Shown here piece after piece: positions 1-64,000 of a DNA stretch of 64,000 bases. A program made the translations under genes and the position numbers. The stretch is from contig CAMAVY010000001.1 in NCBI GenBank assembly GCA_945861675.1, forward strand, positions 1 through 64,000, given 5' to 3'. The notes beneath the pieces are model-generated. The model was not told where the DNA came from, made no database searches, and was given only the letters and a program-made list of their open reading frames with translations. Position 1 is the first letter of the stretch. Each line of letters opens with the position of its first letter. The DNA is from Klebsiella pneumoniae. GTDB taxonomy: Bacteria; Pseudomonadota; Gammaproteobacteria; Pseudomonadales; Azotimanducaceae.

Positions 1-1337
1 GCCCACGCGACTGCCGCCAGCAACCAGACCGGCGACGCGAATGAGGCGAACGGCGTGAAGACAGTCACCCACGCGCTGTCGACGATGAGCGAGAACAGCA
101 TTGGCAATAGCGCATACATCACCAGCAGATAGGTGATGGCAGCTGCATCCGCGCGCCGCTGCGATTCACCAAGATTGCAGGCAAGCACGATGGCGATGTC
201 GCGCATCACAAACAGAAGCGTCGCCATAGCGCCTGCGACAAACAGTAGTGCAGGAGCCCTCTCAAGCCACACGAGCGCAACGAACATCGCCACGATCGCG
301 GTGACGAAGCCCTGCAGCAACGTGCGTAGCCACAACGGCGATGCACTGAACGTGCTGCCGAGGTCACCGGCGCGCCATTGCGCGAAAACGCGCCGCAACT
401 GCACGAACTGTTTGGGTTCGGCGAACACCAGGACGTAGCCAAACGCCAGCGCGACGATCGCGGCGACTGTCGTTCGCGCCACTGCCGCATAGCCAGAGGA
501 CATTGTGCTGAGGTCTTCGACGCCATATGCCTGCAGGCCCTGCAACAGCGCCGATGCTGGTAGCAGTCCGGCGACATAGATCTGTGTGAACAACAGGAAC
601 CCGATGGCCCACCCGCTGGAATTGCGTTGCTGCAGTTCGCAGCGCATGAGCAGCTGTGCCGCGTGCAGTGCCCAGGCCGCGTAGAGGATGACGCTGAGCA
701 GCACGAACAGTTGGGCGTTCACGTACAACCCGAACCAGCCAACCTCAGCGCCTGGGTCCGTTTCCAGTGGACCGCCTGAAGTCTTCAGCAGCAGGCCCGC
801 GAAAACGAGTGCCAAGGCCCAACTGCGGCTTCCCGCGCGAACGGCAATGGTGTTGGTCGCACGCGCCTTGCGCCACAGATTGAGGGTAAAGAGCAGCGCG
901 TCCGACTGCGTCAGAACCGCAGCAGCGACGAGTTCGACGACAGCGCAAAGCACGCTCGCGGGCTCGGCGCCAAGGGCAATCGTTGCCAGCATGACCACGA
1001 GGCACCATGCGCCTGCGTACCAGGCGGCCGCCGCACCGCCGAAGAGCTTGCCGATGACAAGCGCCCACGCACTGAGGCCACTCAAACGCTGGCCGTCCCA
1101 GGTACCCGCCACGAACTCGTCATTCTGCGAAGCTGCGACGAGACTCGCCCCCCAGATCAGCGTGGTCAACACGAAGCCGACCACGCCGAGCTCCAACAGT
1201 CTGGTCGCGAGCATCTCGCGTGGTACGACCACACAGACCGCAGCAACCAGGCACCCGACGATCATCGGGATAACAACAAGCCGCTGTGGCGTGACTTCCA
1301 GCCAGAGATTCCGGCGGAGCTCCGGACTGATGGTCAT
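1..1337 (-). CDS. ABC-2 type transporter permease (partial, C-terminus beyond window)
   Basis: An open frame reads from ATG 1337 to the window edge (about 445 codons) without a stop. The translation is rich in hydrophobic helices, with long apolar runs separated by short charged loops, beginning a little after residue 20 (LVVIPMIVGCLVAAVCVVV), as in ABC-2 permeases that form the membrane channel of exporters. Its ATG overlaps the stop of the upstream ATP-binding gene in an ATGA arrangement, so the two are translationally coupled and almost certainly form one transporter. The substrate cannot be told from sequence. The C-terminus is missing only because the window ends. Confidence 0.8.
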   Translation of the reverse strand, partial: MTISPELRRNLWLEVTPQRLVVIPMIVGCLVAAVCVVVPREMLATRLLELGVVGFVLTTLIWGASLVAASQNDEFVAGTWDGQRLSGLSAWALVIGKLFGGAAAAWYAGAWCLVVMLATIALGAEPASVLCAVVELVAAAVLTQSDALLFTLNLWRKARATNTIAVRAGSRSWALALVFAGLLLKTSGGPLETDPGAEVGWFGLYVNAQLFVLLSVILYAAWALHAAQLLMRCELQQRNSSGWAIGFLLFTQIYVAGLLPASALLQGLQAYGVEDLSTMSSGYAAVARTTVAAIVALAFGYVLVFAEPKQFVQLRRVFAQWRAGDLGSTFSASPLWLRTLLQGFVTAIVAMFVALVWLERAPALLFVAGAMATLLFVMRDIAIVLACNLGESQRRADAAAITYLLVMYALLPMLFSLIVDSAWVTVFTPFASFASPVWLLAAVAW

Positions 1338-2266
1338 GCGCGGGCCTCGCGCAATGCGGTGAGATAGGTCGATTGCAACGAGTCTGCGACGATGCCGAAC
1401 TCGCAGACGGGCAGACCGGCTGCGAGCAGTTCGCCAAGCAGCGCGTGCAAGCGGACATCGTCGCCTTCGACGTGTGCGAAAACGGTATCGCCTTCGACTT
1501 CGATGTTGCGCAACGCGTTGGGCCAGGTCGCTGGAAGCGCGCCAAGCGCCAGGCGAATGCGCACGCGCCGCCCGAACTGTGCGGGGTTGGTCGCACTCTG
1601 TGTGAGCTTGTGGTCAACAACTCGACCCGCGCTGAGTACCAGCATCGCCGTGCAGTAGGACTCAAGCTCCGCGAGGATGTGCGACGACACCACGAGCGTC
1701 ATGCCATCGCCTGCAAGATCACGCAGCAATGACGCGAGACTCGCACGCGCCTCCGGATCGAGACCCGACGCAGGTTCATCGAGCAGCAGCAGGCGCGGGC
1801 TGTGCACGATGGCCTGGGCAAGGGCGAGACGCTGGCGCTGGCCGCGGGAGAGGTGCCCCGCGCGTTGCTCCAGGCGATCGTCGAGGCCGACGCGGGCAGC
1901 ACAGTCGGACACGCGTTGGGGGATTTCCGCGTCGTGCAGCCCGTGGCTACGCGCAGCGTATTCGAGGCATTGGCGCGCTGTGAGTTCGGCATACAGACCG
2001 AAGTTGTCCGGCAGATAGCCGATGTGGCGATGCGCGGTTCGAGGGTCCTGGGCAACATCAATGCCGTCGAACAGCACGCGCCCTTCATGTGCAGGCTCAA
2101 GTACTGCCAGACAGCGCAACAGTGTTGTCTTCCCTGCGCCGTTTGGACCCACGAGCGCGGTAATGCTGCGCGGCATGAGCGCCAGACTTACGTGGTCGAG
2201 CGCCCGCATACTGGGATAGTCGAAGCAGAGCCCTTCGATCTCCATGAGTGGCAGCGCAGCGCGCAT
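1334..2266 (-). CDS. ABC transporter ATP-binding protein
   Basis: A 310-residue ABC ATPase, typical of the stand-alone ATPase of ABC-2 exporters. Visible motifs are Walker A GPNGAGKTT near residue 40, the signature LSRGQRQRL near 138, and Walker B LLLLDEPASGLD near 158, followed by the D-loop and the switch His in VVSSHI. A C-terminal extension of about 90 residues follows the nucleotide-binding domain. It hydrolyses ATP to power the permease encoded immediately downstream, with which it overlaps by 4 bases. ATG 2266 has an AGGGAG ribosome site 11 bases upstream; ATG 2245 (MEIEGL) is an alternative start. Confidence 0.93.
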   Translation of the reverse strand: MRAALPLMEIEGLCFDYPSMRALDHVSLALMPRSITALVGPNGAGKTTLLRCLAVLEPAHEGRVLFDGIDVAQDPRTAHRHIGYLPDNFGLYAELTARQCLEYAARSHGLHDAEIPQRVSDCAARVGLDDRLEQRAGHLSRGQRQRLALAQAIVHSPRLLLLDEPASGLDPEARASLASLLRDLAGDGMTLVVSSHILAELESYCTAMLVLSAGRVVDHKLTQSATNPAQFGRRVRIRLALGALPATWPNALRNIEVEGDTVFAHVEGDDVRLHALLGELLAAGLPVCEFGIVADSLQSTYLTALREARA

Positions 2267-2471
2267 GACCGTTGTGTCTCCCTACGATGTTCGACGCAAC
2301 CAGAACGCCAGTGTCGGTTGCCGAATGCGGGCGGGGCAAACTGCCGCATGAACCCGGATTACGCCTGCACGGCATCGCGGTCAAGCTGCATTGAGCGCCG
2401 TAGTGCGAGTGAGTCAATGTTGCGCACGGACGCGCGCGGCGCCTTCGAGCACGGAAAAGCAAACCGGGTAC

Positions 2472-3365
2472 CTAACCCGCTGATAACGCGTCGGCCTCGC
2501 CCGCAACCACCAGCGTCGGCACACCGAGGGTCCGGTCACGCACGGTAAACACACGCGTGCCGCGACGCCGCCCGATCCTGACCTCGGACACGGCGTGGCC
2601 AAGTTCACGCAGGCGCGCGTTGGCGCCGTCGATGTCGCGGGTTCGCCACGTGATGCCCCAGAGACGATCTGCGCTATCTGCCTCGCCAACTGCCTCTTTG
2701 GCGGATGACGCGTCGTTACGCGACGGCCGCTGTGCCACCTCGATCCCACTCGCGCCGGCCTTGAACACCAGCAGGCTGGACTGCTGCGCCGCATCGCTCC
2801 GGTCCAGCGTCAACTCAATACCCAACCGTGCACCGTAGTGTCCAAGCGCGCGGCCCGGTGCAGTCGTTGTAACGACGAGGTGGTCGAGATCGACCAACGC
2901 ATGCGCTGGCGCGGGTACCGCGACCAGCGGATCGTCCGTCTCTCGCTGCAGCACGAACGTACGCAGCCCTCCGCAGTGCGCATCACCCAGCCGCATGCTG
3001 CGCCAGTGCCGAGCGCGTCCCGTCGCCTGATCGATGCTGCTTGCCGCTTGGATCGCAGCGGGTTCCAGCCCGCGCCGGCGAAAGGTCCCGTGGTCGGCCT
3101 CGATGTCGTCACTCGCGAACACCAGCGTCTGCAATCCCGGTCCATGCCCCGACAGCAGGTCGCGCAAGCGGTCGGCCATTGGCCCGGCGCCCTGCGGCGC
3201 CAGCACTTCAAGCGCCACGTGCTCGAGCTGGAACAGCGCGGACACCGCGCCTGCGGGATCGACCGATCGCCAGTCGGGCGCGCGCCCGAGCAGCGCCGCA
3301 TAGGCCGCAATGCCGTGCTCGATCTCCGGGCAGAGCAGGACGAGGTGGTCAATGCCGACAATCAT
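2472..3365 (-). CDS. VOC family protein with two glyoxalase-like domains
   Basis: A 297-residue protein beginning MIVGIDHLVLL, the beta-strand that opens vicinal-oxygen-chelate domains. A second VOC-like half starts around residue 133 (LVDLDHLVVTT), so the protein is a fused pair of modules, a layout common in glyoxalase-like and dioxygenase-like VOC proteins. The His of IDHLV and acidic residues could ligate a metal, but the full metal triad is not certain. ATG 3365 is chosen because AAGGAG lies 5-6 bases upstream (3370-3375); an in-frame ATG at 3389 has no such site. Substrate unknown. It precedes the ABC exporter genes on the same strand, about 200 bases away. Confidence 0.8.
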   Translation of the reverse strand: MIVGIDHLVLLCPEIEHGIAAYAALLGRAPDWRSVDPAGAVSALFQLEHVALEVLAPQGAGPMADRLRDLLSGHGPGLQTLVFASDDIEADHGTFRRRGLEPAAIQAASSIDQATGRARHWRSMRLGDAHCGGLRTFVLQRETDDPLVAVPAPAHALVDLDHLVVTTTAPGRALGHYGARLGIELTLDRSDAAQQSSLLVFKAGASGIEVAQRPSRNDASSAKEAVGEADSADRLWGITWRTRDIDGANARLRELGHAVSEVRIGRRRGTRVFTVRDRTLGVPTLVVAGEADALSAG

Positions 3366-3620
3366 CGGACTCCTTGCTGGCGCGGACACGCCATGTCAGT
3401 GAATTTGCCAAGTGCTCTGCCAGTGATCGTGGCGCTGCACCACGCGCTGTCGCAACGCAATTCAGGCGAGCCGCATTCGCACTTCGTAGCAGAGGCGCAA
3501 CACCCCGGCATCATGTTTCAATCCGCCGGCAGAACACACGACCCAGGGTGCCACGCCAGCAGCCTGAGCGAACTGTCCAAAACAGCCCTGAGCGAAACCA
3601 ACAATTTAGAGGCAGCACGC

Positions 3621-4025
3621 ATGATCAGCAGCGGACCAGTGGAAGACCGTTTGGCCATCCGCGAACTCGTGGAGTCCTATAACGACGCAGTGATGCGTTT
3701 CGACGCCGACGCCTGGGGCGCGAACTGGGCCGAGGACGGCATCTGGTCGTTGCCCGGTGGCGCAGAGATCGCCGGCAAGTCCACCATCGTCACCACCTGG
3801 AAGGGCGCGATGTCCGGCTTCTCCTTCGTGGGCTTCTACGCCTCAGCCGGTCCCATCGTTGTCGACGGCAACAGCGCCCATGGCAGCTGGTACCAGCAGG
3901 AATTCCTGCACGGCAAAGATGGCACCAAGCGCAACATCACGGGCCAGTACGAAGACGACTACGTGAAGCAGGGCGGCCGCTGGTTCTTCAAGAAGCGCGT
4001 GTACAAGGTGTTGAACGCCGAATAG
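3621..4025 (+). CDS. SnoaL-like / NTF2-like polyketide-cyclase-fold protein
   Basis: A 134-residue single-domain protein. The start MISSGPVEDRLAIRELVESY and the block WAEDGIWSLPGG match SnoaL_4-type NTF2-like proteins, which are small cone-shaped folds used by hydrolases, isomerases and the small subunits of ring-hydroxylating dioxygenases. The frame stays open far upstream across the VOC gene, but only ATG 3621 gives the family's normal length. It lies 43 bases before the cytochrome P450 on the same strand and is probably cotranscribed, hinting that it acts on the same substrate. Function in detail unknown. Confidence 0.8.
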   Translation: MISSGPVEDRLAIRELVESYNDAVMRFDADAWGANWAEDGIWSLPGGAEIAGKSTIVTTWKGAMSGFSFVGFYASAGPIVVDGNSAHGSWYQQEFLHGKDGTKRNITGQYEDDYVKQGGRWFFKKRVYKVLNAE

Positions 4026-4068
4026 TCGGCACGACGATCAGACAGGCGGACCGCAATCGGATGGGCGC

Positions 4069-5265
4069 ATGAGCTGGAACCCCTTTGCGCCCGAAGTACT
4101 GGCCGACCCGGCCAACGGTTACAGCGCGCTGCTGGCGCGTTGCCCGGTGCATCACTTCAACGACTTCGATCCGCCGTTCTATACGCTGTCGCGCTATGCC
4201 GATGTTGAAGCGGCGCTGCGCGACATCGATACCTTCTCCAGCGAGTTCGGCCAGGGGCCACGCTTCACGCAACCAGTAGGCATGCTCTGCGATCCGCCGC
4301 AGCACACCTTCTATCGCGGCCTGGTGCAGCGCGCATTCACGCCGCGCATGATCGAATCGCTGCGCCCCCGTGTCAGCGCGTTGGCTGTTGATCTGGTCGA
4401 CGCCATTTGTTCGGGCGGCGGCGCGTCGGTCGACTTCGATCTGCACGATGCCTTCGCGTTTCCGCTGCCGGTCGTCATCATCGCCGAGCTGCTGGGCGTG
4501 CCCACGGCCGACATGGAACGCTTCAAGCATTGGTCGGATGTGCAGGTCGCTGCGATGGGCGCGAAGGACCCGCGGCCCTATGCGGATGATCAGGCGGCGT
4601 TCTTTGCCTATCTCGTCGAACGTCTGCAGCATGCGCGGCAGATTGCCCAGCGCAATGAAGGCTCACAGCAAGACGCGGAGCAGGCAGAAAACCTGCTGGT
4701 CTATCTGGCCGACGCGCGCGAGAACGGCGAACTGTTGCCCGAAACACAACTGCTCAGCGTGTTGTCGCAGTTGCTGGTGGGCGGCAACGAAACCACCACA
4801 TCACTGATCACCAATGCAATGTGGCGGCTGCTGCAGTTCGGCCTGTGGCCGGACATCGTCGCCAACCCCGAGCTGATCGATGCCGCCATCGAGGAGAGTC
4901 TGCGCTTCGACCCGCCGGTGCTCAGCCTGTATCGCAACACCACACGCGATGTGCGCATGCACGACGTGACCATTCCCAAGGGCGCGAAGGTCTGCCTGCA
5001 CTACGCCGCCGCCAATCGCGATCCCGATGTGTTCGATGACCCGGACAAGTTCGACCTGCAGCGCGCCCGCCATCGCCACCTGGCGTTCGGGCTGGGCGTG
5101 CATTTCTGTCTGGGCGCACCGATGGCGCGGCTGGAAGCGCAGGTCGCCCTGGCCACGCTTGCGCAGCGCCTGCCACGACTTTCGCTGCGCAATGATGGTG
5201 AGCGCATTGCGCCGTTTTTTCTCTGGGGGCGCAAGCGGCTGCCGATGCGCGCGGCGCTTGGCTGA
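4069..5265 (+). CDS. cytochrome P450
   Basis: A 398-residue soluble bacterial class-I P450. The I-helix oxygen-binding motif GGNETTT is near residue 237, the K-helix ExxR is in EESLRF near 270, and the heme loop FGLGVHFCLG carries the thiolate ligand Cys347. There is no membrane anchor. It should hydroxylate a hydrophobic substrate using ferredoxin and ferredoxin reductase, neither of which is encoded nearby. It follows the SnoaL-like gene on the same strand and converges on the LLM flavoenzyme operon. Family assignment is very secure; the substrate is unknown, though similar P450s act on steroids, terpenes or fatty acids. Confidence 0.97.
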   Translation: MSWNPFAPEVLADPANGYSALLARCPVHHFNDFDPPFYTLSRYADVEAALRDIDTFSSEFGQGPRFTQPVGMLCDPPQHTFYRGLVQRAFTPRMIESLRPRVSALAVDLVDAICSGGGASVDFDLHDAFAFPLPVVIIAELLGVPTADMERFKHWSDVQVAAMGAKDPRPYADDQAAFFAYLVERLQHARQIAQRNEGSQQDAEQAENLLVYLADARENGELLPETQLLSVLSQLLVGGNETTTSLITNAMWRLLQFGLWPDIVANPELIDAAIEESLRFDPPVLSLYRNTTRDVRMHDVTIPKGAKVCLHYAAANRDPDVFDDPDKFDLQRARHRHLAFGLGVHFCLGAPMARLEAQVALATLAQRLPRLSLRNDGERIAPFFLWGRKRLPMRAALG

Positions 5266-5286
5266 CGTAAGTCCTGTGCGCTGCGT

Positions 5287-5314
5287 TCAGGCGGCGCGCC
5301 GCCGTCAGGCGGCG
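5287..5314. repeat. 18-bp-spaced repeat of the LLM gene 3' end, with palindrome
   Basis: TCAGGCGGCG occurs at 5287-5296 and again at 5305-5314. On the minus strand this repeats GCCGCCTGA, including the LLM gene's stop codon, 18 bases further downstream and in frame. Between and within them, GGCGGCGCGCCGCC (5290-5303) is a 14-base perfect palindrome, which could act as a hairpin between the two convergent genes. There is no T-tract. Confidence 0.75.
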
Positions 5315-6171
5315 ATGCGCACGAAGCGTTCCAGCTCCTTGAGTTTCAAATCCACAGCGTCCTGCTTCTGCGAGCCAAGCTGCGCCACCACGCGGTCTAC
5401 GCCCAGGTCGGCATAGCCACGCAACATGTCGTCGGTGAGGCGATACGGTGGCGTGATCACAATCTCGAACCCCGCGCGGCCGCGCTGCTCCGCCGCCAGC
5501 GCTTTGTCCAACTGTTGCAAGGCCGCAGCGGTCTGTTCCACGTTGATCGCGAAGCCGTACCACCCCGCGCCGTAGCGCGCAGCCCGGCGCATGCCTGCAG
5601 CGCTGTGCCCGCCAACAATAATGGGCAGGTGCGGTTGTTGAACCGGCTTCGGGTCCAGGCGTGCGCCTGCAACCTGAAAGTGCTTGCCTTGAAAGTTCAC
5701 GACTGGCTGCGTCCACAGCTGCGTGACGAGTTCGAGAAACTCATCGCTGCGGGCGCCACGGTCCGGCCAGGAGTAACCGCTGGCAAGCACTTCTTCCTTG
5801 CACCAGCCCACACCAATGCCGAAGTCCATGCGGCCGCTCGACAGCCAGTCCAGCGTGGCGAACTCCTTCGCGGTGTACACAGGATTGCGCTGCGAGATCA
5901 GCGCAATGCCGGTGCCGAAACGCAGACGCTGTGTAGCCGCAGCCAGAAAGCCGAAGCTCGCCACGGTGTCCAGCATGCCGCCACCTTCGGGCACCGGCAG
6001 CTTGCCGTCGCGCGAACCGGGATAGGGAAACTCAGTGCGATCGAACAACACCACGTGCTCGCCCATCCAGATCGAGTCGAGCCCTGCATCTTCTGCATGG
6101 CGACCGAAGTCGGCGATGAACTTTGGCGTCGCGATCGGCGACATGAACGTGGCGAATACTCCAATCTTCAT
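5305..6171 (-). CDS. LLM class flavin-dependent oxidoreductase (F420-type subfamily)
   Basis: A 288-residue luciferase-like TIM barrel. The opening MKIGVFATFM, the block GLDSIWMGEHVV, and the sequence LASGYSWPDRGARSDEF followed by LPIIVGGHS are typical of the subfamily annotated as TIGR03619 F420-dependent oxidoreductases. Such enzymes use F420H2 or FMNH2 for hydride transfer or monooxygenation; the cofactor cannot be settled from sequence. It is the last gene of a minus-strand run MFS transporter / enoyl-CoA hydratase / LLM with 80-100 base or shorter gaps. ATG 6171 is the natural start because the first beta-strand begins there. Confidence 0.9.
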   Translation of the reverse strand: MKIGVFATFMSPIATPKFIADFGRHAEDAGLDSIWMGEHVVLFDRTEFPYPGSRDGKLPVPEGGGMLDTVASFGFLAAATQRLRFGTGIALISQRNPVYTAKEFATLDWLSSGRMDFGIGVGWCKEEVLASGYSWPDRGARSDEFLELVTQLWTQPVVNFQGKHFQVAGARLDPKPVQQPHLPIIVGGHSAAGMRRAARYGAGWYGFAINVEQTAAALQQLDKALAAEQRGRAGFEIVITPPYRLTDDMLRGYADLGVDRVVAQLGSQKQDAVDLKLKELERFVRIAA

Positions 6172-6254
6172 CGGAAGCTCCCGAGTGGCGTGGGTTGATC
6201 TGTGTGATGGGTCTGTTTGACTGGGAAGCGCGCGCGACGGATGGCGCAGCCTGT

Positions 6255-7076
6255 TCAGCGCCCCTTGAAGCTCGGCTCGCGCTTCTCTACGAATGCTGCA
6301 ACGGCTTCGCGGTGGTCCTCGCTGTTCATCGCACGCAGCAGCCGTTCGGCTTCACGGTCGATGGCGGTTGCGTGATCGATCACAAGCGCTTCATCCAGGT
6401 TGTCCTTCATGTAGCGGATGCTGACCGCAGGCCCGTGCGCCAGCTGGCGGGCCAGCGCCAGTGCGTCGGCATGCAGCGACGCATCGTCGACCACACGGTT
6501 CACGAGGCCCAGCGCTTCGGCGCGCACCATGTCCACACGCTCGCCCAGCAACATCAGTTCGCGCGCACGCGCCGGGCCGACGACGCGCGTCAACATCCAG
6601 GCAATGCCGTAGTCGCCCGACAGACCGATGCGGGCATAGCCGGTGCTGACAAATGCCGAGCGCACGGCGATGCGCATATCACACGCCAGTGCAATGGCCA
6701 GACCCGCGCCGGCTGCCGGACCGGGCAGCGCCGCAAGCGTCGGCTTGCGCGACGCCTGCAATGCGCCAGCAATTTCATGGTGGCGCGCGCGCATGGTCTC
6801 GAAGCGTTCGTCGGCCGTCTGGTTCGTGGCAGCACCGCGGCCACCCATGCCTTTCACGTCGCCGCCTGCGCAGAATGCGGTGCCAGCGCCGGTGATCAGC
6901 AGGCAGCCGACGGCGGCATCACGCCCGCGATCCGCAATCTGCTGGCGCAGCGCCTTGGTCAATGGGTCAGACAACGCATTGCGCGCTTCGGGCCGGTTCA
7001 ATGTCAGCACCGCCACGCGATCGATGATGTCGCAGCGCAACTGGTCCGTGCCGGTATCGATATGTATATGTGGCAT
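6255..7076 (-). CDS. enoyl-CoA hydratase/isomerase family protein
   Basis: A 273-residue crotonase-fold protein. VAVLTLNRPEARNALS is the first strand, GAGTAFCAGGDVKGMGG forms the first oxyanion-hole loop, and PGPAAGAGLAIALACD the second. At the usual Glu144 position the sequence reads GYARIGLSGDYG, so one classical hydratase glutamate appears absent; the activity may be isomerase-, hydrolase- or lyase-like rather than a standard hydratase. ATG 7076 (MPHIHID) is preferred; ATG 7103 would overlap the MFS gene's stop. The gene sits 23 bases after the transporter and before the LLM enzyme. Confidence 0.92.
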   Translation of the reverse strand: MPHIHIDTGTDQLRCDIIDRVAVLTLNRPEARNALSDPLTKALRQQIADRGRDAAVGCLLITGAGTAFCAGGDVKGMGGRGAATNQTADERFETMRARHHEIAGALQASRKPTLAALPGPAAGAGLAIALACDMRIAVRSAFVSTGYARIGLSGDYGIAWMLTRVVGPARARELMLLGERVDMVRAEALGLVNRVVDDASLHADALALARQLAHGPAVSIRYMKDNLDEALVIDHATAIDREAERLLRAMNSEDHREAVAAFVEKREPSFKGR

Positions 7077-7099
7077 GTCGTGAGTCCGTTGATTGCAGA

Positions 7100-8605
7100 T
7101 CAATCACCCGCCGATAACGCGGGCGCGCCGCCGAGCGGCATCGACGCAGGTTCGGCGCCGCTGCTGGAAATGCCAGAAGCACCCACCCCGCTGCGATTCC
7201 GTACGCCCAGCGCCCTCAGCACTTCGTCGTGCCGTTGCTTGTTCAGCGCATAGGGCAGAAACACCCAGACCGAAAACACCAGCAGCATGGCCACGAGCGC
7301 GTAGGCCCAGCCAAAATTGGTGATGATCTGCGGCGCGACCGCGTGCGGGTCTGCGCCGGGCTGCAGCCCGATCAAGTCGATGGCCATACCCGCCACGAGC
7401 GTACTGAGCCCAGTGGTGCATTTCTGTGAAAACGCGTAGGAACCAAAGTAGATGCCTTCCTGACGACGGCCGTGCTTCAGCTCATGCTCGTCCGCGATGT
7501 CGCCCATCATCGACGCGACCGTCACAGACGCCTGCACACCAATCAGCGCCGCGAACAGGCCAAGCACGCCGAGCACAATCTCAAGCATGCGCAGGTCAGC
7601 CGGCATCAGACCAAACAGGTTAAGTACGACGGGGCCGGTCGACAGTGCGCCAGACGCGACTACACCAATGATCACTGTCCACTTCTTGTCGAAACGACCA
7701 TTGAACCAGGGCACCAGAAACAGGCCGACGATGGCGCCGAACAATGTTGCAAGCCCGATATGTCCAATCGCCGCAGTGGGCAACTTCCAGAAGAACGTCA
7801 TGAGATGGGTACCCATCGCAGTCTGAAATCCGGAATACACGAAGAAGATGACCGTGCCCACGAACAGCGCCCGGAACGACCGATTGCCCAACGCTTCGAA
7901 GATGTCGCGGTACATGCCGGTCAGGCTGAACGGGCGCGGTGCCTGTTGCGAACCCGCAAGCTTCGGAATGTGTGGCGCCGTGCCGATCGTGCAGAGCGCG
8001 GTGAGCACACCCACCGACAGCGCCGCCATCAGCGCAATGGTGAAGTAGTTCTCGCGCAGCAACTGCCCGTTGCTGCCATCGCCAGGCTTGCCGGCAAAGA
8101 TGAGCAACCAGATCACCTGCGTGACAATGCCTGCAGCGAGAATGCCGACCCCGGTGCGGGCAGCGGCAATCTGAGTACGTTCGCGGTAGTCCTGCGTAAG
8201 TTCGGCGCCGAGCGACAGGTAAGGCACATGGAACACCGCCAGCGCGGCGCGTGTGCCCACCGTGAACACGGTCAACCAGACGAACAGCGCCGTGTCGCTT
8301 AAGCCTTCCGGCGGCCAGAACAGCCCGAACACCAACAGACACAACGGGATGATAGACAGACCCATCAGTGTGTGCCTGCGGCCATAGCGCGTCTGCATGC
8401 CATCGGACCAGGAGCCGATCGCCGGGTCGATAATCGCATCAGCGACCAGTGCGATGGTCAGTGCGGCCGCCGCGGCCGTGCCAGACAGCCCAAGCACCTG
8501 GTTATAGAAGAGCAGCAGGAACGCAAACGCCGCGTTTTTGATGGCTTCGCCCGAGGCACCTATGGCGTAGAAGACCTTGATCGCAACAGGAACCCGGTTC
8601 GTCAC
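7100..8605 (-). CDS. MFS/GPH-family cation symporter
   Basis: A transporter of about 501 residues with roughly 12 hydrophobic segments, matching the glycoside-pentoside-hexuronide (MelB-like) branch: FLLLFYNQVLGLSG, ADAIIDPAIGSWSDGMQTRYGRR (the D-P-x-x-G-x-x-D and R-x-G-R-R signature), and a central cytoplasmic loop. Inner membrane; it probably imports an organic substrate with H+ or Na+. GTG 8605 is preferred because CGGGGGAA lies 6-7 bases upstream. ATG 8659 would add 18 polar residues lacking a site. First gene of the minus operon with enoyl-CoA hydratase and LLM oxidoreductase, so its substrate is probably that pathway's. Confidence 0.88.
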   Translation of the reverse strand: MTNRVPVAIKVFYAIGASGEAIKNAAFAFLLLFYNQVLGLSGTAAAAALTIALVADAIIDPAIGSWSDGMQTRYGRRHTLMGLSIIPLCLLVFGLFWPPEGLSDTALFVWLTVFTVGTRAALAVFHVPYLSLGAELTQDYRERTQIAAARTGVGILAAGIVTQVIWLLIFAGKPGDGSNGQLLRENYFTIALMAALSVGVLTALCTIGTAPHIPKLAGSQQAPRPFSLTGMYRDIFEALGNRSFRALFVGTVIFFVYSGFQTAMGTHLMTFFWKLPTAAIGHIGLATLFGAIVGLFLVPWFNGRFDKKWTVIIGVVASGALSTGPVVLNLFGLMPADLRMLEIVLGVLGLFAALIGVQASVTVASMMGDIADEHELKHGRRQEGIYFGSYAFSQKCTTGLSTLVAGMAIDLIGLQPGADPHAVAPQIITNFGWAYALVAMLLVFSVWVFLPYALNKQRHDEVLRALGVRNRSGVGASGISSSGAEPASMPLGGAPALSAGD

Positions 8606-8693
8606 TCGCACTTCCCCCGCATGAGCGCCGCAGCCTATGCGAGCCGTGGCTTGGGGCACAATGCGCGCTCAGCCGCCGCCTGAGTGCATTCCA

Positions 8694-9113
8694 ATGGCAA
8701 TCGACATCGACCGGCTCAGCGAAGCTCAGCTCATCGACCTCAATCATCGGATCGTGGCGCGGCTGAAACTCATCCAGCAGTTGCGCGCGCACACCGACAT
8801 GCTCGACTTCCGGATCGGCGAGCGGGTGACCTTCGAGCCCGATGATCGGCCGCCCGTGACCGGCATCATCGCGAAGTACAACCGCAAGACGGTCAGCATC
8901 GTGACCGAAGATGGCAGCCGCTGGAACGTATCGCCCGGCTTCCTCACCCGGGCGCCCAGCACCGTCGCCACACGCCGCTCGACCAAGCGGCCATCGGGCA
9001 CCGTGATCGACGCTGAGGCGGATACGACCGGGCCGAGTACGCGCGGCACCAATGTCATCGAGATGCCCCGGCGCGATCCCAGCAAAGGCGGCACGCGGCC
9101 GCCAAAACGCTAG
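8694..9113 (+). CDS. conserved hypothetical protein (short, charged)
   Basis: A 139-residue cytosolic protein beginning MAIDIDRLSEAQLIDLNHRI. The N-terminal 50 residues are predicted helical; residues 45-85 (FRIGERVTFEP, GIIAKYNRKTVSIVTEDGSRWNVSP) look like a small beta-barrel of the KOW/SH3 kind, often found in nucleic-acid or ribosome binding proteins. The tail is basic and Thr/Pro-rich. Similar short proteins are widespread in Proteobacteria without assigned function. ATG 8694 gives the family-like start; the frame is open a little further upstream. It diverges from the MFS gene. Codon usage is like its neighbours. Confidence 0.72.
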   Translation: MAIDIDRLSEAQLIDLNHRIVARLKLIQQLRAHTDMLDFRIGERVTFEPDDRPPVTGIIAKYNRKTVSIVTEDGSRWNVSPGFLTRAPSTVATRRSTKRPSGTVIDAEADTTGPSTRGTNVIEMPRRDPSKGGTRPPKR

Positions 9114-9234
9114 CGCTCCGTCCATAGCCTCAGCGGATGCGCTGCGCAAGCAACGCTTCCCGTGGGCCGCGAGGCCTGCCTATGATCCCGCGCCAAGTGC
9201 GCACACGCGCGAATCGCGACAATCGGGGGCGGGC

Positions 9235-10791
9235 ATGACGTTGATCGAGTACGCGCAGGTGGGCATGGCGCCCGCCTGGTACGCGCAGCAGTTTCCTGAG
9301 CGGCTGGCAGTGGCATCGCAGTATGGGATGCGCACCTGGGCCGAACTCAACAGCAACGCCAATCGCCTTGTGCGGGTGTTTCGCGCGGCCGGCATCAAGG
9401 ATGGCGACGCCATCGCCATTGCACTGAAGAACCGCCCCGAGTTCATCGAAGTGCTGCTGGCCGCAATGCGCAGTGGCCTGCGGCTTACGCCCATCAACTT
9501 CCATCTGAAGGCCGATGAGATCGGCTACATCGTCGACAACTGCGAGGCCCGTGCCTTCATTGCCGACGCCAGCATTGGCGGTGCGGCCGTTGAAGCCACT
9601 GCCCACGCGGCGCGCGCCAGCTTGAAATTGTCAGTGGGTGGCGCGCTGGCCGGCTTTCAGGACTATGGCACAGCCATTGCGTCTGTCGATGGCGCCGATA
9701 TTCCAGATCCGTCACTCGGCGGCACCATGCTGTACACCTCGGGTACCACGGGCCGCCCGAAAGGCGTGTACAGAAAGGAACGCGAACCACCCATGCCGAG
9801 CCTGGAAGGCACGTTGGCCAGCTATCGGCCAGGCGAAGACTGCGCACTGTGCACCGGGCCTGCGTATCACGCGGCACCACTCACCATCGATATCGTTGGC
9901 CCCATCGTATCGGGCGTCACCGTGGTGCTGATGGACCGTTGGGACCCCGAGGAGACGCTGCGCCTCGTGCATGCGCAACGCGTGACGCATTGCCACATGG
10001 TGGCCACCATGTTCCATCGCCTGCTGCAGGTGCCCGACGATGTGAAGTCGAAGTATGACATCAGCAGTCTGCGCGTGATCGTGCACGGCGCCGCGCCAAC
10101 ACCGGTGCACGTGAAGCACGCCATGATCGAGTGGGTAGGGCCGATTCTCTGGGAGTACTACGCGGCCACAGAAGGCGGTGGCGGCTTCATCGTTGGTTCG
10201 CAGGAATGGTTGAAGAAGCCCGGCACCGTGGGCAAGCCGCCGCCGGAGTTCAACAACCGCATCCTGGACGACGATGGCAACGTGTGCCCGCCTGGCGTGG
10301 TGGGCACCATCTATATGCCCGCGCCGGCGCGCGGCCGCTTCGAGTACTTCAAAGACAACACGAAGACCAGCAGCTCCTATCGCGGCGATCACTTCACGCT
10401 GGGCGACATGGGCTACTTCGATGAAGACGGCTATCTGTTCCTGACCGGCCGCACGGCGGAACTGATCATTTCCGGCGGCGTGAACATCTATCCGCAGGAA
10501 ATCGACAGCGAGCTCATGAAGCATCCATCCGTGCTGGACGTGTGCACCATCGGCATCCCCAGCGAAGAGTGGGGCGAAGAAGTGAAGTCGGTGGTGCAGT
10601 TGCGCGACGGGCACACCGCAGGGCCCGCACTGGCAGGTGAGCTCATAGATTTCGTGCGCGGCCGCCTCGCGCCGTTCAAGTGTCCACGCAGCATCGACTT
10701 CGTAGACGATCTGCCGCGCCTGCCCAGCGGCAAGATTCAGCGGCGCATCGTGCGCGAACCCTATTGGGCGGGGCGGGCGAAGCAGATTTAA
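9235..10791 (+). CDS. acyl-CoA synthetase (AMP-binding, class I adenylate-forming)
   Basis: A 518-residue enzyme that activates a carboxylic acid as acyl-AMP and then acyl-CoA. Motifs in order are YTSGTTGRPKG (P-loop, near residue 167), EYYAATEGGG (near 306), TGRTAELIISGGVNIYP (hinge) and the C-terminal Lys in LPSGKIQRR. These follow the fadD3/fadD13-like synthetases found beside steroid and terpene pathways. ATG 9235 has a G-rich site (GGGGGCGGGC) just upstream and begins at MTLIEYAQ, the domain's first helix; the open frame continues upstream but has no homology-like content. Its final codons and stop are duplicated just downstream. Confidence 0.95.
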   Translation: MTLIEYAQVGMAPAWYAQQFPERLAVASQYGMRTWAELNSNANRLVRVFRAAGIKDGDAIAIALKNRPEFIEVLLAAMRSGLRLTPINFHLKADEIGYIVDNCEARAFIADASIGGAAVEATAHAARASLKLSVGGALAGFQDYGTAIASVDGADIPDPSLGGTMLYTSGTTGRPKGVYRKEREPPMPSLEGTLASYRPGEDCALCTGPAYHAAPLTIDIVGPIVSGVTVVLMDRWDPEETLRLVHAQRVTHCHMVATMFHRLLQVPDDVKSKYDISSLRVIVHGAAPTPVHVKHAMIEWVGPILWEYYAATEGGGGFIVGSQEWLKKPGTVGKPPPEFNNRILDDDGNVCPPGVVGTIYMPAPARGRFEYFKDNTKTSSSYRGDHFTLGDMGYFDEDGYLFLTGRTAELIISGGVNIYPQEIDSELMKHPSVLDVCTIGIPSEEWGEEVKSVVQLRDGHTAGPALAGELIDFVRGRLAPFKCPRSIDFVDDLPRLPSGKIQRRIVREPYWAGRAKQI

Positions 10792-10813
10792 CAAGGCGGG
10801 CGAAGCAGATCTA
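10772..10813 (+). repeat. imperfect direct repeat spanning the acyl-CoA synthetase stop codon
   Basis: GGCGGGCGAAGCAGATTTA (10772-10790) is repeated as GGCGGGCGAAGCAGATCTA (10795-10813), 18 of 19 bases matching. The first copy covers the last codons and TAA stop of the synthetase; the second, 23 bases away and out of frame, ends in TAG. It looks like a short slippage duplication of the gene end. Confidence 0.9.
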
Positions 10814-10907
10814 GCCGGGCAGGCGCCGCTGGATCAGCGCGCATTCGATCGATTCCACTCGATGACCGATTCAACACACCACGCATAACCATGAATGGGA
10901 GCAGCAC

Positions 10908-11627
10908 ATGACCACCGAAACACTTGCCTACAGCGATGGCGATCTCGCCCTCAAAGGCTTTCTTGCGTACGACGAAAAGATCACGGGCAAGCGCCCCGGC
11001 GTACTCGTGATGCCGGAAGCATTCGGCCTGGGCAGCGGCGCGAAACAGCGCGTGCAGATGCTCGCGGACTTAGGTTACGTGGCGCTGGGCGGCGACCCCT
11101 ACGGCGACGGCAAGGAATTCACCGACCTGCAGGACGCCATGAAAGTCGCAGGTGCACTGATGGGTGATCCGGCCAAGTTCCGCGCGCGCGCACGCGCAGG
11201 CCTGGACACGCTGGCTTCGCTGCCACAGGTCGACGCGAGCCGTCTCGCCGTCATGGGCTATTGCATGGGCGGCACGTTCTCTCTGGAACTTGCACGCGAT
11301 GGCGCGCCCATTCGCGGTGCTGTGTCCTTTCATGGCGGCCTGGCCACACAACGTCCCGCACAACCCGGCGCCGTCAAGGCCAAGATCCTTGTGTGTCACG
11401 GCTCCGACGACCCGATGATTCAGACCGCACAGGTGAACGGCTTCGTGGAAGAGATGACCAAGGCCGGCGCCGACTGGGAGCTGGTGAGCTACGGAAACAC
11501 CGTGCACAGCTTCACCAACGCTCAGGCCGACGGCACGATCATGCCGGGCATCAAATACAACGCGCAGTCCGATGCGCGCTCATGGCGCGCCATGCGCAAC
11601 TTCTTCGAAGAAATCTTCGCGGCATGA
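10908..11627 (+). CDS. dienelactone hydrolase family protein
   Basis: A 239-residue alpha/beta hydrolase of the dienelactone hydrolase type. The nucleophile elbow GYCMGG places a cysteine (Cys119) where other hydrolases have serine, as the family requires; the acid is in GSDDPM (about residue 167) and the histidine in VHSF (His200). Known members open dienelactones in chlorocatechol catabolism, but many act on other small esters. A GGGAGC ribosome site precedes ATG 10908. No signal peptide. The stop overlaps the first codon of a decayed esterase fragment. Confidence 0.93.
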   Translation: MTTETLAYSDGDLALKGFLAYDEKITGKRPGVLVMPEAFGLGSGAKQRVQMLADLGYVALGGDPYGDGKEFTDLQDAMKVAGALMGDPAKFRARARAGLDTLASLPQVDASRLAVMGYCMGGTFSLELARDGAPIRGAVSFHGGLATQRPAQPGAVKAKILVCHGSDDPMIQTAQVNGFVEEMTKAGADWELVSYGNTVHSFTNAQADGTIMPGIKYNAQSDARSWRAMRNFFEEIFAA

Positions 11628-11860
11628 GTAGTGGCGGCATTTGCGCGCTGACCGCGGCCCGGCACTACCCCGATCGCTTGGCGCGCGTGCTGAGCCACTG
11701 CGGCTGATGCACCAACACTCGTCGTGAGCACGTGTTCCCGTATCTCGTGCGATCCGCGCCGCAAAAGTTCTTTCGGGAGTTTCTGCAGAGTGGCGCCAAC
11801 GATGGTGCCACTGTGTTCGGCAACAGGCCGTTGAACCCCGCTGAGCGTCCGAGCCGCTAA
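11624..11860 (+). pseudogene. remnant of an enterochelin-esterase-like protein (C-terminal part, in-frame stop)
   Basis: One frame from 11624 to the TAA at 11858 reads SSGGICALTAARHYPDR, then LARVLSHCG, a TGA at 11705, then VFPYLVRSAPQK and FLQSGANDGATVFGN. These match in order the catalytic elbow (S-S-G-G) and the C-terminal blocks of Fes/enterochelin-esterase-like hydrolases, where LSHCGSF and a YPYLVR-type block are usual. The N-terminal two thirds are absent and replaced by the dienelactone hydrolase gene, whose stop overlaps the fragment by 4 bases. The reading frame has otherwise survived, so the decay looks recent. Recognition is from memory of the family, not a search. Confidence 0.65.
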
Positions 11861-12017
11861 TGTTCCGTGCACCCACTCGACTAACAGCCATGGTCTAGGC
11901 TGCGTGTGCGCGACTGTGGTGTCCGTGCAGATATTCCGTGCATGTATCGAGCTACCCAATCGGCTGCCGTCGGCCACCGGAGCGCACCGCTCCCTCATCG
12001 CTCAAGGACCCAGCGCA

Positions 12018-13673
12018 ATGATTCACGCGATCGACCAATGGCTGCCCCAACGCTACTGGAGCTGGGGCGTGTGTGTGCTGCTGACAATGCTGTGCCTGAC
12101 GCTCGCGTCGTCCGTAGCCACCCCGTGGCTATGGCCCGCAGGATTGTTCGGTGCGTTGTCTGCGGTGGGGCTGTGGGACGTGCTGCAACCGCGCCAGGCC
12201 ATTCGCCGCAACTACCCGGTCATCGGCCATCTGCGCTTCATGTTCGAATATCTGCGCCCGGAGATCCGGCAGTACTTTCTTGAGACCGACACCGAGGCCG
12301 TGCCGTTCTCCCGCGCCCAGCGCTCGCTGGTGTACCAGCGCGCGAAGGACGCCGTCGACAAGCGCCCCTTCGGCACACAGTTGGACGTGTACCAGACGCA
12401 CTACGAGTGGATTAACCACTCCATGACGCCCGTGCACATCGACAACCACGACTTCCGCGTGCAGATCGGCGCAGGCCGCTGCAAGCAGCCCTACTCGGCC
12501 AGCGTGTTCAACATCTCCGCGATGAGTTTCGGCGCGCTGTCTGCCAACGCCGTGCTGGCGTTGAACGACGGCGCGCGACGCGGCGGCTTCTATCACGACA
12601 CCGGCGAAGGCTCCATTTCCATCTGGCACCGCGAACGCGGTGGCGACCTGGTGTGGGAAATCGGCAGCGGCTACTTCGGCTGCCGCGACGCCGAAGGCCG
12701 CTTCAACGCAGAGAAGTTCAAGGAGAACGCCGCCAGCGATCAGGTGAAGATGATCGAGATCAAGCTTTCGCAAGGCGCAAAGCCCGGTCACGGCGGTGTA
12801 CTGCCCGGCGCGAAGGTAACGGTCGAGATTGCACGCGCGCGCGGCGTACCTGCAGGCGTAGATTGCATCTCGCCCGCATCGCACTCGGCCTTCAGCACCC
12901 CGATTGAACTGTTGGCATTCGTGACGCAACTGCGCGAGTTGTCCGGCGGCAAGCCCGTGGGCATCAAACTGGCACTGGGTCATCCGTGGGAGTGGTTCTC
13001 CATCGTCAAGGCCATGCTGCACACCGGCCAGGTGCCGGACTTCGTTGTTGTGGACGGCGGCGAAGGCGGCACCGGTGCCGCGCCGATCGAGTTCTCTGAT
13101 CACGTGGGCACACCGCTGAGCGAAGGCCTGATGCTGGTGCACAACGCGCTGGTCGGCGCGGGCCTGCGGGCGCAGGTGCGCGTGGGCGCAAGTGGCAAGG
13201 TCATCACCGCATTCGACATCGCGCGCACGCTGGCGCTGGGCGCGGACTGGTGCAACTCGGCACGCGGCTTCATGTTTGCGTTGGGCTGCCTGCAGGCGCA
13301 GACCTGCCACACCGGGCACTGCCCGGTCGGCGTAACCACCCAGGATCCGCAGCGCATGCGCGCACTCGTGGTGCCGGACAAAGCGCAGCGCGTGTACAAC
13401 TTCCACGAGAACACGATGAAGGCGCTGCAGGAGCTGTTGGCGTCTGCAGGCCTCATGCACCCCTGCGAGCTTGGCCCCGAGCACATCATCCGGCGCATCT
13501 CGTCGAAAGAGATCCGCTCCATTGCCAGCCTGCATCACTGGGTGCGGCCGGGCGATCTGCTGAAAGGCGTGTATCGCCAGCCGGTATTCAAGCGCTTCTG
13601 GGAAGCCGCACGGCATGACAGCTTTGCGCCGGCGGAGTCGGTGCTGGTGATGCGCGCCTACAAGACGCGTTGA
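12018..13673 (+). CDS. FMN-binding glutamate-synthase-family protein
   Basis: A 551-residue membrane-associated relative of the glutamate synthase synthase domain. Two hydrophobic segments lie at residues 15-55, followed by the FMN TIM barrel (FNISAMSFGALS, DTGEGSIS, KPGHGGVLPG, DGGEGGTGAAP). A [3Fe-4S] ligand pattern C-x5-C-x4-C is present as Cys424, Cys430 and Cys435. There is no amidotransferase domain, so it is not a complete GltB; such stand-alone proteins are of uncertain function and may transfer electrons or act on ammonia-dependent substrates. ATG 12018 follows an AAGGA site; the open frame upstream carries no homology. Confidence 0.92.
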   Translation: MIHAIDQWLPQRYWSWGVCVLLTMLCLTLASSVATPWLWPAGLFGALSAVGLWDVLQPRQAIRRNYPVIGHLRFMFEYLRPEIRQYFLETDTEAVPFSRAQRSLVYQRAKDAVDKRPFGTQLDVYQTHYEWINHSMTPVHIDNHDFRVQIGAGRCKQPYSASVFNISAMSFGALSANAVLALNDGARRGGFYHDTGEGSISIWHRERGGDLVWEIGSGYFGCRDAEGRFNAEKFKENAASDQVKMIEIKLSQGAKPGHGGVLPGAKVTVEIARARGVPAGVDCISPASHSAFSTPIELLAFVTQLRELSGGKPVGIKLALGHPWEWFSIVKAMLHTGQVPDFVVVDGGEGGTGAAPIEFSDHVGTPLSEGLMLVHNALVGAGLRAQVRVGASGKVITAFDIARTLALGADWCNSARGFMFALGCLQAQTCHTGHCPVGVTTQDPQRMRALVVPDKAQRVYNFHENTMKALQELLASAGLMHPCELGPEHIIRRISSKEIRSIASLHHWVRPGDLLKGVYRQPVFKRFWEAARHDSFAPAESVLVMRAYKTR

Positions 13674-13962
13674 GTGCGTTGCGCGAACGCTTTCTCTATC
13701 CAATGCGTTGGGGGGGCAGTGCACTCGCTCGTACGCATTGCCAACGCGTGCTCTGCGTTTGTCGCCAGAAACAGACATTTGCATGTCGTGTTCGCGCATC
13801 GCTTCCGTGTCGCTGGTATGCGACACGAACTTCATGCGATTCGCCAAAAGGAGACAGGAATGCAGCGCGCAGCGCCATGCGCGCGCTTGTCGCGAGTTCA
13901 GCCGTCCGCTCTGATTAAGTTGCCCGGCAACAACCGGGTTCTACAACACAGGAGCGATGACA

Positions 13963-14311
13963 ATGAACAAGCTATTCGTAGTGATTCTTGCAGTGGCGGC
14001 GTTTGGTCTCGCAGGGTGCGACTGGTTCAAGAGCGACAGCAGCACACAGCCCACTCTCGAAGGAAAGGTGGCCGAAGAAGTGGCAGCCGAGGCGAACGCG
14101 GCAGAAGCTGCACCAGGGATGGAAGTCGCCCCCCCCGATGGAAGTAGCAGGTGGCGCGACCGGCAGCGCGGCGATTGCAGTACACGACACGGCAGTTGCG
14201 AATGACGCAGCCGTGACTGCTGGGGCCGCAGCCGCCGCAAGCACAGCCGCTGGTGTCGCGGTTGACCCGGCAACAACCGGTGCTGCACCTGCAGTCGAAG
14301 CAGCGCACTAA
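13963..14311 (+). pseudogene. small Ala-rich lipoprotein, frameshifted in a C8 tract
   Basis: The start MNKLFVVILAVAAFGLAGC is a lipoprotein signal with lipobox L-A-G-C and lipidated Cys19. A GGAG site lies 8 bases before ATG 13963. The frame continues to a run of eight C (14129-14136), after which it turns into low-quality sequence; removing one C lets the reading pass into a long Ala/Gly/Thr-rich tail ending at TAA 14309-14311, and gives the duplicated peptide MEVAPP-MEVA. The full-length product would be about 115 residues and anchored in a membrane. The extra base may be a real slippage mutation, a phase switch or a sequencing error. Function unknown. Confidence 0.7.
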
Positions 14312-14462
14312 CGCGGTTCATGCGCTGAGGTAGCCATCGCGCTGGCACTGCAGGGCCAGCGCGATCTACCAACCCTCGCTAAGATCGGCCGCGCTGACGT
14401 CTCGGGCACGCATGTCCCACGGAAGTCAGTACATCGCATCCAGCAGCGCGCCGAGGAACAGC

Positions 14463-16118
14463 ATGAGCAACGCAGACGTCATCATCGAAATCCTGCAACA
14501 GGAAGGCATCGAGTACCTGGCAGGGTTTCCCAACAACCGGCTGTTCAACTCCGCTGCCTCGCATGGTATGCGACCGTTGATCGCCCGCACCGAGCGGGTG
14601 GCCATCAACATGGCTGATGCATACACGCGCATGCACAACGGCAGGAAGATTGGCGTTGTCGCAGTTCAGGATGGCCCTGGCATTGAGGCCAGCTTTCCTG
14701 CGGTCGCTCAGGCGTATGGCGACAATACCCCCATTCTCATGTTGCCCGGCGCGCATTCGCCGGCCATGCAGGACTACGACCCGCAGTTCATGTCGTCGCG
14801 CTCATTTCGCGACATCACGAAAATGGCAGGCCTCATCAACGATGCACGCGCAATCCCGCGCAAGTTCGAGATGGCATTCGCAGCATTGAAGAACGGCAAG
14901 ACCGGACCCGTGCTGCTGGAGACGGCCGCGTCAATCCTGGTCGGCAAATGGGAAGGCGCAACGCCTGACTACCGTTCGCCGGGGCGCTACAAGTCGATGG
15001 CCGACCCGGCTGATGTCAACGCGATCCTGGAAGCCCTGCTTGCAGCGCAACGCCCCGTGCTGATTGCCGGCCACGGCGCCCTGTATGCAGAGGCATGGAA
15101 TGAACTGAAAGCACTCGCCGAGTTCCTGCAGATTCCCGTAACCACCACGCTGCTGGGCAAAAGCGTGTTCCCTGAGAATCACCCGCTTTCGCTTGGCGTT
15201 GCGGGCCGCACCATGACGCGTGCCGCTGGCCAGTTCCTCACCGACTCGGATTTCATCCTCGGCGTGGGCACCAGTTTCACCATCAACGACTTCACCGCGC
15301 GCATGCCGAAGAACGCCGTGCTGGGGCAGATCACGAACGCACCGTCAGACGTGGCGAAGTGTCGTGCTGTCGCCTGTGCAGCGATCGGCGACGCGAAGCT
15401 CGTGCTCGAACAACTCCTGGCCGCTGCCCGCGCGAAGATCGGAGCGCAGGGCAAGCCGCCTGCAACCGAAGTCATTGCAGCCATCAATGCACTCAAGAAG
15501 ACGTTCTTCGACGAATGGTCGGAACGGCTGTTGTGCGACGACGTGGGCGCCATTTCGCCGTATCGCGTGATTCATGAGATGAACACGCTGTTCGACAAGA
15601 CCCGCAGTGTCGTCACCCACGACGCCGGCAATCCGCGCGATCAGATCGTGCCGTTCTACCAAGCCATCACACCGCGCGGCTACCTGGGCTGGGGCAAGTC
15701 CACACATCTCGGCTCTTCGCTGGGCATGGCGCTCGGCGCGAAACTCGCGCGGCCCGATTGGCTGTCCGTGAACTTCGTCGGCGATGCCGGTTTTGGTCAG
15801 ACCGCCAACGACTTCGAGACCGCAGTGCGTCTGAAGCTGCCGATCATGTCGGTGCTGGTGAACAACGGCGTAATGGGTGGCTATGGGGCATACATGCCGG
15901 ACGCCGTCGAGAAGTACCAGGCGAGTTCAATGACCGGCGACTACACGGCCATGGCGAAGGCAATGGGTGGCTATGCAGAGCGCATCACGAAGGCGTCGGA
16001 TGTACGCGCTGCGCTTGCACGTGGCATTCAGCAGACGCAGGCGGGCCAGGCTGTGCTGCTGGAGTTCATCACGCGCGAGGAGCCGGTACTTGCGATGGCG
16101 AACAAGTGGGGGATGTAG
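14463..16118 (+). CDS. thiamine-diphosphate-dependent enzyme (acetolactate-synthase-like)
   Basis: A 551-residue ThDP enzyme of the POX/ALS superfamily with N-terminal pyrimidine domain, central domain and C-terminal PP domain. The cofactor-activating glutamate is in ARTERVAINMADAY near residue 44; the ThDP/Mg site GDAGFGQTANDFETAVRL ends in NN near residue 465. It should form or break a C-C bond next to a carbonyl, as in 2-oxoacid decarboxylation or 2-hydroxyacyl-CoA lysis; the exact substrate is not evident. ATG 14463 has AGGAACAG upstream. It stands alone between a lipoprotein and a secreted protein. Confidence 0.92.
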   Translation: MSNADVIIEILQQEGIEYLAGFPNNRLFNSAASHGMRPLIARTERVAINMADAYTRMHNGRKIGVVAVQDGPGIEASFPAVAQAYGDNTPILMLPGAHSPAMQDYDPQFMSSRSFRDITKMAGLINDARAIPRKFEMAFAALKNGKTGPVLLETAASILVGKWEGATPDYRSPGRYKSMADPADVNAILEALLAAQRPVLIAGHGALYAEAWNELKALAEFLQIPVTTTLLGKSVFPENHPLSLGVAGRTMTRAAGQFLTDSDFILGVGTSFTINDFTARMPKNAVLGQITNAPSDVAKCRAVACAAIGDAKLVLEQLLAAARAKIGAQGKPPATEVIAAINALKKTFFDEWSERLLCDDVGAISPYRVIHEMNTLFDKTRSVVTHDAGNPRDQIVPFYQAITPRGYLGWGKSTHLGSSLGMALGAKLARPDWLSVNFVGDAGFGQTANDFETAVRLKLPIMSVLVNNGVMGGYGAYMPDAVEKYQASSMTGDYTAMAKAMGGYAERITKASDVRAALARGIQQTQAGQAVLLEFITREEPVLAMANKWGM

Positions 16119-16191
16119 CAATCTGCATTGCGGCCGGTCGCATGCAGGGCGCCGATTGCCGTTTCGTTCAGTCAGGGAGGTCTGATTCCGC

Positions 16192-17409
16192 ATGGCACGC
16201 AAACACATTCCGCGAGCAATGGAGCACTGTCGTGTACTGCCCGCCGTCGTCTTCGCGGCGTGTACGCTCTGCTTGACCGCACAGAGCGGCGCCGCGCAGG
16301 CGCCTTCCGAGCCGTCAATCGAGGCTGTAGATGCAATAGCCGACGCGGCGGATTCGTCCACGCTGCCAAAGGCTGTTGCATTGCGCCTGCGCGACCGGTC
16401 GAGCAACAAGGTCCTTGCCGAGAGCGCCCTGATGAGTACGGTGCGCCGGTATGCGCAGGATGTTCAGGTACTCAAGAGAATTGCTGGGCTGGGCTACGCA
16501 GACATGGATACGTTTCTCGTGCCCAGCGCCCGCGTTGGCGGCACGCTTCTCATCGTGCAGTTTCAGCCCCTGAGCGCAAAGGAAAGTGCAAGAGAAGGCG
16601 CAAACGAAGGTGCAGATGCACGTGCAGAAGCGTTCGCAATGTTCCGTGCACTCGAGGCAGAGGTACTGGCCACACGTTCTGAGTTCGTGGGTCTGCGTGG
16701 CAGCGTTCATGGCCTGAAGAGCAACCCAGATCGCTACGACTGGCTGTTCTGGCACACGCCACAGAACAACTGGGTGTTCATTAAGACCGCGCCCCGTGAG
16801 TACTTTGAGGCCAAGCTGAAACAATCGAAGCAGCCTGCCAGCGGCACTGCCATCGATCACGAAAGTACTATCACCTACCTTGCACAGCTGGCACACATCG
16901 ATTTCGCAGAGGGAGAGCAGGACGACGGCGCGGCGAAGATGCGCGAGGCACTGCAGTACATTGATGCTGCACCCGCTGAATCACGTCCCGGGGCAGTGCT
17001 GCAGCTGGACGTGCTTCGCACGCTTGCGTTTGCCGCCGCAAACGAAGGCGACGAGACACAGCTGGCACAGTACATCGCCCGCTATGCATCCTTCACGTCG
17101 AAGTCCGGCGCCGCGTTGGACAACGTACCCGTACGGATCACCGGGGCCGCGGGTTATTGGGATTCGTTCCTCGATAGCGAGGTCACGGTTGAATTCGACG
17201 TGCTACCCGACGGAACGACGGCAAACACAGTCGTCCTCGCCAGCAATTCAAGCGCGACCTTTACCGCAGCCGTACGTCAGGCAACAGCGCGCTGGCGGTT
17301 CTTTCCTGCCGTTGCCGACGGAAAGGTGATTGTCAGCAAGCGCAAGTGGAAGCACCGGACCAACGCCAACAATTCACGTACCCGAAACGAGCGGCGACCA
17401 GACGGCTGA
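16192..17409 (+). CDS. secreted protein with TonB-C-like C-terminal domain
   Basis: A 405-residue protein with a Sec signal peptide (VLPAVVFAACTLCLTAQSGAAQA). The middle is alpha-helical with scattered acidic residues. Residues from about 325 to the end, VTVEFDVLPDGTTANTVVLAS then ATARWRFFPAVADGKVI, fit the TonB/TolA C-terminal fold, where a conserved strand precedes an aromatic W-R-F-x-P-A segment. Proteins with an N-terminal helical region plus a TonB-C domain are common periplasmic proteins in gammaproteobacteria and need not act as true TonB. ATG 16192 is preceded by AGGGAGG. Precise role unknown. Confidence 0.75.
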   Translation: MARKHIPRAMEHCRVLPAVVFAACTLCLTAQSGAAQAPSEPSIEAVDAIADAADSSTLPKAVALRLRDRSSNKVLAESALMSTVRRYAQDVQVLKRIAGLGYADMDTFLVPSARVGGTLLIVQFQPLSAKESAREGANEGADARAEAFAMFRALEAEVLATRSEFVGLRGSVHGLKSNPDRYDWLFWHTPQNNWVFIKTAPREYFEAKLKQSKQPASGTAIDHESTITYLAQLAHIDFAEGEQDDGAAKMREALQYIDAAPAESRPGAVLQLDVLRTLAFAAANEGDETQLAQYIARYASFTSKSGAALDNVPVRITGAAGYWDSFLDSEVTVEFDVLPDGTTANTVVLASNSSATFTAAVRQATARWRFFPAVADGKVIVSKRKWKHRTNANNSRTRNERRPDG

Positions 17410-17468
17410 ACGCCGCCTGCTGGCGCCGAGCTGCGCGTTCGCCAAGGCAGCAGCGCAAGGAGGATGCA

Positions 17469-17855
17469 GTGTCCGACAGCGAAGTGCTCGCACGAATTCG
17501 CGCGATCTGCGTTGAGTTCCCTGATGTGCAGGAAGGGTTGCTGCAGGAGCGGCCGCTGTTTCACGTGCGCCGGCGTCGATTCGTGATCTTCAACGGCAGT
17601 GACGCACCTCCGCGCCCGCGTTGGCGCGCGTTCGGCCCGTCATTGCACTTCGCAACTGATTCGCACGAGCACGCAGCACTGCAGAAAGACACACGCTTCA
17701 GGGCGTCGCCGCATCACGGGTTTCGCGGCTGGATGGCGCTTGACCTACAGCCGGGCGCGATTGACTGGCCCGAGGTCCGGCGTCTGGTTGATGCGGCATA
17801 TCGCCACGTCGCGGCCCGGGAACTCGTTGCAGCGCTGGATGCACTTCGCAAGTGA
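17469..17855 (+). CDS. MmcQ/YjbR family protein (GTG start)
   Basis: A 128-residue protein of the YjbR/MmcQ family, a compact fold resembling double-wing DNA-binding proteins. Diagnostic blocks are RAICVEFPDVQE near the start, FHVRRRRFVIF in the middle, and ASPHHGFRGWMALDL followed by DWPEVRRLVDAAYR near the end. A strong AAGGAGG site at 17458-17464 sits five bases before GTG 17469, which fixes the start; the frame is open upstream but unsupported. Function uncertain; family members are often predicted DNA-binding. It converges on the epimerase gene, with a 10-base palindrome (17876-17885) between them. Confidence 0.88.
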   Translation: MSDSEVLARIRAICVEFPDVQEGLLQERPLFHVRRRRFVIFNGSDAPPRPRWRAFGPSLHFATDSHEHAALQKDTRFRASPHHGFRGWMALDLQPGAIDWPEVRRLVDAAYRHVAARELVAALDALRK

Positions 17856-17899
17856 AGCCGGCAGAACGCTCGCGGCGGCATGCCGTGCAGGCGCCCGAG

Positions 17900-18799
17900 C
17901 TACAACAGATCGTTGAATGCGGCGTTCAGCTCCGCGTAACGCGGGTGCAGTCCGGCAGCAAGAAAGCGCCGCGGCAGAACGCGTGGGCCGCTGAGCAGCA
18001 GCTCGTCCGCAAGGTCGCCCAGCGCTGCACTCAATACACCACCGGGCACCCGCAGCCAGCGCGGTCGACGCAGCCGCCGAGCCAGCAGATCGGCGAACTC
18101 GCGCTGCCGCACCGGTGCGGGTGCAACCGCGTTCCAGACACCGGATTCGTGGTGCACCACCAGCAAGTGCATGAGCATCGTCACCACGTCGTCGCGATGA
18201 ATCCAGGACATCCACTGCCGCCCGTCGCCCAGCACGCAGCCAGCGCCGAATCGTGTCGCGAGTGCCAATGGCGGGAGAACGCCGCCCTCGCGGCCAAGCA
18301 CCAGGCCGATGCGCAAGATGCTGACAATAGTGCCGAGTCGCGCTGCGCTGGCCGCCGCGCGCTCCCAATCCGCGCAGAGTTCTGCCGCAAAGCCGTGGCC
18401 CACAGGCGCGAGCTCATCCAACACTTCGTCGCCATGGCATATTCCATACCAGCCAATAGCCGAGGCACTCACCAACACGCGCGGCGAAACCTTGCAGCGT
18501 TCAAGCGCGTCGATCAGCGCATGCGTCAGATCAATACGTGACGCACGCACCAGTTGCCGCCGCCCAGCCGTCCAAGGTCGATCAGCAATCGATTCTCCCG
18601 CAAGGTTCACGACCGCGTCAGGGGCACTGTTGCGCAGCAGTTGATCAAACGTGTCGGCCACCATCACTGCATCGCCCAGGGAATGCCGCGCCGCGGATGG
18701 CCGGCGGCTCAGCACACTCACCTCGTGACCGTCACGCAGAAGCGCCGCGACCAGCGCCCGACCGATGAAGCCCGTCCCTCCAGTGACAAGCACGCGCAT
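17900..18799 (-). CDS. TIGR01777-family NAD-dependent epimerase/dehydratase
   Basis: A 299-residue extended SDR resembling YfcH/SDR39U1. The Rossmann motif is TGGTGFIG, followed by NLAGESIADRPWT, SASAIGWYG and GVLPPLALATRFGAGCVLGDGRQWMSWIH, which together define this family, and a DUF1731-like C-terminal segment with PRVLPRRFLAAG. Family members bind NAD(P) but have unclear substrates. ATG 18799 (MRVLVTGG) is the true start because the Rossmann strand begins there. The stop of a possible upstream short frame overlaps it as TGATG. Confidence 0.94.
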   Translation of the reverse strand: MRVLVTGGTGFIGRALVAALLRDGHEVSVLSRRPSAARHSLGDAVMVADTFDQLLRNSAPDAVVNLAGESIADRPWTAGRRQLVRASRIDLTHALIDALERCKVSPRVLVSASAIGWYGICHGDEVLDELAPVGHGFAAELCADWERAAASAARLGTIVSILRIGLVLGREGGVLPPLALATRFGAGCVLGDGRQWMSWIHRDDVVTMLMHLLVVHHESGVWNAVAPAPVRQREFADLLARRLRRPRWLRVPGGVLSAALGDLADELLLSGPRVLPRRFLAAGLHPRYAELNAAFNDLL

Positions 18800-19071
18800 C
18801 AGCGCATGCCATATCGGGTCAGGCGCGCCCGAACGCTGATGATCTCCGCGTCGCATGTCCGGTTTTTCATCGCCGCAGTGTTCCCCGTGAAGCCAGAGTG
18901 TTCCGAGCGCAGGCCGGCGCTACATGGTGCAGTCAGGCGAGTACGACGACAAGGCGCAGCCGTCGCTGCTGGCGAGCTCGCGGCTCGTACAGCGCGGCAG
19001 GCTGACACGAAACCACCGGTGTACTTCCAGATCGGTGCGCGCTGGCCAAACCGAAAGCCATCGAACACCAT
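18799..19071 (-). CDS. possible small protein upstream of the epimerase (unproven)
   Basis: A 90-codon frame beginning MVFDGFRFGQRAPIWKYTGG and ending with a stop that overlaps the epimerase start as TGATG, an arrangement seen in coupled genes. The first 20 residues look protein-like, but the middle is Ala/Arg-rich and could be a GC-rich chance frame. No family recognised. It lies wholly in the divergent gap between the epimerase and bicupin genes. Confidence 0.25.
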   Translation of the reverse strand: MVFDGFRFGQRAPIWKYTGGFVSACRAVRAASSPAATAAPCRRTRLTAPCSAGLRSEHSGFTGNTAAMKNRTCDAEIISVRARLTRYGMR

Positions 19072-19104
19072 GCCGCTCTCCCTACCGACGCGAGTGCAGC
19101 AGCG
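18800..19104. other. divergent intergenic region between epimerase and bicupin genes
   Basis: About 305 bases that must hold both divergent promoters. Apart from the weak short frame listed separately, I see no clear -10/-35 pair, palindrome or terminator. Confidence 0.4.
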
Positions 19105-20193
19105 ATGAGCACAGGCTACAACCCGGAATTCAATCCCACCGGCATCGAAGGTGGCGTGGACACCAACACACTACCGTGGATTGCACTGCCTCAAGCACCT
19201 GGCATGTCCATCAAGCCGCTGCGTGCGAGCAGCGAAAGCGGCATGTTCTCGGTCATCGTGCAGCTTCGCGCGGGCACAACGTTAGCCGGGCTGGTGCACC
19301 TGGGCGCGATGGACATGATGATGCTGTCCGGCTCGATGACCTACGGCAGCGGCCCGCTTGCCAGCACACTCGAGCCCGGCATCTGGGGCTACATCCCAGC
19401 CAATGCCCGCATTGATCAACTGCGCGCGAACACAGACACCGAGTTTCTCGCCAACCTCTACGGGCCGCTGGCATTCCTGGGCAGCGACGGCCGCAATGTG
19501 ACGAGCCTGCTGACGGCGCTCGACGTGCAGGCGGTGGCGCGCAAGCGCGGCGTGACGCTGATCCCGAATACGCTGGCGGAATGCATGGCACCGCGACCGC
19601 GCGCATACCAGGGCCCGGCAGAGCCGCTGGCCGTGACCAGTGCCGATTCGAAAGCTCTCGTCGACGAGACAGCCGCTGCAGCGAGCAACGCGCGCGCAGT
19701 GCATCCGCACTTTGTCGATACGCGCACCGTGCCGTGGATCGAAAACGCAGCACTGCCCGACATCGGTCTGAAGGTGCTGCGGGTCAGCGAAGAAACCGGC
19801 GTGACCTCGTTGATCGTGCGGCACAACGGCGTTGCCGGTCCGCACTACCACCTGGGCGCTGCAGACTTTCTGGTGCTGAGTGGCCACATCGGCTATCGCG
19901 CCGGGCCGCCTGAAGGCTACGGCCCCGGCGTGTGGTTCTACGAGCCTGCCGGTGCGCGCCACGAAGCCACGCAACGCGTAAGTGCCGATGATCTGATCTA
20001 CACGGCCAACGTGTACGGCCCCGTGCAGTTCGACGATGGTCCGGGTACACCCATTGCGGCCGTGCAGTCGTGGATGCAGTACAAGCAGATGGCCGACAGC
20101 GTCGGGCTGACACTCGTGCGCAACACATTTGACGGCGACACATCGCTGCTCGCGTGGGCGCCACTCGGCTCTGCACCCGCGCTGCTGCAGTGA
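19105..20193 (+). CDS. double-cupin (ChrR/DAD-like) protein
   Basis: A 362-residue protein made of two related cupin domains, about residues 20-150 and 205-335. Both halves carry the same skeleton: LPWIAL/VPWIEN, HLGAMDMMMLSG / YHLGAADFLVLSG, and PGIWGYIPANA / PGVWFYEPAGARHE. The second half retains a His-x-His-like pair and a late His (PAGARHE) for a metal; the first half lacks the late His and may be structural. Similar ChrR-type bicupins are annotated as 2,4'-dihydroxyacetophenone dioxygenase-like or acetylacetone-cleaving enzymes that split C-C bonds next to carbonyls. The stop overlaps the next gene's ATG as TGATG, so the two are coupled. Confidence 0.82.
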   Translation: MSTGYNPEFNPTGIEGGVDTNTLPWIALPQAPGMSIKPLRASSESGMFSVIVQLRAGTTLAGLVHLGAMDMMMLSGSMTYGSGPLASTLEPGIWGYIPANARIDQLRANTDTEFLANLYGPLAFLGSDGRNVTSLLTALDVQAVARKRGVTLIPNTLAECMAPRPRAYQGPAEPLAVTSADSKALVDETAAAASNARAVHPHFVDTRTVPWIENAALPDIGLKVLRVSEETGVTSLIVRHNGVAGPHYHLGAADFLVLSGHIGYRAGPPEGYGPGVWFYEPAGARHEATQRVSADDLIYTANVYGPVQFDDGPGTPIAAVQSWMQYKQMADSVGLTLVRNTFDGDTSLLAWAPLGSAPALLQ

Positions 20194-21113
20194 TGAGCGA
20201 CGCAGCCATGAGCAATGCATCCACGAGCAGTTTGTCCACCAGGAATGCGCGCAGCACATTCCGCAGTCTGCTTGCCGGCAACGAAGCCGTGCTCGCGCCG
20301 CTGTGTCTCGACGCGTTGAGCGCGCGCATCGCGGCCGACGCCGGCTTTCACGCGGGCTATGTCAGCGGCGGTGCGCTGGGCTATGCGATGGCAGTGAGTG
20401 AAGCATTGCTGACGCTGACTGAAATCGCAGACGTCAGCCGCAATGTGGTGCAGCGCGGCGGCCTGCCCATCATCGTCGACGTGGGCGTAGGTTTCGGCGA
20501 CGCGGTACACGCCACGCGCATGATCTGGGAGATCGAAGCGACCGGCGCCGTGGCTGTCGAACTGGAAGATCAGGTGGCGCCGAAACGCGTAAGCCATCAC
20601 CGCGGCATCGAACATCTGGTCGACGTTGAAACCATGTGCGCGAAGCTCCGCCACGCGGTAGCCGCGCGCAAGGATCCCGATTTCCTGCTCATTGCACGCA
20701 CGGGCGCGATTGCCAACGAAGGCTTTGAGTCCGCGATTGCTCGTTGCCAGGCCTATCGCGCGGCCGGCGCCGACATGGTGATGCTGCTGACCAACGACGA
20801 AGCACAGTGGCGACAGGCAAGCGCCGCAATCGACGCGCCGCTTTCCACCATCACCACCTTCGGCACGCGAACGCCCGCGCAATGGCACGCGCTCGGCTGC
20901 GCGCTGGTCATCGACCCGATCACGCCGCAGGTGCTGGCTGTGCAGGCAGTGCGCGACGCATACCAGCGGCTGCGCCAGGACGGCAGCTACGGCATTGAAT
21001 CGCGCGCTGTGTTCAAGCTGTACAAGGAGCTGCCGGGGCTTGCGGGCCTGGATGCGCTTTACGCCATCGAAGACGACACTACTGAACGCGAGCGTACCCC
21101 GCCGTTGCATTGA
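20193..21113 (+). CDS. isocitrate lyase / PEP mutase family enzyme
   Basis: A 306-residue TIM-barrel enzyme of the ICL/PEPM superfamily. Visible blocks are GYVSGGALGYAMA, the metal-site strand VDVGVGFGDAV, and VAVELEDQVAPKRVSHH; the E-D-Q-x-x-P-K-R signature is typical of 2-methylisocitrate lyases, carboxyPEP mutases and oxaloacetate decarboxylases. Which C-C or C-P reaction it performs is not clear; the usual lyase K-K-C-G-H loop is not evident, favouring a decarboxylase or hydrolase-like role. Translation is coupled to the bicupin gene by a one-base overlap. ATG 20208 is an alternative start. Confidence 0.88.
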   Translation: MSDAAMSNASTSSLSTRNARSTFRSLLAGNEAVLAPLCLDALSARIAADAGFHAGYVSGGALGYAMAVSEALLTLTEIADVSRNVVQRGGLPIIVDVGVGFGDAVHATRMIWEIEATGAVAVELEDQVAPKRVSHHRGIEHLVDVETMCAKLRHAVAARKDPDFLLIARTGAIANEGFESAIARCQAYRAAGADMVMLLTNDEAQWRQASAAIDAPLSTITTFGTRTPAQWHALGCALVIDPITPQVLAVQAVRDAYQRLRQDGSYGIESRAVFKLYKELPGLAGLDALYAIEDDTTERERTPPLH

Positions 21114-21177
21114 CGGCGCAGATGCCTGCGTCGCCACACACGACGCTTGCCATGCTCACACCGCTCCACGCGCAGCG

Positions 21178-22785
21178 CTACGCGCGATCGAACTCGAACC
21201 CCGCGTAGCCATTGGCCGCCACGTCATCGCACTTCTCGCGGTAGCGCGGCGCACCGCCTGCATACAGCAGGAAGTGCCGCGCTGTTCGGCCTGGGATGTT
21301 CGAGTTGATGCCCATGAACCAGGAGTCCACCTGCGCGAACAACATAGGGGCGGCAGTCTCGTACACGTGCTGGGTCCAGGCGTCTTCCGCCGCTGTGCTG
21401 GCTTCAATGCGCGAGTGCTTATGCGCCTGCATGTATGCAAGCAGGTCGCTGACCCACTCAACGTTCTGTTCGATGCAACGCGGGATGTTGCAGAACGTCG
21501 CCGCATTGTGTGGGCCCACCAGCGTGAACATGTTGGGGAAGCCTTCCGTCTGCATGCCCAGCAAGGTGCGCGGACCCTCCGCCCACTTGTCCTTCAACGT
21601 GCGTCCCGCGCGGCCACGAATGTCGATCTGCTCGAAGCCGCCGATCACTGCGTCGAAGCCTGTGGCAAACACAATCATGTCGAACTCGCGGTGCGCATCG
21701 CCGCACTCGATTCCTGATGGCGTGATGCGCACAATCGGCATGGCCCGCACATCGACCAGTTCGACGTTCGGCTGGTTGTAGGCCTCGTAGTAGCGGGTCT
21801 CCAGCGGCACGCGTCGGGTGCCGAAGCCGTGATTGGTTGGAATGAGTTTGTCGGCCGTGGCCTGATCGCGCACACGCGCGCGGACCTTGCGCGCCACGAA
21901 GTCACTGAGCAGTGCGTTGGCCTGCGCATCGACCAGCACATCGCGGAAGTTGCCCATCCAGATGCCGAAGCCGGGCGCGTCGTACAGCTGCTCCCAGAAT
22001 GCTTCGCGTTCGGCAGGCGAAATCTGCAATGCATAGCGCGCATCTGCCGCATGCAGGAACTGCCCGTGGGATGCCCGGCAGCGCGCGAAGATCTCGGGAT
22101 AACTGGCTTTGATGCGGGCTTGCGTTTCGTCGTCGATGGGGCTGTTCTTGAGCGGCGCGCACCAGTTCGCTGTGCGCTGAAACACGGTCAGCTTCCTCGC
22201 GGTCTTTGCGACCTCCTGAATCACCTGTACGCCAGTAGCACCCGTGCCGATCACGGCAACACGCTTACCGGTGAAGTCCACCGGCGTGTGCGGCCAACGC
22301 GCGGTGTGATGCGATTCACCCTGAAACGCTGCAATGCCATCGATGGCCGGTAGCGTCGGCTTTGCAAAGGCACCGATCGCAGTAATGAGAAAACGGCCAC
22401 GCGCACGGGCGCCGTCGTGCAGCGTGATCGTCCACTGATTCGCATGTTCGTCGAACGCTGCCGACCGCACGGTGGCGTTGAATTGAATGTCGCGCTGCAG
22501 ATCGAACCGGTCTGCCACATGCTGCAGGTAGCGCAGCGTTTCCGGTTGCGGCGCAAAGTGTTCGCTCCAGCTCCAGTCCTGCAGCAGCTCTTTAGAGAAC
22601 GAGTAGCCGTAGCTGTAGCTCTCGGAGTCGAAGCGCGCGCCAGGGTAGCGGTTCCAGTACCAGGTGCCGCCTACGCCCGAACCGGCTTCGAAGACGCGCG
22701 CGGTCATGCCGAGGCCACGCAGCTTATGCAGCTGATACATGCCGGAAATGCCGGCGCCGATGATCAACGCATCGAACGTCGGCAT
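21178..22785 (-). CDS. flavin-containing Baeyer-Villiger-type monooxygenase
   Basis: A 535-residue class-B flavoprotein monooxygenase. The FAD motif is IIGAGISGM near residue 10, the Baeyer-Villiger fingerprint FxGxxxHxxxWP reads FQGESHHTARWP near 145, and the NADPH motif is VIGTGATGVQ near 170. GTWYWNRYPGARFD and FATGFDAVIGGF complete the cyclohexanone-monooxygenase pattern. It inserts oxygen beside a ketone to make an ester or lactone. ATG 22785 (MPTFDALII) is chosen; the frame is open into the GST gene through a 21-base repeat. It follows GST and enoyl-CoA hydratase genes on the same strand. Confidence 0.94.
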   Translation of the reverse strand: MPTFDALIIGAGISGMYQLHKLRGLGMTARVFEAGSGVGGTWYWNRYPGARFDSESYSYGYSFSKELLQDWSWSEHFAPQPETLRYLQHVADRFDLQRDIQFNATVRSAAFDEHANQWTITLHDGARARGRFLITAIGAFAKPTLPAIDGIAAFQGESHHTARWPHTPVDFTGKRVAVIGTGATGVQVIQEVAKTARKLTVFQRTANWCAPLKNSPIDDETQARIKASYPEIFARCRASHGQFLHAADARYALQISPAEREAFWEQLYDAPGFGIWMGNFRDVLVDAQANALLSDFVARKVRARVRDQATADKLIPTNHGFGTRRVPLETRYYEAYNQPNVELVDVRAMPIVRITPSGIECGDAHREFDMIVFATGFDAVIGGFEQIDIRGRAGRTLKDKWAEGPRTLLGMQTEGFPNMFTLVGPHNAATFCNIPRCIEQNVEWVSDLLAYMQAHKHSRIEASTAAEDAWTQHVYETAAPMLFAQVDSWFMGINSNIPGRTARHFLLYAGGAPRYREKCDDVAANGYAGFEFDRA

Positions 22786-22837
22786 TTGTTCAACTGCGGT
22801 TGCGTTGGTGTTCACCAGTTGCGTTGCTCCGTTCGGC

Positions 22838-22879
22838 TGGGCGGATTGTTGCTCGGGTTGGGTGGACTGTTGTTCAGGT
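22838..22879 (-). repeat. 21-bp tandem repeat spanning the GST stop codon
   Basis: Two adjacent 21-base units (22838-22858 and 22859-22879 on the plus strand) match at 17 of 21 positions. The upstream unit in gene order contains the GST stop TGA; the second has CGA in its place. Read in the BVMO frame they encode P-E-Q-Q-S-T/A-Q-P twice. Probably a slippage duplication of the gene end. Confidence 0.88.
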
Positions 22880-23563
22880 CTGCAGGATCTTGCGCGATGC
22901 TTGCGCTTGCGCGCGCACCGCTGCCTCGTCATCGGGATACAGATTCAAAGGGTGCGGCACCACCACGCCGCGCTGACATGCCGGACGCGCTTCAAGCGCC
23001 GCCATCCAGCGCTGCAGGTGTGGCAGCCCATCCATGCTGACCCCGGACCAACGATGAATACGCAACCAGCACCAATGTGCAATGTCAGCGATCGAGTAGT
23101 CGTCGGCCAACCACTCGCTTTCGCCAAGCCGCGAGTTCAGCACTTCGAACAAGCGTCGCGACTCATTCTGATAGCGCGCGATGACGCTCGGCAGCTGCTC
23201 GGGGAATGCACGGAAGAACACGTTGGCCTGACCCATCATCGGGCCGGTGCCGCCCATCTGAAACATCAGCCACTGCATGACGCGCGAGCGCCCCTTCGCA
23301 CTTGTTGGCAACAGCTGGCCGGCTTGCTCCGCGAGATACAGCATGATCGCCCCGGACTCGAAGACCGCAAAGTCGTCTTCGCCGCGATCGACAATGACCG
23401 GGATACGCCCATTCGGGTTCAGCTTCAGAAACCATGCTTCCTTCTGCTGGTTGGCCATCATGTCGATGGTATGAACGTTGTACGACACGCCGAGTTCTTC
23501 CAGCGTCACCGACACTTTATGGCCGTTGGGCGTGGACGCGGTGTAGAGGTCAATACTTGGCAT
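22874..23563 (-). CDS. glutathione S-transferase family protein (YfcG/Ure2p-like)
   Basis: A 229-residue two-domain GST. The N-terminal thioredoxin fold opens with [21 protein letters not shown], with N-G-H-K-V typical of the nu-class YfcG/Ure2p branch, followed by [12 protein letters not shown] and the glutathione-contact pair [11 protein letters not shown]. The helical C-domain has [12 protein letters not shown]. Members act as disulfide-bond oxidoreductases or glutathione-dependent eliminases. ATG 23563 overlaps the enoyl-CoA hydratase stop by 14 bases, so translation is probably coupled; the BVMO follows. Confidence 0.92.
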
Positions 23564-24518
23564 CGGGCTGCTTGCCTGTGTCGCTATCCAAGCCTGCGGC
23601 GCTGGGCGTTCCAGCATCTTTCGTCATTCCGGCGACTGGCCGCTCATGCGGCGCACTCGCATAGGCGCCGCGAAAGTCCCTGAACGGACCATCGCGCCAC
23701 TCCAACGCAGCCTTCAGACCCTCTTCACGCACGCGCTTCCCCCACTCTGAGGCCGCCTTGCGTTGTGCCGACAGCGCCTGAATCTCGGTGCCCGACGCCA
23801 GCGCCTGGCGCATACCCATCGCTTCGTACTGCCTGTTCACGGCGCGCTTCGAGTACATCAGCATTTCATTGTCGATGTGCGCCATGCGCCGCGCGAAGCG
23901 TTCCGTGAAGTCGTCCAGTTGATCGCGCGGCACGGCGTAGTTGGCCCAGCCGAGTTGGGCCATCTCAGTGCCGGAAATCGAGTCGCCCATGTAGGCGAAC
24001 TCACGCGCCTTCGCGGGCGGCAGAAACCAGGGCGCCCACATCATGTCCATGGTGGTCATGGCGCGTACCGGCGGATAGCCGATCTTCGCGTCCTCGGCCA
24101 CGATGCGGAAATCGCACACCGTCGCCAATTCTGTTCCGCCAGCCAGGCAGTAGCCCTGCACCTGTGCCACCACCGGCTTCGCCAGTTCCCAGATGAACCA
24201 GTTGGTCATGACGACATGACGCGACCACTGGCCCGCGCCCGGATGCATGGAGCCTGTGTCAGGCAAACCAGAACGCGCGCTGACGTAGGACGCATCGCCA
24301 GCAACACGGCTGGGCGAGAGGTCATAGCCCGAAGAGAAGGCACGGCCCGCAGCCTTCAACACAATCACGCCGATGGCGGGGTCGTGCTCGGCCTCGCGCA
24401 TGGCGTCCATCACCTCGCCACGCAGGTTGTTGCTCAAGGCGTTCAGTTTCTCGGGGCGGTTCAGTGTGATGAATGCCAGTCGGCCGTCGGTCTCATAAAG
24501 AATGTCGCTGTAAGCCAT
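23550..24518 (-). CDS. enoyl-CoA hydratase/isomerase family protein (long form)
   Basis: A 322-residue crotonase-fold protein. [29 protein letters not shown] and [17 protein letters not shown] form the substrate pocket and oxyanion loops. A stretch of about 20 residues between the first and second loops ([16 protein letters not shown]) and a C-terminal tail of about 60 residues lengthen it beyond the usual 260. The region [14 protein letters not shown] lacks the standard Glu pair, so the reaction may not be simple hydration. GGGGGAA precedes ATG 24518. First gene of the ECH / GST / BVMO minus operon, with a 14-base palindrome just upstream. Confidence 0.9.
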
Positions 24519-24529
24519 GTATTCCCCCA

Positions 24530-24543
24530 CCGATGTACATCGG
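24530..24543. promoter_or_regulatory. 14-bp perfect palindrome, candidate operator
   Basis: CCGATGTACATCGG is a perfect dyad placed 12 bases before the enoyl-CoA hydratase start codon, directly upstream of its ribosome site and inside the 150-base divergent region shared with the prolyl oligopeptidase gene. This position suits a repressor site for one or both units. No regulator gene is nearby. Confidence 0.5.
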
Positions 24544-24668
24544 CGCCTGTTGTCTTTCGCTATTCGTGTATCGCGCTCGGATACTCGGTGCGATGGCATG
24601 AACGCGCAACAGCCCGCAGCCAAGCAGTTACTCTTGGCGCCGGTCTTCTCATTGCGCAGGCAGGGACA

Positions 24669-26861
24669 ATGCGTGTGTTCACACTCGTGCGATTTCACCG
24701 GTCGGTGCGTGCCGCCTCTGGTCGCGCGCGAACGCGGCTCATGCAGCTGTTGCTGGGGCTACTGATTCCTCTTTCATTGTTTTCAGGAGCGCCTGTGTCC
24801 GCCGAATCTGCCAAGCCGAGTGTCGATGACGATCCTTACCTGTGGCTGGAGGACGTTGAGGGCGCGCGTTCACTCGACTGGGTGCGTGCGCACAACGCAG
24901 TCAGCGAAGCGCAACTCGCAGCCGATCCCGGCTATGCATCGCTGGAACGCGATCTGCTGGCCATCCTGGACTCCGATGCGCGCATCCCGATGGTCACCAA
25001 GCGTGGGCCATGGCTGTACAACTTCTGGCGCGACAAGGCACATCCGCAAGGCATCTGGCGGCGCACCACGCCCAGCGAATATCGCAAGGCAGAACCGCAA
25101 TGGGAGTTGCTGCTGGACATGGATGCGCTGGGCAAGGCCGAAGGCGTGAACTGGGTCTGGGCGGGTTCGGACTGCCTGCAGCCTGACTACGACTACTGCC
25201 TCATTGCATTGTCGCGCGGCGGCGCAGATGCCAGCATCACGCGTGAGTTCCGCATCAGCACACGCACATTCGTGAGCGATGGTTTTCAACGCGCCGAGGC
25301 CAAGGGCGAGTTGAGCTGGCGTGATCGGGACAGCGTGTATGTCGCCACCGACTTCGGCCCCGGCACGATGACCGATTCCGGCTATGCGCGCGTGGTGAAG
25401 CTCTGGCAACGTGGTACGCCAATGGCGGATGCGCAGGTGGTGTACGAAGGCCGCAGCGACGACCTGGGCGTAGGCGCCGTGCGCGATCACACGCCGGGCT
25501 TCGTACGCGACTTCGTCTCACGCGCGATCAGCTTCTACACCAACGAGCTGTACGAACGCCGCGACGACGGCGCGCTGCTGCGCATCGATGCACCAGACTC
25601 GGCGACCAAGTCGGTGTTCCGCGAGTGGTTGCTGCTGGAGCTGCGCGAACCCTGGGACGTGGGCGGCAAGCACTACAGCGCTGGCGCGCTCATCGTCATC
25701 GACTACACCCGCTTCATGGCCGGTGAGCGGCAGTTCGATGTGCTGTTCGAACCAACGGCCACCACGTCGCTGGCCGGTGCTACGCCCACGCGCAACTACC
25801 TGTTGCTGAACGTGCTCGACGATGTGAAGAACCGCATCTACGCACTGAAGCCAGTGCGCAACGGCAGCAGCGTGCAGTGGCAGCGCGCGCCGCTCGCCGG
25901 CGCGCCACAGATCGGCGCGCTGGGTATTGCCGCCGTGGATGCCGATGAATCCGACGACTACTTCCTCAGCGTCACCGATTACCTGACCCCAACCACATTG
26001 ATGTGGGGCACGGTAGATCAGACTCCGGTGCCCGTGAAGCAACTGCCCGAATTCTTCGATGCCAGCGGCCTTGCGATCACGCAGCACTTCGTACAGAGCA
26101 AGGACGGCACGCGCGTGCCGTACTACATGGTGGCGCGCAACGATCTGCTGGCGAACGGCCGCAATCCCACATTGCTTTATGGCTATGGCGGCTTCGAAGT
26201 CTCCGAGCTGCCGAACTACTCCGGCCTGATCGGCCGGGCCTGGCTGGATGCAGGTGGCGTATACGTTGTGGCCAACATCCGCGGTGGCGGCGAATACGGC
26301 CCGCACTGGCATCAGGCCGCGCTCAAGCAGAATCGTCTGCGCGCCTACGAAGACTTTGCTTCCGTCGCAGAAGACCTGATTGCACGCAGGATCACCACAC
26401 CGAAACACCTCGGCATTCGCGGCGGCAGCAACGGTGGGCTGCTGGTGGGCAACATGTTCGTGCTGTATCCGCAGTTGTTCGGTGCAGTGGTATGTCAGGT
26501 GCCGCTGCTGGACATGCAGCGTTACCACAAGCTGTTGGCGGGGGCGTCGTGGATGGCCGAGTACGGCAACCCGGACGATCCGGCCGAGTGGGCATTCATC
26601 AAGACCTTTTCGCCGTACTACAACGTGGCTGCCAACGCGCACTATCCGCCGGTGCTCTTCATGACCTCAACGCGCGACGACCGCGTGCACCCGGGTCACG
26701 CACGCAAGATGATGGCGAAGATGCAGGCGCAGGGTCACGACGTGCTGTACTTCGAGAACATCGAGGGTGGCCACGGTGGTGCTGCCAACAATGCACAGAC
26801 GGCGCACATGTACGCGCTTGCGTTCACCTTCCTGCGCGAGAAATTGTTCGGCTCCAACTGA
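24669..26861 (+). CDS. prolyl oligopeptidase family serine peptidase (S9A)
   Basis: A 730-residue exported serine peptidase. A hydrophobic segment ending PVSAES is a probable signal peptide. DDPYLWLEDVEG starts the mature S9A fold, followed by a seven-bladed propeller and an alpha/beta hydrolase catalytic domain. The triad is visible as Ser587 in RGGSNGGLL, the Asp in STRDDRVHP and the His in EGGHGGA. S9A enzymes cut short proline-containing peptides, but broader ester substrates occur. ATG 24741 (MQLLLGLL) is an alternative start with a tighter signal peptide. Its last codons and stop are duplicated. It diverges from the ECH operon. Confidence 0.93.
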   Translation: MRVFTLVRFHRSVRAASGRARTRLMQLLLGLLIPLSLFSGAPVSAESAKPSVDDDPYLWLEDVEGARSLDWVRAHNAVSEAQLAADPGYASLERDLLAILDSDARIPMVTKRGPWLYNFWRDKAHPQGIWRRTTPSEYRKAEPQWELLLDMDALGKAEGVNWVWAGSDCLQPDYDYCLIALSRGGADASITREFRISTRTFVSDGFQRAEAKGELSWRDRDSVYVATDFGPGTMTDSGYARVVKLWQRGTPMADAQVVYEGRSDDLGVGAVRDHTPGFVRDFVSRAISFYTNELYERRDDGALLRIDAPDSATKSVFREWLLLELREPWDVGGKHYSAGALIVIDYTRFMAGERQFDVLFEPTATTSLAGATPTRNYLLLNVLDDVKNRIYALKPVRNGSSVQWQRAPLAGAPQIGALGIAAVDADESDDYFLSVTDYLTPTTLMWGTVDQTPVPVKQLPEFFDASGLAITQHFVQSKDGTRVPYYMVARNDLLANGRNPTLLYGYGGFEVSELPNYSGLIGRAWLDAGGVYVVANIRGGGEYGPHWHQAALKQNRLRAYEDFASVAEDLIARRITTPKHLGIRGGSNGGLLVGNMFVLYPQLFGAVVCQVPLLDMQRYHKLLAGASWMAEYGNPDDPAEWAFIKTFSPYYNVAANAHYPPVLFMTSTRDDRVHPGHARKMMAKMQAQGHDVLYFENIEGGHGGAANNAQTAHMYALAFTFLREKLFGSN

Positions 26862-26878
26862 TCAGCTCTAACTGATGA
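26851..26878 (+). repeat. 14-bp tandem repeat spanning the peptidase stop codon
   Basis: GCTCCAACTGATCA (26851-26864) is followed directly by GCTCTAACTGATGA (26865-26878), 12 of 14 identical. The first copy contains the stop TGA of the oligopeptidase. Spacing of 14 puts the second TGA out of frame. Confidence 0.85.
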
Positions 26879-26940
26879 GGAACACGGCGATGTGTATGTG
26901 CTAGGTTCCAACGAACAGAACAGGGGCGGGGGTTCCGATC

Positions 26941-27474
26941 ATGCAGAAGACCAATGCGCAGCTGCCGACTGATAGAACAGTGTTTCAAAATGCCTGGGTG
27001 GTCGACGACGTCGAAGCCGCCTGCAGAAAGTGGACGACGGAACTGGGTGTCGGCCCGTTCTTCATCACCGAGTACGTGAACCAGTTTACGGACGTCACCT
27101 ATCGCGGCCAGCCGGGCGAACTGTCCATGGTCATCGGCATCGCCCAGGCCGGTCCGGTGCAGATCGAACTGATTCAGCCGCGGGTCGCACGCTGCGCGTA
27201 TCGCGACAGCGTGGCGCCCGGCACCATCGGCTTCCACCACATGTGTGTGTGGACGCATGACATCGAGGCCGACACCGCGTACTTCGAAAAGCTCGGCTAT
27301 CCCGCCGCCAATCGCGGCACGGTGGGCGACATTCAATTCGCCTACTACGACACCCGGCCCTTGCTCGGCTGCATGCTCGAAGTGGTCACGAAGAGCGACG
27401 CCATCGTCGAGCGCTTCAAAGCCATCGCACAGTCCGCTGAGAACTGGGACGGCAAAGATCCTATTCGCCGCTGA
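26941..27474 (+). CDS. VOC family protein (glyoxalase/epimerase-like)
   Basis: A 177-residue single VOC module. NAWVVDDVEAACRKWTTELGVGPFF is the first babbb unit; GTIGFHHMCVWTHDIEADTAYF supplies the second metal His and following helix; LGCMLEVV carries a likely metal Glu. This arrangement resembles methylmalonyl-CoA-epimerase-like and glyoxalase_4-type proteins. A G-rich site precedes ATG 26941. It is followed by a SnoaL-like gene and an alcohol dehydrogenase on the same strand, apparently one transcription unit. Substrate unknown. Confidence 0.85.
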   Translation: MQKTNAQLPTDRTVFQNAWVVDDVEAACRKWTTELGVGPFFITEYVNQFTDVTYRGQPGELSMVIGIAQAGPVQIELIQPRVARCAYRDSVAPGTIGFHHMCVWTHDIEADTAYFEKLGYPAANRGTVGDIQFAYYDTRPLLGCMLEVVTKSDAIVERFKAIAQSAENWDGKDPIRR

Positions 27475-27484
27475 CGGCGCACTG

Positions 27485-27544
27485 CATTCAGTCTTTCATT
27501 CCGTCCTTCATTCAATCCGTCATTCTGTCCTTCATCTAGCCCTT
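27485..27544 (+). repeat. five tandem 12-bp pyrimidine-rich units
   Basis: Five successive 12-base units begin with CAT: CATTCAGTCTTT, CATTCCGTCCTT, CATTCAATCCGT, CATTCTGTCCTT and CATCTAGCCCTT. They fill the leader between the VOC and SnoaL-like genes, ending about 23 bases before the SnoaL-like start. The transcribed strand would be a CU-rich single-stranded leader. Confidence 0.9.
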
Positions 27545-27567
27545 CTTTCATTTGGGGAGCACACACC

Positions 27568-28116
27568 ATGCCTAGCGAAAACATGCCTCGCGAAACCGGA
27601 CGTATTCCAAACCCGGCTGAAGTTGCAGATCGGCTGGCGATCTTCGATGTGCTGGCACAACACAGCCGCGGCGTTGATCGCGCCGACGAAGCCATTCTCA
27701 AATCCGCCTACTGGCCCGACGCAGAAGTGGCCTACGGCGGCTTCAACGGGCTTGCACACACATTCTGCGAGTTCCTGCCAACCGGTATTCGCAACTACGC
27801 GCGCACCCACCACGCCATCTCGAACATCAACATCGACATTGAAGGTGACGACGCGCGCGTGGAAACCTACGTCACCGCCAATCACTACCGTGCAGGCGTC
27901 GACGGCGCAGCAGACACCGAGATGTGTTTCTACGGTCGCTACCTCGATCGCATGCAGCGGCGCGGCCAGATGTGGAAGATCCTGCACCGCCGCGTGGTGA
28001 TGGACTGGAACCAGAACATCGATGCCACCGCGATTCTCACGGGTCCACCGTTTGCCGGCCTCGCCGTTGGCGAACGGCTGCCGGAAGATCCGCTGGCCGC
28101 ACATCTGAAGCGCTGA
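27568..28116 (+). CDS. SnoaL-like / NTF2-like protein
   Basis: A 182-residue protein of the SnoaL_4 family. VADRLAIFDVLAQHSRGVDRADEAIL is the leading helix, followed by HAISNINIDIEGDDARVETYVTANH and a closing strand WKILHRRVVMDW, typical of the NTF2-like barrel. Members serve as small cyclase, dehydratase or isomerase domains. GGGGAG sits 8 bases before ATG 27568. It is 10 bases from the downstream alcohol dehydrogenase and likely cotranscribed. It is not close to the other SnoaL-like protein in this window (27-kb versus 3.6-kb gene). Confidence 0.87.
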   Translation: MPSENMPRETGRIPNPAEVADRLAIFDVLAQHSRGVDRADEAILKSAYWPDAEVAYGGFNGLAHTFCEFLPTGIRNYARTHHAISNINIDIEGDDARVETYVTANHYRAGVDGAADTEMCFYGRYLDRMQRRGQMWKILHRRVVMDWNQNIDATAILTGPPFAGLAVGERLPEDPLAAHLKR

Positions 28117-28126
28117 GCAACTCGAC

Positions 28127-29224
28127 ATGAAAGCACGGGCTGCCATCGTCCACACCGCGCGCGGCGATTTCGTATTCGAGGATGTCGAGCTTGCGGCACC
28201 CCGCCACGACGAGGTGCTGGTGCGCATCGTTGCGAGTGGCATCTGTCACACCGACGTTGCAGTGAAGAACCAGGACATCAACCTGCCGCTGCCGATGGTG
28301 CTGGGCCACGAAGGCTCGGGCGTGATCGAAGCCGTGGGCAGCGCGGTGACGCATCTGCAACCCGGCGATCACGTGGTGCTGAGCGGCGACTCATGCGGTG
28401 CATGCCAGCACTGCCATCAGGGCCAGCCCGCGTACTGCGATGACTTCGTCACGCGCAATCTCACAGGCTGGCGCGTGGATGGTTCGTCGCCCATGCAGCA
28501 GAACGCCGCGCCAATACGCGGGCGCTTCGTCGGCCAGTCGTCGTTCGCCACCTATTCAATTGCAAGTGCGCGCAGCGCAGTGAAGATCGCGCGCGATCTG
28601 CCACTCGAACTCATGGGGCCGCTTGGCTGCGGTCTCACTACCGGGTTCGGCACGGTCGTGAATGCGCTGCAGCCCAAAGCGGGCGCGAGCGTCGCCGTGT
28701 TTGGTGTCGGCACCGTGGGCCTTGCGGCGGTGATGGGCGCAAAGCAATCCGGCTGCGCGCAGATCATTGCGGTGGATGTGCGCAAGGCGCGCCTGGACAT
28801 GGCCATCGAGTTGGGCGCAACGCATGCCGTCGATGCAAGCCTGTCTGACCCGGTGGCCGCCATTGCGGCGATCACGCGCAGCGGGGCGGACTTTTCAGTG
28901 GAGTGTTCCGGCGTGCCACGCGCCGTTCGTCAGGCCGTCGACTGCCTGGCGCGGCCCGGCTGGTGCGCGCAGGTCGGTGCCACGCCTGGTGGCATCGAGA
29001 TTCCGTTCAGCATGGATCACATCGGCATGGGCCGCGGCATTCGCGGGGTTGTGATGGGCGATGCCGTGGTGCAGACCTTTGTGCCCTACCTTGCCGAACT
29101 GCATCGCACCGGCCGCCTGCCCTACGACAAGTTCGTGAAGTTCTATGACTTCGCGGATATCAACCAGGCCGTGCATGAGTCGTCCGTGCTAGGCGATGTG
29201 ATCAAGCCCATTCTTCGCATGTAG
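28127..29224 (+). CDS. zinc-dependent alcohol dehydrogenase (MDR, aryl-alcohol type)
   Basis: A 365-residue medium-chain dehydrogenase. The catalytic zinc ligands are in SGICHTDVAVK (Cys) and GHEGSGVIE (His-Glu), the structural zinc is bound by four Cys in SCGACQHCHQGQPAYC near residue 90, and the NAD(P) fold is VAVFGVGTVGLAAVMGAK near residue 190. The C-terminal part with KFVKFYDFADINQAV is typical of aryl- or benzyl-alcohol dehydrogenases. It oxidises a primary or secondary alcohol to the carbonyl with NAD+. Coupled to the SnoaL-like gene by a 10-base gap. Confidence 0.95.
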   Translation: MKARAAIVHTARGDFVFEDVELAAPRHDEVLVRIVASGICHTDVAVKNQDINLPLPMVLGHEGSGVIEAVGSAVTHLQPGDHVVLSGDSCGACQHCHQGQPAYCDDFVTRNLTGWRVDGSSPMQQNAAPIRGRFVGQSSFATYSIASARSAVKIARDLPLELMGPLGCGLTTGFGTVVNALQPKAGASVAVFGVGTVGLAAVMGAKQSGCAQIIAVDVRKARLDMAIELGATHAVDASLSDPVAAIAAITRSGADFSVECSGVPRAVRQAVDCLARPGWCAQVGATPGGIEIPFSMDHIGMGRGIRGVVMGDAVVQTFVPYLAELHRTGRLPYDKFVKFYDFADINQAVHESSVLGDVIKPILRM

Positions 29225-29318
29225 GCGCAGGCGGCCCATGCGCTAGGGGCCGCAGCTGAAAAAGGATTCCACCTGCGCCACAGGCTGGTGCAGGATTGGG
29301 ATGTACCAAGCCCCTGAT

Positions 29319-29342
29319 GTGCGAACACAGGGTAGTTCGCAC
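29319..29342. promoter_or_regulatory. 8-bp inverted repeat, candidate operator upstream of the PQQ lipoprotein gene
   Basis: GTGCGAAC (29319-29326) and GTTCGCAC (29335-29342) are perfect inverted repeats separated by eight bases. They lie about 130 bases before the GTG start of the cytochrome/PQQ gene, in a 249-base gap that otherwise carries no gene. Size and spacing are those of a dimeric regulator site. Confidence 0.5.
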
Positions 29343-29473
29343 GCGGATCGTCGGGGGACGGTCACGCTGCGCAGGCGGTACGTGCTCAGCGCGACATTCA
29401 GCGCAGCCAAGCGCTGATTGCTCCAGAGCAACGCAGATCAACAACAACAAAGTCACACAGAGAGGGGAACACC

Positions 29474-31495
29474 GTGCAGCAATGCTCAGCAGCGCGCGCA
29501 TCACGCTTTTGCGCGCCGCGCACATCAATCTTGCGTACGTCTGTCTGGCTGCCGGTACTGGTGGCCTTCACGTTGGCGGCTTGCGCGGCACAACCTGACA
29601 CGACCGCCGCTCCAAACAACAGCGCAGACAACAGCGCAACTGCATCGCCCGCAGCCGCCGAGCCCACCGCCACACCTGAAAAACCCAAAGACGGTGCCCA
29701 GATCTTCGCGGACATCCGCGCTGCGAAGGAACGGCTTCCGGGCAAACAGGTGTACGTAGCGCATTGCGCCATGTGTCACGACGGCGCCGTTGCGAAAGCG
29801 CCGCACCGCGACATGATCGGCATGATGACACCCAGCGCCGTAGTCGCTGCTTTGACCAACGGCATCATGAGTGCACAGGGTGCTGCGCTCACCCCAACCG
29901 ATCGCGAGCAGGTTGCAGAGTATCTGACCGGCACATCGCTGGCACAGGGTGGCCCACTGCCGCTACCGTCGTGTGCTGCAAGTGCCAGCCCGTTCAACTA
30001 CGGCATGCCCACGCGCGCGGCGGGCTGGGGGCAGGACGCAGCAAACAGCCATCGGATTGCCGCAACCACGGCAGGCATCACACGCGCTGACGTGCCGAAC
30101 CTCAAGCTCAAGTGGGCCGTCGCTTTCCCTGGCGCCAATCGCAGCCGTTCACAACCCACCTTCGCGGGCGGCGCCATCTACGTGGGCAGCCACAGCGGCG
30201 CCGTGTATGCATTCGATGCGAACACCGGCTGTGTGCGCTGGTCGTTCGCAGCCAGTGGCGAAGTGCGCAGCGGCATCGTTGTCGAAAGCTGGAAGGTCGG
30301 CGACAAGAAGGCCAAGCCACGCGCGTACTTCGGCGACATCCTGGGCAACGTGTATGCAATCGATGCTGTCAGCGGCACGCTGATCTGGCGGCATCGCCCC
30401 GATGATCATCCAAACGCCACCATCAGCGGCTCGCCCGCGCTGTACGCCGGCAAGCTGTATGTGCCTGTGTCATCGCTCGAAGTCGCGCTGGCGGTGGACC
30501 CGAAATACGAATGCTGCAAAGCGCGTGGCTGGGTCGCCGCATACAACGCGGCCACCGGTGCACTGTTGTGGAAGACGCCAAGCATTGCGCAGACGCCTGT
30601 TGTTCAGAGCCAGAACCGTTCCGGCACCGACATGTACGGCCCATCGGGCGCAACGATCTGGAACACGCCCACCATCGATCCTGCGCGCAAGCAGCTCTAC
30701 ATCGGCACAGGCGAGAACATGTCGTCGCCGGCCACGTTGACCAGCGACGCCATCATGGCCATGGACCTCAACAGTGGCCGCGTGAAGTGGAGCTACCAGG
30801 CCACCGCGAATGATGTGTGGAACACCGCGTGCGATACCGTACATGACGACAGCTGCCCGCCCGAGAAAGGTCCGGACTTCGACTTCGGCGCCGGCACGCT
30901 GCTGTTCACGGCGACCAACGGCACGCAGCTCGTGGTCGGCGGGCAGAAGTCCGGCGACGTTCACGCGCTGAACCCCGACACCGGCGCCCTGGTGTGGAAA
31001 ACCAAAGTGGGCCGAGGCGGCATTCAAGGTGGCGTGCATTTCGGCATCGCTGCGAATGCCGAGGCCGTGTTCGTCCCCATCACAGATATGTCAGACGGCC
31101 GCGTGTACGACTCGCCCGATCGCCCCGGCGTGCATGCGGTGAATGGCCTGACGGGCAAGCCGATCTGGTACTCACCTTCACCAACCGTGTGCGCGGGGCG
31201 TTCGTTTTGCCATCCAGGCAACTCGCAGTCGATCACAGTGATGGGTGACGTTGTGGTGGCCGGCGCAATGGACGGTGTGGCGCGTGTACACGCCATCGAG
31301 TCGGGCGAGGTGCTGTGGCAATACGACACCACGACTGAACACACCACCTTGAACGGCATGGTCGCGCACGGCGGTTCGATGGGTGGCGGCGCAGCGCCGG
31401 TCGCAGAGAACGGCTTGCTGGTGTTGTCATCCGGCTACGGCATCTACAACCACATGCCAGGCAACCTGATGCTGGTGTTCGAGGCGCCACACTGA
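29474..31495 (+). CDS. cytochrome-c / PQQ-binding propeller lipoprotein (quinohemoprotein dehydrogenase-like)
   Basis: A 673-residue exported protein. An unusually long signal ends in lipobox L-A-A-C with Cys37 as lipid anchor. A small cytochrome c domain follows, with heme site CAMCH (Cys98, Cys101, His102) and Met-rich region MIGMMTPSA as likely sixth ligand. The remainder is a PQQ-type beta-propeller (KWAVAFPGANRSR, YAFDANTGCVRWSF, VHALNPDTGALVWKT). The order heme domain first is that of polyvinyl-alcohol-dehydrogenase-like proteins rather than classical C-terminal-heme quinohemoproteins. The start is GTG, set by AGAGGGGAA 5 bases upstream. Probably a periplasmic alcohol or ketone oxidase feeding the respiratory chain. 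Confidence 0.9.
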   Translation: MQQCSAARASRFCAPRTSILRTSVWLPVLVAFTLAACAAQPDTTAAPNNSADNSATASPAAAEPTATPEKPKDGAQIFADIRAAKERLPGKQVYVAHCAMCHDGAVAKAPHRDMIGMMTPSAVVAALTNGIMSAQGAALTPTDREQVAEYLTGTSLAQGGPLPLPSCAASASPFNYGMPTRAAGWGQDAANSHRIAATTAGITRADVPNLKLKWAVAFPGANRSRSQPTFAGGAIYVGSHSGAVYAFDANTGCVRWSFAASGEVRSGIVVESWKVGDKKAKPRAYFGDILGNVYAIDAVSGTLIWRHRPDDHPNATISGSPALYAGKLYVPVSSLEVALAVDPKYECCKARGWVAAYNAATGALLWKTPSIAQTPVVQSQNRSGTDMYGPSGATIWNTPTIDPARKQLYIGTGENMSSPATLTSDAIMAMDLNSGRVKWSYQATANDVWNTACDTVHDDSCPPEKGPDFDFGAGTLLFTATNGTQLVVGGQKSGDVHALNPDTGALVWKTKVGRGGIQGGVHFGIAANAEAVFVPITDMSDGRVYDSPDRPGVHAVNGLTGKPIWYSPSPTVCAGRSFCHPGNSQSITVMGDVVVAGAMDGVARVHAIESGEVLWQYDTTTEHTTLNGMVAHGGSMGGGAAPVAENGLLVLSSGYGIYNHMPGNLMLVFEAPH

Positions 31496-31505
31496 CGACG
31501 CCTGT

Positions 31506-31534
31506 TTATCAAGATTCAGTTATTCGAGATTCAA
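31506..31534 (+). repeat. imperfect tandem repeat in the leader of the first SDR gene
   Basis: TTATCAAGATTCAG (31506-31519) is followed by TTATTCGAGATTCAA (31520-31534). It lies just after the PQQ gene and about 20 bases before the SDR start. Confidence 0.7.
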
Positions 31535-31556
31535 GACATAGAACAGGAGAACCCTG

Positions 31557-32423
31557 ATGGGATTATTCGACGGCAAGGTCGCGCTGGTGACAGGCGCAGC
31601 AGTAGGGCTGGGCAATGCGTTTGCCCGCGCCCTGGCAGCAGAAGGCGCTTCGCTTTCTGTGTGTGACATTCGCGATGAGATCAACGGGCTCGCAGAGGCC
31701 ACCGGCAAGCCCGTGCTCGCGACCAAGGCAGACGTGGCCAACGCCGACGACGTGCGGCGCGTGGTCGATGCCACCATGCAGCGCTATGGCCGCATCGACA
31801 TCCTGGTGAGCAACGCGGGTGTGTGGGCGCAGACCGAAGCGACCGACAGCATCGAGAAGACCATCAAGGACTACGCCTACGTGGTCGACACCAACTTGAA
31901 GGGCGTATTCATGTTTGGTCGCGCCGTGATTCCGATCATGCAGAAGCAGGGCGGTGGCGAGATCATCAATATCTGCACGGACCACGTGCAGACCTGCGGC
32001 TCGCCCTGGGAGCTGACGCACGACGACGCACCGAACTGCCCGCATGCCGGCCTGCCGCCGCGTATCACCGGCGGCGGCGCCGTGATGGACCTGTACGACG
32101 CCAGCAAGTGGGCGCACCTGGGCCTGACATTTGCGTGGGCACAGGCGCTCGAGCCCGACAACATCCGCGTGAACGCCATGTGCATGGGCGCCACCGACTC
32201 GTACATGCTGCGCAGCTTCCACAACTTCGCGCCGTCGCCGGAAGAGGAAGCCAGCTGGATGAAGGCCCCGGACATTGCGCGGCTCATGATCGACCTGATC
32301 CGCGACGGCCGTACCGGCGACTACATCGGCGCCGCCGTCGGCCACCCCGTTGTACTGCCGGCGCGCCGCGCAAACCCCTACCTGATCACGGCGCAAGGTT
32401 CGAACGCAGGAGCACACGCATGA
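31557..32423 (+). CDS. short-chain dehydrogenase/reductase, first of a tandem pair
   Basis: A 288-residue classical SDR with cofactor motif TGAAVGLGNAFA, NAG motif SNAGVWAQ and catalytic YDASK. The segment usually written N-I-S-S reads N-I-C-T here, and about 40 residues separate it from the tyrosine instead of 13, an insertion rich in Cys, Pro and Asp. After Tyr the protein continues NIRVNAMCMGATDS. AGGAGA precedes ATG 31557. The stop overlaps the next SDR's ATG as ATGA, and the two proteins share their late blocks, so the pair arose by duplication. Likely dehydrogenase of an alcohol or hydroxy-acyl substrate. Confidence 0.9.
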   Translation: MGLFDGKVALVTGAAVGLGNAFARALAAEGASLSVCDIRDEINGLAEATGKPVLATKADVANADDVRRVVDATMQRYGRIDILVSNAGVWAQTEATDSIEKTIKDYAYVVDTNLKGVFMFGRAVIPIMQKQGGGEIINICTDHVQTCGSPWELTHDDAPNCPHAGLPPRITGGGAVMDLYDASKWAHLGLTFAWAQALEPDNIRVNAMCMGATDSYMLRSFHNFAPSPEEEASWMKAPDIARLMIDLIRDGRTGDYIGAAVGHPVVLPARRANPYLITAQGSNAGAHA

Positions 32424-33238
32424 GCGCACCCTCGACCAAACTGAACGGACGATCCGCAATTGTGACCGGCGGCGCCACGGGCCTGGGCCGCGCCTTTGCT
32501 GAGGCGCTGGTTGCCGAAGGCGTGAATGTGACGCTGTGCGATATCCGCGCCGACACACCCGCAATTGCCGCGGCCATGAAAGGCCCCGGCAGGGCCGTTG
32601 GCATCGTGGCCGATGTGGCCAGGTTGGAAGATATCGAACGCCTTGTGCAAACCGCCGTGACAACGTTCGGTGGCATCGACACGCTGATCAACAACGCCGG
32701 CCGCTGGCGGCGCACGCTGGTCAGCGACTCGTTCGACAAGGCGCTGGAAGACTGGGACTTCATCATGAATCCCAATCTGCGCGGGCTGACGCTGCTGTCG
32801 CGTGCCTGCGTGCCGCACATGATCGCGAGCAGCGGCAAGCGTGGTGGCGGCGACATCGTGAACATCAGCACCTATTACGTGCTGCCCGCAAAGAGCACCG
32901 GCACCAACGCGCCCGAGACCGACCTGTACAACGCCTCGAAGTGGGCGCTGAACGGTTTTACACAGGCGTGGGCACTGACGCTTAAGCCGCACAAGATTCG
33001 CGTGAATGCGTTGTGCATGGGGGCCACCGACACACCCATGCTGCGCGGCCTGTGGGACGGCGATCCGCCAGCAGATTTCGCGAAGACCTGGATGCAACCC
33101 GCGGCGATTGCCAGTCAGATGATCGATCTGCTGTCCGAAGGCCCGGATGGCCGAACCGGCGAGAACATCGGCGCATGGGTCGGGGTGCCGATCGAGCTGG
33201 GGCCGCGCAAGGCGCCGCATCGCACTGTTACTGGATGA
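32420..33238 (+). CDS. short-chain dehydrogenase/reductase, second of a tandem pair
   Basis: A 272-residue SDR with TGGATGLGRAFA, INNAGRWRR, YNASK and VNALCMGATDTPM. The position of the catalytic Ser is held by Thr (N-I-S-T), and the gap to Tyr is about 19 residues. It is clearly related to the preceding protein (both continue R-V-N-A-x-C-M-G-A-T-D and have W-A after the YxASK motif). ATG 32420 overlaps the preceding stop by 4 bases. Its final codons V-T-G-stop are repeated in frame 21 bases later. Confidence 0.9.
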   Translation: MSAPSTKLNGRSAIVTGGATGLGRAFAEALVAEGVNVTLCDIRADTPAIAAAMKGPGRAVGIVADVARLEDIERLVQTAVTTFGGIDTLINNAGRWRRTLVSDSFDKALEDWDFIMNPNLRGLTLLSRACVPHMIASSGKRGGGDIVNISTYYVLPAKSTGTNAPETDLYNASKWALNGFTQAWALTLKPHKIRVNALCMGATDTPMLRGLWDGDPPADFAKTWMQPAAIASQMIDLLSEGPDGRTGENIGAWVGVPIELGPRKAPHRTVTG

Positions 33239-33260
33239 ATGCATGAAGTGACTGGATAAA
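33227..33260 (+). repeat. repeat of the SDR 3' end including its stop codon
   Basis: GTTACTGGATGAA (33227-33239) is repeated as GTGACTGGATAAA (33248-33260), 11 of 13 identical. Copy one encodes V-T-G-stop (TGA); copy two, in the same frame 21 bases downstream, encodes V-T-G-stop (TAA). A tandem gene-end duplication. Confidence 0.85.
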
Positions 33261-33271
33261 GCACCATCACG

Positions 33272-33310
33272 CTTAGAGCTTTATTTCTAAGGCCCCGAGG
33301 CGATTCGGGG
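33272..33310 (+). other. two small hairpins between the SDR pair and the TonB receptor gene
   Basis: CTTAGA/TCTAAG (33272-33277 and 33286-33291) and CCCCGA/TCGGGG (33293-33298 and 33305-33310) are adjacent 6-base inverted repeats. No T-tract follows the second, so they may be a weak terminator or a leader structure of the receptor gene. The receptor promoter must lie in 33239-33410. Confidence 0.4.
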
Positions 33311-33410
33311 CAATCGATCTAAGCGCGGCATTGCTGCACGCAATCTGTCCCCTGCACTATCGCTTCGGGGACAGATAACACTACGTTTTTCTGATTGAGG
33401 GGAATTGCCT

Positions 33411-35942
33411 TTGAATTATCTGCGTTCACGCGGAACCCGCACGGCTGTGCCACGGGTTCGCAAGACTGGCATCACTGCATTTACAGCGGCCGTGCTCGGC
33501 GGTGCTGCCTTGAGCAGCGGTCTGCTCGCCAGCGCGCCGGCCTTCGCCGCCGACGCACCCACTGAGGCGCGCAGGGGCGGCATCGAAGAGATGATCGTCA
33601 CGGCACGGAAGCGCGAAGAGCGCGCGATCGACACGCCGGTGGCCGTCGCCGCAATGAGCGGCGAGGAAATCAACCAGTACAACACACGCGATCTGGCCGA
33701 CCTCACATCCCGGCTACCGGGCTTGTCCATCGTGCACGGAGCAGGCGGTGGTGCAGGTGGCAACATCGCCATTCGCGGCGTAGGCAACCTGGCTGTTGAC
33801 TACGGCGCGGACCAGCCAGTGTCGCTGGTGCTGGACGGCATGTCGTTCACGCGCGGGCACGTGCTCGATGTGGGTTTCTTCGACATCGCTGGCGTCGAGG
33901 TGCTGAAAGGGCCGCAGGCGTTGTACTTCGGCAAGAACAGCCCAGCGGGTGTGGTCGCAGTGACCAGCGTCACGCCCAAAGTCGGCGATGACATCTCGTA
34001 CTTCACCCGCTTGAGCTATGAGTTCATCACCGAGGACCCGGTGTTCGAAGGCGGCGTGTCCATCCCCATCGGCGACACGCTCGCCATGCGGTTGGCTGGG
34101 CGCTACCAGAACATGCAGGGCGGCTACCTGGAGAACACAGCGCGGGTCATCGACCCGAACCCGCTGTATGCCAACAAGCCGCTGCCGACACGCGGCGCGT
34201 CCTACGACGACTTTCCAGCACAGGATCAGCGCGTGGTGCGCCTGACCACCGTGTGGGAGCCAAACGATGCATTCAGCGCCACGCTGAAGAACTTCTACTC
34301 GTACACCAGGCAGAACGATGCGGGTAACACGATCCTGTACGCGTGCGCAGATGGCGTTGGCAGCCATCCCTACTACGTTGCATTCCCAGATCCAACCCAG
34401 ACCTGCACCAGCCATCCCAAACTTGAGCGCAATGGCGCACTGCCAAATGCCGAGATCGTGGATCACCACCGTCACCTGAGCTCAAAGGATGACCTGTTCA
34501 ACCAGGTGACCAACAACATCCAGACGTTGGAGATGACATACGAACTGGGCGACCTTACGTTTACCTCGGTGTCCGGCTACTGGAGCTACAAGCACCGCGA
34601 GTACACCAACTACGACTACACCAGCTATGCGGTGGTGGTGTCGAAGCAGGGTGAGTCGGGCAAGAGCTTCACGCAGGAACTGCGCGTGCAGTCAGGTTTC
34701 GACGGCCCGGTGAACTTCACCGCGGGTGCGTTCTACGAGACCACCGAGCGCGACCTGGATGCGCCCGTGCAGATCCTGCCGCAGTTGTTTCTCGGCGCGC
34801 TCGTGCCCAACCCCACGCCCGGCGAGTACTTCGGCACGTACATCAACTACCACCAGCACTGGGATAACGACATCGAGAGCTATTCGGTGTTTGGCAGCGT
34901 GGACTGGAACATCACCGACCAGTGGACGTTGTCTGGCGGCGCGCGCTACACGAAGGAGAAGCGCGAATCGGAAGGCGGCAACCTGTATGAGCGTGGACTG
35001 GGTTTTTCACCGGCAGGCGTGAAGTACTTCCCTGAAGACGACTCGGACAACATCTCCCCGGAAATCACGTTGTCCTGGCGCCCGATGGACGATCTGATGA
35101 TTTACGCCGCCTACAAGACCGGCTTCCAGTCCGCAGGTATCTCGAACCCTGGCACCGTACCCAACCTCACCGCGCTGTCGCGCAAGCAACAGTCGGATGC
35201 ACTGGTATTCGATGAATCGGTGGTGCGTGGCTTTGAAGGCGGCGTGAAGGGCTACTTCTTCGATCGCGTGTTGAGCGTGGACCTGATCGCCTATCACTAC
35301 CAGTACAAGGATCTGCAGGTCGGCATCTTCAACCCGGTCACGACCACCTTCACCATTCAGAACGCCGCAGTGGCGAACAACGATGGCATCGAGGGCAACC
35401 TGATCTTCCAGGCCACCGACGATCTGCAGTTCCGCGTTGCAGCTCAGTACAACCGTCTGGAATTCGATGAGTTCACCGATGCAGGTTGCAACGCAATCGA
35501 CGACGCGAAGCCCGTGAACACACTGCCCGCGACAGGTCCCGGTTGCCACATCAACCCGACCACCGGCAAGAAGGTTCAGGACCTCTCCGGCGAGGCCTAC
35601 GGTGGTCCTCCGTTCCAGATCAACGTGGGTGCAACCTATGACACCGAGGTCATGGCGAACTGGCACGTGGAGCTGTCCGCAGATGCAATTCACCACAGTG
35701 AAGGGCAGGAAGGATTGCGCCAGAAGGGCACGGACATTCCGCAACGCACGGTGCTTAACCTGTCCGCGCGCCTGTATCAGTCGGAAGGCCCCTGGCAAGC
35801 CAACCTCATCTGCAGCAATTGCCTGAACGAGATCTATGTCACCGGCATCGGCAACAAGCCGTTGGCGAAGACGGGCGACCTCACAGGTTCAGTGGCACCG
35901 CCGCGATTGGTGCTGCTGCAGCTGAGCTACGAGATGAAGTAG
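33411..35942 (+). CDS. TonB-dependent outer-membrane receptor (TTG start)
   Basis: An 843-residue outer-membrane receptor. An extended signal peptide ends SAPAFAADA. A TonB-box-like stretch EEMIVTARKRE is followed by the plug domain (DLADLTSRLPGLSIVHG, GNIAIRGVGN, GVEVLKGPQALYFGKN) and a long beta-barrel with alternating aromatic strands. GAGGGG sits 8 bases before TTG 33411, favouring that start over TTG 33405. The last residues LQLSYEMK depart from the usual terminal Phe. Plug signature is that of receptors for steroid- or polyphenol-like substrates rather than siderophores (inference). A strong terminator follows 36 bases downstream. Confidence 0.95.
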   Translation: MNYLRSRGTRTAVPRVRKTGITAFTAAVLGGAALSSGLLASAPAFAADAPTEARRGGIEEMIVTARKREERAIDTPVAVAAMSGEEINQYNTRDLADLTSRLPGLSIVHGAGGGAGGNIAIRGVGNLAVDYGADQPVSLVLDGMSFTRGHVLDVGFFDIAGVEVLKGPQALYFGKNSPAGVVAVTSVTPKVGDDISYFTRLSYEFITEDPVFEGGVSIPIGDTLAMRLAGRYQNMQGGYLENTARVIDPNPLYANKPLPTRGASYDDFPAQDQRVVRLTTVWEPNDAFSATLKNFYSYTRQNDAGNTILYACADGVGSHPYYVAFPDPTQTCTSHPKLERNGALPNAEIVDHHRHLSSKDDLFNQVTNNIQTLEMTYELGDLTFTSVSGYWSYKHREYTNYDYTSYAVVVSKQGESGKSFTQELRVQSGFDGPVNFTAGAFYETTERDLDAPVQILPQLFLGALVPNPTPGEYFGTYINYHQHWDNDIESYSVFGSVDWNITDQWTLSGGARYTKEKRESEGGNLYERGLGFSPAGVKYFPEDDSDNISPEITLSWRPMDDLMIYAAYKTGFQSAGISNPGTVPNLTALSRKQQSDALVFDESVVRGFEGGVKGYFFDRVLSVDLIAYHYQYKDLQVGIFNPVTTTFTIQNAAVANNDGIEGNLIFQATDDLQFRVAAQYNRLEFDEFTDAGCNAIDDAKPVNTLPATGPGCHINPTTGKKVQDLSGEAYGGPPFQINVGATYDTEVMANWHVELSADAIHHSEGQEGLRQKGTDIPQRTVLNLSARLYQSEGPWQANLICSNCLNEIYVTGIGNKPLAKTGDLTGSVAPPRLVLLQLSYEMK

Positions 35943-35977
35943 CCGCCGGCAAACCTGTCGAGTTTCGATTCGACGTG

Positions 35978-36010
35978 AAAAAGGGGGCTTCGGCCCCCTT
36001 TTTTTGTTTT
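35978..36010 (+). terminator. rho-independent terminator of the TonB receptor gene
   Basis: An A5-G5-C stem (35978-35988) pairs with G-C5-T5 (35993-36003) around the tetraloop TTCG, followed by a run of T and TTTT. This is a textbook intrinsic terminator and shows that the receptor ends its transcription unit. The A-tract on the other side makes it partly bidirectional. Confidence 0.95.
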
Positions 36011-36064
36011 CCGCGATGCAATTGATCCCTTACATCGGGCCCCGATGAAGCGGCTTCTCTTCAT

Positions 36065-36574
36065 TCAGCGCCCGGACTCGGGATTCCGATATACGCCAGG
36101 GCCCGCAGATGCGGCCTCCTCCTCCCCCGCCTTCTTGGCCAGCGCCTGCAGCTGATGCAATTCCTGATAGACGGCACGCAGGTTGCCGCCAACCACATCG
36201 GCCTGCGCCTTGGTCGCGCCGCCGCGCACTGAGTTGCGCAGAAACTCGAAGTCCACCTTCAAGCGCGCTGAGCGCGTGTTCAGACATTCGATGTACTTGT
36301 GCAGCTTGTCGAGGTTGTCTGCCTCGCCGCGAAAGTTGCCGCCGCGCTTGGGAAATTTCGGCGCCTTGCATTCAGTGGCGGGCAGTGTGTAAGCGAGTGC
36401 CCGCGCGAGCTCTGGTGACGACAGAGGCGTGGCAGTCGCTGCAGGTGCTGCAGGTGCTGCAGGTGCGCTGACCGCGGCATCTGGCGCCGCTGGCTCGCCA
36501 TTCACCTCGACAAACGCGCAGACCGACAGCGCGACAAATGTGGCCAGGGCAAGCGAAACATTGGGCTTCGTCAT
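36065..36574 (-). CDS. small secreted protein of unknown function
   Basis: About 169 residues. MTKPNVSLALATFVALSVCAF begins a Sec signal, followed by an Ala/Pro-rich linker built from a repeated GCTGCAGGT (36438-36464), then a charged, probably helical region (ECLNTRSARLKVDFEFLRNSVRGG) containing two Cys. No known family is recognised. ATG 36592 (six codons earlier) is an alternative start; neither has a strong ribosome site. It converges on the TonB receptor and sits downstream of an alpha/beta hydrolase gene. Confidence 0.65.
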   Translation of the reverse strand: MTKPNVSLALATFVALSVCAFVEVNGEPAAPDAAVSAPAAPAAPAATATPLSSPELARALAYTLPATECKAPKFPKRGGNFRGEADNLDKLHKYIECLNTRSARLKVDFEFLRNSVRGGATKAQADVVGGNLRAVYQELHQLQALAKKAGEEEAASAGPGVYRNPESGR

Positions 36575-36728
36575 AGGAGCTGTGACCGTCATGCCGCGTG
36601 TTGGCGCGTAACCTACGGGATGCCTGATGGTCGCGCAAGCGCGTGCGCCAATGACCATTGGCGCGGTGTTTGCTGTCGAGAGTGATGGCGTGCTGGGCGT
36701 CCAACGGGCGCCCGATGGCAACGCCGAA

Positions 36729-37592
36729 CTAGCGCCGCGCCAGTTCCGCAAGCGCGGCCAGTACCGGCACGATGGTGTCGCTTTCGCCGTGCACGATGAT
36801 GACCGGGCAGGCAACGCTGGCCACGTCGAAGCTGATCCAGCCAGGACCGTCGGCCAACCGGTCATCCGCATAGGCCTGCACGCCGTTGGCAAACATGGCG
36901 GCGCGGCCCGTCTCTGCGCCCGCCATGTATTCCGGACGCGTGAGAAACGCGATGTCGGCAGCTGGCAAGCCCGCGATACCAGCCATCATTTTCGTGCCGT
37001 CTTCGCCGAATGTGTCTGCGGCGATGACCAGCGCCGCTTCGCGCGACACAGCGTTCCAGATGCCGTGGCTGGTCGGCCCCGGCATGCTGTCCCACGCCGG
37101 ACGATGGCGCATGTCGGTCATGGCGCAGGCGGTCACGACACCCTTCACTCGATCACGCGCCAGCGCCGCAATGGCCAGTGCATAGGCACCGCCGGTGGAA
37201 ACGCCGACCGTGAGAAACGTGCCAATGCCCAGCGCATCGACAACGGCAAGGCCATCCGCCACCCAGTCGGCGATCGTGCGTCCTGGCCGCAGGCTCGAGA
37301 GGCCATACCCAGGACGATCGATGCCGATCAGTCGAAGGCCCAGGGACTGCGCCGCAACAGCACTGCCGGCCGCCTCCAGTCGACTGCCTGGGCCGGCATG
37401 GCACCAGACCACCGGTGTGCCATCGGGGCGGCCATAGTCCGAGAAGCCAACCGTGCGGCCGTCGGCGAGCGTGCGACTAATTCGCGCCGGGTTGCAGGAC
37501 CTGCCGGCACGCCGCAGAAAAACTGCTGCGTTTGGCCAGGATGCACGCCTGCAGATCCTGACCCAGCGCGCCCGGACAGGCGCGCTGCACAT
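36729..37592 (-). CDS. alpha/beta hydrolase (start uncertain)
   Basis: An alpha/beta hydrolase of up to 287 residues. Blocks in order are VVWCHAGPGSRLEA (oxyanion), LGLRLIGIDRPGYGLSS, nucleophile elbow GVSTGG, and VIIVHGESDTIVPV with the acid. The late His is not obvious at the C-terminus, which ends in LAALAELARR. The open frame reaches ATG 37592, overlapping the upstream Cys-rich gene by 116 bases; homology-like sequence begins only around ISRTLADGRTVGF (about 37478), where no ATG/GTG/TTG exists in frame. A non-canonical start or an overlap is therefore needed. Confidence 0.8.
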   Translation of the reverse strand: MCSAPVRARWVRICRRASWPNAAVFLRRAGRSCNPARISRTLADGRTVGFSDYGRPDGTPVVWCHAGPGSRLEAAGSAVAAQSLGLRLIGIDRPGYGLSSLRPGRTIADWVADGLAVVDALGIGTFLTVGVSTGGAYALAIAALARDRVKGVVTACAMTDMRHRPAWDSMPGPTSHGIWNAVSREAALVIAADTFGEDGTKMMAGIAGLPAADIAFLTRPEYMAGAETGRAAMFANGVQAYADDRLADGPGWISFDVASVACPVIIVHGESDTIVPVLAALAELARR

Positions 37593-37851
37593 CGTCGATA
37601 CAGGCGCCTGGGCCGCGCTGCTCTGCCGCCATGTCGATCATGGACGACAGTTGCTGGCGACAGTTCGCCGACATTGCATCGCGACGTACTACCACACAGT
37701 TCTCAAGTTGATCCTCCATGCCGGCGCAGACCCGCGTGATTTCGCTGACACACGCCGCAAGGTCGTCGGCCTGCGCGATCGGCTGCAACAACGTTCCCCA
37801 GAGCGCGCCTGCGCACATGAGGATCGAACGGGGCGCATGACGCATGAACAT
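37477..37851 (-). CDS. cysteine-rich repeat secreted protein
   Basis: A 124-residue exported protein. A signal peptide (MFMRHAPRSILMCAGALWG to IAQADD) precedes two copies of a Cys repeat of the Cys_rich_FGFR kind: CVSEITRVCAG, then C-x15 further Cys, and GACIDDVQRACPG then ACILAKRSSFSAAC. The repeat occurs in small periplasmic proteins of Proteobacteria; function unknown. Six or more Cys probably form disulfides. Its stop TAG at 37477 lies inside the 5' part of the adjacent hydrolase frame. Confidence 0.78.
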   Translation of the reverse strand: MFMRHAPRSILMCAGALWGTLLQPIAQADDLAACVSEITRVCAGMEDQLENCVVVRRDAMSANCRQQLSSMIDMAAEQRGPGACIDDVQRACPGALGQDLQACILAKRSSFSAACRQVLQPGAN

Positions 37852-37921
37852 CGCTCCAAGTGGTCGTTGCGGAAAGCCTGGTGCAGACCCAATGCAAAAG
37901 CGGCCGCGAACGTCTGCGCGA

Positions 37922-38710
37922 CTACAGCCTGGCGATGAACGTCTCGATCATCGCGTTGGTCTGCGCGGGCTGCTCGAACTGCGGAAAGTGCGCGGCGCCA
38001 ACGACCTGGCCGAAGCACACGTTGGCAAGATGGCTGCGAATGAACGATTGATCCACGCCGGCAGCGGTGAGCCACAGCACCTTCTGCTTGATGCCGTCGC
38101 CAATCGCAGCCACATCGACCATGAGCCCTTCGAGTTCTGCGATCTTCACTGCGTCAGGCGTGCGCGCCGCTTCCGCTACGGCCTGCGCGATCGCCGCGCG
38201 GTCACCGCGCTTGTCGAAGTAGCCCGAGTACATCGCCTTGAACAACGACTTCGAGTTCGGCCCTTGCAGCTGCTCGATCATCTTGCCCACGCGGAAGCCG
38301 AACGGCGAGGCGGGATCACCCAGCGTGGGCTGCGAATAGAAACCGCTGTCGATGAGCACGCCACCCTTCACCAGCTTCGCGTTCGCACGAATGAACTCGA
38401 GCGTGCCTGCACCGCCACCGGCATGGCCAATCGCCACGACGCCCTTCAATCCGGCTGCCTTCGTCACGGCAAGAATGTCAGCCGCATGAGTGTGTGCATC
38501 GTGGCCAGTGCCGCAGGTGGTCGACTTGCCATGCCCACGCCGATCCAGCAGCAGTACCTGATGATTGCGCTGAAAGTGTTTCGTCTGGTGGATCCAATGT
38601 GTGTGGTTCGAACACCAGCCGTGCACCAGCACCAGCGGCGGCTTGCCGGTGTCCTTGCCCACGAGCTTGTAGAAGATCTGCGTGCCGTCGGGCCGAGAGA
38701 GCGTGGGCAT
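37922..38710 (-). CDS. alpha/beta hydrolase lacking the nucleophile serine
   Basis: A 262-residue protein with the alpha/beta hydrolase skeleton: LVLVHGWCSNHTHW (oxyanion loop), VLLLDRRGHGKS, and a final VVGAAHFPQFEQP carrying a histidine. The elbow that should read G-x-S-x-G is IGHAGGGAG, so Ala97 replaces the serine (codon GCC). Such proteins can be non-hydrolytic, as in dehydrogenase-like or binding members, or the Gly-rich loop could hide another nucleophile. GAGGTCACC stands before ATG 38710. The 5' part overlaps the reading frame of the upstream lipoprotein. Confidence 0.85.
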   Translation of the reverse strand: MPTLSRPDGTQIFYKLVGKDTGKPPLVLVHGWCSNHTHWIHQTKHFQRNHQVLLLDRRGHGKSTTCGTGHDAHTHAADILAVTKAAGLKGVVAIGHAGGGAGTLEFIRANAKLVKGGVLIDSGFYSQPTLGDPASPFGFRVGKMIEQLQGPNSKSLFKAMYSGYFDKRGDRAAIAQAVAEAARTPDAVKIAELEGLMVDVAAIGDGIKQKVLWLTAAGVDQSFIRSHLANVCFGQVVGAAHFPQFEQPAQTNAMIETFIARL

Positions 38711-39215
38711 CGTGGTGACCTCGTATCGGAATGTTGCCGGCACGCAACGTAGATGCATCTGCACCGCGCGGGCAAGGGTCTTCGTTGATGGGATCGCGGC
38801 GCGGGTAGTCAACACCACGATCTTCTATCCACCACTCGACTGTGTCGCTCGAGGCGAACCGCGCCATGACCTCGTAGCTGTGACCAGCCTGCACTTCAAT
38901 ATGAAAAACGCCGTCGGCGCGGCGCGCCTGCCCATCACCGGCCACCATCTGCAGTTCGTGCTGACGCTGCAGCACGTACACCTCGAGCGGCGCGGGGGTA
39001 CTGAAGCCGATGGTCTCCCGCGCGTCCACTGCGGTGATGTAGCCATGCAGGCTGTCGTAACCCGCGGGCCCGAAGGGAAGCGCAAACACGGTCGCGACTT
39101 CCGATGTGGGGCGGTGTGGCCCGTCGTAAGCCTGAAACGGCTGCAAGACAGGAATCTGACTGGCGCAGCCCGTGAGCAGCACGAAGAGCGCGAGGGACAT
39201 CGTTGAGCGGAACAT
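38478..39215 (-). CDS. hypothetical lipoprotein with uncertain C-terminus
   Basis: MFRSTMSLALFVLLTGCAS is a lipoprotein signal (L-L-T-G-C, Cys17). About 125 residues follow with a plausible soluble domain (PFGPAGYDSLHGYITAVDARETIGFS, HIEVQAGHSYEVMARFA, WWIEDRGVDYP). Beyond about 38780 the frame becomes Ala/Arg-rich and runs 233 bases into the downstream hydrolase gene in another frame, so the true stop has probably been lost or shifted. All three minus-strand frames are open in 38711-38775. Family not recognised. Confidence 0.55.
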   Translation of the reverse strand: MFRSTMSLALFVLLTGCASQIPVLQPFQAYDGPHRPTSEVATVFALPFGPAGYDSLHGYITAVDARETIGFSTPAPLEVYVLQRQHELQMVAGDGQARRADGVFHIEVQAGHSYEVMARFASSDTVEWWIEDRGVDYPRRDPINEDPCPRGADASTLRAGNIPIRGHHDAHALSARRHADLLQARGQGHRQAAAGAGARLVFEPHTLDPPDETLSAQSSGTAAGSAWAWQVDHLRHWPRCTHSCG

Positions 39216-39280
39216 CGAGCAGTCTATGAATTGTTTTTGTATCGAACGCGAATGCAGCACGGGCACTGGCTCTGGCGGTG

Positions 39281-39757
39281 TCAGGACGTTGCTCGAGCAG
39301 CCCGTGTATCTATCAGCACGTAGACGTCAATAGGCACAGCCATCGCCCCTCCGACCGTGTACGCAAGCAGGTCGTACCACGCGAATGTCGTAGCGAGTAC
39401 AAGATGGCCCGCCGTGGTGCTGCGAATCGCGTCCAGCCACGCAGCGCTGTACAACTGCGCTGCTTCGATGGCGAACGAGAACACCAACGCCAACAGCGCG
39501 ATGACCCGCGCAGGCGCGCGTGGCAACAGCGTTGCCCAACCCAGATAGACCATCAGTGCCCACAGTGCATCGCCAGGGTATTTGCCGAGCAGTTCCGGCA
39601 GCAGATCTGGGTACTTGCGCGACATCAGTCCCAGTCGAATCGTCACCAACATGCCGACGAATGAAAACGGCACGCCTACCGTTTCCACCCACATGGCGTG
39701 TTTGGTTTTGATAGTCAGACGACGACGGCCGCGTTTGCCTGGTTCGCTGCTTGTCAC
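39281..39757 (-). CDS. DUF2809 family integral membrane protein
   Basis: A 158-residue protein of DUF2809. Hydrophobic segments are interrupted by the family's motifs: RLGLMSRKYPDLLPELLGKYPGDALWALMVY, FSFAIEAAQLYSAAWLDAIRSTTAGHLVL and ATTFAWYDLLAY. Four membrane helices are expected. Function unknown. It is followed, after the gene's start, by a structured non-coding stretch and the HNH endonuclease on the other strand. Start ATG 39757; an ATG at about residue 22 is possible. Confidence 0.85.
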   Translation of the reverse strand: MTSSEPGKRGRRRLTIKTKHAMWVETVGVPFSFVGMLVTIRLGLMSRKYPDLLPELLGKYPGDALWALMVYLGWATLLPRAPARVIALLALVFSFAIEAAQLYSAAWLDAIRSTTAGHLVLATTFAWYDLLAYTVGGAMAVPIDVYVLIDTRAARATS

Positions 39758-39858
39758 TTGCGCTGAGCCATGAGCAGGGGGGCTGCGTTCAGCGTGCCAC
39801 GTCGTCAGGCACTTGGCGTGATGGCGTGATGGCGTGTTGGCGGCCGCAGGGTTTCGAA

Positions 39859-39889
39859 GGCTGAGTCCCGCCGTCCGCAGGACTCAGCC
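39859..39889. repeat. 10-bp perfect inverted repeat upstream of the HNH gene
   Basis: GGCTGAGTCC (39859-39868) and GGACTCAGCC (39880-39889) pair perfectly around an 11-base loop. It lies in the 359-base non-coding gap 39758-40116. Confidence 0.9.
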
Positions 39890-39905
39890 TGCGTCTAGCC
39901 TTGCG

Positions 39906-39970
39906 CTCGCTGCCCGGCGCCAAGTGTTCGCTATGCCGGGCTGTGCCCGCCCTTGACCCCGGGCAGCGAG
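39906..39970. repeat. 12-bp perfect inverted repeat with nested alternative hairpins
   Basis: CTCGCTGCCCGG (39906-39917) is perfectly complementary to CCGGGCAGCGAG (39959-39970). Inside, GCCCGGC (39912-39918) can alternatively pair with GCCGGGC (39935-39941), and CGGGC-TGT-GCCCG (39937-39949) forms a third hairpin. The three pairings compete, as in attenuator-like or transposon-end structures. No coding frame explains them. Confidence 0.88.
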
Positions 39971-40083
39971 CACCGAACGATGAGCCCGAACTGCGACCAC
40001 ATGATGCCATTCTGCTTGGATGGCGTGCACCACTGTTAGGTGGTTAGAGCAATGAATTCGTTTATGGATTGTTATTGTCCTGG

Positions 40084-40103
40084 TACTGTATGGCTATACA
40101 GTC
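40084..40103. promoter_or_regulatory. LexA (SOS) box upstream of the HNH endonuclease gene
   Basis: TACTGTATGGCTATACAGTC contains CTGT-N8-ACAG (40086-40101) with an A/T-rich core and a perfect seven-base dyad ACTGTAT/ATACAGT. This is the LexA operator consensus of gamma- and betaproteobacteria. It ends 16 bases before the preferred start codon, where LexA would block transcription. Confidence 0.82.
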
Positions 40104-40116
40104 GAGCGGTCAGATC

Positions 40117-41514
40117 ATGAATCAGTGCATTGTTTTTGAAGGGCTCGAAGCCCAGTCCGTATGTGCCATCGAACAGGAACTGCTGGCACTCAACGCCAAT
40201 CTGAATGCCGCGACCTATCGCTTCCTGGTGCTGGCCCGTGAGTTCGACCGGCGCATGGCCTGGGCCGATTGGGGCATGCGCTCCATGGCGCACTGGCTTG
40301 GCTGGAAGTGCGGCATTGGCCCCGTCGCGGCGCGGGAGCAGGTGCGGGTGGCGCATGCGTTGGATGGTTTGCCTGATACGGCAGCTGCGTTCTCGTGTGG
40401 GCGCATCAGCTATTCGAAGGTGCGTGCCCTATCCCGTGTGGCAACTGGTGAGACCGAAGGCTTTTTCCTGAACATCGCTGAGCACGGCACTGCAGGACAC
40501 CTTGAACGCATCGTGCGGTATGCCAAGGGCGGATTGGCACTGGATGACCCACAACGCCTGCAGGCCATGGTCGAGAACATTGCATGCGACTTGTACTACG
40601 ACGATGACGGCATGCTGGTGCTGCGCGCGCGACTCATGCCGGACGATGGGGCTCGACTGGTCGCGGCCTTGAATGCCATGCAGAAGCATGTCCCGTCGGT
40701 GCCGGTCTCAGTTCGGCGTGCCATGGCGTTGGCGGCCGTTGCAGAGGCGGCTGTGGGTGCTGAGCCCAAGGGCTCGGTGCCTGAGATCGTCGTGCATGTC
40801 CGCGCGCCGATTGCTGAGATCGACGCGCGACATGCAGGTGAAGGGCAACGTGCCGGTGGCGCGGGACACACCAGTGATGCGCGACACCCCGGCGATGAGA
40901 CAGCGCATCGGACCGTTGACGATTCAGCGGAAGCATCTGCCTACATCGACGGCGGTGCAGCCATTCCCCGTGCAACGCTGGAACGGCTTTGCTGCGATGC
41001 GGGGGTGGTGCAGTTGATTGAAGGCGAACACGGCGAGCCGCTATCCATTGGACGGCGCAGCCGGATTGTTCCCCCGGCAATCCGACGGGCCATGAACGCG
41101 CGCGATCAGGGCTGCCGCTTCCCAGGCTGCACCCATGAGTACTTCCTGCACGCCCACCACATCCGGCACTGGTCGAGGCAGGGCGAGACATCGCTTAAGA
41201 ACCTCGTGACGCTTTGCTCCTTCCACCACACCTTGCTGCATGAAGGCGGCTATTCAGTGCGTCGGCTGATGGATGGCTGCTACGAGTTCAAGACGCCCAC
41301 CGGACGTGTGATTCCGGCATCGGCGCCTGCTATGCACGGCGGAGTGGAAGACCTGCGTGTTGCCAACCAGCTGCACGGGGTGAATGTTTCCGCAGAAACA
41401 GGCGCATCGCAGTGGGATGGCAGCCCGGTCGACTACCACCATGTGATGTTCACGTTCTTTCAGTACGGCGAACTGGCCAAGCACCACGCTGCACACCACG
41501 ACCATCGCGCGTGA
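40117..41514 (+). CDS. DUF222 and HNH endonuclease domain protein
   Basis: A 465-residue protein. Residues about 25-260 form the DUF222 (13E12-repeat) domain (MRSMAHWLGWKCGIGPVAA, ISYSKVRALSRVA). The C-terminal nuclease has CRFPGC, HAHHIRHW and LVTLCSFHHTLLHEG: Cys pairs for zinc and the His-Asn-His catalytic core. The family is common in actinobacteria and some gammaproteobacteria; its biological role is unsettled, though nuclease and mobile-element roles are proposed. ATG 40117 is chosen because ATG 40090 lies within the LexA site. It is flanked by strong inverted repeats on both sides. Confidence 0.93.
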   Translation: MNQCIVFEGLEAQSVCAIEQELLALNANLNAATYRFLVLAREFDRRMAWADWGMRSMAHWLGWKCGIGPVAAREQVRVAHALDGLPDTAAAFSCGRISYSKVRALSRVATGETEGFFLNIAEHGTAGHLERIVRYAKGGLALDDPQRLQAMVENIACDLYYDDDGMLVLRARLMPDDGARLVAALNAMQKHVPSVPVSVRRAMALAAVAEAAVGAEPKGSVPEIVVHVRAPIAEIDARHAGEGQRAGGAGHTSDARHPGDETAHRTVDDSAEASAYIDGGAAIPRATLERLCCDAGVVQLIEGEHGEPLSIGRRSRIVPPAIRRAMNARDQGCRFPGCTHEYFLHAHHIRHWSRQGETSLKNLVTLCSFHHTLLHEGGYSVRRLMDGCYEFKTPTGRVIPASAPAMHGGVEDLRVANQLHGVNVSAETGASQWDGSPVDYHHVMFTFFQYGELAKHHAAHHDHRA

Positions 41515-42073
41515 CGTAAGGACTCGCACAACGCTTCCGCCACTACCACGTCAATCAACACGCAGACCACCACGCATGACGTCGCCGCGCATGTCGTAGT
41601 CACCTGCAAATGCGTCTCGGCCCAAAACCAATCTGACCCCGCGACAGTTGGGGACATGCCCGCCGTCGCCGTGGCGCCATACACGCAGGCGGCGACGGCG
41701 GGTATGTCGGCGCAAGCCAAGCGCAACGTCACGGTCAGCCGGTAGCTGCTTGAGTCGCGAGCTCAATGAAAGAACTTCAAGTGCGCTTCGGTTGCGTTCA
41801 CGCGCAGCAGACTCGCGTCAGGCACGTAGATCCCGACGTACTTGTTCTTCTGCCGACATGCTGTGCGCTTGCCGATGTTGTGCTTCGGGCATGGCTCCCG
41901 AGTCACGGCGCCTTCGCCAACTACATGCGCGGTTTGGATGAGCGCCTCATCAGCGAGCCGACTTTCCACCATCCGGGTCACCCGGCTCGAGGCCGGCAAA
42001 GCGCCAACTGACTCGGCTTGTTTCGGCGGCGACAGCGGGTCGCCTGAGCGGCTGCACAAGAGCAGCAACGCGT
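41515..42073. other. non-coding stretch downstream of the HNH gene
   Basis: About 560 bases without a convincing gene. They hold the long inverted repeat at 41653-41708 (listed separately). A 104-codon minus frame 41763-42077 starts with GTG overlapping the next gene's stop as GTGA, but its composition is nondescript and no family is recognised. Confidence 0.5.
41653..41708. repeat. 18-bp inverted repeat with one mismatch, 20-base loop
   Basis: G-ACATGCCCGCCGTCGCC (41653-41670) is complementary to GGCGACGGCGGGTATGT-C (41691-41708) except for one G-T type wobble pair. The stem is GC-rich and would be very stable. There is no T-tract, so it is not an ordinary terminator. It lies 140 bases after the HNH gene stop. 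Confidence 0.88.
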
Positions 42074-42484
42074 TCACGCCTCCGCGTCGCCATCCCGCTC
42101 CGCTGACGTCCTGTTTGCGGCAGCGTTGTGCAGAGATATGTCGGTCTCGACAAGTTCCGTAGTCACCTTGTGTTTCGCGCCGTCGAGCGCAACAAGCCCA
42201 CGCAGCGCAAGGTACTCGTCGACGACTGCGGCATCGACGTACACAACGCCACCACCTGCCCAGTGCCGATCCTCACCATTCTTCTTCACGCCGGAAACCC
42301 AGTAGATATCACGCGTCTCGGCGTCGATGTAGTTGCCGGGATAGCCGCCGCCACTGAGACGGAGCAGCGTGCGGCCATTGAAGTAGACGGTCGCGCCTGA
42401 GCGCGACAGTGCGACCCGCGCAATCCATGCGGCTCCACTATCGGAAGCGCCCGATTTCAGCTCGATACAGCGCAACTTGCTCAT
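42074..42484 (-). CDS. conserved hypothetical protein (often mis-annotated as DXP synthase)
   Basis: A 136-residue cytosolic protein starting MSKLRCIELKSG. Blocks ATVYFNGRTLLRLSGGG, GNYIDAETRDIYWVSGVKKNG and EDRHWAGGGVVYVD are strongly conserved in a small family that some databases label 1-deoxy-D-xylulose-5-phosphate synthase although it has no thiamine domain. The function is unknown. ATG 42484 gives the family start; the frame is open upstream. It lies upstream of the non-coding stretch and downstream of the cyclic phosphodiesterase, same strand. Confidence 0.85.
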   Translation of the reverse strand: MSKLRCIELKSGASDSGAAWIARVALSRSGATVYFNGRTLLRLSGGGYPGNYIDAETRDIYWVSGVKKNGEDRHWAGGGVVYVDAAVVDEYLALRGLVALDGAKHKVTTELVETDISLHNAAANRTSAERDGDAEA

Positions 42485-42648
42485 GTGTAACTCTATCGGC
42501 GGAACATCAACCCACGTGGAGGCGAAACCACGCCAACACCACGAGCGGGACAGCTGCGGGCGCCGTCGCGGACCAGACGCTGCGTCGCACGCCAAGCGCG
42601 CGAGCAGCGCGTCCAACTGCAACGTTACGCGTGCGACGCACCGCCTGC

Positions 42649-43248
42649 TCAGTCACGCAGTGCACGCCGCGCAACGATGTCGTAGCGCCCGCCATCGTCC
42701 CGAGCACGATCGGTGCTGACATAAAGCGCAAGCGAATCGACACGCGCGGCAACACCATCAAGGTTGCAAGCGTGCGCCCAGGCAAGTGCGGCTTCGCGAT
42801 CTTGCGCTTTGGCGCGTCGCATGAGTCGCGCCAGCGTGACGTGGGGGCGCGGCGCGCGCGTCTCGGGCCGGGCGCCGGCCACTTGCAGCGCCGCAGTACG
42901 CGCATCGCCCAGTGCTATCGCAAGCGCGTCGTTCGGCATTTGCGCGGCAAGCGCCGACCAGCGCTCGCCATCGCCCATGGCCTCGATTGCACCGAACGAA
43001 ACTACGCACGCTGAGAAGGCCAGCTGTGTTGCATCGAAGCCCGCATGTGCCGCGGCTTCGTTCACGGCACCAAAGAATGCAATGGTGATATGCAGATCGT
43101 TTGCGACCATGGGACGCAACTTCGGCGGCATCGCATTCAGATGGGCAGTGACTTCGCCGATGATTGGCAAGGCGACGAACCAGCGACGCGCCGTCCGTTT
43201 CACGAACGGCTCTGCGGGCTGTTGATGGGTCAAGCCGGAATCAGCCAT
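42649..43248 (-). CDS. thpR: RNA 2',3'-cyclic phosphodiesterase (ThpR/LigT)
   Basis: A 199-residue 2H phosphoesterase. The two H-x-T motifs are DLHITIAFFG and RPHVTLARL, which together form the active site that opens 2',3'-cyclic phosphates at RNA ends. RRWFVALPI opens the fold and the C-terminal LALYVSTD strand closes it. ATG 43248 is preferred since the longer frame overlaps the amidohydrolase gene; the stop of that gene (43265) is 17 bases upstream, so the two may be cotranscribed. No signal peptide; cytosolic. Confidence 0.92.
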   Translation of the reverse strand: MADSGLTHQQPAEPFVKRTARRWFVALPIIGEVTAHLNAMPPKLRPMVANDLHITIAFFGAVNEAAAHAGFDATQLAFSACVVSFGAIEAMGDGERWSALAAQMPNDALAIALGDARTAALQVAGARPETRAPRPHVTLARLMRRAKAQDREAALAWAHACNLDGVAARVDSLALYVSTDRARDDGGRYDIVARRALRD

Positions 43249-43264
43249 CACTTGCTCGTGTGCC

Positions 43265-44467
43265 TCAGCCCAACCGAAAAAGCTTCCGCGCGTTTTCACC
43301 AAGCACCAGCCGCTGCCGGTGTTCACTCATGGTTGCAAGGCTGGCACGCACTTCATCGGCAGCTTTGATATGCGAATCGATGTGTGGGTAATCGGAACCC
43401 CAGAGAAAGCGATCCTCGCCCACCAGATCACATTGCGCATCGATGGAGCGTTCCTGCGGGTCCATCACGTACCAGAGGTTGCGGCGGAAGTAGTCGCTTG
43501 GCTTGTGCTTGAGTGGCGCAAACGCGCCGAAGCGATCGAACTTCTCGTCCAACCGATCCATGACGTAGGCGGCAAAACCCGCACCGGCCTCGACCACCAG
43601 TACCTTCAAGCGCGGAAAGCGATCGAACAAGCCATCGCAGACCATGGACGAGATCGCGGGGATCAACTGCATGGTGCCACCCAGCCCGAACGCGAACACG
43701 GTGTTCACACCTTCGCCACGGTCGTACCAGTCGCTGCCCGCCAGACCCACGTTACGTTTGAAGCGCACGATGAGGTGGATGCACACTGGAAGATCCGCGG
43801 CCTGCATCTCTGCCCACAGCGGATCGAAGTCCGGATGCGAGGGCCGCTTGCCGCACACGCGCTCCGGTGCCAGGAACATGCCTTTGAAGCCCAGCTTCAA
43901 GCACCTGCGCAATTCCGTCAGCGCCAGTACAGGGTCATACAAGGGAATGTGCGCAATGGGGATGATGCGATCCAGTGCCGGTGACGCGAAGTCCCACTGC
44001 CAGTTGTTGTAGGCGCGCGCGTACGCCATCGCAAGTTCAGGGTCTTCTTCCTTGTCCCAAAGAATGCCGATGGTTGGGAATGTCACGCCCGCGTTCACAC
44101 CCCAATCATCCAGTAGCTTGATGCGCGCATCCGTATGCATGCTGGCTGCTGGACAGCCATCCATGTAGGGCACCTGTGGACTACGGAACAACTGCGCCGC
44201 GTTGTGCTCCACACCGCCGAGGCTGGCCAGCCGGCCGGTCATGAGCACTTCGCCATCAACGATGAGTTGCTCACCGTCCGGGCTGGGGCGGATCTTGATT
44301 GCGCGCTCTTTGAAGCGCGGCTCCAGGTAGCGCTCCCACAGGTCCGGCGGCTCCAACACGTGGGAGTCGGCGTCGACACAGAAGAAGTTGCGCATTGATG
44401 AATCGTTGTCTGTCGGCGCTGCTGCGTCGGGCTCGCGATTGAATGGGGCATTTGTCATGAGATTCAT
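43265..44467 (-). CDS. amidohydrolase (amidohydro_2, ACMSD-like)
   Basis: A 400-residue metal-dependent amidohydrolase of the amidohydro_2 branch. The first metal motif is CVDADSHVLEPPDLW, followed by GVTFPTIGILWD, CIHLIVRF and FLWGSDYPHIDS near the C-terminus. Such enzymes decarboxylate or hydrolyse aromatic and aliphatic acids (for example 2-amino-3-carboxymuconate 6-semialdehyde). ATG 44458, three codons later, is an alternative start. It diverges from the fused CoA-transferase. Confidence 0.93.
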   Translation of the reverse strand: MNLMTNAPFNREPDAAAPTDNDSSMRNFFCVDADSHVLEPPDLWERYLEPRFKERAIKIRPSPDGEQLIVDGEVLMTGRLASLGGVEHNAAQLFRSPQVPYMDGCPAASMHTDARIKLLDDWGVNAGVTFPTIGILWDKEEDPELAMAYARAYNNWQWDFASPALDRIIPIAHIPLYDPVLALTELRRCLKLGFKGMFLAPERVCGKRPSHPDFDPLWAEMQAADLPVCIHLIVRFKRNVGLAGSDWYDRGEGVNTVFAFGLGGTMQLIPAISSMVCDGLFDRFPRLKVLVVEAGAGFAAYVMDRLDEKFDRFGAFAPLKHKPSDYFRRNLWYVMDPQERSIDAQCDLVGEDRFLWGSDYPHIDSHIKAADEVRASLATMSEHRQRLVLGENARKLFRLG

Positions 44468-44619
44468 CCCGGCCGTTCAGCTGTTGATAGGGCGAACACT
44501 ACGCGTGGGGCTGGCGGAGACGAAACCTTGGAGCCGCAAAAGTTGGCGGTCTGCTCCGTGCCTGCCCGATGGTAGGGTTCCGCAGTGTTCAACTCCCCCA
44601 TATATAGGAAGGTCCTGCG

Positions 44620-47079
44620 ATGGCCGAGAGCCCCCTCCGCGGCGTGCGCATTGTTGATCTGACCGACGAGCGCGGAATCTACGGCGCCAAACTGCTTGCC
44701 GATATGGGCGCCGATGTCGTGCGACCGGAGCCGCCCGAGGGCGATGCGCTGCGCACACGCGGGCCGTACCTGGGCACAGACGGCGCATCGCTGTGGTACG
44801 CGTTCTTTGCCACCAGTCGGCGCATTCTGACGATCGATCTACAGGCGGCCTCCGACGAGTCTGCTCCCGCGAATGCACAACTGCAGCAACTGGTCCAACG
44901 CGCCGACATTGTGTTGACCTGCGATGGCGCATTCGCCGTGCACAGCATCAACATTGACGCAGCGCGCGTGGTCCGTCCGAGTCTCGTTGAGATTGCGGTG
45001 TCATCGTTCGGCGACAGCGGCCCATGGCGCGATCTGTTGGCACCCGATCTCATTGCCGGCGCGCTTGGCGGCACCATTGCGCCCACCGGCGCACCGGACA
45101 CCACGCCGCTCAAGACGTTCGGCGAACTGAACTTCATGGTCTCGGGCGTATACACCGCAATCGCGGCATTGAGCGCGCTGAACCACGCACGCACAACCGG
45201 CATTGGGCAACGTGTCGCGGTGCCGGTGCACGAGTGCATCGCTTCGTGCCTCGAGCAGGTGCTCATGCTCAACTGGTACGGCGAGAAGATGGGCCGTGGC
45301 CGCGTGCTGCCGCGCCAAGCAGGAACGCACTGGTCCATGGCCTATACCGTCATGCCGGCGAAGACCGGCGCAATCATGGTGACGCCTGCGCCCGACGTTG
45401 AAGCGCAGTTGCTGTGGTTGATCGAAGAAGACGTGCACCAGGATCTGCTGGACCCGAAGTACGCCGAGCCCGCGAACAGGCCGCTGCTGATTGCGCGCGT
45501 GATGCAGATTCTGCGCGGCTGGGTCGCAACCAAGGACGCTGAGGCGCTGTTCTTCGAGGCGCAGGCGCGGCACGCACCCTACGGTTGGGTGCTGCCCATT
45601 GAACGACTGGCGGACAACCCGCAGCTGACCGCACGCGACTGGTGGGTGCCGCTGCAGCTCGACGGCCGCACAGTCAATGCACCCGGCGCGCCGTATCGAT
45701 TCTCTGCAACGCCTGCGCAGCCCCGCGACGCCGTGCATGTTGATGCAGAGGCCCTCCTTTCCGAACTGGGATGGACAGCGACTGAGCTGGGTCGGAACGT
45801 TGGCGCAGCACGCGCGGCTTCGCCAGATGCGCCGTCCGCGCATGCGCCGCAGCAGAACGCGCGCCCGTTGGAAGGCCTGCGCGTGCTCGACTTCACCCAC
45901 GTGCTTGCCGGTCCATTCGCCACGCGCGTCCTGGGCGACATGGGCGCCGATGTGGTGAAGGTGAACTCCCATGAACGGGCGCTGGTGGCCAACAGCCCTG
46001 AGAGCCCCTACTACACCATGTGGAATCGCAACAAACGCGCGCTTGCACTGGATATGAAGAACGATGCCGCACGCGCACTGTGTCGGCGGCTGTGTGCAAC
46101 GGCAGACATCGTGATCGACAACTTCGCGGTTGGCGTACTGGACCGCTGGGGCGTGGGTTACACGCAGGTGCAGAACACCAACCCGGGCGTGATCTACGCG
46201 CAGATGTCGGGCATGGGCGAGGGCGGTCCCTGGTCCGGCTTTGTCACCTATGCGCCAACCATCCATGCACTCACCGGCTTGACCCACCTGACAAGCGTGC
46301 CCGGCCGCGAGGACATCGGCATCGGCTATTCCTACAACGATCATCAGGCCGGTTTGCACGGTGCCGTGGCGCTGCTTGCCGCGCTTGAGGCGCGACGCCG
46401 CACAGGGCGTGGCCAGCGTGTGGATCTGTCGCAGTTCGAAGTGGGCGTGAACTTCCTTGGACCCTCGCTGCTGGACTGGTTTGGCAACGGTCGTGCCGCC
46501 CGGCCCGTGGGCAATCGCCTGCCGTACGACGCCGCTGCACCGCATGGCGTGTATCCGTGTCTGCCCCGTGATGACAAACGACGCCCCGGGCTCGCCGCCG
46601 AATGCTGGGTCGCCATTGCCTGTCTGACGGACGCACAGTGGCGCAGTCTGTGTGCCGTGATGGGCGATCCAATGTGGGCACAGGCACCGATGTTCGCCAC
46701 GGCAAAGGGTCGCGCGGCCGCGGCCGAGACCTTGGACCAACACCTGTCGGTCTGGACGCAAACGCAATCCGCCAACGATGTGATGGCGCGCTGTCAGGCC
46801 GCCGGCATCCCGGCCGGCACTGTTCAGGACGGCATTGATCTCGCCGAGCAGGATCCGCAGTTGCGCCACGCGCATTTCCTGCAGCGCATCGATGACGTCG
46901 ATCCAGTGCTGGGGCAGACCTTCGCGGATCGCCTGCCGCTGCACTTCAATAAAACGCCGTGCGACACCTATCGACGCGTGCGCCATGTCGGCGAGGACAA
47001 CGCGGCGGTGCTGCGCGACTGGCTTGGCATGTCGGAAGCCGAAGTCAGGCGCGGCGAAGACGAAGGCGTATTGCGCTGA
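44620..47079 (+). CDS. fused double CaiB/BaiF-type class-III CoA-transferase
   Basis: An 819-residue fusion of two family-III CoA-transferase units. Unit one (about 1-385) starts LRGVRIVDLTDERGIYGAKLLADMGADVV; unit two (about 410-815) starts LEGLRVLDFTHVLAGPFATRVLGDMGADVV. In unit two, the D-x-x-x-G-L-H-G-A motif that carries the catalytic Asp is Asp574 (YNDHQAGLHG); the corresponding position of unit one is Phe172 (LNFMVSGVYT), so only the second unit is likely catalytic. AGGAAGG precedes ATG 44620. It would transfer CoA between carboxylic acids or carnitine-like substrates. Confidence 0.93.
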   Translation: MAESPLRGVRIVDLTDERGIYGAKLLADMGADVVRPEPPEGDALRTRGPYLGTDGASLWYAFFATSRRILTIDLQAASDESAPANAQLQQLVQRADIVLTCDGAFAVHSINIDAARVVRPSLVEIAVSSFGDSGPWRDLLAPDLIAGALGGTIAPTGAPDTTPLKTFGELNFMVSGVYTAIAALSALNHARTTGIGQRVAVPVHECIASCLEQVLMLNWYGEKMGRGRVLPRQAGTHWSMAYTVMPAKTGAIMVTPAPDVEAQLLWLIEEDVHQDLLDPKYAEPANRPLLIARVMQILRGWVATKDAEALFFEAQARHAPYGWVLPIERLADNPQLTARDWWVPLQLDGRTVNAPGAPYRFSATPAQPRDAVHVDAEALLSELGWTATELGRNVGAARAASPDAPSAHAPQQNARPLEGLRVLDFTHVLAGPFATRVLGDMGADVVKVNSHERALVANSPESPYYTMWNRNKRALALDMKNDAARALCRRLCATADIVIDNFAVGVLDRWGVGYTQVQNTNPGVIYAQMSGMGEGGPWSGFVTYAPTIHALTGLTHLTSVPGREDIGIGYSYNDHQAGLHGAVALLAALEARRRTGRGQRVDLSQFEVGVNFLGPSLLDWFGNGRAARPVGNRLPYDAAAPHGVYPCLPRDDKRRPGLAAECWVAIACLTDAQWRSLCAVMGDPMWAQAPMFATAKGRAAAAETLDQHLSVWTQTQSANDVMARCQAAGIPAGTVQDGIDLAEQDPQLRHAHFLQRIDDVDPVLGQTFADRLPLHFNKTPCDTYRRVRHVGEDNAAVLRDWLGMSEAEVRRGEDEGVLR

Positions 47080-47203
47080 CCGACTGTTCCGTGCATGCAC
47101 GTCCTGATGTCAGGCGCGTGCATACCGACATGCATTCATGTGCCGGGAATCGCGCCGACTGTGTTAAACAGCGCGGTGCGTTTTCAGCTGTCACTTCCTG
47201 CTC

Positions 47204-50200
47204 ATGTCTGCCAAGGCTTCCATTGCCGCCCGCTGCCGGGCGCTGTTCCCCACTTCTGTGCGGCTGCGCGGCGAGGCACGGGCGCGCGACCACCATCTGA
47301 TTCTTGGCGAACGGCGCCCAACGACGCTCGATGGGATCACCGCGAGCGGTATCGGCAGTCCTATAAGTACACAGACTGCAAGCACACAAAGGGCAAGCAC
47401 GCGTTATGCGTGCAGGATCGACTGGCGCAATGCGGAGCACGGTCGCATTGGCTTGCGCTGTGGCTGCCCGGAGTTCATCGCGCACGGTCCCTGTGAACAC
47501 CTGTGGGCGCTGCTGCTGCTCGCAGACGAACGCAACGTCGCTGAATCGATTGCCGGCACGGGCCGGCTGGATGGCCACGACATCAACGACGACGCCAACG
47601 AAGACAGACCTGCAGATGAGCAAGACCCCGACGAAGTGCTGACCACGCGCGCTGAAGACAGCGCGTCCGCTGAAGACAGCGCGTCCGCTGAAATCAGCGC
47701 GTTCGCTGAAACCAGCGCGTCTGCTGAAATCAGCGCACCCGTGCCAGCCGAGGCGTCGCGCGCATGGTCGCTGTGGTACGTCATGAATCTGCAGCTTTGC
47801 GAACGCCAGGATGCGTTTGTGATCGAGTTCTTCCGCGGTGCCAGCGATGAGAAGCCGCTGTCCAAAGGGCCGCTGCGTGCCACGCGCTTGAGCGAAGCCA
47901 GCCTCGATGAACTGCACAGCGATGAGCGCAGCGTCGTTGAACTGATGTTGCGCCGTCAGATGGCCGACGGCTCAACGATGGAGTACCAGCCCCGCCGCGC
48001 CCAGGAGCAACTGAGCTACGCCGTGATCACCGGCGACCTGTGCGAACGCATCATCCCGAAACTGCTGCGTAGCGGGCACCTGCTTGCGCGCACGAATGCG
48101 CGTGCGTTGCCCGCACCGGGGCGGCCGCTGCGCGCCGACGATGCGCCGCCACTGCGCTTGCATCTGCTGATGATGGAACGGCGCTCATCGTGGTTGCTCA
48201 CCGCATCGCTGGTGCAGGAACACGCGAACACCAAAACGGTGGGCGAACGCAGTTGGCCATTGGGTAGCGCAGACCTCGCGCTCAGCAGTGGTTTCGTGCT
48301 GCGCGGTGACCTGCTGCAACAGATCGACATGCAACCGGGCGCGAAACAATGGCTGGAGGTGCTGCGCAAGCAGAACAGCATTGAAGTGCCGCACAAGGAT
48401 CGGCGCGCGCTGCTGGAATTCTTTGCGGGCTATTCCGGACAGGTGCGCCTGCATCTTCCTGCCGGGCTTCGGCTGACAGACACCGTGGGCGTACCACAAC
48501 CCTGTCTGCTGTTGCGCTCGCTTGAAAGCTACGACGGCCGGCACGTGGAGGCGCAACTCAGCTTCGACTATGCAGGCAAGCGCACGCTTGACGCGGAGCG
48601 GCCGGCCGCCTGGATCGACGAGACCGAAAGCAGCATCACGCGGCGCGACTTCGATCTGGAACGCACGCATCGCAGTTTTCTCAGCGAGCGCGGCATTGCG
48701 TTCGTACGTGGCGCCGAAACACCCAGCGGCCAGTTACCCATGGAAGCGCGGCTACCGTTGTCGCAACTGCTGCCGGACCTGAGTGAACTCGCTGCGCTTG
48801 GCTGGCGCATCGAACTGCGCAATCGGCGCATCGCCATGGCGTCGTCCAGCGAGTGGCAGGTGCGCAGCGGCGTGGACTGGCTGGAACTGAACGGCGTTCT
48901 GAATTTCGACAGCAGCAGCGCCACGCTGCCGGAGTTGCTTGCGGCTGTGCGGCGCGGCGAGTCCTTTGTTGCGCTTGCGGACGGCAGCACAGGCATCATT
49001 CCCAAAGCCTGGCTTGCGCGGCTGGACACCATGGTGCGGCTGGGCACCGCGAAGGAAGACGGCGTGCGCTTCCGCGCATCACAAGCGCTGTTGCTGGACG
49101 CGCTGCTGTCCGAACGCGCCGACGAGCACATCAAGGCGCGCAGCGACGCTGCCTACCGGCGCCGGTTGCAGGAATTGCGCGACGGAGAAACGTCGACGCC
49201 CATCGACCCACCGCCCACATTCCAGGGCGAGCTGCGGCCCTACCAGCGCGAAGGACTCGGTTGGTTTCAGTTCCTGCAGCGCATGCGCATCGGCGGTTGC
49301 CTTGCCGACGACATGGGTCTCGGCAAGACCGTGCAGGTGCTCGCACTACTCGACTCGCGACGCCAGCAATCGCCGCATCGACCTTCGATCGTCGTGGTGC
49401 CCAAAAGCCTGGTGTTCAACTGGCAGCAGGAAGCAGCACGGTTCACCCCGCAACTGCGTGTGCTGGCCTATGTCGGTGCCGCGCGAAGAAGCCTGATGAC
49501 GCAGGTGCAGCACACCGACGTTGTGCTTACGACCTATGCCACGCTGCTGCGCGACATTGCGCATATCAAGGACATCCGCTTCGACTACGCGATCCTCGAT
49601 GAAGCGCAGGCGATCAAGAACGACGAGTCACAAAGCGCCAAGGCCTGCCGCCTGTTGACGGCCGACTTTCGTCTGGCCATGAGCGGCACGCCGGTCGAAA
49701 ACCATCTTGGCGAACTGTGGTCGCTGTTCGAGTTCCTGAACCCGGGACTGCTGGGCTCCGTTGCTACGTTCCGCTCGCTTGCGCAGGTGGACAGTGCCGA
49801 GGACCTGCTGGCACTGCAGCGCGCACTGCGGCCGTTCATCCTGCGCCGCACGAAGAAACAGGTGCTGCCAGATCTGCCGGAGAAGTCCGAGCAGACGCTG
49901 ACCTGCGAACTGGTCGGCGATCAACGCCGGCAGTACGACGAACTGCTGCAGCACTACCGCAGCACGTTGCTGACCAAGGTGCGCCAGACCGGCATCAAGA
50001 CCGCACAGATTCATGTACTGGAAGCCTTGCTCCGACTGCGCCAGGCGGCGTTGCATCCAGCACTGCTCAGCGATGAGGGTGGCCATGGCAGCAGCGCCAA
50101 GTTCGACATGTTGATGGAGCAGTTGGAAGACGTGCTGCCACAGGGCCACAAGGCACTGATCTTCTCGCAGTTCACCGGTTTGCTTGGCCTGCTGCGTGAA

Positions 50201-50599
50201 CGCCTCGATGCCCGCGGTTGGTCGTATGCGTATCTTGATGGCCGCACGCGTGATCGACAGGCTGCCGTGCAGAGTTTTCAGGAAGAACCTGCGCGACAGC
50301 TGTTCCTCATCAGCCTGCGCGCCGGCGGGCACGGATTGAACCTCACGGCCGCCGACTACGTGTTCATCCTCGACCCCTGGTGGAACCCTGCTGTCGAAGC
50401 ACAGGCAATCGACCGCGCACACCGCATTGGCCAGAACCGCGCAGTGTTTGCCTACCGCCTGATTGCCGCCGACACGATCGAGGAGAAGATTGTTCAGCTG
50501 CAGGCGCGCAAGCGTGAACTTGCGGACGCAATCATCACTGCGGAAAACGCAGTCCCTACTGCGCTGACAGCAGAGGATCTGGAGTTGCTGCTCGGATAA
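47204..50599 (+). CDS. SWIM-domain SNF2-family helicase
   Basis: A 1131-residue protein. The N-terminal SWIM zinc motif is Cys86-x-Cys88...Cys97-x-His99. A low-complexity linker with five 18-base repeats follows. The SNF2 ATPase starts at about 675: Walker A LADDMGLGKT (Lys708), DEAQ at 799, MSGTPVENHLGELWS, and the second helicase lobe with YLDGRTRDR and ADYVFILDPWWNPAVEAQAIDRAHRIGQ. Such DEXH translocases remodel nucleoprotein complexes and are often linked to recombination or transcription. ATG 47204 directly precedes the SWIM-containing region. Confidence 0.95.
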   Translation: MSAKASIAARCRALFPTSVRLRGEARARDHHLILGERRPTTLDGITASGIGSPISTQTASTQRASTRYACRIDWRNAEHGRIGLRCGCPEFIAHGPCEHLWALLLLADERNVAESIAGTGRLDGHDINDDANEDRPADEQDPDEVLTTRAEDSASAEDSASAEISAFAETSASAEISAPVPAEASRAWSLWYVMNLQLCERQDAFVIEFFRGASDEKPLSKGPLRATRLSEASLDELHSDERSVVELMLRRQMADGSTMEYQPRRAQEQLSYAVITGDLCERIIPKLLRSGHLLARTNARALPAPGRPLRADDAPPLRLHLLMMERRSSWLLTASLVQEHANTKTVGERSWPLGSADLALSSGFVLRGDLLQQIDMQPGAKQWLEVLRKQNSIEVPHKDRRALLEFFAGYSGQVRLHLPAGLRLTDTVGVPQPCLLLRSLESYDGRHVEAQLSFDYAGKRTLDAERPAAWIDETESSITRRDFDLERTHRSFLSERGIAFVRGAETPSGQLPMEARLPLSQLLPDLSELAALGWRIELRNRRIAMASSSEWQVRSGVDWLELNGVLNFDSSSATLPELLAAVRRGESFVALADGSTGIIPKAWLARLDTMVRLGTAKEDGVRFRASQALLLDALLSERADEHIKARSDAAYRRRLQELRDGETSTPIDPPPTFQGELRPYQREGLGWFQFLQRMRIGGCLADDMGLGKTVQVLALLDSRRQQSPHRPSIVVVPKSLVFNWQQEAARFTPQLRVLAYVGAARRSLMTQVQHTDVVLTTYATLLRDIAHIKDIRFDYAILDEAQAIKNDESQSAKACRLLTADFRLAMSGTPVENHLGELWSLFEFLNPGLLGSVATFRSLAQVDSAEDLLALQRALRPFILRRTKKQVLPDLPEKSEQTLTCELVGDQRRQYDELLQHYRSTLLTKVRQTGIKTAQIHVLEALLRLRQAALHPALLSDEGGHGSSAKFDMLMEQLEDVLPQGHKALIFSQFTGLLGLLRERLDARGWSYAYLDGRTRDRQAAVQSFQEEPARQLFLISLRAGGHGLNLTAADYVFILDPWWNPAVEAQAIDRAHRIGQNRAVFAYRLIAADTIEEKIVQLQARKRELADAIITAENAVPTALTAEDLELLLG
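47651..47740 (+). repeat. five in-frame 18-bp repeats within the helicase gene
   Basis: Five contiguous 18-base units start with GCTGAA: two identical copies of GCTGAAGACAGCGCGTCC (47651-47686) followed by three diverging copies to 47740. They encode repeats of A-E-x-S-A-x. They lie in the linker between SWIM and helicase regions. Confidence 0.92.
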
Positions 50600-50748
50600 C
50601 GACCGACCTGCCAATAGGTTTCAAACGCCTGTGCGTAGTCAGCCCGGCAACGGATGAGCAGGCTGGCCTTGTTGATCAGCGCGTCAGCGACCCACTCGCC
50701 GAACGCCGGCTGCGGGCGCTTGCCGACTGTGCGCCGCGAAGCAGTCCG
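50600..50748. other. non-coding gap downstream of the SNF2 gene
   Basis: The first 150 bases after the helicase contain no gene I recognise. A minus-strand frame through it encodes ADALINKASLLIRCRADYAQA, which is not clearly homologous to anything known to me. Confidence 0.3.
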
Positions 50749-51096
50749 ATGTTGAACATCGACTTGGCGACCAGCACGGCAGACTCCCGCGCGGCCCATG
50801 CCTGCGTGGGCGAGGTCGATTCGACGCTGAGCAAGATCACCACCTCCTGTACGAACGCACATCAGGAGATCGAGAAGGTCACCGTGCTGGCTGCCCGCCA
50901 GGCCGAGACCGCAGAAGAGATCGGCGCAACGCTGCGCCGTTCAGTGCAGTCTTCGATCAACGCGTCAGACAGCGTGAACGCGCTGGCGCAGAAGGCCGAG
51001 ATTCTGGTGAAGCTGGCCAACGACCTCGCCGCGACAACGGCGAAGTTCATGACTGCGACGGCGGCCCAGGTTCGCGCCGTCTTCAGCGCTCCGTAG
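50749..51096 (+). pseudogene. C-terminal fragment of a chemoreceptor-like (MCP) protein
   Basis: A 115-residue frame with coiled-coil character: STLSKITTSC, VLAARQAETAEEIGATLRRSV, SDSVNALAQKAEILVKLANDLAAT. This is the pattern of the terminal helix of methyl-accepting chemotaxis signalling domains (a Q-x-x-T-x-E-E-I core with heptads). The N-terminal sensor, transmembrane and HAMP parts are missing, and no E-x-x-x-R-I tip is present. It probably represents a decayed or truncated receptor. Confidence is moderate as helical sequences are degenerate. Confidence 0.4.
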
Positions 51097-51130
51097 TTCT
51101 ACCTTCACGCACACCGGTCTTCCCGCCTAT

Positions 51131-52060
51131 CTACCTCCCCGCGCCCCGCTTGCTGGCCAGACTCGCCAACAACGCCATGGTGTCGCGATAGGCCTCGGCC
51201 GAACCGGTCGGCACCGCCGCAGCGAGATCGGTCACACCCACATCTGCAAATGCCTGCAGGCCCGCTTCAATCGCAGCGGCGTTGCCCACGATGGCCACAT
51301 CCGCCGGCGTGGCCGCGCCACCGCGATCCAATGTGGCGCGGTATGACGGAATCTGCCCGTACATGCGGAATGCGTCGTTGATGGCATCGCGACCCTGACT
51401 CAAGGAATCGGCGAGCAGGATGGGCACCATGGCCACGAACCGCGGCGCCGGACGACCCGCAGCACGAGCGGCCGCACTCATGGTGGGCACGGCCACATCA
51501 CGCAGGTAATCCACGCCACCCATCCAGGTGATCGTGCCATCGGCCAGGCGCCCGCACAGTCGCAGCATGGCCGGGCCAAGTGCCGCCACCAGAATCGGCG
51601 GCTTCTGCGCACCGACCACCGACACCTGGGCGTTCACGCGGTACTCGTTGCCCTGATACACCACGTGCTCGCCCGCGAGCAGACCACCGAGAATGCTCAG
51701 GTAGTCCTTGGTGTGCGGGATGGGCCGCGAGTAGTCGAGCCCCAGGCTGTCTTCGATCATGAATCGATGGCTGAGCCCGATGCCCAGGGCCAATCTGTTG
51801 TTGGTTGCGTCCTGCACCGTGAGCGCTTGCGCGGCCAGCGCCGTCGGGTGGCGCGGGTAGGTGGGCACGACCGCCGTGCCAAGTTCGATGCGCGAGGTCA
51901 TGCGGCCGGCCAGCGCCAGCGCCATCAACGCATCGACGGTGTTCACCTGCGGCAGCCACACCGATGCAAAACCTGCCTGCTCCGCGGCAACCGTACGTTC
52001 AACCAGCTGTTGTGTGCCGGCCGGATCGCCTGGCATCGAGAGCATCGTTCCGATTCGCAT
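51131..52060 (-). CDS. LLM class F420-type flavin-dependent oxidoreductase
   Basis: A 309-residue luciferase-like protein. AEQAGFASVWLPQVNTVDALM, IELGTAVVPTYPRHPTALAAQALT and LALGIGLSHRFMIEDSLGLDY are diagnostic of F420-dependent LLM oxidoreductases of the TIGR03564 type. ATG 52060 (MRIGTMLSMPGD) follows GGACAGG. It lies 40 bases downstream of the second BVMO gene on the same strand and may be cotranscribed. It shares fold with the 5.3-kb LLM enzyme but is a distant paralogue. Confidence 0.92.
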   Translation of the reverse strand: MRIGTMLSMPGDPAGTQQLVERTVAAEQAGFASVWLPQVNTVDALMALALAGRMTSRIELGTAVVPTYPRHPTALAAQALTVQDATNNRLALGIGLSHRFMIEDSLGLDYSRPIPHTKDYLSILGGLLAGEHVVYQGNEYRVNAQVSVVGAQKPPILVAALGPAMLRLCGRLADGTITWMGGVDYLRDVAVPTMSAAARAAGRPAPRFVAMVPILLADSLSQGRDAINDAFRMYGQIPSYRATLDRGGAATPADVAIVGNAAAIEAGLQAFADVGVTDLAAAVPTGSAEAYRDTMALLASLASKRGAGR

Positions 52061-52100
52061 GGTTCCTGTCCCCTCTGAGTTCGGTTCGTGTGCTCGGTGA

Positions 52101-53747
52101 TCAGGCGCGTTTCGCAAAACCTTGATAGTCATCGCTCGTGACCGCGTCGAGCTTCTTGCTGTAGTCCGGGAAGCCGAGGTACGGCATGAACACGCGCGGC
52201 TTACCTGGCACGTTGGCGCCCAGATACCAGGAGTTGCAGGTTGGATAGAAGGTGGCGGATGCGCGGGTGTTGACCACGTTGACCCACTCGTCCTCGGCCG
52301 CGAGCTCGGGTGCCACGCTGGTCAGCTTCCGTTCGCGCGCCCAATCGATGAAGCCCGCGATGAACTCTGCATGCTGCTCGACGCCGGTGATCATGTTGGC
52401 GAGCACCGACGGGCTGCCCGGCCCGGTCATCATGAACAGATTCGGAAAGCCTGCGGTCATCAGCCCGAGATAGGTGCGCGGCCCTGCAGCCCACTTCGTG
52501 CGCAACGGCACACCGTTTTCGCCGGTGATGTTCATGCCCAGCAGCGAACCGGTCATCGCATCGAAGCCCGTGGCGAACACAATGCTGTCGAACGCGTAGT
52601 GCTTTCCGCCTGTGATCAGTCCGGTCGCGTCAAGTTGCTCGATCGGGTTCTGGCTGACATCCACCAATGCAACGTTCGGCCGATTGAAGGTCTCAAAGTA
52701 GCCGGTATCGGCACACAGCCGCTTGCAGCCGAGCACCGTGCGCGGGCACAACAATTCCGCAGTGGCCGGGTCCTTGACCGTGCTGCGAATCTTGTTGCGC
52801 ACGAACTCGGCGGCGAGTTCGTTGGCACGCAGATCCATGCCCACGTCGGCAAACGCGCCCATGAACATGAAGCCGCCGTGCCGCCAGTATTCCTCGAAAC
52901 GCGCTTCGCGCTGTTCCGGTGTTGCAGCCAAAGCAGAGTCGGTCTTGCGCGGGTAGTTCGCACCGAATGCAGCGGGTTGCAGCTTGTTGCGCGCGCGCAG
53001 GTCGGCGTAGTCGGCCTTCACCGCAGCCGCCAGCGCCGGATCCAGCGGGATGTTCTGTGCGGGCACGCTGTAGTTCGGCGTGCGCTGGAACACTGTCAGC
53101 TGCGCGGCCTGACGCGCAATGGTCGGAATCGACTGTATTGCAGACGAGCCCGTTCCGATGACGGCCACGCGCTGACCCGCGAAGTCGACGCCGTCTTTTG
53201 GCCACGCGCCCGTGTGATAGGTGCGGCCCTCAAAGTCTTTCAATCCGGGAAAGTCAGGCGTGTTGGCAGCCGACAGACAGCCTGTGGCCATGATCAGATG
53301 CCGTGTGTACACCGGCTCGCCCGGCGCGATGCTGACGCGCCACACGCTGCGCTGTGCATCCCAATCAGCCGCCGTCACCGACGTGCTGAAGCGGAACATC
53401 CGCCGCAGGTCGAAGCGATCGGCCACGTGGCCGGCGTAGGCCAGGATGTCTGGTTGCGCCGCATAACGCTCGTTCCAGTTCCACGCCTGTTCCAGGTCCG
53501 GCGAGAACTGATAGGAGTACTCCATGCTTTCCACATCGCAACGGCAGCCTGGATAACGATTCCAGTACCAGGTGCCGCCCACATCGTCGCCACGCTCGAA
53601 CGCCTGCACCGACAGCCCGCGCTTACGCAGCAGATGCACCATGTAAAGGCCGGCGAAACCAGCGCCGACGACTACCGCGTCAACGACAGCTGCATCAACA
53701 ACAGCTGGGGCAGTGGAAGCGGAATTCGAATGCAGAGGCGTAGTCAT
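52101..53747 (-). CDS. flavin-containing Baeyer-Villiger-type monooxygenase (second copy)
   Basis: A 548-residue class-B monooxygenase. FAD motif VVVGAGFAGLYMVHLLR, GTWYWNRYPGCRCD, fingerprint FEGRTYHTGAWP and NADPH motif VIGTGSSAIQSIP follow in order; FATGFDAMTGSLLGMNI completes the set. ATG 53747 (MTTPLHSNS) is preferred; the frame is open further upstream. It is clearly related to the 21-22.8-kb enzyme. It transcribes toward an LLM flavoenzyme and diverges from a secreted amidohydrolase. Ketone-oxygenating role expected, substrate unknown. Confidence 0.95.
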   Translation of the reverse strand: MTTPLHSNSASTAPAVVDAAVVDAVVVGAGFAGLYMVHLLRKRGLSVQAFERGDDVGGTWYWNRYPGCRCDVESMEYSYQFSPDLEQAWNWNERYAAQPDILAYAGHVADRFDLRRMFRFSTSVTAADWDAQRSVWRVSIAPGEPVYTRHLIMATGCLSAANTPDFPGLKDFEGRTYHTGAWPKDGVDFAGQRVAVIGTGSSAIQSIPTIARQAAQLTVFQRTPNYSVPAQNIPLDPALAAAVKADYADLRARNKLQPAAFGANYPRKTDSALAATPEQREARFEEYWRHGGFMFMGAFADVGMDLRANELAAEFVRNKIRSTVKDPATAELLCPRTVLGCKRLCADTGYFETFNRPNVALVDVSQNPIEQLDATGLITGGKHYAFDSIVFATGFDAMTGSLLGMNITGENGVPLRTKWAAGPRTYLGLMTAGFPNLFMMTGPGSPSVLANMITGVEQHAEFIAGFIDWARERKLTSVAPELAAEDEWVNVVNTRASATFYPTCNSWYLGANVPGKPRVFMPYLGFPDYSKKLDAVTSDDYQGFAKRA

Positions 53748-53842
53748 CGTGGGCACTGGCTGAGGCGGGCGGCGCGGGAGTAGACAATGCAGCGCAGGTG
53801 CGGTCAATGTGCGACTTGTAGTTCGCAATCAGGGTGTCGCGG

Positions 53843-55162
53843 ATGTCGGTACTGCACGCAGTAGCGGTTGCGCTCATCATGTGCATCAGCGTGCTGGCGG
53901 CATGGGCACACGCCGAACCCGCGCCGGCATCGACCAGCAATGTTGCGGTCAGCGCTGCACGCCTGCTGGATGTGCGAACGGGGCGCTACCTCGAGCGGCC
54001 GCTGGTACTCATCGCCGACGGCCGCATCACAGCCGTGGGCACACAGGGCCAGCTTGCACTGCCGCAAGGCACGCGCACGATCGACCTGCCCGGTCTGACG
54101 CTGCTGCCGGGTCTGATCGACATGCACGTGCATCTGGATAGCGATCCACGCTACGGCGGCTACAGCTACCTGCAGTTCACCGACAGCTTCTGGCCCGTCA
54201 TTGCGGTGCGCAATGCCAGCGTGACACTCAATGCCAGCTTCACCACCGTGCGCAACATGGGCGCAGAGCGTTTCAACGACGTTGGCCTGATGCAGGGCAT
54301 CGACGAGGGCCTGGTCACAGGTCCGCGCGTTGTACCTGCCGGCCACGCCATCGGTGCGACCGGCGGCCACTGCGACTCCACCTACTTTCCTCCGTCGATG
54401 GATCAGCAAAGTCCGGCCGTGGCCGATGGCCCGGACGCGCTGCGCAGAATGGTCCGCCTGCAACACAAGTACGGCGCCAAGGTCATCAAGATCTGCGCGA
54501 CGGGCGGCGTGTTCTCCAACGATGCTGTTGGGGTGCAGCAGATGCGTCTTGAAGAGATTCGCGCCGTCACCGATGAAGCACACATGCTGGACCTTCGCGT
54601 TGCAGCCCACGCGCACGGCCCCGAAGGCATCCGCGCTGCAATAGAAGCTGGCGTGGATACGATCGAACACGCAAGCCTGGTCGACGATGCCGGCATTCGC
54701 ATGGCGCGCGCCGCCGGCACCTGGTTCGGCATGGACATCTACAACACCGACTACACCCAGGCCGCAGGCCGCGCAAACGGGACGCGCGAAAGCGAGATCA
54801 AGAAGGACGCGGACATCGGCGAGGCACAGCGGCAGAACTTCTGCAAAGCCGTGAAAGGCGGCGTGCGGCAGATCTTCTCCTCAGACGCAGGCGTTTATCC
54901 GCACGGTGACAACGCCCGGCAGTTCGCTGTGATGGTGAAATATTGCGCCACGCCGCTGCAGGCCATACAGGCCGCCACGGTCAACGCCGCCGAAGCGCTG
55001 GGTATGAGCAGCGATGTCGGCGAGGCCAGCGCCGGACACTTCGGCGACCTCATCGGTGTAGAAGGCGACCCGCTCACCGACGTGCGCGTGCTCGAGCAGG
55101 CCAAGTTCGTGATGAAGGGCGGCGCGGTCGTGCGCGCGCCCCTCAGCGCTGCGCGCATGTAG
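53843..55162 (+). CDS. exported amidohydrolase (imidazolonepropionase/prolidase-like)
   Basis: A 439-residue amidohydrolase with signal peptide (MSVLHAVAVALIMC to WAHAEPA). Metal site: DMHVHLD, then Lys in KVIKICATGGVFS, two His in AAHAHG and IEHASL, and Asp in FSSDAGVYPHGDN. This set is that of the Sgx9260/Xaa-Pro dipeptidase-like amidohydrolases, which hydrolyse cyclic or dipeptide amides. AGGG is 8 bases before ATG 53843; GTG 53834 is an alternative. The end of the gene is repeated downstream (55145-55202). Confidence 0.93.
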   Translation: MSVLHAVAVALIMCISVLAAWAHAEPAPASTSNVAVSAARLLDVRTGRYLERPLVLIADGRITAVGTQGQLALPQGTRTIDLPGLTLLPGLIDMHVHLDSDPRYGGYSYLQFTDSFWPVIAVRNASVTLNASFTTVRNMGAERFNDVGLMQGIDEGLVTGPRVVPAGHAIGATGGHCDSTYFPPSMDQQSPAVADGPDALRRMVRLQHKYGAKVIKICATGGVFSNDAVGVQQMRLEEIRAVTDEAHMLDLRVAAHAHGPEGIRAAIEAGVDTIEHASLVDDAGIRMARAAGTWFGMDIYNTDYTQAAGRANGTRESEIKKDADIGEAQRQNFCKAVKGGVRQIFSSDAGVYPHGDNARQFAVMVKYCATPLQAIQAATVNAAEALGMSSDVGEASAGHFGDLIGVEGDPLTDVRVLEQAKFVMKGGAVVRAPLSAARM

Positions 55163-55202
55163 GTAGCGCTGTGCGCCGGTAGGGTAGCGCTGCGCGGATC
55201 TA
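55145..55202. repeat. three tandem copies of about 20 bp at a convergent gene junction
   Basis: AGCGCTGCGCGCATGTAG (55145-55162, includes the amidohydrolase stop TAG), AGCGCTGTGCGCCGGTAG (55165-55182) and AGCGCTGCGCGGATCTA (55186-55202) repeat with 20-21-base spacing. The last reaches into the stop codon of the minus-strand PPOX gene. The core AGCGCT is palindromic. Confidence 0.88.
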
Positions 55203-55835
55203 AAGGTTGTCGCGATAGTCCGCTGCCACGACCGAATCGATCTGCGCTGCTGCCTGTGCAACGGCGTTGGCATCGCCACCACGCTTCTTCGCAAACATGC
55301 TGCCGAATGAGATGACCTTGCGCGCAGGCCAGCTCGCCGGCTGCCACAGCTGTGAGCGGATGAACGCTTTGCCGCAATGAAAGAAGCACTCTTCCACGTG
55401 CACGCGAATCGCCAGCACCGCAGGCTTGCCCCGTGCCGCAAGCAGTGCGAGCAGGTCGGGATTCGCGGTGAGTTCCGCGCGCCCGTTCACGCGCAGCGTT
55501 TCCGACGTGCCCGGCAGCATGAACAGCAGGCCCACCTGCGGGTTGCTCAGAATGTTCAGATGGCCGAACACCAGCTTGTTGCCCGGGCGGTCGGGAATGA
55601 GCAGCGTGCTGTTGTCTTCGATGTGCACGAAGCCGGGGCCGTCGCCCTTGGGCGATGCATCCAGGCCACCGTTCGCACTGCAGGTGGACAACACCAGGAA
55701 TGGCGATGCCGCGATGAACTCGACTGCATCTTCGGTCAGCGCCGACTCCACCTTCAGCGCAAGACCTGGAATCTCCGCGCCGACAACGGCGCGCAATGCG
55801 GCTTCATCGGCAATGACATGTGGATCATTGGGCAT
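55200..55835 (-). CDS. pyridoxamine 5'-phosphate oxidase-fold flavoprotein (MSMEG_1061-like)
   Basis: A 211-residue split-barrel flavin protein. FIAASPFLVLSTCSANGGLDASPKGDGPGFV and LLIPDRPGNKLVFGHLNILSNPQVGLLFMLPGT are the FMN-binding halves of PPOX-type proteins of the MSMEG_1061 branch, followed by C-terminal AIRVHVEECFFHCGKAFIRSQLW. Role probably reduction or oxidation of an unknown small substrate. ATG 55835 is preceded by GGAGAAACG; GTG 55838 is alternative. It is downstream of the aldo/keto reductase on the same strand. Confidence 0.88.
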   Translation of the reverse strand: MPNDPHVIADEAALRAVVGAEIPGLALKVESALTEDAVEFIAASPFLVLSTCSANGGLDASPKGDGPGFVHIEDNSTLLIPDRPGNKLVFGHLNILSNPQVGLLFMLPGTSETLRVNGRAELTANPDLLALLAARGKPAVLAIRVHVEECFFHCGKAFIRSQLWQPASWPARKVISFGSMFAKKRGGDANAVAQAAAQIDSVVAADYRDNL

Positions 55836-55876
55836 CACGTTTCTCCGCTACTGAATCTCATGTATGCGACCGGCGC

Positions 55877-56848
55877 TCACGCGCGCAGACCCAGCGCATC
55901 GATCTGCGCCATGACGGACGCATCGAGCGGGCCTTGCGCTTCGGCATCGAGACACTGTTGCAACTCCGCGCGGTTCTTCACGCCCAGCACCACCGTTGCA
56001 ACGCCGGGCATCGACAACGCATAGCGATGTGCGACAACCGCAGGGTCTTCGTGCTGCTGCGCACACCAGGCGCGAAATGGCGCGGCGCGCGCGTAGTCCA
56101 ATGCATCTGGATGGTTGTCCGACAGCGGTCGATCGATCTGCGCCGTCAACGCACCGGCCTGTACGGCGCGAATGCCCATCACGGCAACACCCGCCGCATT
56201 GGCCGTCTGGATGATGCTGCGCGGTTGCTCGGCCTCCGCGTAGCGTCGCATGCCACCCGCGCTGTCCAACAGATTGGCAAGGGCTTGCACATACGCCGGA
56301 CGATGGTCAGCGCGCAGTGCCTGCTCAATGGTCGCAGGCACACCTACACCGGTGATGCCCCATGCGCCAATGCGGCCGCTGGCGCGCAATGCTTCCAGCG
56401 CAGGGATGACCTGCTCGACGTACAGCGACCAGCGCGTGGCACTCCTGTCCTGCAGGTCGGGCCGGTTCGCATAGACGTAATCGTCGGCACAGATGTTCGA
56501 GTGCAGGAAAAACACGTCTACGCGGTCAAGCTTCATGGCCAGCAGACTGGCCGACAGCGAAGCTTCGAGCCGCGGCGCGACCTGCTCCGGCGCCGGCGAG
56601 CCCAGTCCGCACTTTGTGGTGATGCGCACACCCGCCGGCAACTTGCCGTTGAATGCATCACCGATGATGGCTTCGCACTGGCCGTACACGGGCGCGGTGT
56701 CCAGCACATCGATGCCAGCGTCGATGGCCGCGCGCAGTGTCGCAATGGTTTCGTCGCGACTGCTTGGGCCCCAAACCAGCCCGATACCACCACCACCCAG
56801 CGTCAACGCGCTGGCGGTGCCCAAAGGGCCGAATGCTCTGTGTTTCAT
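55877..56848 (-). CDS. aldo/keto reductase
   Basis: A 323-residue TIM-barrel NADPH reductase. GIDVLDTAPVYGQCEAIIGDAFNG contains the catalytic Asp-Tyr pair (D-T-A-x-x-Y-G), TTKCGLG the Lys position, and IGAWGITGVG the next strand; GVATVVLGVKNRAELQQ is the terminal cofactor segment. D-threo-aldose-1-dehydrogenase or pyridoxal-4-dehydrogenase-like members have this layout. ATG 56848 gives the proper start (MKHRAFGPLG). It lies 41 bases before the PPOX gene; both may be cotranscribed. It diverges from the SDR at 57 kb. Confidence 0.92.
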   Translation of the reverse strand: MKHRAFGPLGTASALTLGGGGIGLVWGPSSRDETIATLRAAIDAGIDVLDTAPVYGQCEAIIGDAFNGKLPAGVRITTKCGLGSPAPEQVAPRLEASLSASLLAMKLDRVDVFFLHSNICADDYVYANRPDLQDRSATRWSLYVEQVIPALEALRASGRIGAWGITGVGVPATIEQALRADHRPAYVQALANLLDSAGGMRRYAEAEQPRSIIQTANAAGVAVMGIRAVQAGALTAQIDRPLSDNHPDALDYARAAPFRAWCAQQHEDPAVVAHRYALSMPGVATVVLGVKNRAELQQCLDAEAQGPLDASVMAQIDALGLRA

Positions 56849-57051
56849 GAATTGCTCTGATGAAGGTTGTCCGTGGCGTCCAACTCGTGGCGTCCAAACA
56901 AGGTCGATCAAACACGCCGGGGCAAGCTACCCACATCCACGAGCCATATCCACAGTGTTGTACAAGTTGAAAATGGACAGCCGCCGTTGATTGCGACGAA
57001 ACTCGCCGCCGTTCGGAATTCCTCTCGATCAACAGGCGGAGCACAACTGGC

Positions 57052-57933
57052 ATGGGCAAGCTGGACGGAAAGGTTGCATTGGTCACCGGCGCAGGTGGCG
57101 GTCTCGGGCGTGCGCATGCACATCTGTTGGCGTCTGAGGGTGCCGCGGTCGTGGTCAACGACCTGGGCGGTGCGCGCGACGGCACGGGCGGCAGTGCTTC
57201 GATGGCAGACCAGGTGGTGGCAGAAATCCGCGCGGCGGGCGGCAAGGCTGCGGCTGACTACGGCTCCGTCGCGGATCCGGCTGCGGCAGCCAAGATGGTT
57301 CAGGTCGCGGTCGACAACTTCGGCAAGCTGGACATCCTGATCAACAACGCCGGCATCCTGCGCGACAAGTCGTTCAAGAACATGACCGATGACCAGTGGG
57401 ACGCGGTGGTGAACGTGCATCTGCGCGGCACCTACCTCGTGACCAAAGCGGCGTGGGATCAGTTTCTGAAGCAGGGCACCGGCGGCCGCATCATCAACAC
57501 CAGTTCTACCTCGGGTTTGATCGGCAACTTCGGCCAGGCCAACTATGGTGCGGCCAAGGCAGGCATTGCCGGCTTCACGCGCGTGCTGGCATTGGAAGGC
57601 GCCAAGAGCGGCATCACTGTGAACACGCTGGCACCGGCAGCACTGTCACGACTCACCGAAGACCTGATGCCACAGAGCGAGCAGGTCGCCGTAGCCCTGG
57701 CGCCGGAGAAAGTCTCGCCCGCCGTCGTATGGTTGTGCACCGACGAGGCGAGCGGCATCACCGGCCGGCAGTTCTGCGTGCGCGGCAATCGTGTGTCGTT
57801 GTTGTCCTGGCAGGTCACCGAAATCGCGGAGCGCGACGCCGCAGAAGATGAGTGGAGCGTCGATGAGATCGGCAAACGCATCCTCGCAAGCATGGAAGGC
57901 TGGCCGAAGTTGCTGAATCCGATGCAGGTCTGA
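57052..57933 (+). CDS. SDR family oxidoreductase (MFE-2-like (3R)-hydroxyacyl-CoA dehydrogenase type)
   Basis: A 293-residue [57 protein letters not shown], and [21 protein letters not shown] match the dehydrogenase unit of peroxisomal multifunctional enzyme type 2 and its bacterial homologues, which oxidise 3-hydroxyacyl-CoA and act on steroid side chains. A C-terminal extension of about 50 residues after the Rossmann fold resembles that family. ATG 57052 follows a weak site CAACTGGC. Single gene; a hairpin closes the junction with the following convergent operon. Confidence 0.93.
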
Positions 57934-57947
57934 TCGGGTTACCGATT

Positions 57948-57979
57948 CACGCGACGCAGCACACGCGCTGCGTCGCGTG
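57948..57979. terminator. 13-bp perfect hairpin between convergent genes
   Basis: CACGCGACGCAGC (57948-57960) pairs with GCTGCGTCGCGTG (57967-57979) around a 6-base loop. It sits 15 bases after the SDR stop and before the end of the minus-strand MAPEG gene. The stem is very stable but lacks a T-tract, so it may protect 3' ends or stop transcription with help. Confidence 0.6.
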
Positions 57980-57986
57980 CACGCCG

Positions 57987-58415
57987 TCAGGGTCCGCCGA
58001 GAAACAACGACGCCGTACGCAGGAACAACAGAAACAACACCAGGCTGGCCAGCGCGAACACACTGAAGCGCACGATGATCACGTTCTTCGTGGCATGCAC
58101 CAGCGAGTGCACCACGCGCAGCAGAACGTAACCCCAGGCCAGCAACAGGCTTGCCGAATCCAACGCGCCGCTGATCTGCGCGGCAAGCGCCAGCGCGTAA
58201 AACACCGTCGGTTGTTCATGCAGATGGTTGTAGTTGTCCGCCACCCGCGCAACTTCCGGCGGCAGTTCGAGCTTGGCGCCCGTTCGCGATACTTCAACCA
58301 TGTCGACCTTGGCGGATTGAATCGCCGGGATGCGCGTTGCGTACATCCACACCCACATGACGAACGTCCACGCGATCAGGGCAAGCACCGGACCGACCAG
58401 ACTCAACGCTGTCAT
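57987..58415 (-). CDS. MAPEG family membrane protein
   Basis: A 142-residue protein with four membrane helices and the family's pattern: long first helix (LALIAWTFVMWVWMY), conserved DNYNHLHEQPTVFYALALAAQI, and VLLRVVHSLVHATKN. E-Q-P and R-x-x-H-S around the helices are typical of MAPEG proteins, which use glutathione or eicosanoid-like lipids. Role here unknown. ATG 58415 gives the natural start. Last gene of the six-gene minus operon, 43 bases after the ThDP enzyme gene. Confidence 0.9.
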   Translation of the reverse strand: MTALSLVGPVLALIAWTFVMWVWMYATRIPAIQSAKVDMVEVSRTGAKLELPPEVARVADNYNHLHEQPTVFYALALAAQISGALDSASLLLAWGYVLLRVVHSLVHATKNVIIVRFSVFALASLVLFLLFLRTASLFLGGP

Positions 58416-58458
58416 GTGCTTCGTGCTCCCTTGTCCGGTGTCGGTGACGCTGTTGCCT

Positions 58459-60192
58459 TCACTGCGCAAGCGGTGAGGTGACGTCTCTGAAGCTCACCTC
58501 AAGCGATGTCACTACATCGATCACTGCGGGCTTGCCCGATGCAATGGCCGCCGCAATGGCCTGCTCGAGTTCGGCAGGCTCGGTCACCCGCACACCGAAA
58601 CAACCCATGCTGCGCGCGATTGCGCCGTGGTCGAAGTCGTTGAACTCGGCGGCAAACGCGCCGCCGCCATGCAGCACCCAGCCCAACGCGTGGTTGTTGA
58701 ACACCACGTTGATGATGGGAATGTTGTGCTCGATGGCCGTCATCATGCCGTTCATGGTCATGGCGAAGCCGCCATCGCCGCACACCGCGACGACCACGCG
58801 TTCCGGATGCACCAGCTTCGCCGCCAGCGCCGCCGGGATGGCAAAGCCCATCGGACCTGCGCCTGCGGCCTGCATGAAGCCGCCCGCTGAACGCGTCTGA
58901 TAGAAGTGCGTCATGAGAATGCGGTTCTCGCCCGCATCGCAGGTCACGATCGAGTCCGCCGGCAATGCGCGATGCAGTGCGCCAATCACGCGCTGCGGCA
59001 GCACCGGCACGCTGCTCGCCGCATAGGCAGGCGAATCGAAGTAGCCATGTTCGGCGCGGATGCCCGCGACGCGTGCAGCGCCCGCGGCGCGCAGCCCGAC
59101 ATCCGCATGCAGTCCTACTTCCGTCTGTAAAACAGTGCGCAACTGATTCAGTGCAACACCTGCATCGCCAATCAGCACGTGTTCTGCAGGGAAGGTCCAG
59201 GATGCGTTGCGCGGCTCGACGTCGATCTGCATGAATGTCTGCCGCGCGGCATCCAGCAGCGCTGGGTTTTCGCGCGCCGTGTCGGAAGCGCCGAGCTTCG
59301 AGCCGACCACGATGACCAGATCGGCCGCAGCGACCGCGGCGTTCGCTGCGGCAATACCAAACGTGCCGAACACGCCCAGCGCCAGGTCATGGTCTTCGCG
59401 GAAGCAACCCTTGCCGGACGCGGTGGTCACCACAGGAATGCCGCTGGCCTCTGCAAAAGCACTGAGCGCCACGTAGGCATTGGCGATGCGTACGCCGTTG
59501 CCCGCAATGATCACCGGCTTGCTGGCGGCGGCGATGGCCTGTGCGGCCAGACTGATCTGTTGGGGATCGACCGGTTGCGCTGCACGCGGCAGATAGTTGC
59601 GCGTGCGATACAGCCGCGGCCGCGTGTCCGCGTCCACCGAGCCTGCCAACCCTGCCGATGCATACAGCACCGCGACCGGCCCAGGCTGACCCGACAGCGC
59701 ATGCTTGATCGCCAGTTGGGTGGCCTGCACGCCCGACGCCGGATCGTTCGCTTCGAACACCTGCTTGGTGACACCCGCGAATGCCTGACGTGCATTCCAC
59801 ACGCCGTAGTCGCCTGTGCCAGCCTGATACGGACCATGCAGATTGAAGCCGGGGCTGTCGCTGAAATCCGTGAGCAACAACATGGGCGAACTGGACAACA
59901 GCGCCTCCATGGTGCCAAGCAGGCCGTTGCCCAACACCCAGGGACCCTGGCCGATGATCACACCCGGCTTGCGCGTCAGCCGCCCATACACCTCGGCCAT
60001 GACGCCAGCGAGTGCTTCATGGCGCACAGTCAGCGTGCGAATCTCGTTCTGATGATTCGCAAGCGCCGTAAACAGCCGGCCCGTGTGGCCACCTGAAATG
60101 CCGAACACCATGTCGATGCCGGCTTCAGCAAGCACCTGCAGAATGGCATCGGCGGTGCGTGTCTTCTCCTTCAGCAACAGTTCGGTAGCCAT
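58459..60192 (-). CDS. thiamine-diphosphate-dependent enzyme (second copy)
   Basis: A 577-residue ThDP enzyme. The activating Glu is in VRHEALAGVMAEVYG near residue 53, the binding motif is CGDGGFAMTMNGMM with N-N after 23 residues, and central-domain NGVRIANAY and TASGKGCFREDHDLALG follow the ALS/oxalyl-CoA decarboxylase scheme. It may be a 2-hydroxyacyl-CoA lyase or acetolactate synthase relative; substrate uncertain. ATG 60192 overlaps the SDR stop TAA by one base (TAATG), so it is translated with the SDR. It is distantly related to the 14.5-kb enzyme. Confidence 0.93.
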   Translation of the reverse strand: MATELLLKEKTRTADAILQVLAEAGIDMVFGISGGHTGRLFTALANHQNEIRTLTVRHEALAGVMAEVYGRLTRKPGVIIGQGPWVLGNGLLGTMEALLSSSPMLLLTDFSDSPGFNLHGPYQAGTGDYGVWNARQAFAGVTKQVFEANDPASGVQATQLAIKHALSGQPGPVAVLYASAGLAGSVDADTRPRLYRTRNYLPRAAQPVDPQQISLAAQAIAAASKPVIIAGNGVRIANAYVALSAFAEASGIPVVTTASGKGCFREDHDLALGVFGTFGIAAANAAVAAADLVIVVGSKLGASDTARENPALLDAARQTFMQIDVEPRNASWTFPAEHVLIGDAGVALNQLRTVLQTEVGLHADVGLRAAGAARVAGIRAEHGYFDSPAYAASSVPVLPQRVIGALHRALPADSIVTCDAGENRILMTHFYQTRSAGGFMQAAGAGPMGFAIPAALAAKLVHPERVVVAVCGDGGFAMTMNGMMTAIEHNIPIINVVFNNHALGWVLHGGGAFAAEFNDFDHGAIARSMGCFGVRVTEPAELEQAIAAAIASGKPAVIDVVTSLEVSFRDVTSPLAQ

Positions 60193-61001
60193 TACGCAGC
60201 CCTGTTCCAGCCACCGTCGATCGGAATCATGGTGCCGGTGACATAGTCGGAAAGATCGGTGGCCAGAAACTCGATGACCTTCGCGCAGTCTTCCGGCGTG
60301 CCGAAACGCCGCAACGCAATTTCGTCCAGCTGCTGGTTGCTCGCTTCCGAATTGCCCACCAGTTTGACGATGCGCGCCGTGGCAATGGTGCCCGGCGCAA
60401 TGCAGTTGGCGTTGATGCCGTAACGGCCCAGCTCCTGCGCCAGATAGCGCGTGTAGTGCGCAATCGCTGCCTTCGCGGTGCCGTAGTGCGCGTAGCCACC
60501 GCCCTGCGCTGCAACCAACGCAGCGTACGACGCCACGGTGATGATCTTGCCGCTGCCCTGCGCCTTCATGATCGGTGCGACCGCGCTGCAGCAGTGATAT
60601 GTGCCGCCCAGGTTCATGCCCATCACCAGATCCCACATTTCCGGCGTGACGGTGGATGCGCGCGTGTCACGCGGTGCGCCACGACCGCCGCCCGCGTTGG
60701 CGACCAGCACATCGACACGGCCCCAGGCCTTTTGCACTTCCTCGACCATCGCAAACACTGAGGCGCGATCGGAGATATCGAACTCGAAGCCCAACGATTC
60801 GCCGCCGCCGGCGCGAATCTCATCGACCGTCGAGTCAGCAGTCATTGCCGCTGCTTCGGCCTCGAACTCCTCATACGACTTCAGGTTGAGATCGCTCACC
60901 GCAACCTTGGCGCCCAGGCCAGCCAGGCGCAGTGCATAGCTGCGCCCGAGTCCGCGCGCAGCGCCGGTGACGATTGCGACTTTGCCGTCGAGTTTTCCCA
61001 T
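60192..61001 (-). CDS. SDR family oxidoreductase
   Basis: A 269-residue classical SDR. TGAARGLGRSYALRLA, ANAGGGRGAPRD, SYAALVA for the Ser region and YGTAKAAIAHY for Tyr/Lys, then NCIAPGTIATAR and a C-terminal GTMIPIDGGWNRA, are the usual order. An insertion of about 20 residues (KSYEEFEAEAAAMTADST) after the cofactor strand differs from neighbours. Coupled to the ThDP gene by a TAATG overlap. It is part of an operon containing GST, DUF1330 and GNAT genes upstream. Probably oxidises a hydroxy compound that the ThDP enzyme then cleaves or makes (inference). Confidence 0.93.
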   Translation of the reverse strand: MGKLDGKVAIVTGAARGLGRSYALRLAGLGAKVAVSDLNLKSYEEFEAEAAAMTADSTVDEIRAGGGESLGFEFDISDRASVFAMVEEVQKAWGRVDVLVANAGGGRGAPRDTRASTVTPEMWDLVMGMNLGGTYHCCSAVAPIMKAQGSGKIITVASYAALVAAQGGGYAHYGTAKAAIAHYTRYLAQELGRYGINANCIAPGTIATARIVKLVGNSEASNQQLDEIALRRFGTPEDCAKVIEFLATDLSDYVTGTMIPIDGGWNRAA

Positions 61002-61078
61002 CGCGTGTGTCCTTCAGTTGGAAGCTGGATCGGTTGGTAGTGAGATCGCTTGAGCGAGTGCCGTGCGCGCTCAGTGTT

Positions 61079-61588
61079 TCAAGTATCCGGTGCCCGCAGT
61101 ATCCATTGATACAGCAGCTCACCGTCGGTATCGACGATCTGGCCGCGTCGCTGGAACTGCAACTTCTGTGCGACACGCGTCGATGCCACGTTGTCGCGGT
61201 TGATCTGCGCAAGCAGTTCACGCACTTCACCACTCGCGAATGCCATACGCGCGAGTTCAGCCACCGTAGCGGTCGCGGCGCCCCGACGTTGGCACGCGGG
61301 CGACACGCCGTAGCCGATTTCGACACGACCGTTCACCGGCACGTCCTTGAAGCCACAGCTGCCGACGATGATGGGGCCGGCGTTGTCAGCTGCGTCATCG
61401 GACAGGATGTAGAACGTGCTGCACCAGTGCGCGGGCTTGCCTTGCAGCAGCTGTGCAACCGACCGCGCCGCAACGAAGTGCGGCGGCAATGCATCGACCG
61501 CTGCACGGCCTACTGCGGCGGCGGGCACGCCGCTGTCGGCCAGTGTCTGCAGGTCTGCCAATGAAATGCGCGCAAGCGTGATGCTCAT
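61079..61588 (-). CDS. GNAT family N-acetyltransferase
   Basis: A 169-residue RimJ/RimL-like acetyltransferase. IVGSCGFKDVPVNGRVEIGYGVSPACQRRGAATATVAEL contains the acetyl-CoA-binding R-x-x-G-x-A motif; REL and NVASTRVAQKLQFQRRGQIVD follow as in ribosomal-protein or small-molecule acetyltransferases. ATG 61588 is natural. It lies between the DUF1330 gene and the SDR of the minus operon (gap about 77 bases). Substrate unknown. Confidence 0.92.
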   Translation of the reverse strand: MSITLARISLADLQTLADSGVPAAAVGRAAVDALPPHFVAARSVAQLLQGKPAHWCSTFYILSDDAADNAGPIIVGSCGFKDVPVNGRVEIGYGVSPACQRRGAATATVAELARMAFASGEVRELLAQINRDNVASTRVAQKLQFQRRGQIVDTDGELLYQWILRAPDT

Positions 61589-61606
61589 CGCGCAGGCACA
61601 ACCCGT

Positions 61607-61909
61607 TCATTGCGGCGCACTGGGTAAACCCTTGATGACCACAATCGATGCGCTGGCGCTGCCGAAGCGATGCTGCGCGAGCTGCTGATACGCATCTGAG
61701 TGATACCAGCCGTCGAACGCCTGCACGTCCGGAAACTCAATCAGCACGGTGCGTGTGTAGTTCCATTCACCTTCCTTCACCACCGGGGCTTCGTCCACCG
61801 ACAGCATCCGGCCGTTGTGCTGCATGAAGATGTTCATGAAGCCCGCCTCGTACTTGGAATAGCTGGCTCGATCAGCAATGTCGATCAGTGCGATTGCGTA
61901 GACGGCCAT
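61607..61909 (-). CDS. DUF1330 domain protein
   Basis: A 100-residue protein of the ferredoxin-like DUF1330 family: MAVYAIALIDIADRASYSKYEAGF, then GEWNYTRTVLIEFPDVQAFDGWYHSDAYQQL. The fold resembles small dimeric alpha-beta-barrel proteins. Function unknown, but they are often encoded with catabolic enzymes. ATG 61909 is the only sensible start. It lies 18 bases upstream of the GNAT gene and 19 downstream of the GST gene on the same strand. Confidence 0.9.
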   Translation of the reverse strand: MAVYAIALIDIADRASYSKYEAGFMNIFMQHNGRMLSVDEAPVVKEGEWNYTRTVLIEFPDVQAFDGWYHSDAYQQLAQHRFGSASASIVVIKGLPSAPQ

Positions 61910-61928
61910 CGCGCGGTTCCTTGAGTAG

Positions 61929-62792
61929 TCATGTTGTTTCGCGGCTGGCAGCTTCAGCTGCAAGCGCGCGCCGATACCAATCGAGGTAGGTGCCCAGCTC
62001 AGCCGCGAACGCAGGTGATGCGGCAAGCGTGAGCAGGTGCGCAAATGCACGCGGATACTGCGCTGGACCTTCTGCGCTGATTGCAGGCAGCCCCTGGCGC
62101 TCGAGCTCATCCAGCGAGTGGCCTTCCCGAAGGAACTGCGCCAGGTCACATACGAATGAGATATCGGCAATGGACAGCGCCGCGCCAGCAATGAACGCGT
62201 TGCCCTGCGCAAGCGACGCTTCAATACCAGACAGGTAGAACTCGTAGGCTGCGGCCATGCGCGCGTAGTTGTCAGCAGAGAGCGTCTTGATGTCGAGCAG
62301 GTACACCTGCGCTTCGCGCGCGAACACCAGGCCCGCGTCCAGGAAGCCATCGATGCGCGATGCTTCGTAGTCATCGTTGCCATACAGCCTGCAGGTACGA
62401 GTGCCGCGCCGAGCCACGGCGCGCAGGATGCTGTTCGACTCGAACACGCCCACAGCGCCATCGGGGCTGAACGCCGCCGGCACGGTGCCAAACGGATGCG
62501 CCTGAAGAAAGGCATCAGTCTTGTACAACGTTCCGGAGAAGCCGCGCCGCGCAATACGCGCGTGCGGGCTGTCGGCAGTGCGTTCGTCGTCCGCCAGCGG
62601 CCGCGCATCGAAGTCCCAGAGCCAGCCACCAAGCTCACCGGGCCGCGCACCAATCACCTGAACATCAACGTTACACAGTCGCGCTGCGATCAACGCCTTC
62701 CACACGCGCGGATTCGGCAGATAGGAAAAGATGCGGAGTACGGGCGCGGCCGTCTTCTCCTGACTGGAAGTGTCCTGTGCAGCAACGTCCAT
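61929..62792 (-). CDS. glutathione S-transferase family protein
   Basis: A 287-residue GST-like protein of the eEF1B-gamma type. LRIFSYLPNPRVWKALIAARLCNVDVQVIG opens a thioredoxin-like domain; PFGTVPAAFSPDGAVGVFESNSILRAVAR holds the cis-Pro and glutathione Glu-Ser contacts. The helical domain includes FIAGAALSIADISFVCDLAQ. It is longer than usual by about 50 residues, largely between the first and second parts of the N-domain (residues 53-95). First gene of the operon; its product may detoxify electrophiles from the pathway. Confidence 0.92.
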   Translation of the reverse strand: MDVAAQDTSSQEKTAAPVLRIFSYLPNPRVWKALIAARLCNVDVQVIGARPGELGGWLWDFDARPLADDERTADSPHARIARRGFSGTLYKTDAFLQAHPFGTVPAAFSPDGAVGVFESNSILRAVARRGTRTCRLYGNDDYEASRIDGFLDAGLVFAREAQVYLLDIKTLSADNYARMAAAYEFYLSGIEASLAQGNAFIAGAALSIADISFVCDLAQFLREGHSLDELERQGLPAISAEGPAQYPRAFAHLLTLAASPAFAAELGTYLDWYRRALAAEAASRETT

Positions 62793-62828
62793 TGCGCCTC
62801 ACCAAAGCTGGTTTGCTGGTCTGTCTTA

Positions 62829-63152
62829 TCAGCGTCGTGGCGCCGACACCTGCTCTTGCGCCTGCACCGGCTCTTGCGCCTGTACCTGCTCTTGCGCAGG
62901 AGCGGGACCCGGCGCCGCCGCGGCACGCAGCGCGTCTTCCTGGGCCTGCGCGCGTGTAACGGACTCGGCCGTTGAGCCCAGCCACGCATACGTCACCATC
63001 GGCTCAGGCTGCTCGCCAGGAATGAAGAACAGCGCCCAGACCAGCACCGTACCGATCAGTGCAGCAAGCACGCCATAGGCATGAACCCCGACCCGCGAGC
63101 GGATGCGTTGCCAAAGCCTGAGTGCGGGATTTGATTTGAGATTCGACGCCAT
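62829..63152 (-). CDS. small single-pass membrane protein with C-terminal repeat
   Basis: About 107 residues. One hydrophobic helix (YGVLAALIGTVLVWALFFI) is followed by a short acidic region and a low-complexity C-terminal tail of A-Q-E-Q/P-V units encoded by an 18-base repeat (62850-62903). It resembles other small inner-membrane anchors but no family is recognised. GGAG precedes ATG 63152; an ATG at 63179 adds nine residues. It is upstream of the GST gene on the same strand and may begin the operon. Confidence 0.62.
   Translation of the reverse strand: MASNLKSNPALRLWQRIRSRVGVHAYGVLAALIGTVLVWALFFIPGEQPEPMVTYAWLGSTAESVTRAQAQEDALRAAAAPGPAPAQEQVQAQEPVQAQEQVSAPRR
62850..62903 (-). repeat. three 18-bp tandem repeats in the membrane protein gene
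   Basis: CTGCTCTTGCGCCTGCAC (62850-62867), CGGCTCTTGCGCCTGTAC (62868-62885) and CTGCTCTTGCGCAGGAGC (62886-62903) run in frame and encode the A-Q-E-x-V-Q tail. Confidence 0.88.
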
Positions 63153-63298
63153 GCGCAGCTCCAAGCCGACCGTCCACATGCCGACCTTACACGCGCCCGC
63201 AGGCTGCGTTCGCGCGCCGTTCTGCGCTCGTGCGTAACGGGCATGTATCCTCCGTCGTTCGGCTCACCGCGGGTGAGTCACTTGAGGGGGAGCACAAC

Positions 63299-64000
63299 TT
63301 GAAGAAGAACCGTTTTGCGCGGCGGCTTGCCGTTGCGCTGGTCTCCGCGTTTGCATTTGTTTTTGCAGGGCTGACGCCGCCGATCGCCGGGCTGGGGGCT
63401 GCCTTTGCCGAAGAGCCGCCCGCAGAGATCGCCCTGCCGCCGGGTCCATCGCATTGGAAAGCCAAAGAACCGGTAGGCACGTCCGTGGGTCCGGTCACCT
63501 CAGCCATGCTGACCAACCCGGCCACACCCGCCGACAACTGGCTGCAGTACGGGGGCAACTACCGCAACTTCCGCCATTCGCCGCTCACCAACCTGAATCC
63601 GGCCAGCGTCGCCAATCTCACAGTGGCCTGGGCCAAGCCCACAGGTACGCTGGGTCAGTTCGAAGCCTCACCCGTCGTGTATGGCGGCGTGATGTATGTG
63701 ACCTCGTCGTACAACAGGCTGTTCGCGCTGGATGCCAAGACCGGCGCAATCCTGTGGCGCTACGACCACCAGCAGGACAAGAACCAGCGGTTGTGCTGCG
63801 GACCGCCGAACCGCGGCGTGGGGATTGCCGGCGATCTGGTGCTGATGGGCACGCTCGACGCGCACTTCATCGCCTTCGATCGCAAGACCGGCGAGATCGC
63901 GTGGAGCGTCGAAGTCGCGGACTTCAAGAAAGGCTTCAGCATTACCTCGGCACCCTTGATCGTGGGTGACCTGGCAATCATCGGCGTGGCCGGTGGTGAG
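63299..64000 (+). CDS. PQQ-dependent dehydrogenase (partial, TTG start)
   Basis: The first 234 codons of an exported PQQ propeller enzyme; it runs off the window. A long signal peptide ends GAAFAEEPPAE. NWLQYGGNYRNFRHSPLTNLNPASVANLTVAWAKPTG is the start of the methanol/ethanol dehydrogenase propeller; YVTSSYNRLFALDAKTGAILWRY is a tryptophan-docking blade. Cys166-Cys167 in LCCGPPNRGVGI form the vicinal disulfide that seals the PQQ pocket in quinoprotein alcohol dehydrogenases. The start is TTG 63299: GAGGGGGAG is six bases upstream and there is no in-frame ATG before residue 70. Divergent from the small membrane protein. Confidence 0.92.
   Translation, partial: MKKNRFARRLAVALVSAFAFVFAGLTPPIAGLGAAFAEEPPAEIALPPGPSHWKAKEPVGTSVGPVTSAMLTNPATPADNWLQYGGNYRNFRHSPLTNLNPASVANLTVAWAKPTGTLGQFEASPVVYGGVMYVTSSYNRLFALDAKTGAILWRYDHQQDKNQRLCCGPPNRGVGIAGDLVLMGTLDAHFIAFDRKTGEIAWSVEVADFKKGFSITSAPLIVGDLAIIGVAGGE

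Follow-up and report, generated by a model that had tools for sequence, protein, structure and literature searches.

A LexA-type box and parS-like palindromes at DUF222-HNH genes point to a probable SOS-controlled nuclease family with a ParB-like DNA reader

The window, by which we mean the whole 64,000-nucleotide stretch of DNA that was analysed, carries a DUF222-HNH gene that is preceded by a 20-bp near-palindrome and lies within a dispersed repeat (Table 1). The reading frame is open from TTG 40069 to 41514, and the domain content named in the original prediction was borne out by Pfam matches above the cut-offs of both families (DUF222, E 5.7e-18; HNH, E 1.5e-6). Placement of the start at ATG 40117 was likewise supported by a paralogue (L005/L011) in which a stop codon falls between the box and the homologous ATG (MNQC...), which is therefore the sole usable start there. 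The HNH residues His347, His348, Asn362 and His371 are present in the window protein and invariant in 50 of 50 relatives. Pfam detects 11 DUF222 loci in the window's genome.

Table 1. Features of the DUF222-HNH locus in window coordinates, with the basis for each assignment.
Feature	Position	Strand	Basis
Dispersed repeat unit, about 1.9 kb, includes gene	39841..41758	+	BLAST against other genome copies, about 74-93% identity
Two hairpins, left end of repeat	39858..39971	.	DNA folding z -3.4; common to other copies
Predicted LexA operator (SOS box) TACTGTATGGCTATACAGTC	40084..40103	+	15 of 16 fixed positions of TACTGTAT-N4-ATACAGTA; upstream conservation
DUF222-HNH gene, 465 aa, start ATG 40117	40117..41514	+	Pfam DUF222 and HNH; start set by paralogues
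ParB/Noc-type DNA-binding domain (predicted), residues about 15-153	40159..40575	+	Structure model, fold search, HTH_ParB
Predicted recognition helix, residues 69-84	40321..40368	+	Helix in model; Arg73 at 40333-40335
HNH nuclease domain, residues about 329-376	41101..41244	+	Pfam HNH; catalytic residues intact
parS-like palindrome TGTTTCCGCAGAAACA, encodes VSAET	41385..41400	.	GTTTC-N4-GAAAC: 0.01 expected in window by chance
Long hairpin, right end of repeat	41653..41708	.	DNA folding z -3.3; common to other copies

The near-palindrome ends 13 bases before the start codon and contains the CTGT-N8-ACAG box that had been reported ahead of the gene (CTGTATGGCTATACAG, 40086-40101). The position given for that box held; the distance from its end to ATG 40117 is 15 bases, not the 16 first stated, and its core, ATGGCTAT, is not purely A/T as had been claimed. 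The plain CTGT-N8-ACAG pattern occurs twice in the 64-kb window against 0.84 expected, which is not significant, and this count was dropped as evidence. The second match (CTGTGTTCGGCAACAG, 11811-11826) has a poor core and is consistent with chance. Across the whole 4.88-Mb draft genome, the strict pattern TACTGTAT-N6-ACAG occurs 3 times and its reversed control 0 times, and each of the 3 sites is directly 5′ of a DUF222-HNH paralogue. Weaker forms of the box lie upstream of this genome's other DUF222 copies with an intact 5′ region; one copy (C44) has lost its 5′ end. Conservation upstream of orthologues, a check suggested with the original prediction, was found across 12 genomes: in 26 of the 27 DUF222 genes whose 5′ end is intact, a box close to the gene start agrees with the pattern at about 12 or more of its 16 fixed positions (the two frames of L059 merged into one, L056 included, and some of the genes being paralogues that are not fully independent). 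Of 1514 control windows drawn from these loci, none reached 12 positions.

Comparison with the genome's own LexA operator, suggested as a check at the same time, gave a consistent picture. The LexA encoded there combines a DNA-binding domain of the E. coli type (FRSANAAEEHL in the DNA-binding segment, FRSPNAAEEHL in E. coli) with an S24 domain; ahead of the lexA gene stands ACTGTACGTCTGATCAGT, which differs from CTGT-N8-ACAG at one position. In the same genome, CTGTACGTATATACAG (L045, about 2142-2157; contig C46, 20641-20656) adjoins a radical SAM gene that is apparently of the PA0069 type and likely an SOS gene. In a set of 12 genomes from the order, among them that of the window, the box pattern with up to 2 mismatches gave 2 to 6 sites per genome compared to 0 or 1 in the control. 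In a sample of sites searched regardless of gene, the box marks SOS genes elsewhere in related genomes: it precedes recA, lexA, imuA, an imuB-type polymerase gene, dnaE2 and an S24 peptidase gene of the UmuD/LexA type, as well as a PA0069-type gene and integron integrases. The recA operator was taken from G077, a genome of the same family; recA itself was not found in the window's draft genome, where a single weak match is possibly RadA. Because the box stands before genes such as recA, lexA, imuA, dnaE2 and the integron integrases, we take it to be the LexA operator, and the box upstream of DUF222-HNH genes is, as judged from sequence, the SOS box of these bacteria. The proposed SOS control of the nuclease is thereby supported by the LexA type, the box-bearing SOS genes and the conservation before orthologues. 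Integron-type integrase genes lie behind near-perfect LexA boxes at L080, L090 and L093 in the same genomes.

LexA control shared with recA, imuA and dnaE2 would also suit an ordinary repair nuclease of the SOS regulon, active in alternative mismatch repair or end processing, and a mismatch-repair role has been proposed for the M. tuberculosis 13E12 genes (PMC4181829); the palindromes described below would then be sites of another protein, or incidental. We consider this unlikely. The genes are patchy (13 of 295 genomes of the order) with many divergent copies per genome, unlike core repair, and the lineage-specific in-gene palindromes and the ParB-type domain would be left unexplained.

We take the 13E12 family to be DUF222. 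The 13E12 genes of M. tuberculosis are under LexA/SOS control (PMC4181829, PMC5005354), so this kind of regulation was already known; what is new is how widely it reaches. Box comparisons suggest that SOS control of DUF222-HNH genes extends to Gammaproteobacteria and, through other box types, to Myxococcota and Rhodococcus: GCTGAACATATGTTCAGC and a near copy are found right before the ATG of two Myxococcota DUF222-HNH genes (L162, L225), and CGAACGTACATTCGA before a Rhodococcus DUF222 gene. At five Rokubacteria loci (L171, L186, L224, L195, L243), an inverted repeat resembling GATCGCG-nn-GCGATCG is conserved about 75 bases 5′ of DUF222 genes and may be that phylum's SOS box.

Structure prediction gave a model of the whole protein with a pLDDT of 81, and a model of residues 18-141 alone with a pLDDT of 93 and a pTM of 0.85. 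In a Foldseek search of the isolated domain against the PDB, the best 19 matches were all ParB, Spo0J or Noc, including ParB-parS and Noc-NBS complexes, with probabilities up to 1.00 and TM-scores up to 0.65; the tightest fitted to 2 to 3 Å over 75 to 108 residues. Despite probabilities near 1, the E-values of these matches were not small (0.2-2), although we give weight to the fact that all of them point to one family. HTH_ParB was the sole second Pfam family to recur in more than 2 of 40 relatives, matching 13 of them (best E 2.7e-4) with scores below Pfam's cut-off. Alignment by hhalign to four ParB/Noc sequences was weak, yet above 200 shuffles, and a sequence search with the DUF222 N-domain profile against PDB chains gave no meaningful match, ParB being seen only by fold comparison and Pfam. 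Aligned by hand to C. crescentus ParB, DUF222 G-A-A-R73-E-K-V-R-V-A-x-x-L-x-x-L-P corresponds to G170-K-S-R173-S-H-V-A-N-T-M-R-L-L-A-L185-P186, and S98-Y-S-K-V-R103 to T199-A-G201-H-A-R204. In ParB, parS is contacted by R173, G201 and R204, the first two of which belong to the residues that determine specificity (PMC7383237). Arg73, which aligns with ParB Arg173, is invariant in 50 of 50 relatives, and Arg103, which aligns with Arg204, is kept in 49 of 50. These results predict a ParB/Noc-type DNA-binding domain in the N-terminal half of DUF222, a fold assignment that appears to be new to the literature. Two papers mention ParB together with a term beginning with "DUF222", which in one of them proved to be DUF2220. 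The ParB CTPase (ParB/Srx) domain is absent from the window protein, both by Pfam scan and in the structure model, so the protein would be a nuclease equipped with a ParB-type reader and not itself a ParB.

The peptide VSAET recurs at several places in translated relatives, and the DNA underlying it is the palindrome GTTTCCGCGGAAAC, often lengthened to ACGTTTCCGCGGAAACGT. In DUF222 genes found by HMM, the valine codon is GTT in 20 of 21 cases (background 17%) and the glutamate codon GAA in 20 of 21 (background 46%), and elsewhere the same palindromic DNA is read in other frames, as TFPRKR or RFRGNV. In some lineages the palindrome differs but is just as symmetric: ACGATTCCGCGGAATCGT occurs twice per gene in three copies of genome G181, ACGCAACCGCGGTTGCGT and ACGCATCACGTGATGCGT are further forms, and AAGCGTTCCCGCGGGAACGCTT is found in the gene of a phage record. 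Codon choice, alternative frames and symmetric variants together ruled out a mere peptide motif. Perfect palindromes of at least 18 bp numbered 13 in 42.8 kb (41 genes), whereas the 52.2 kb of flanking DNA had none and synonymous-codon shuffling gave an expectation of 0.37; these statistics cover loci from the DUF222 search, those found through the palindrome being biased for its presence, and some palindrome-bearing copies are paralogues, so that events are fewer than counts. The in-gene sites cluster in two groups upstream of the HNH core and again just after it. All four GTTTCNGCNGAAAC sites in the window's genome are within DUF222 genes. In many DUF222 genes, among them the Rhodococcus gene and several paralogues of the gene in the window, palindromes are degenerate or missing.

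All palindrome types share a G at position 1 and a C at position 5 of the half-site. In the parS half-site, GTTTCAC, position 1 is the base read by ParB residue 173 (PMC7383237). The palindromes share their arms, GTTTC...GAAAC, with parS, and in one variant the core, CACGTG, also equals that of parS. An attempt to match palindrome type to residues near Arg73 was abandoned, there being too few types. Given the invariant arginine at the ParB-173 position and the parS-like palindromes in the protein's own gene, we think it quite likely that the DUF222-HNH protein binds them. GTTTCCGCGGAAAC was not found in the literature searched, and the in-gene parS-like palindromes of DUF222-HNH genes appear to be previously unreported.

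DUF222 was detected in 12 of 295 genomes of the order and, with a custom profile, in a thirteenth (G107); the first, loose genome search missed at least one DUF222 genome, and negatives are thus approximate. The 16-mer CGTTTCCGCGGAAACG is present in 10 of the 295 genomes, 9 of which carry DUF222-HNH, that is, in 9 of the 13 gene-bearing genomes (Fisher p 2e-13 over the 295). A phylum-wide search of 398 genomes added few DUF222 genomes, and no relative was confirmed when named genomes were scanned with a peptide pattern. Among 84,980 species genomes, the 18-mer palindrome occurs in at least 116 stretches, where about four are estimated by chance; those listed come from Gammaproteobacteria, Acidobacteria, Gemmatimonadota, Rokubacteria, Myxococcota and others. 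Among the matches listed, 61 of 130 copies of the 18-mer are inside DUF222-HNH ORFs and about half are outside, and many of the outside copies inspected are intergenic, some within short repeated contexts. Palindromes in short repeated intergenic contexts were observed at L204, L212, L146, L158, L161 and L189, such contexts being found in an Acidobacteria MAG, an Acidimicrobiaceae MAG, a gammaproteobacterial MAG (NP59) and others.

Arms equal to those of parS, with the parS core in one variant, could also mean that a separate cellular ParB/Noc-like protein reads the palindromes and that DUF222-HNH genes carry them, for example as a way of staying near partition complexes. The palindrome tracks the presence of DUF222-HNH, however, and its variants differ among DUF222 genes of one genome (L060 versus L069 in G181), which fits gene-encoded readers better than a common one. 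We regard a separate reader as quite improbable.

The gene belongs to a repeat whose structure fits a mobile or converting element; in the draft genome, several contigs end within copies of it. At one locus (L034, 949-1339, contig C52) a copy has both repeat ends but lacks the intervening gene, and the arrangement resembles a non-autonomous or empty cassette. By a logic like that of RAYT/REP, the protein could mobilise palindromic repeats together with its own gene, with SOS induction raising its activity. The dispersed 1.9-kb unit with hairpins at both ends, the gene-less copy, the repeated contexts around solo sites and the occurrence of the same palindrome in several phyla would all accord with such mobilisation, whereas an HNH nuclease in place of a Y1/HUH transposase would not, and searches of the 1.9-kb repeat found no sharp ends, target-site duplication or empty site, the ends being insufficiently sharp for a duplication test. 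Mobilisation of this kind is doubtful but deserves some weight, and it is partly compatible with the site-specific nuclease that we favour.

Phage defence had been among the roles suggested in the original prediction, and an HNH nuclease under stress control, with a palindrome nearly absent from viral contigs (1 stretch), might be expected of such a system. By estimate, however, the scarce viral matches are at about chance level, and the putative sites sit in the host's own genes. PADLOC matched the window protein to no family at E up to 1, and a relative gave only marginal matches to the HNH core. The suggestion is therefore unsupported, and we consider a defence role very improbable. Members of the family are very rare in phages (1 of 50,697 records) and plasmids (4 of 72,556), and among viral contigs no relative could be confirmed; a phage, plasmid or viral origin was rejected. 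On one Sphingomonas plasmid (L276, 1816-4310), genes for Vsr, an HNH protein and a cytosine methyltransferase are adjacent, unlike the context in the window.

The explanation that we find probable on balance is an SOS-controlled, probably site-specific nuclease family with a ParB-like reader and recognition sites in its own gene. LexA bound to the box would repress the gene and DNA damage would lift repression, the parts tested here being box conservation and LexA type. Structure prediction and conservation suggest a protein in which a helix-turn-helix reader of the ParB/Noc type is fused to an HNH nuclease. A dimer may bind palindromes composed of two half-sites, G-NNN-C-CG or G-NNN-C-AC (GTTTCCGCGGAAAC and its lineage variants), and these predicted targets are close to the ParB site parS (GTTTCACGTGAAAC). 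Since putative sites are located within the coding sequence of the nuclease itself and, in a few copies, between genes, the enzyme would, after damage, nick or cut mainly copies of its own gene and related solo sites. Cutting could feed homologous recombination or gene conversion and the copying of the repeat family, or it could limit the enzyme's own expression. Cutting of its own gene seems costly, which is a point against this explanation. More tentatively, and in a form that could well be wrong, DUF222-HNH genes may be SOS-triggered self-targeting nuclease genes, each with a lineage-cognate in-gene palindrome, in which cutting drives recombination, diversification or spread across phyla; if so, they would represent a new kind of element.

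To our knowledge, DUF222-HNH (13E12) genes, which occur in several phyla and often in many copies, have hitherto been without an assigned fold, DNA target or role. The family now gains a predicted DNA-reading fold, a concrete, lineage-specific candidate DNA site and a probable regulatory switch, which appears with different box types in at least three phyla, and a large unexplained gene family becomes directly testable. If the protein reads the palindromes, the family would offer a natural series of diversified ParB-type readers, joined to a nuclease, on which the evolution of DNA specificity could be studied, and it would be a clear case of a gene that bears the target of its own nuclease.

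The M. tuberculosis 13E12 genes (e.g. Rv0515, Rv1702c, Rv3074, Rv3776) are similarly multi-copy HNH genes of the LexA regulon (PMC4181829, PMC5005354), but they have their own SOS-box type, and no palindrome, ParB fold or DNA target was reported for them in the literature searched. With ParB/Spo0J and Noc, and their sites parS and NBS, DUF222-HNH proteins share the predicted DNA-binding fold, Arg73 and Arg103 as counterparts of Arg173 and Arg204, and the GTTTC...GAAAC arms; in contrast, they lack the CTPase domain, carry an HNH nuclease and in most lineages are associated with the core CCGCGG. Like HNH homing endonucleases, the DUF222-HNH protein is an HNH nuclease that is encoded by a possibly selfish gene and is likely to have a specific DNA site. 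Homing genes interrupt, and hence destroy, their target, whereas the putative DUF222-HNH palindromes stay intact inside the gene. As in RAYT/REP systems, the gene is tied to palindromes that are also dispersed as intergenic copies, but in place of a Y1/HUH (TnpA-type) transposase Pfam finds only DUF222 and HNH, and the palindromes are within coding sequence. Finally, the SOS-controlled integron integrases of these genomes are likewise DNA-processing enzymes whose genes follow this LexA box, although they are tyrosine recombinases with attC sites.
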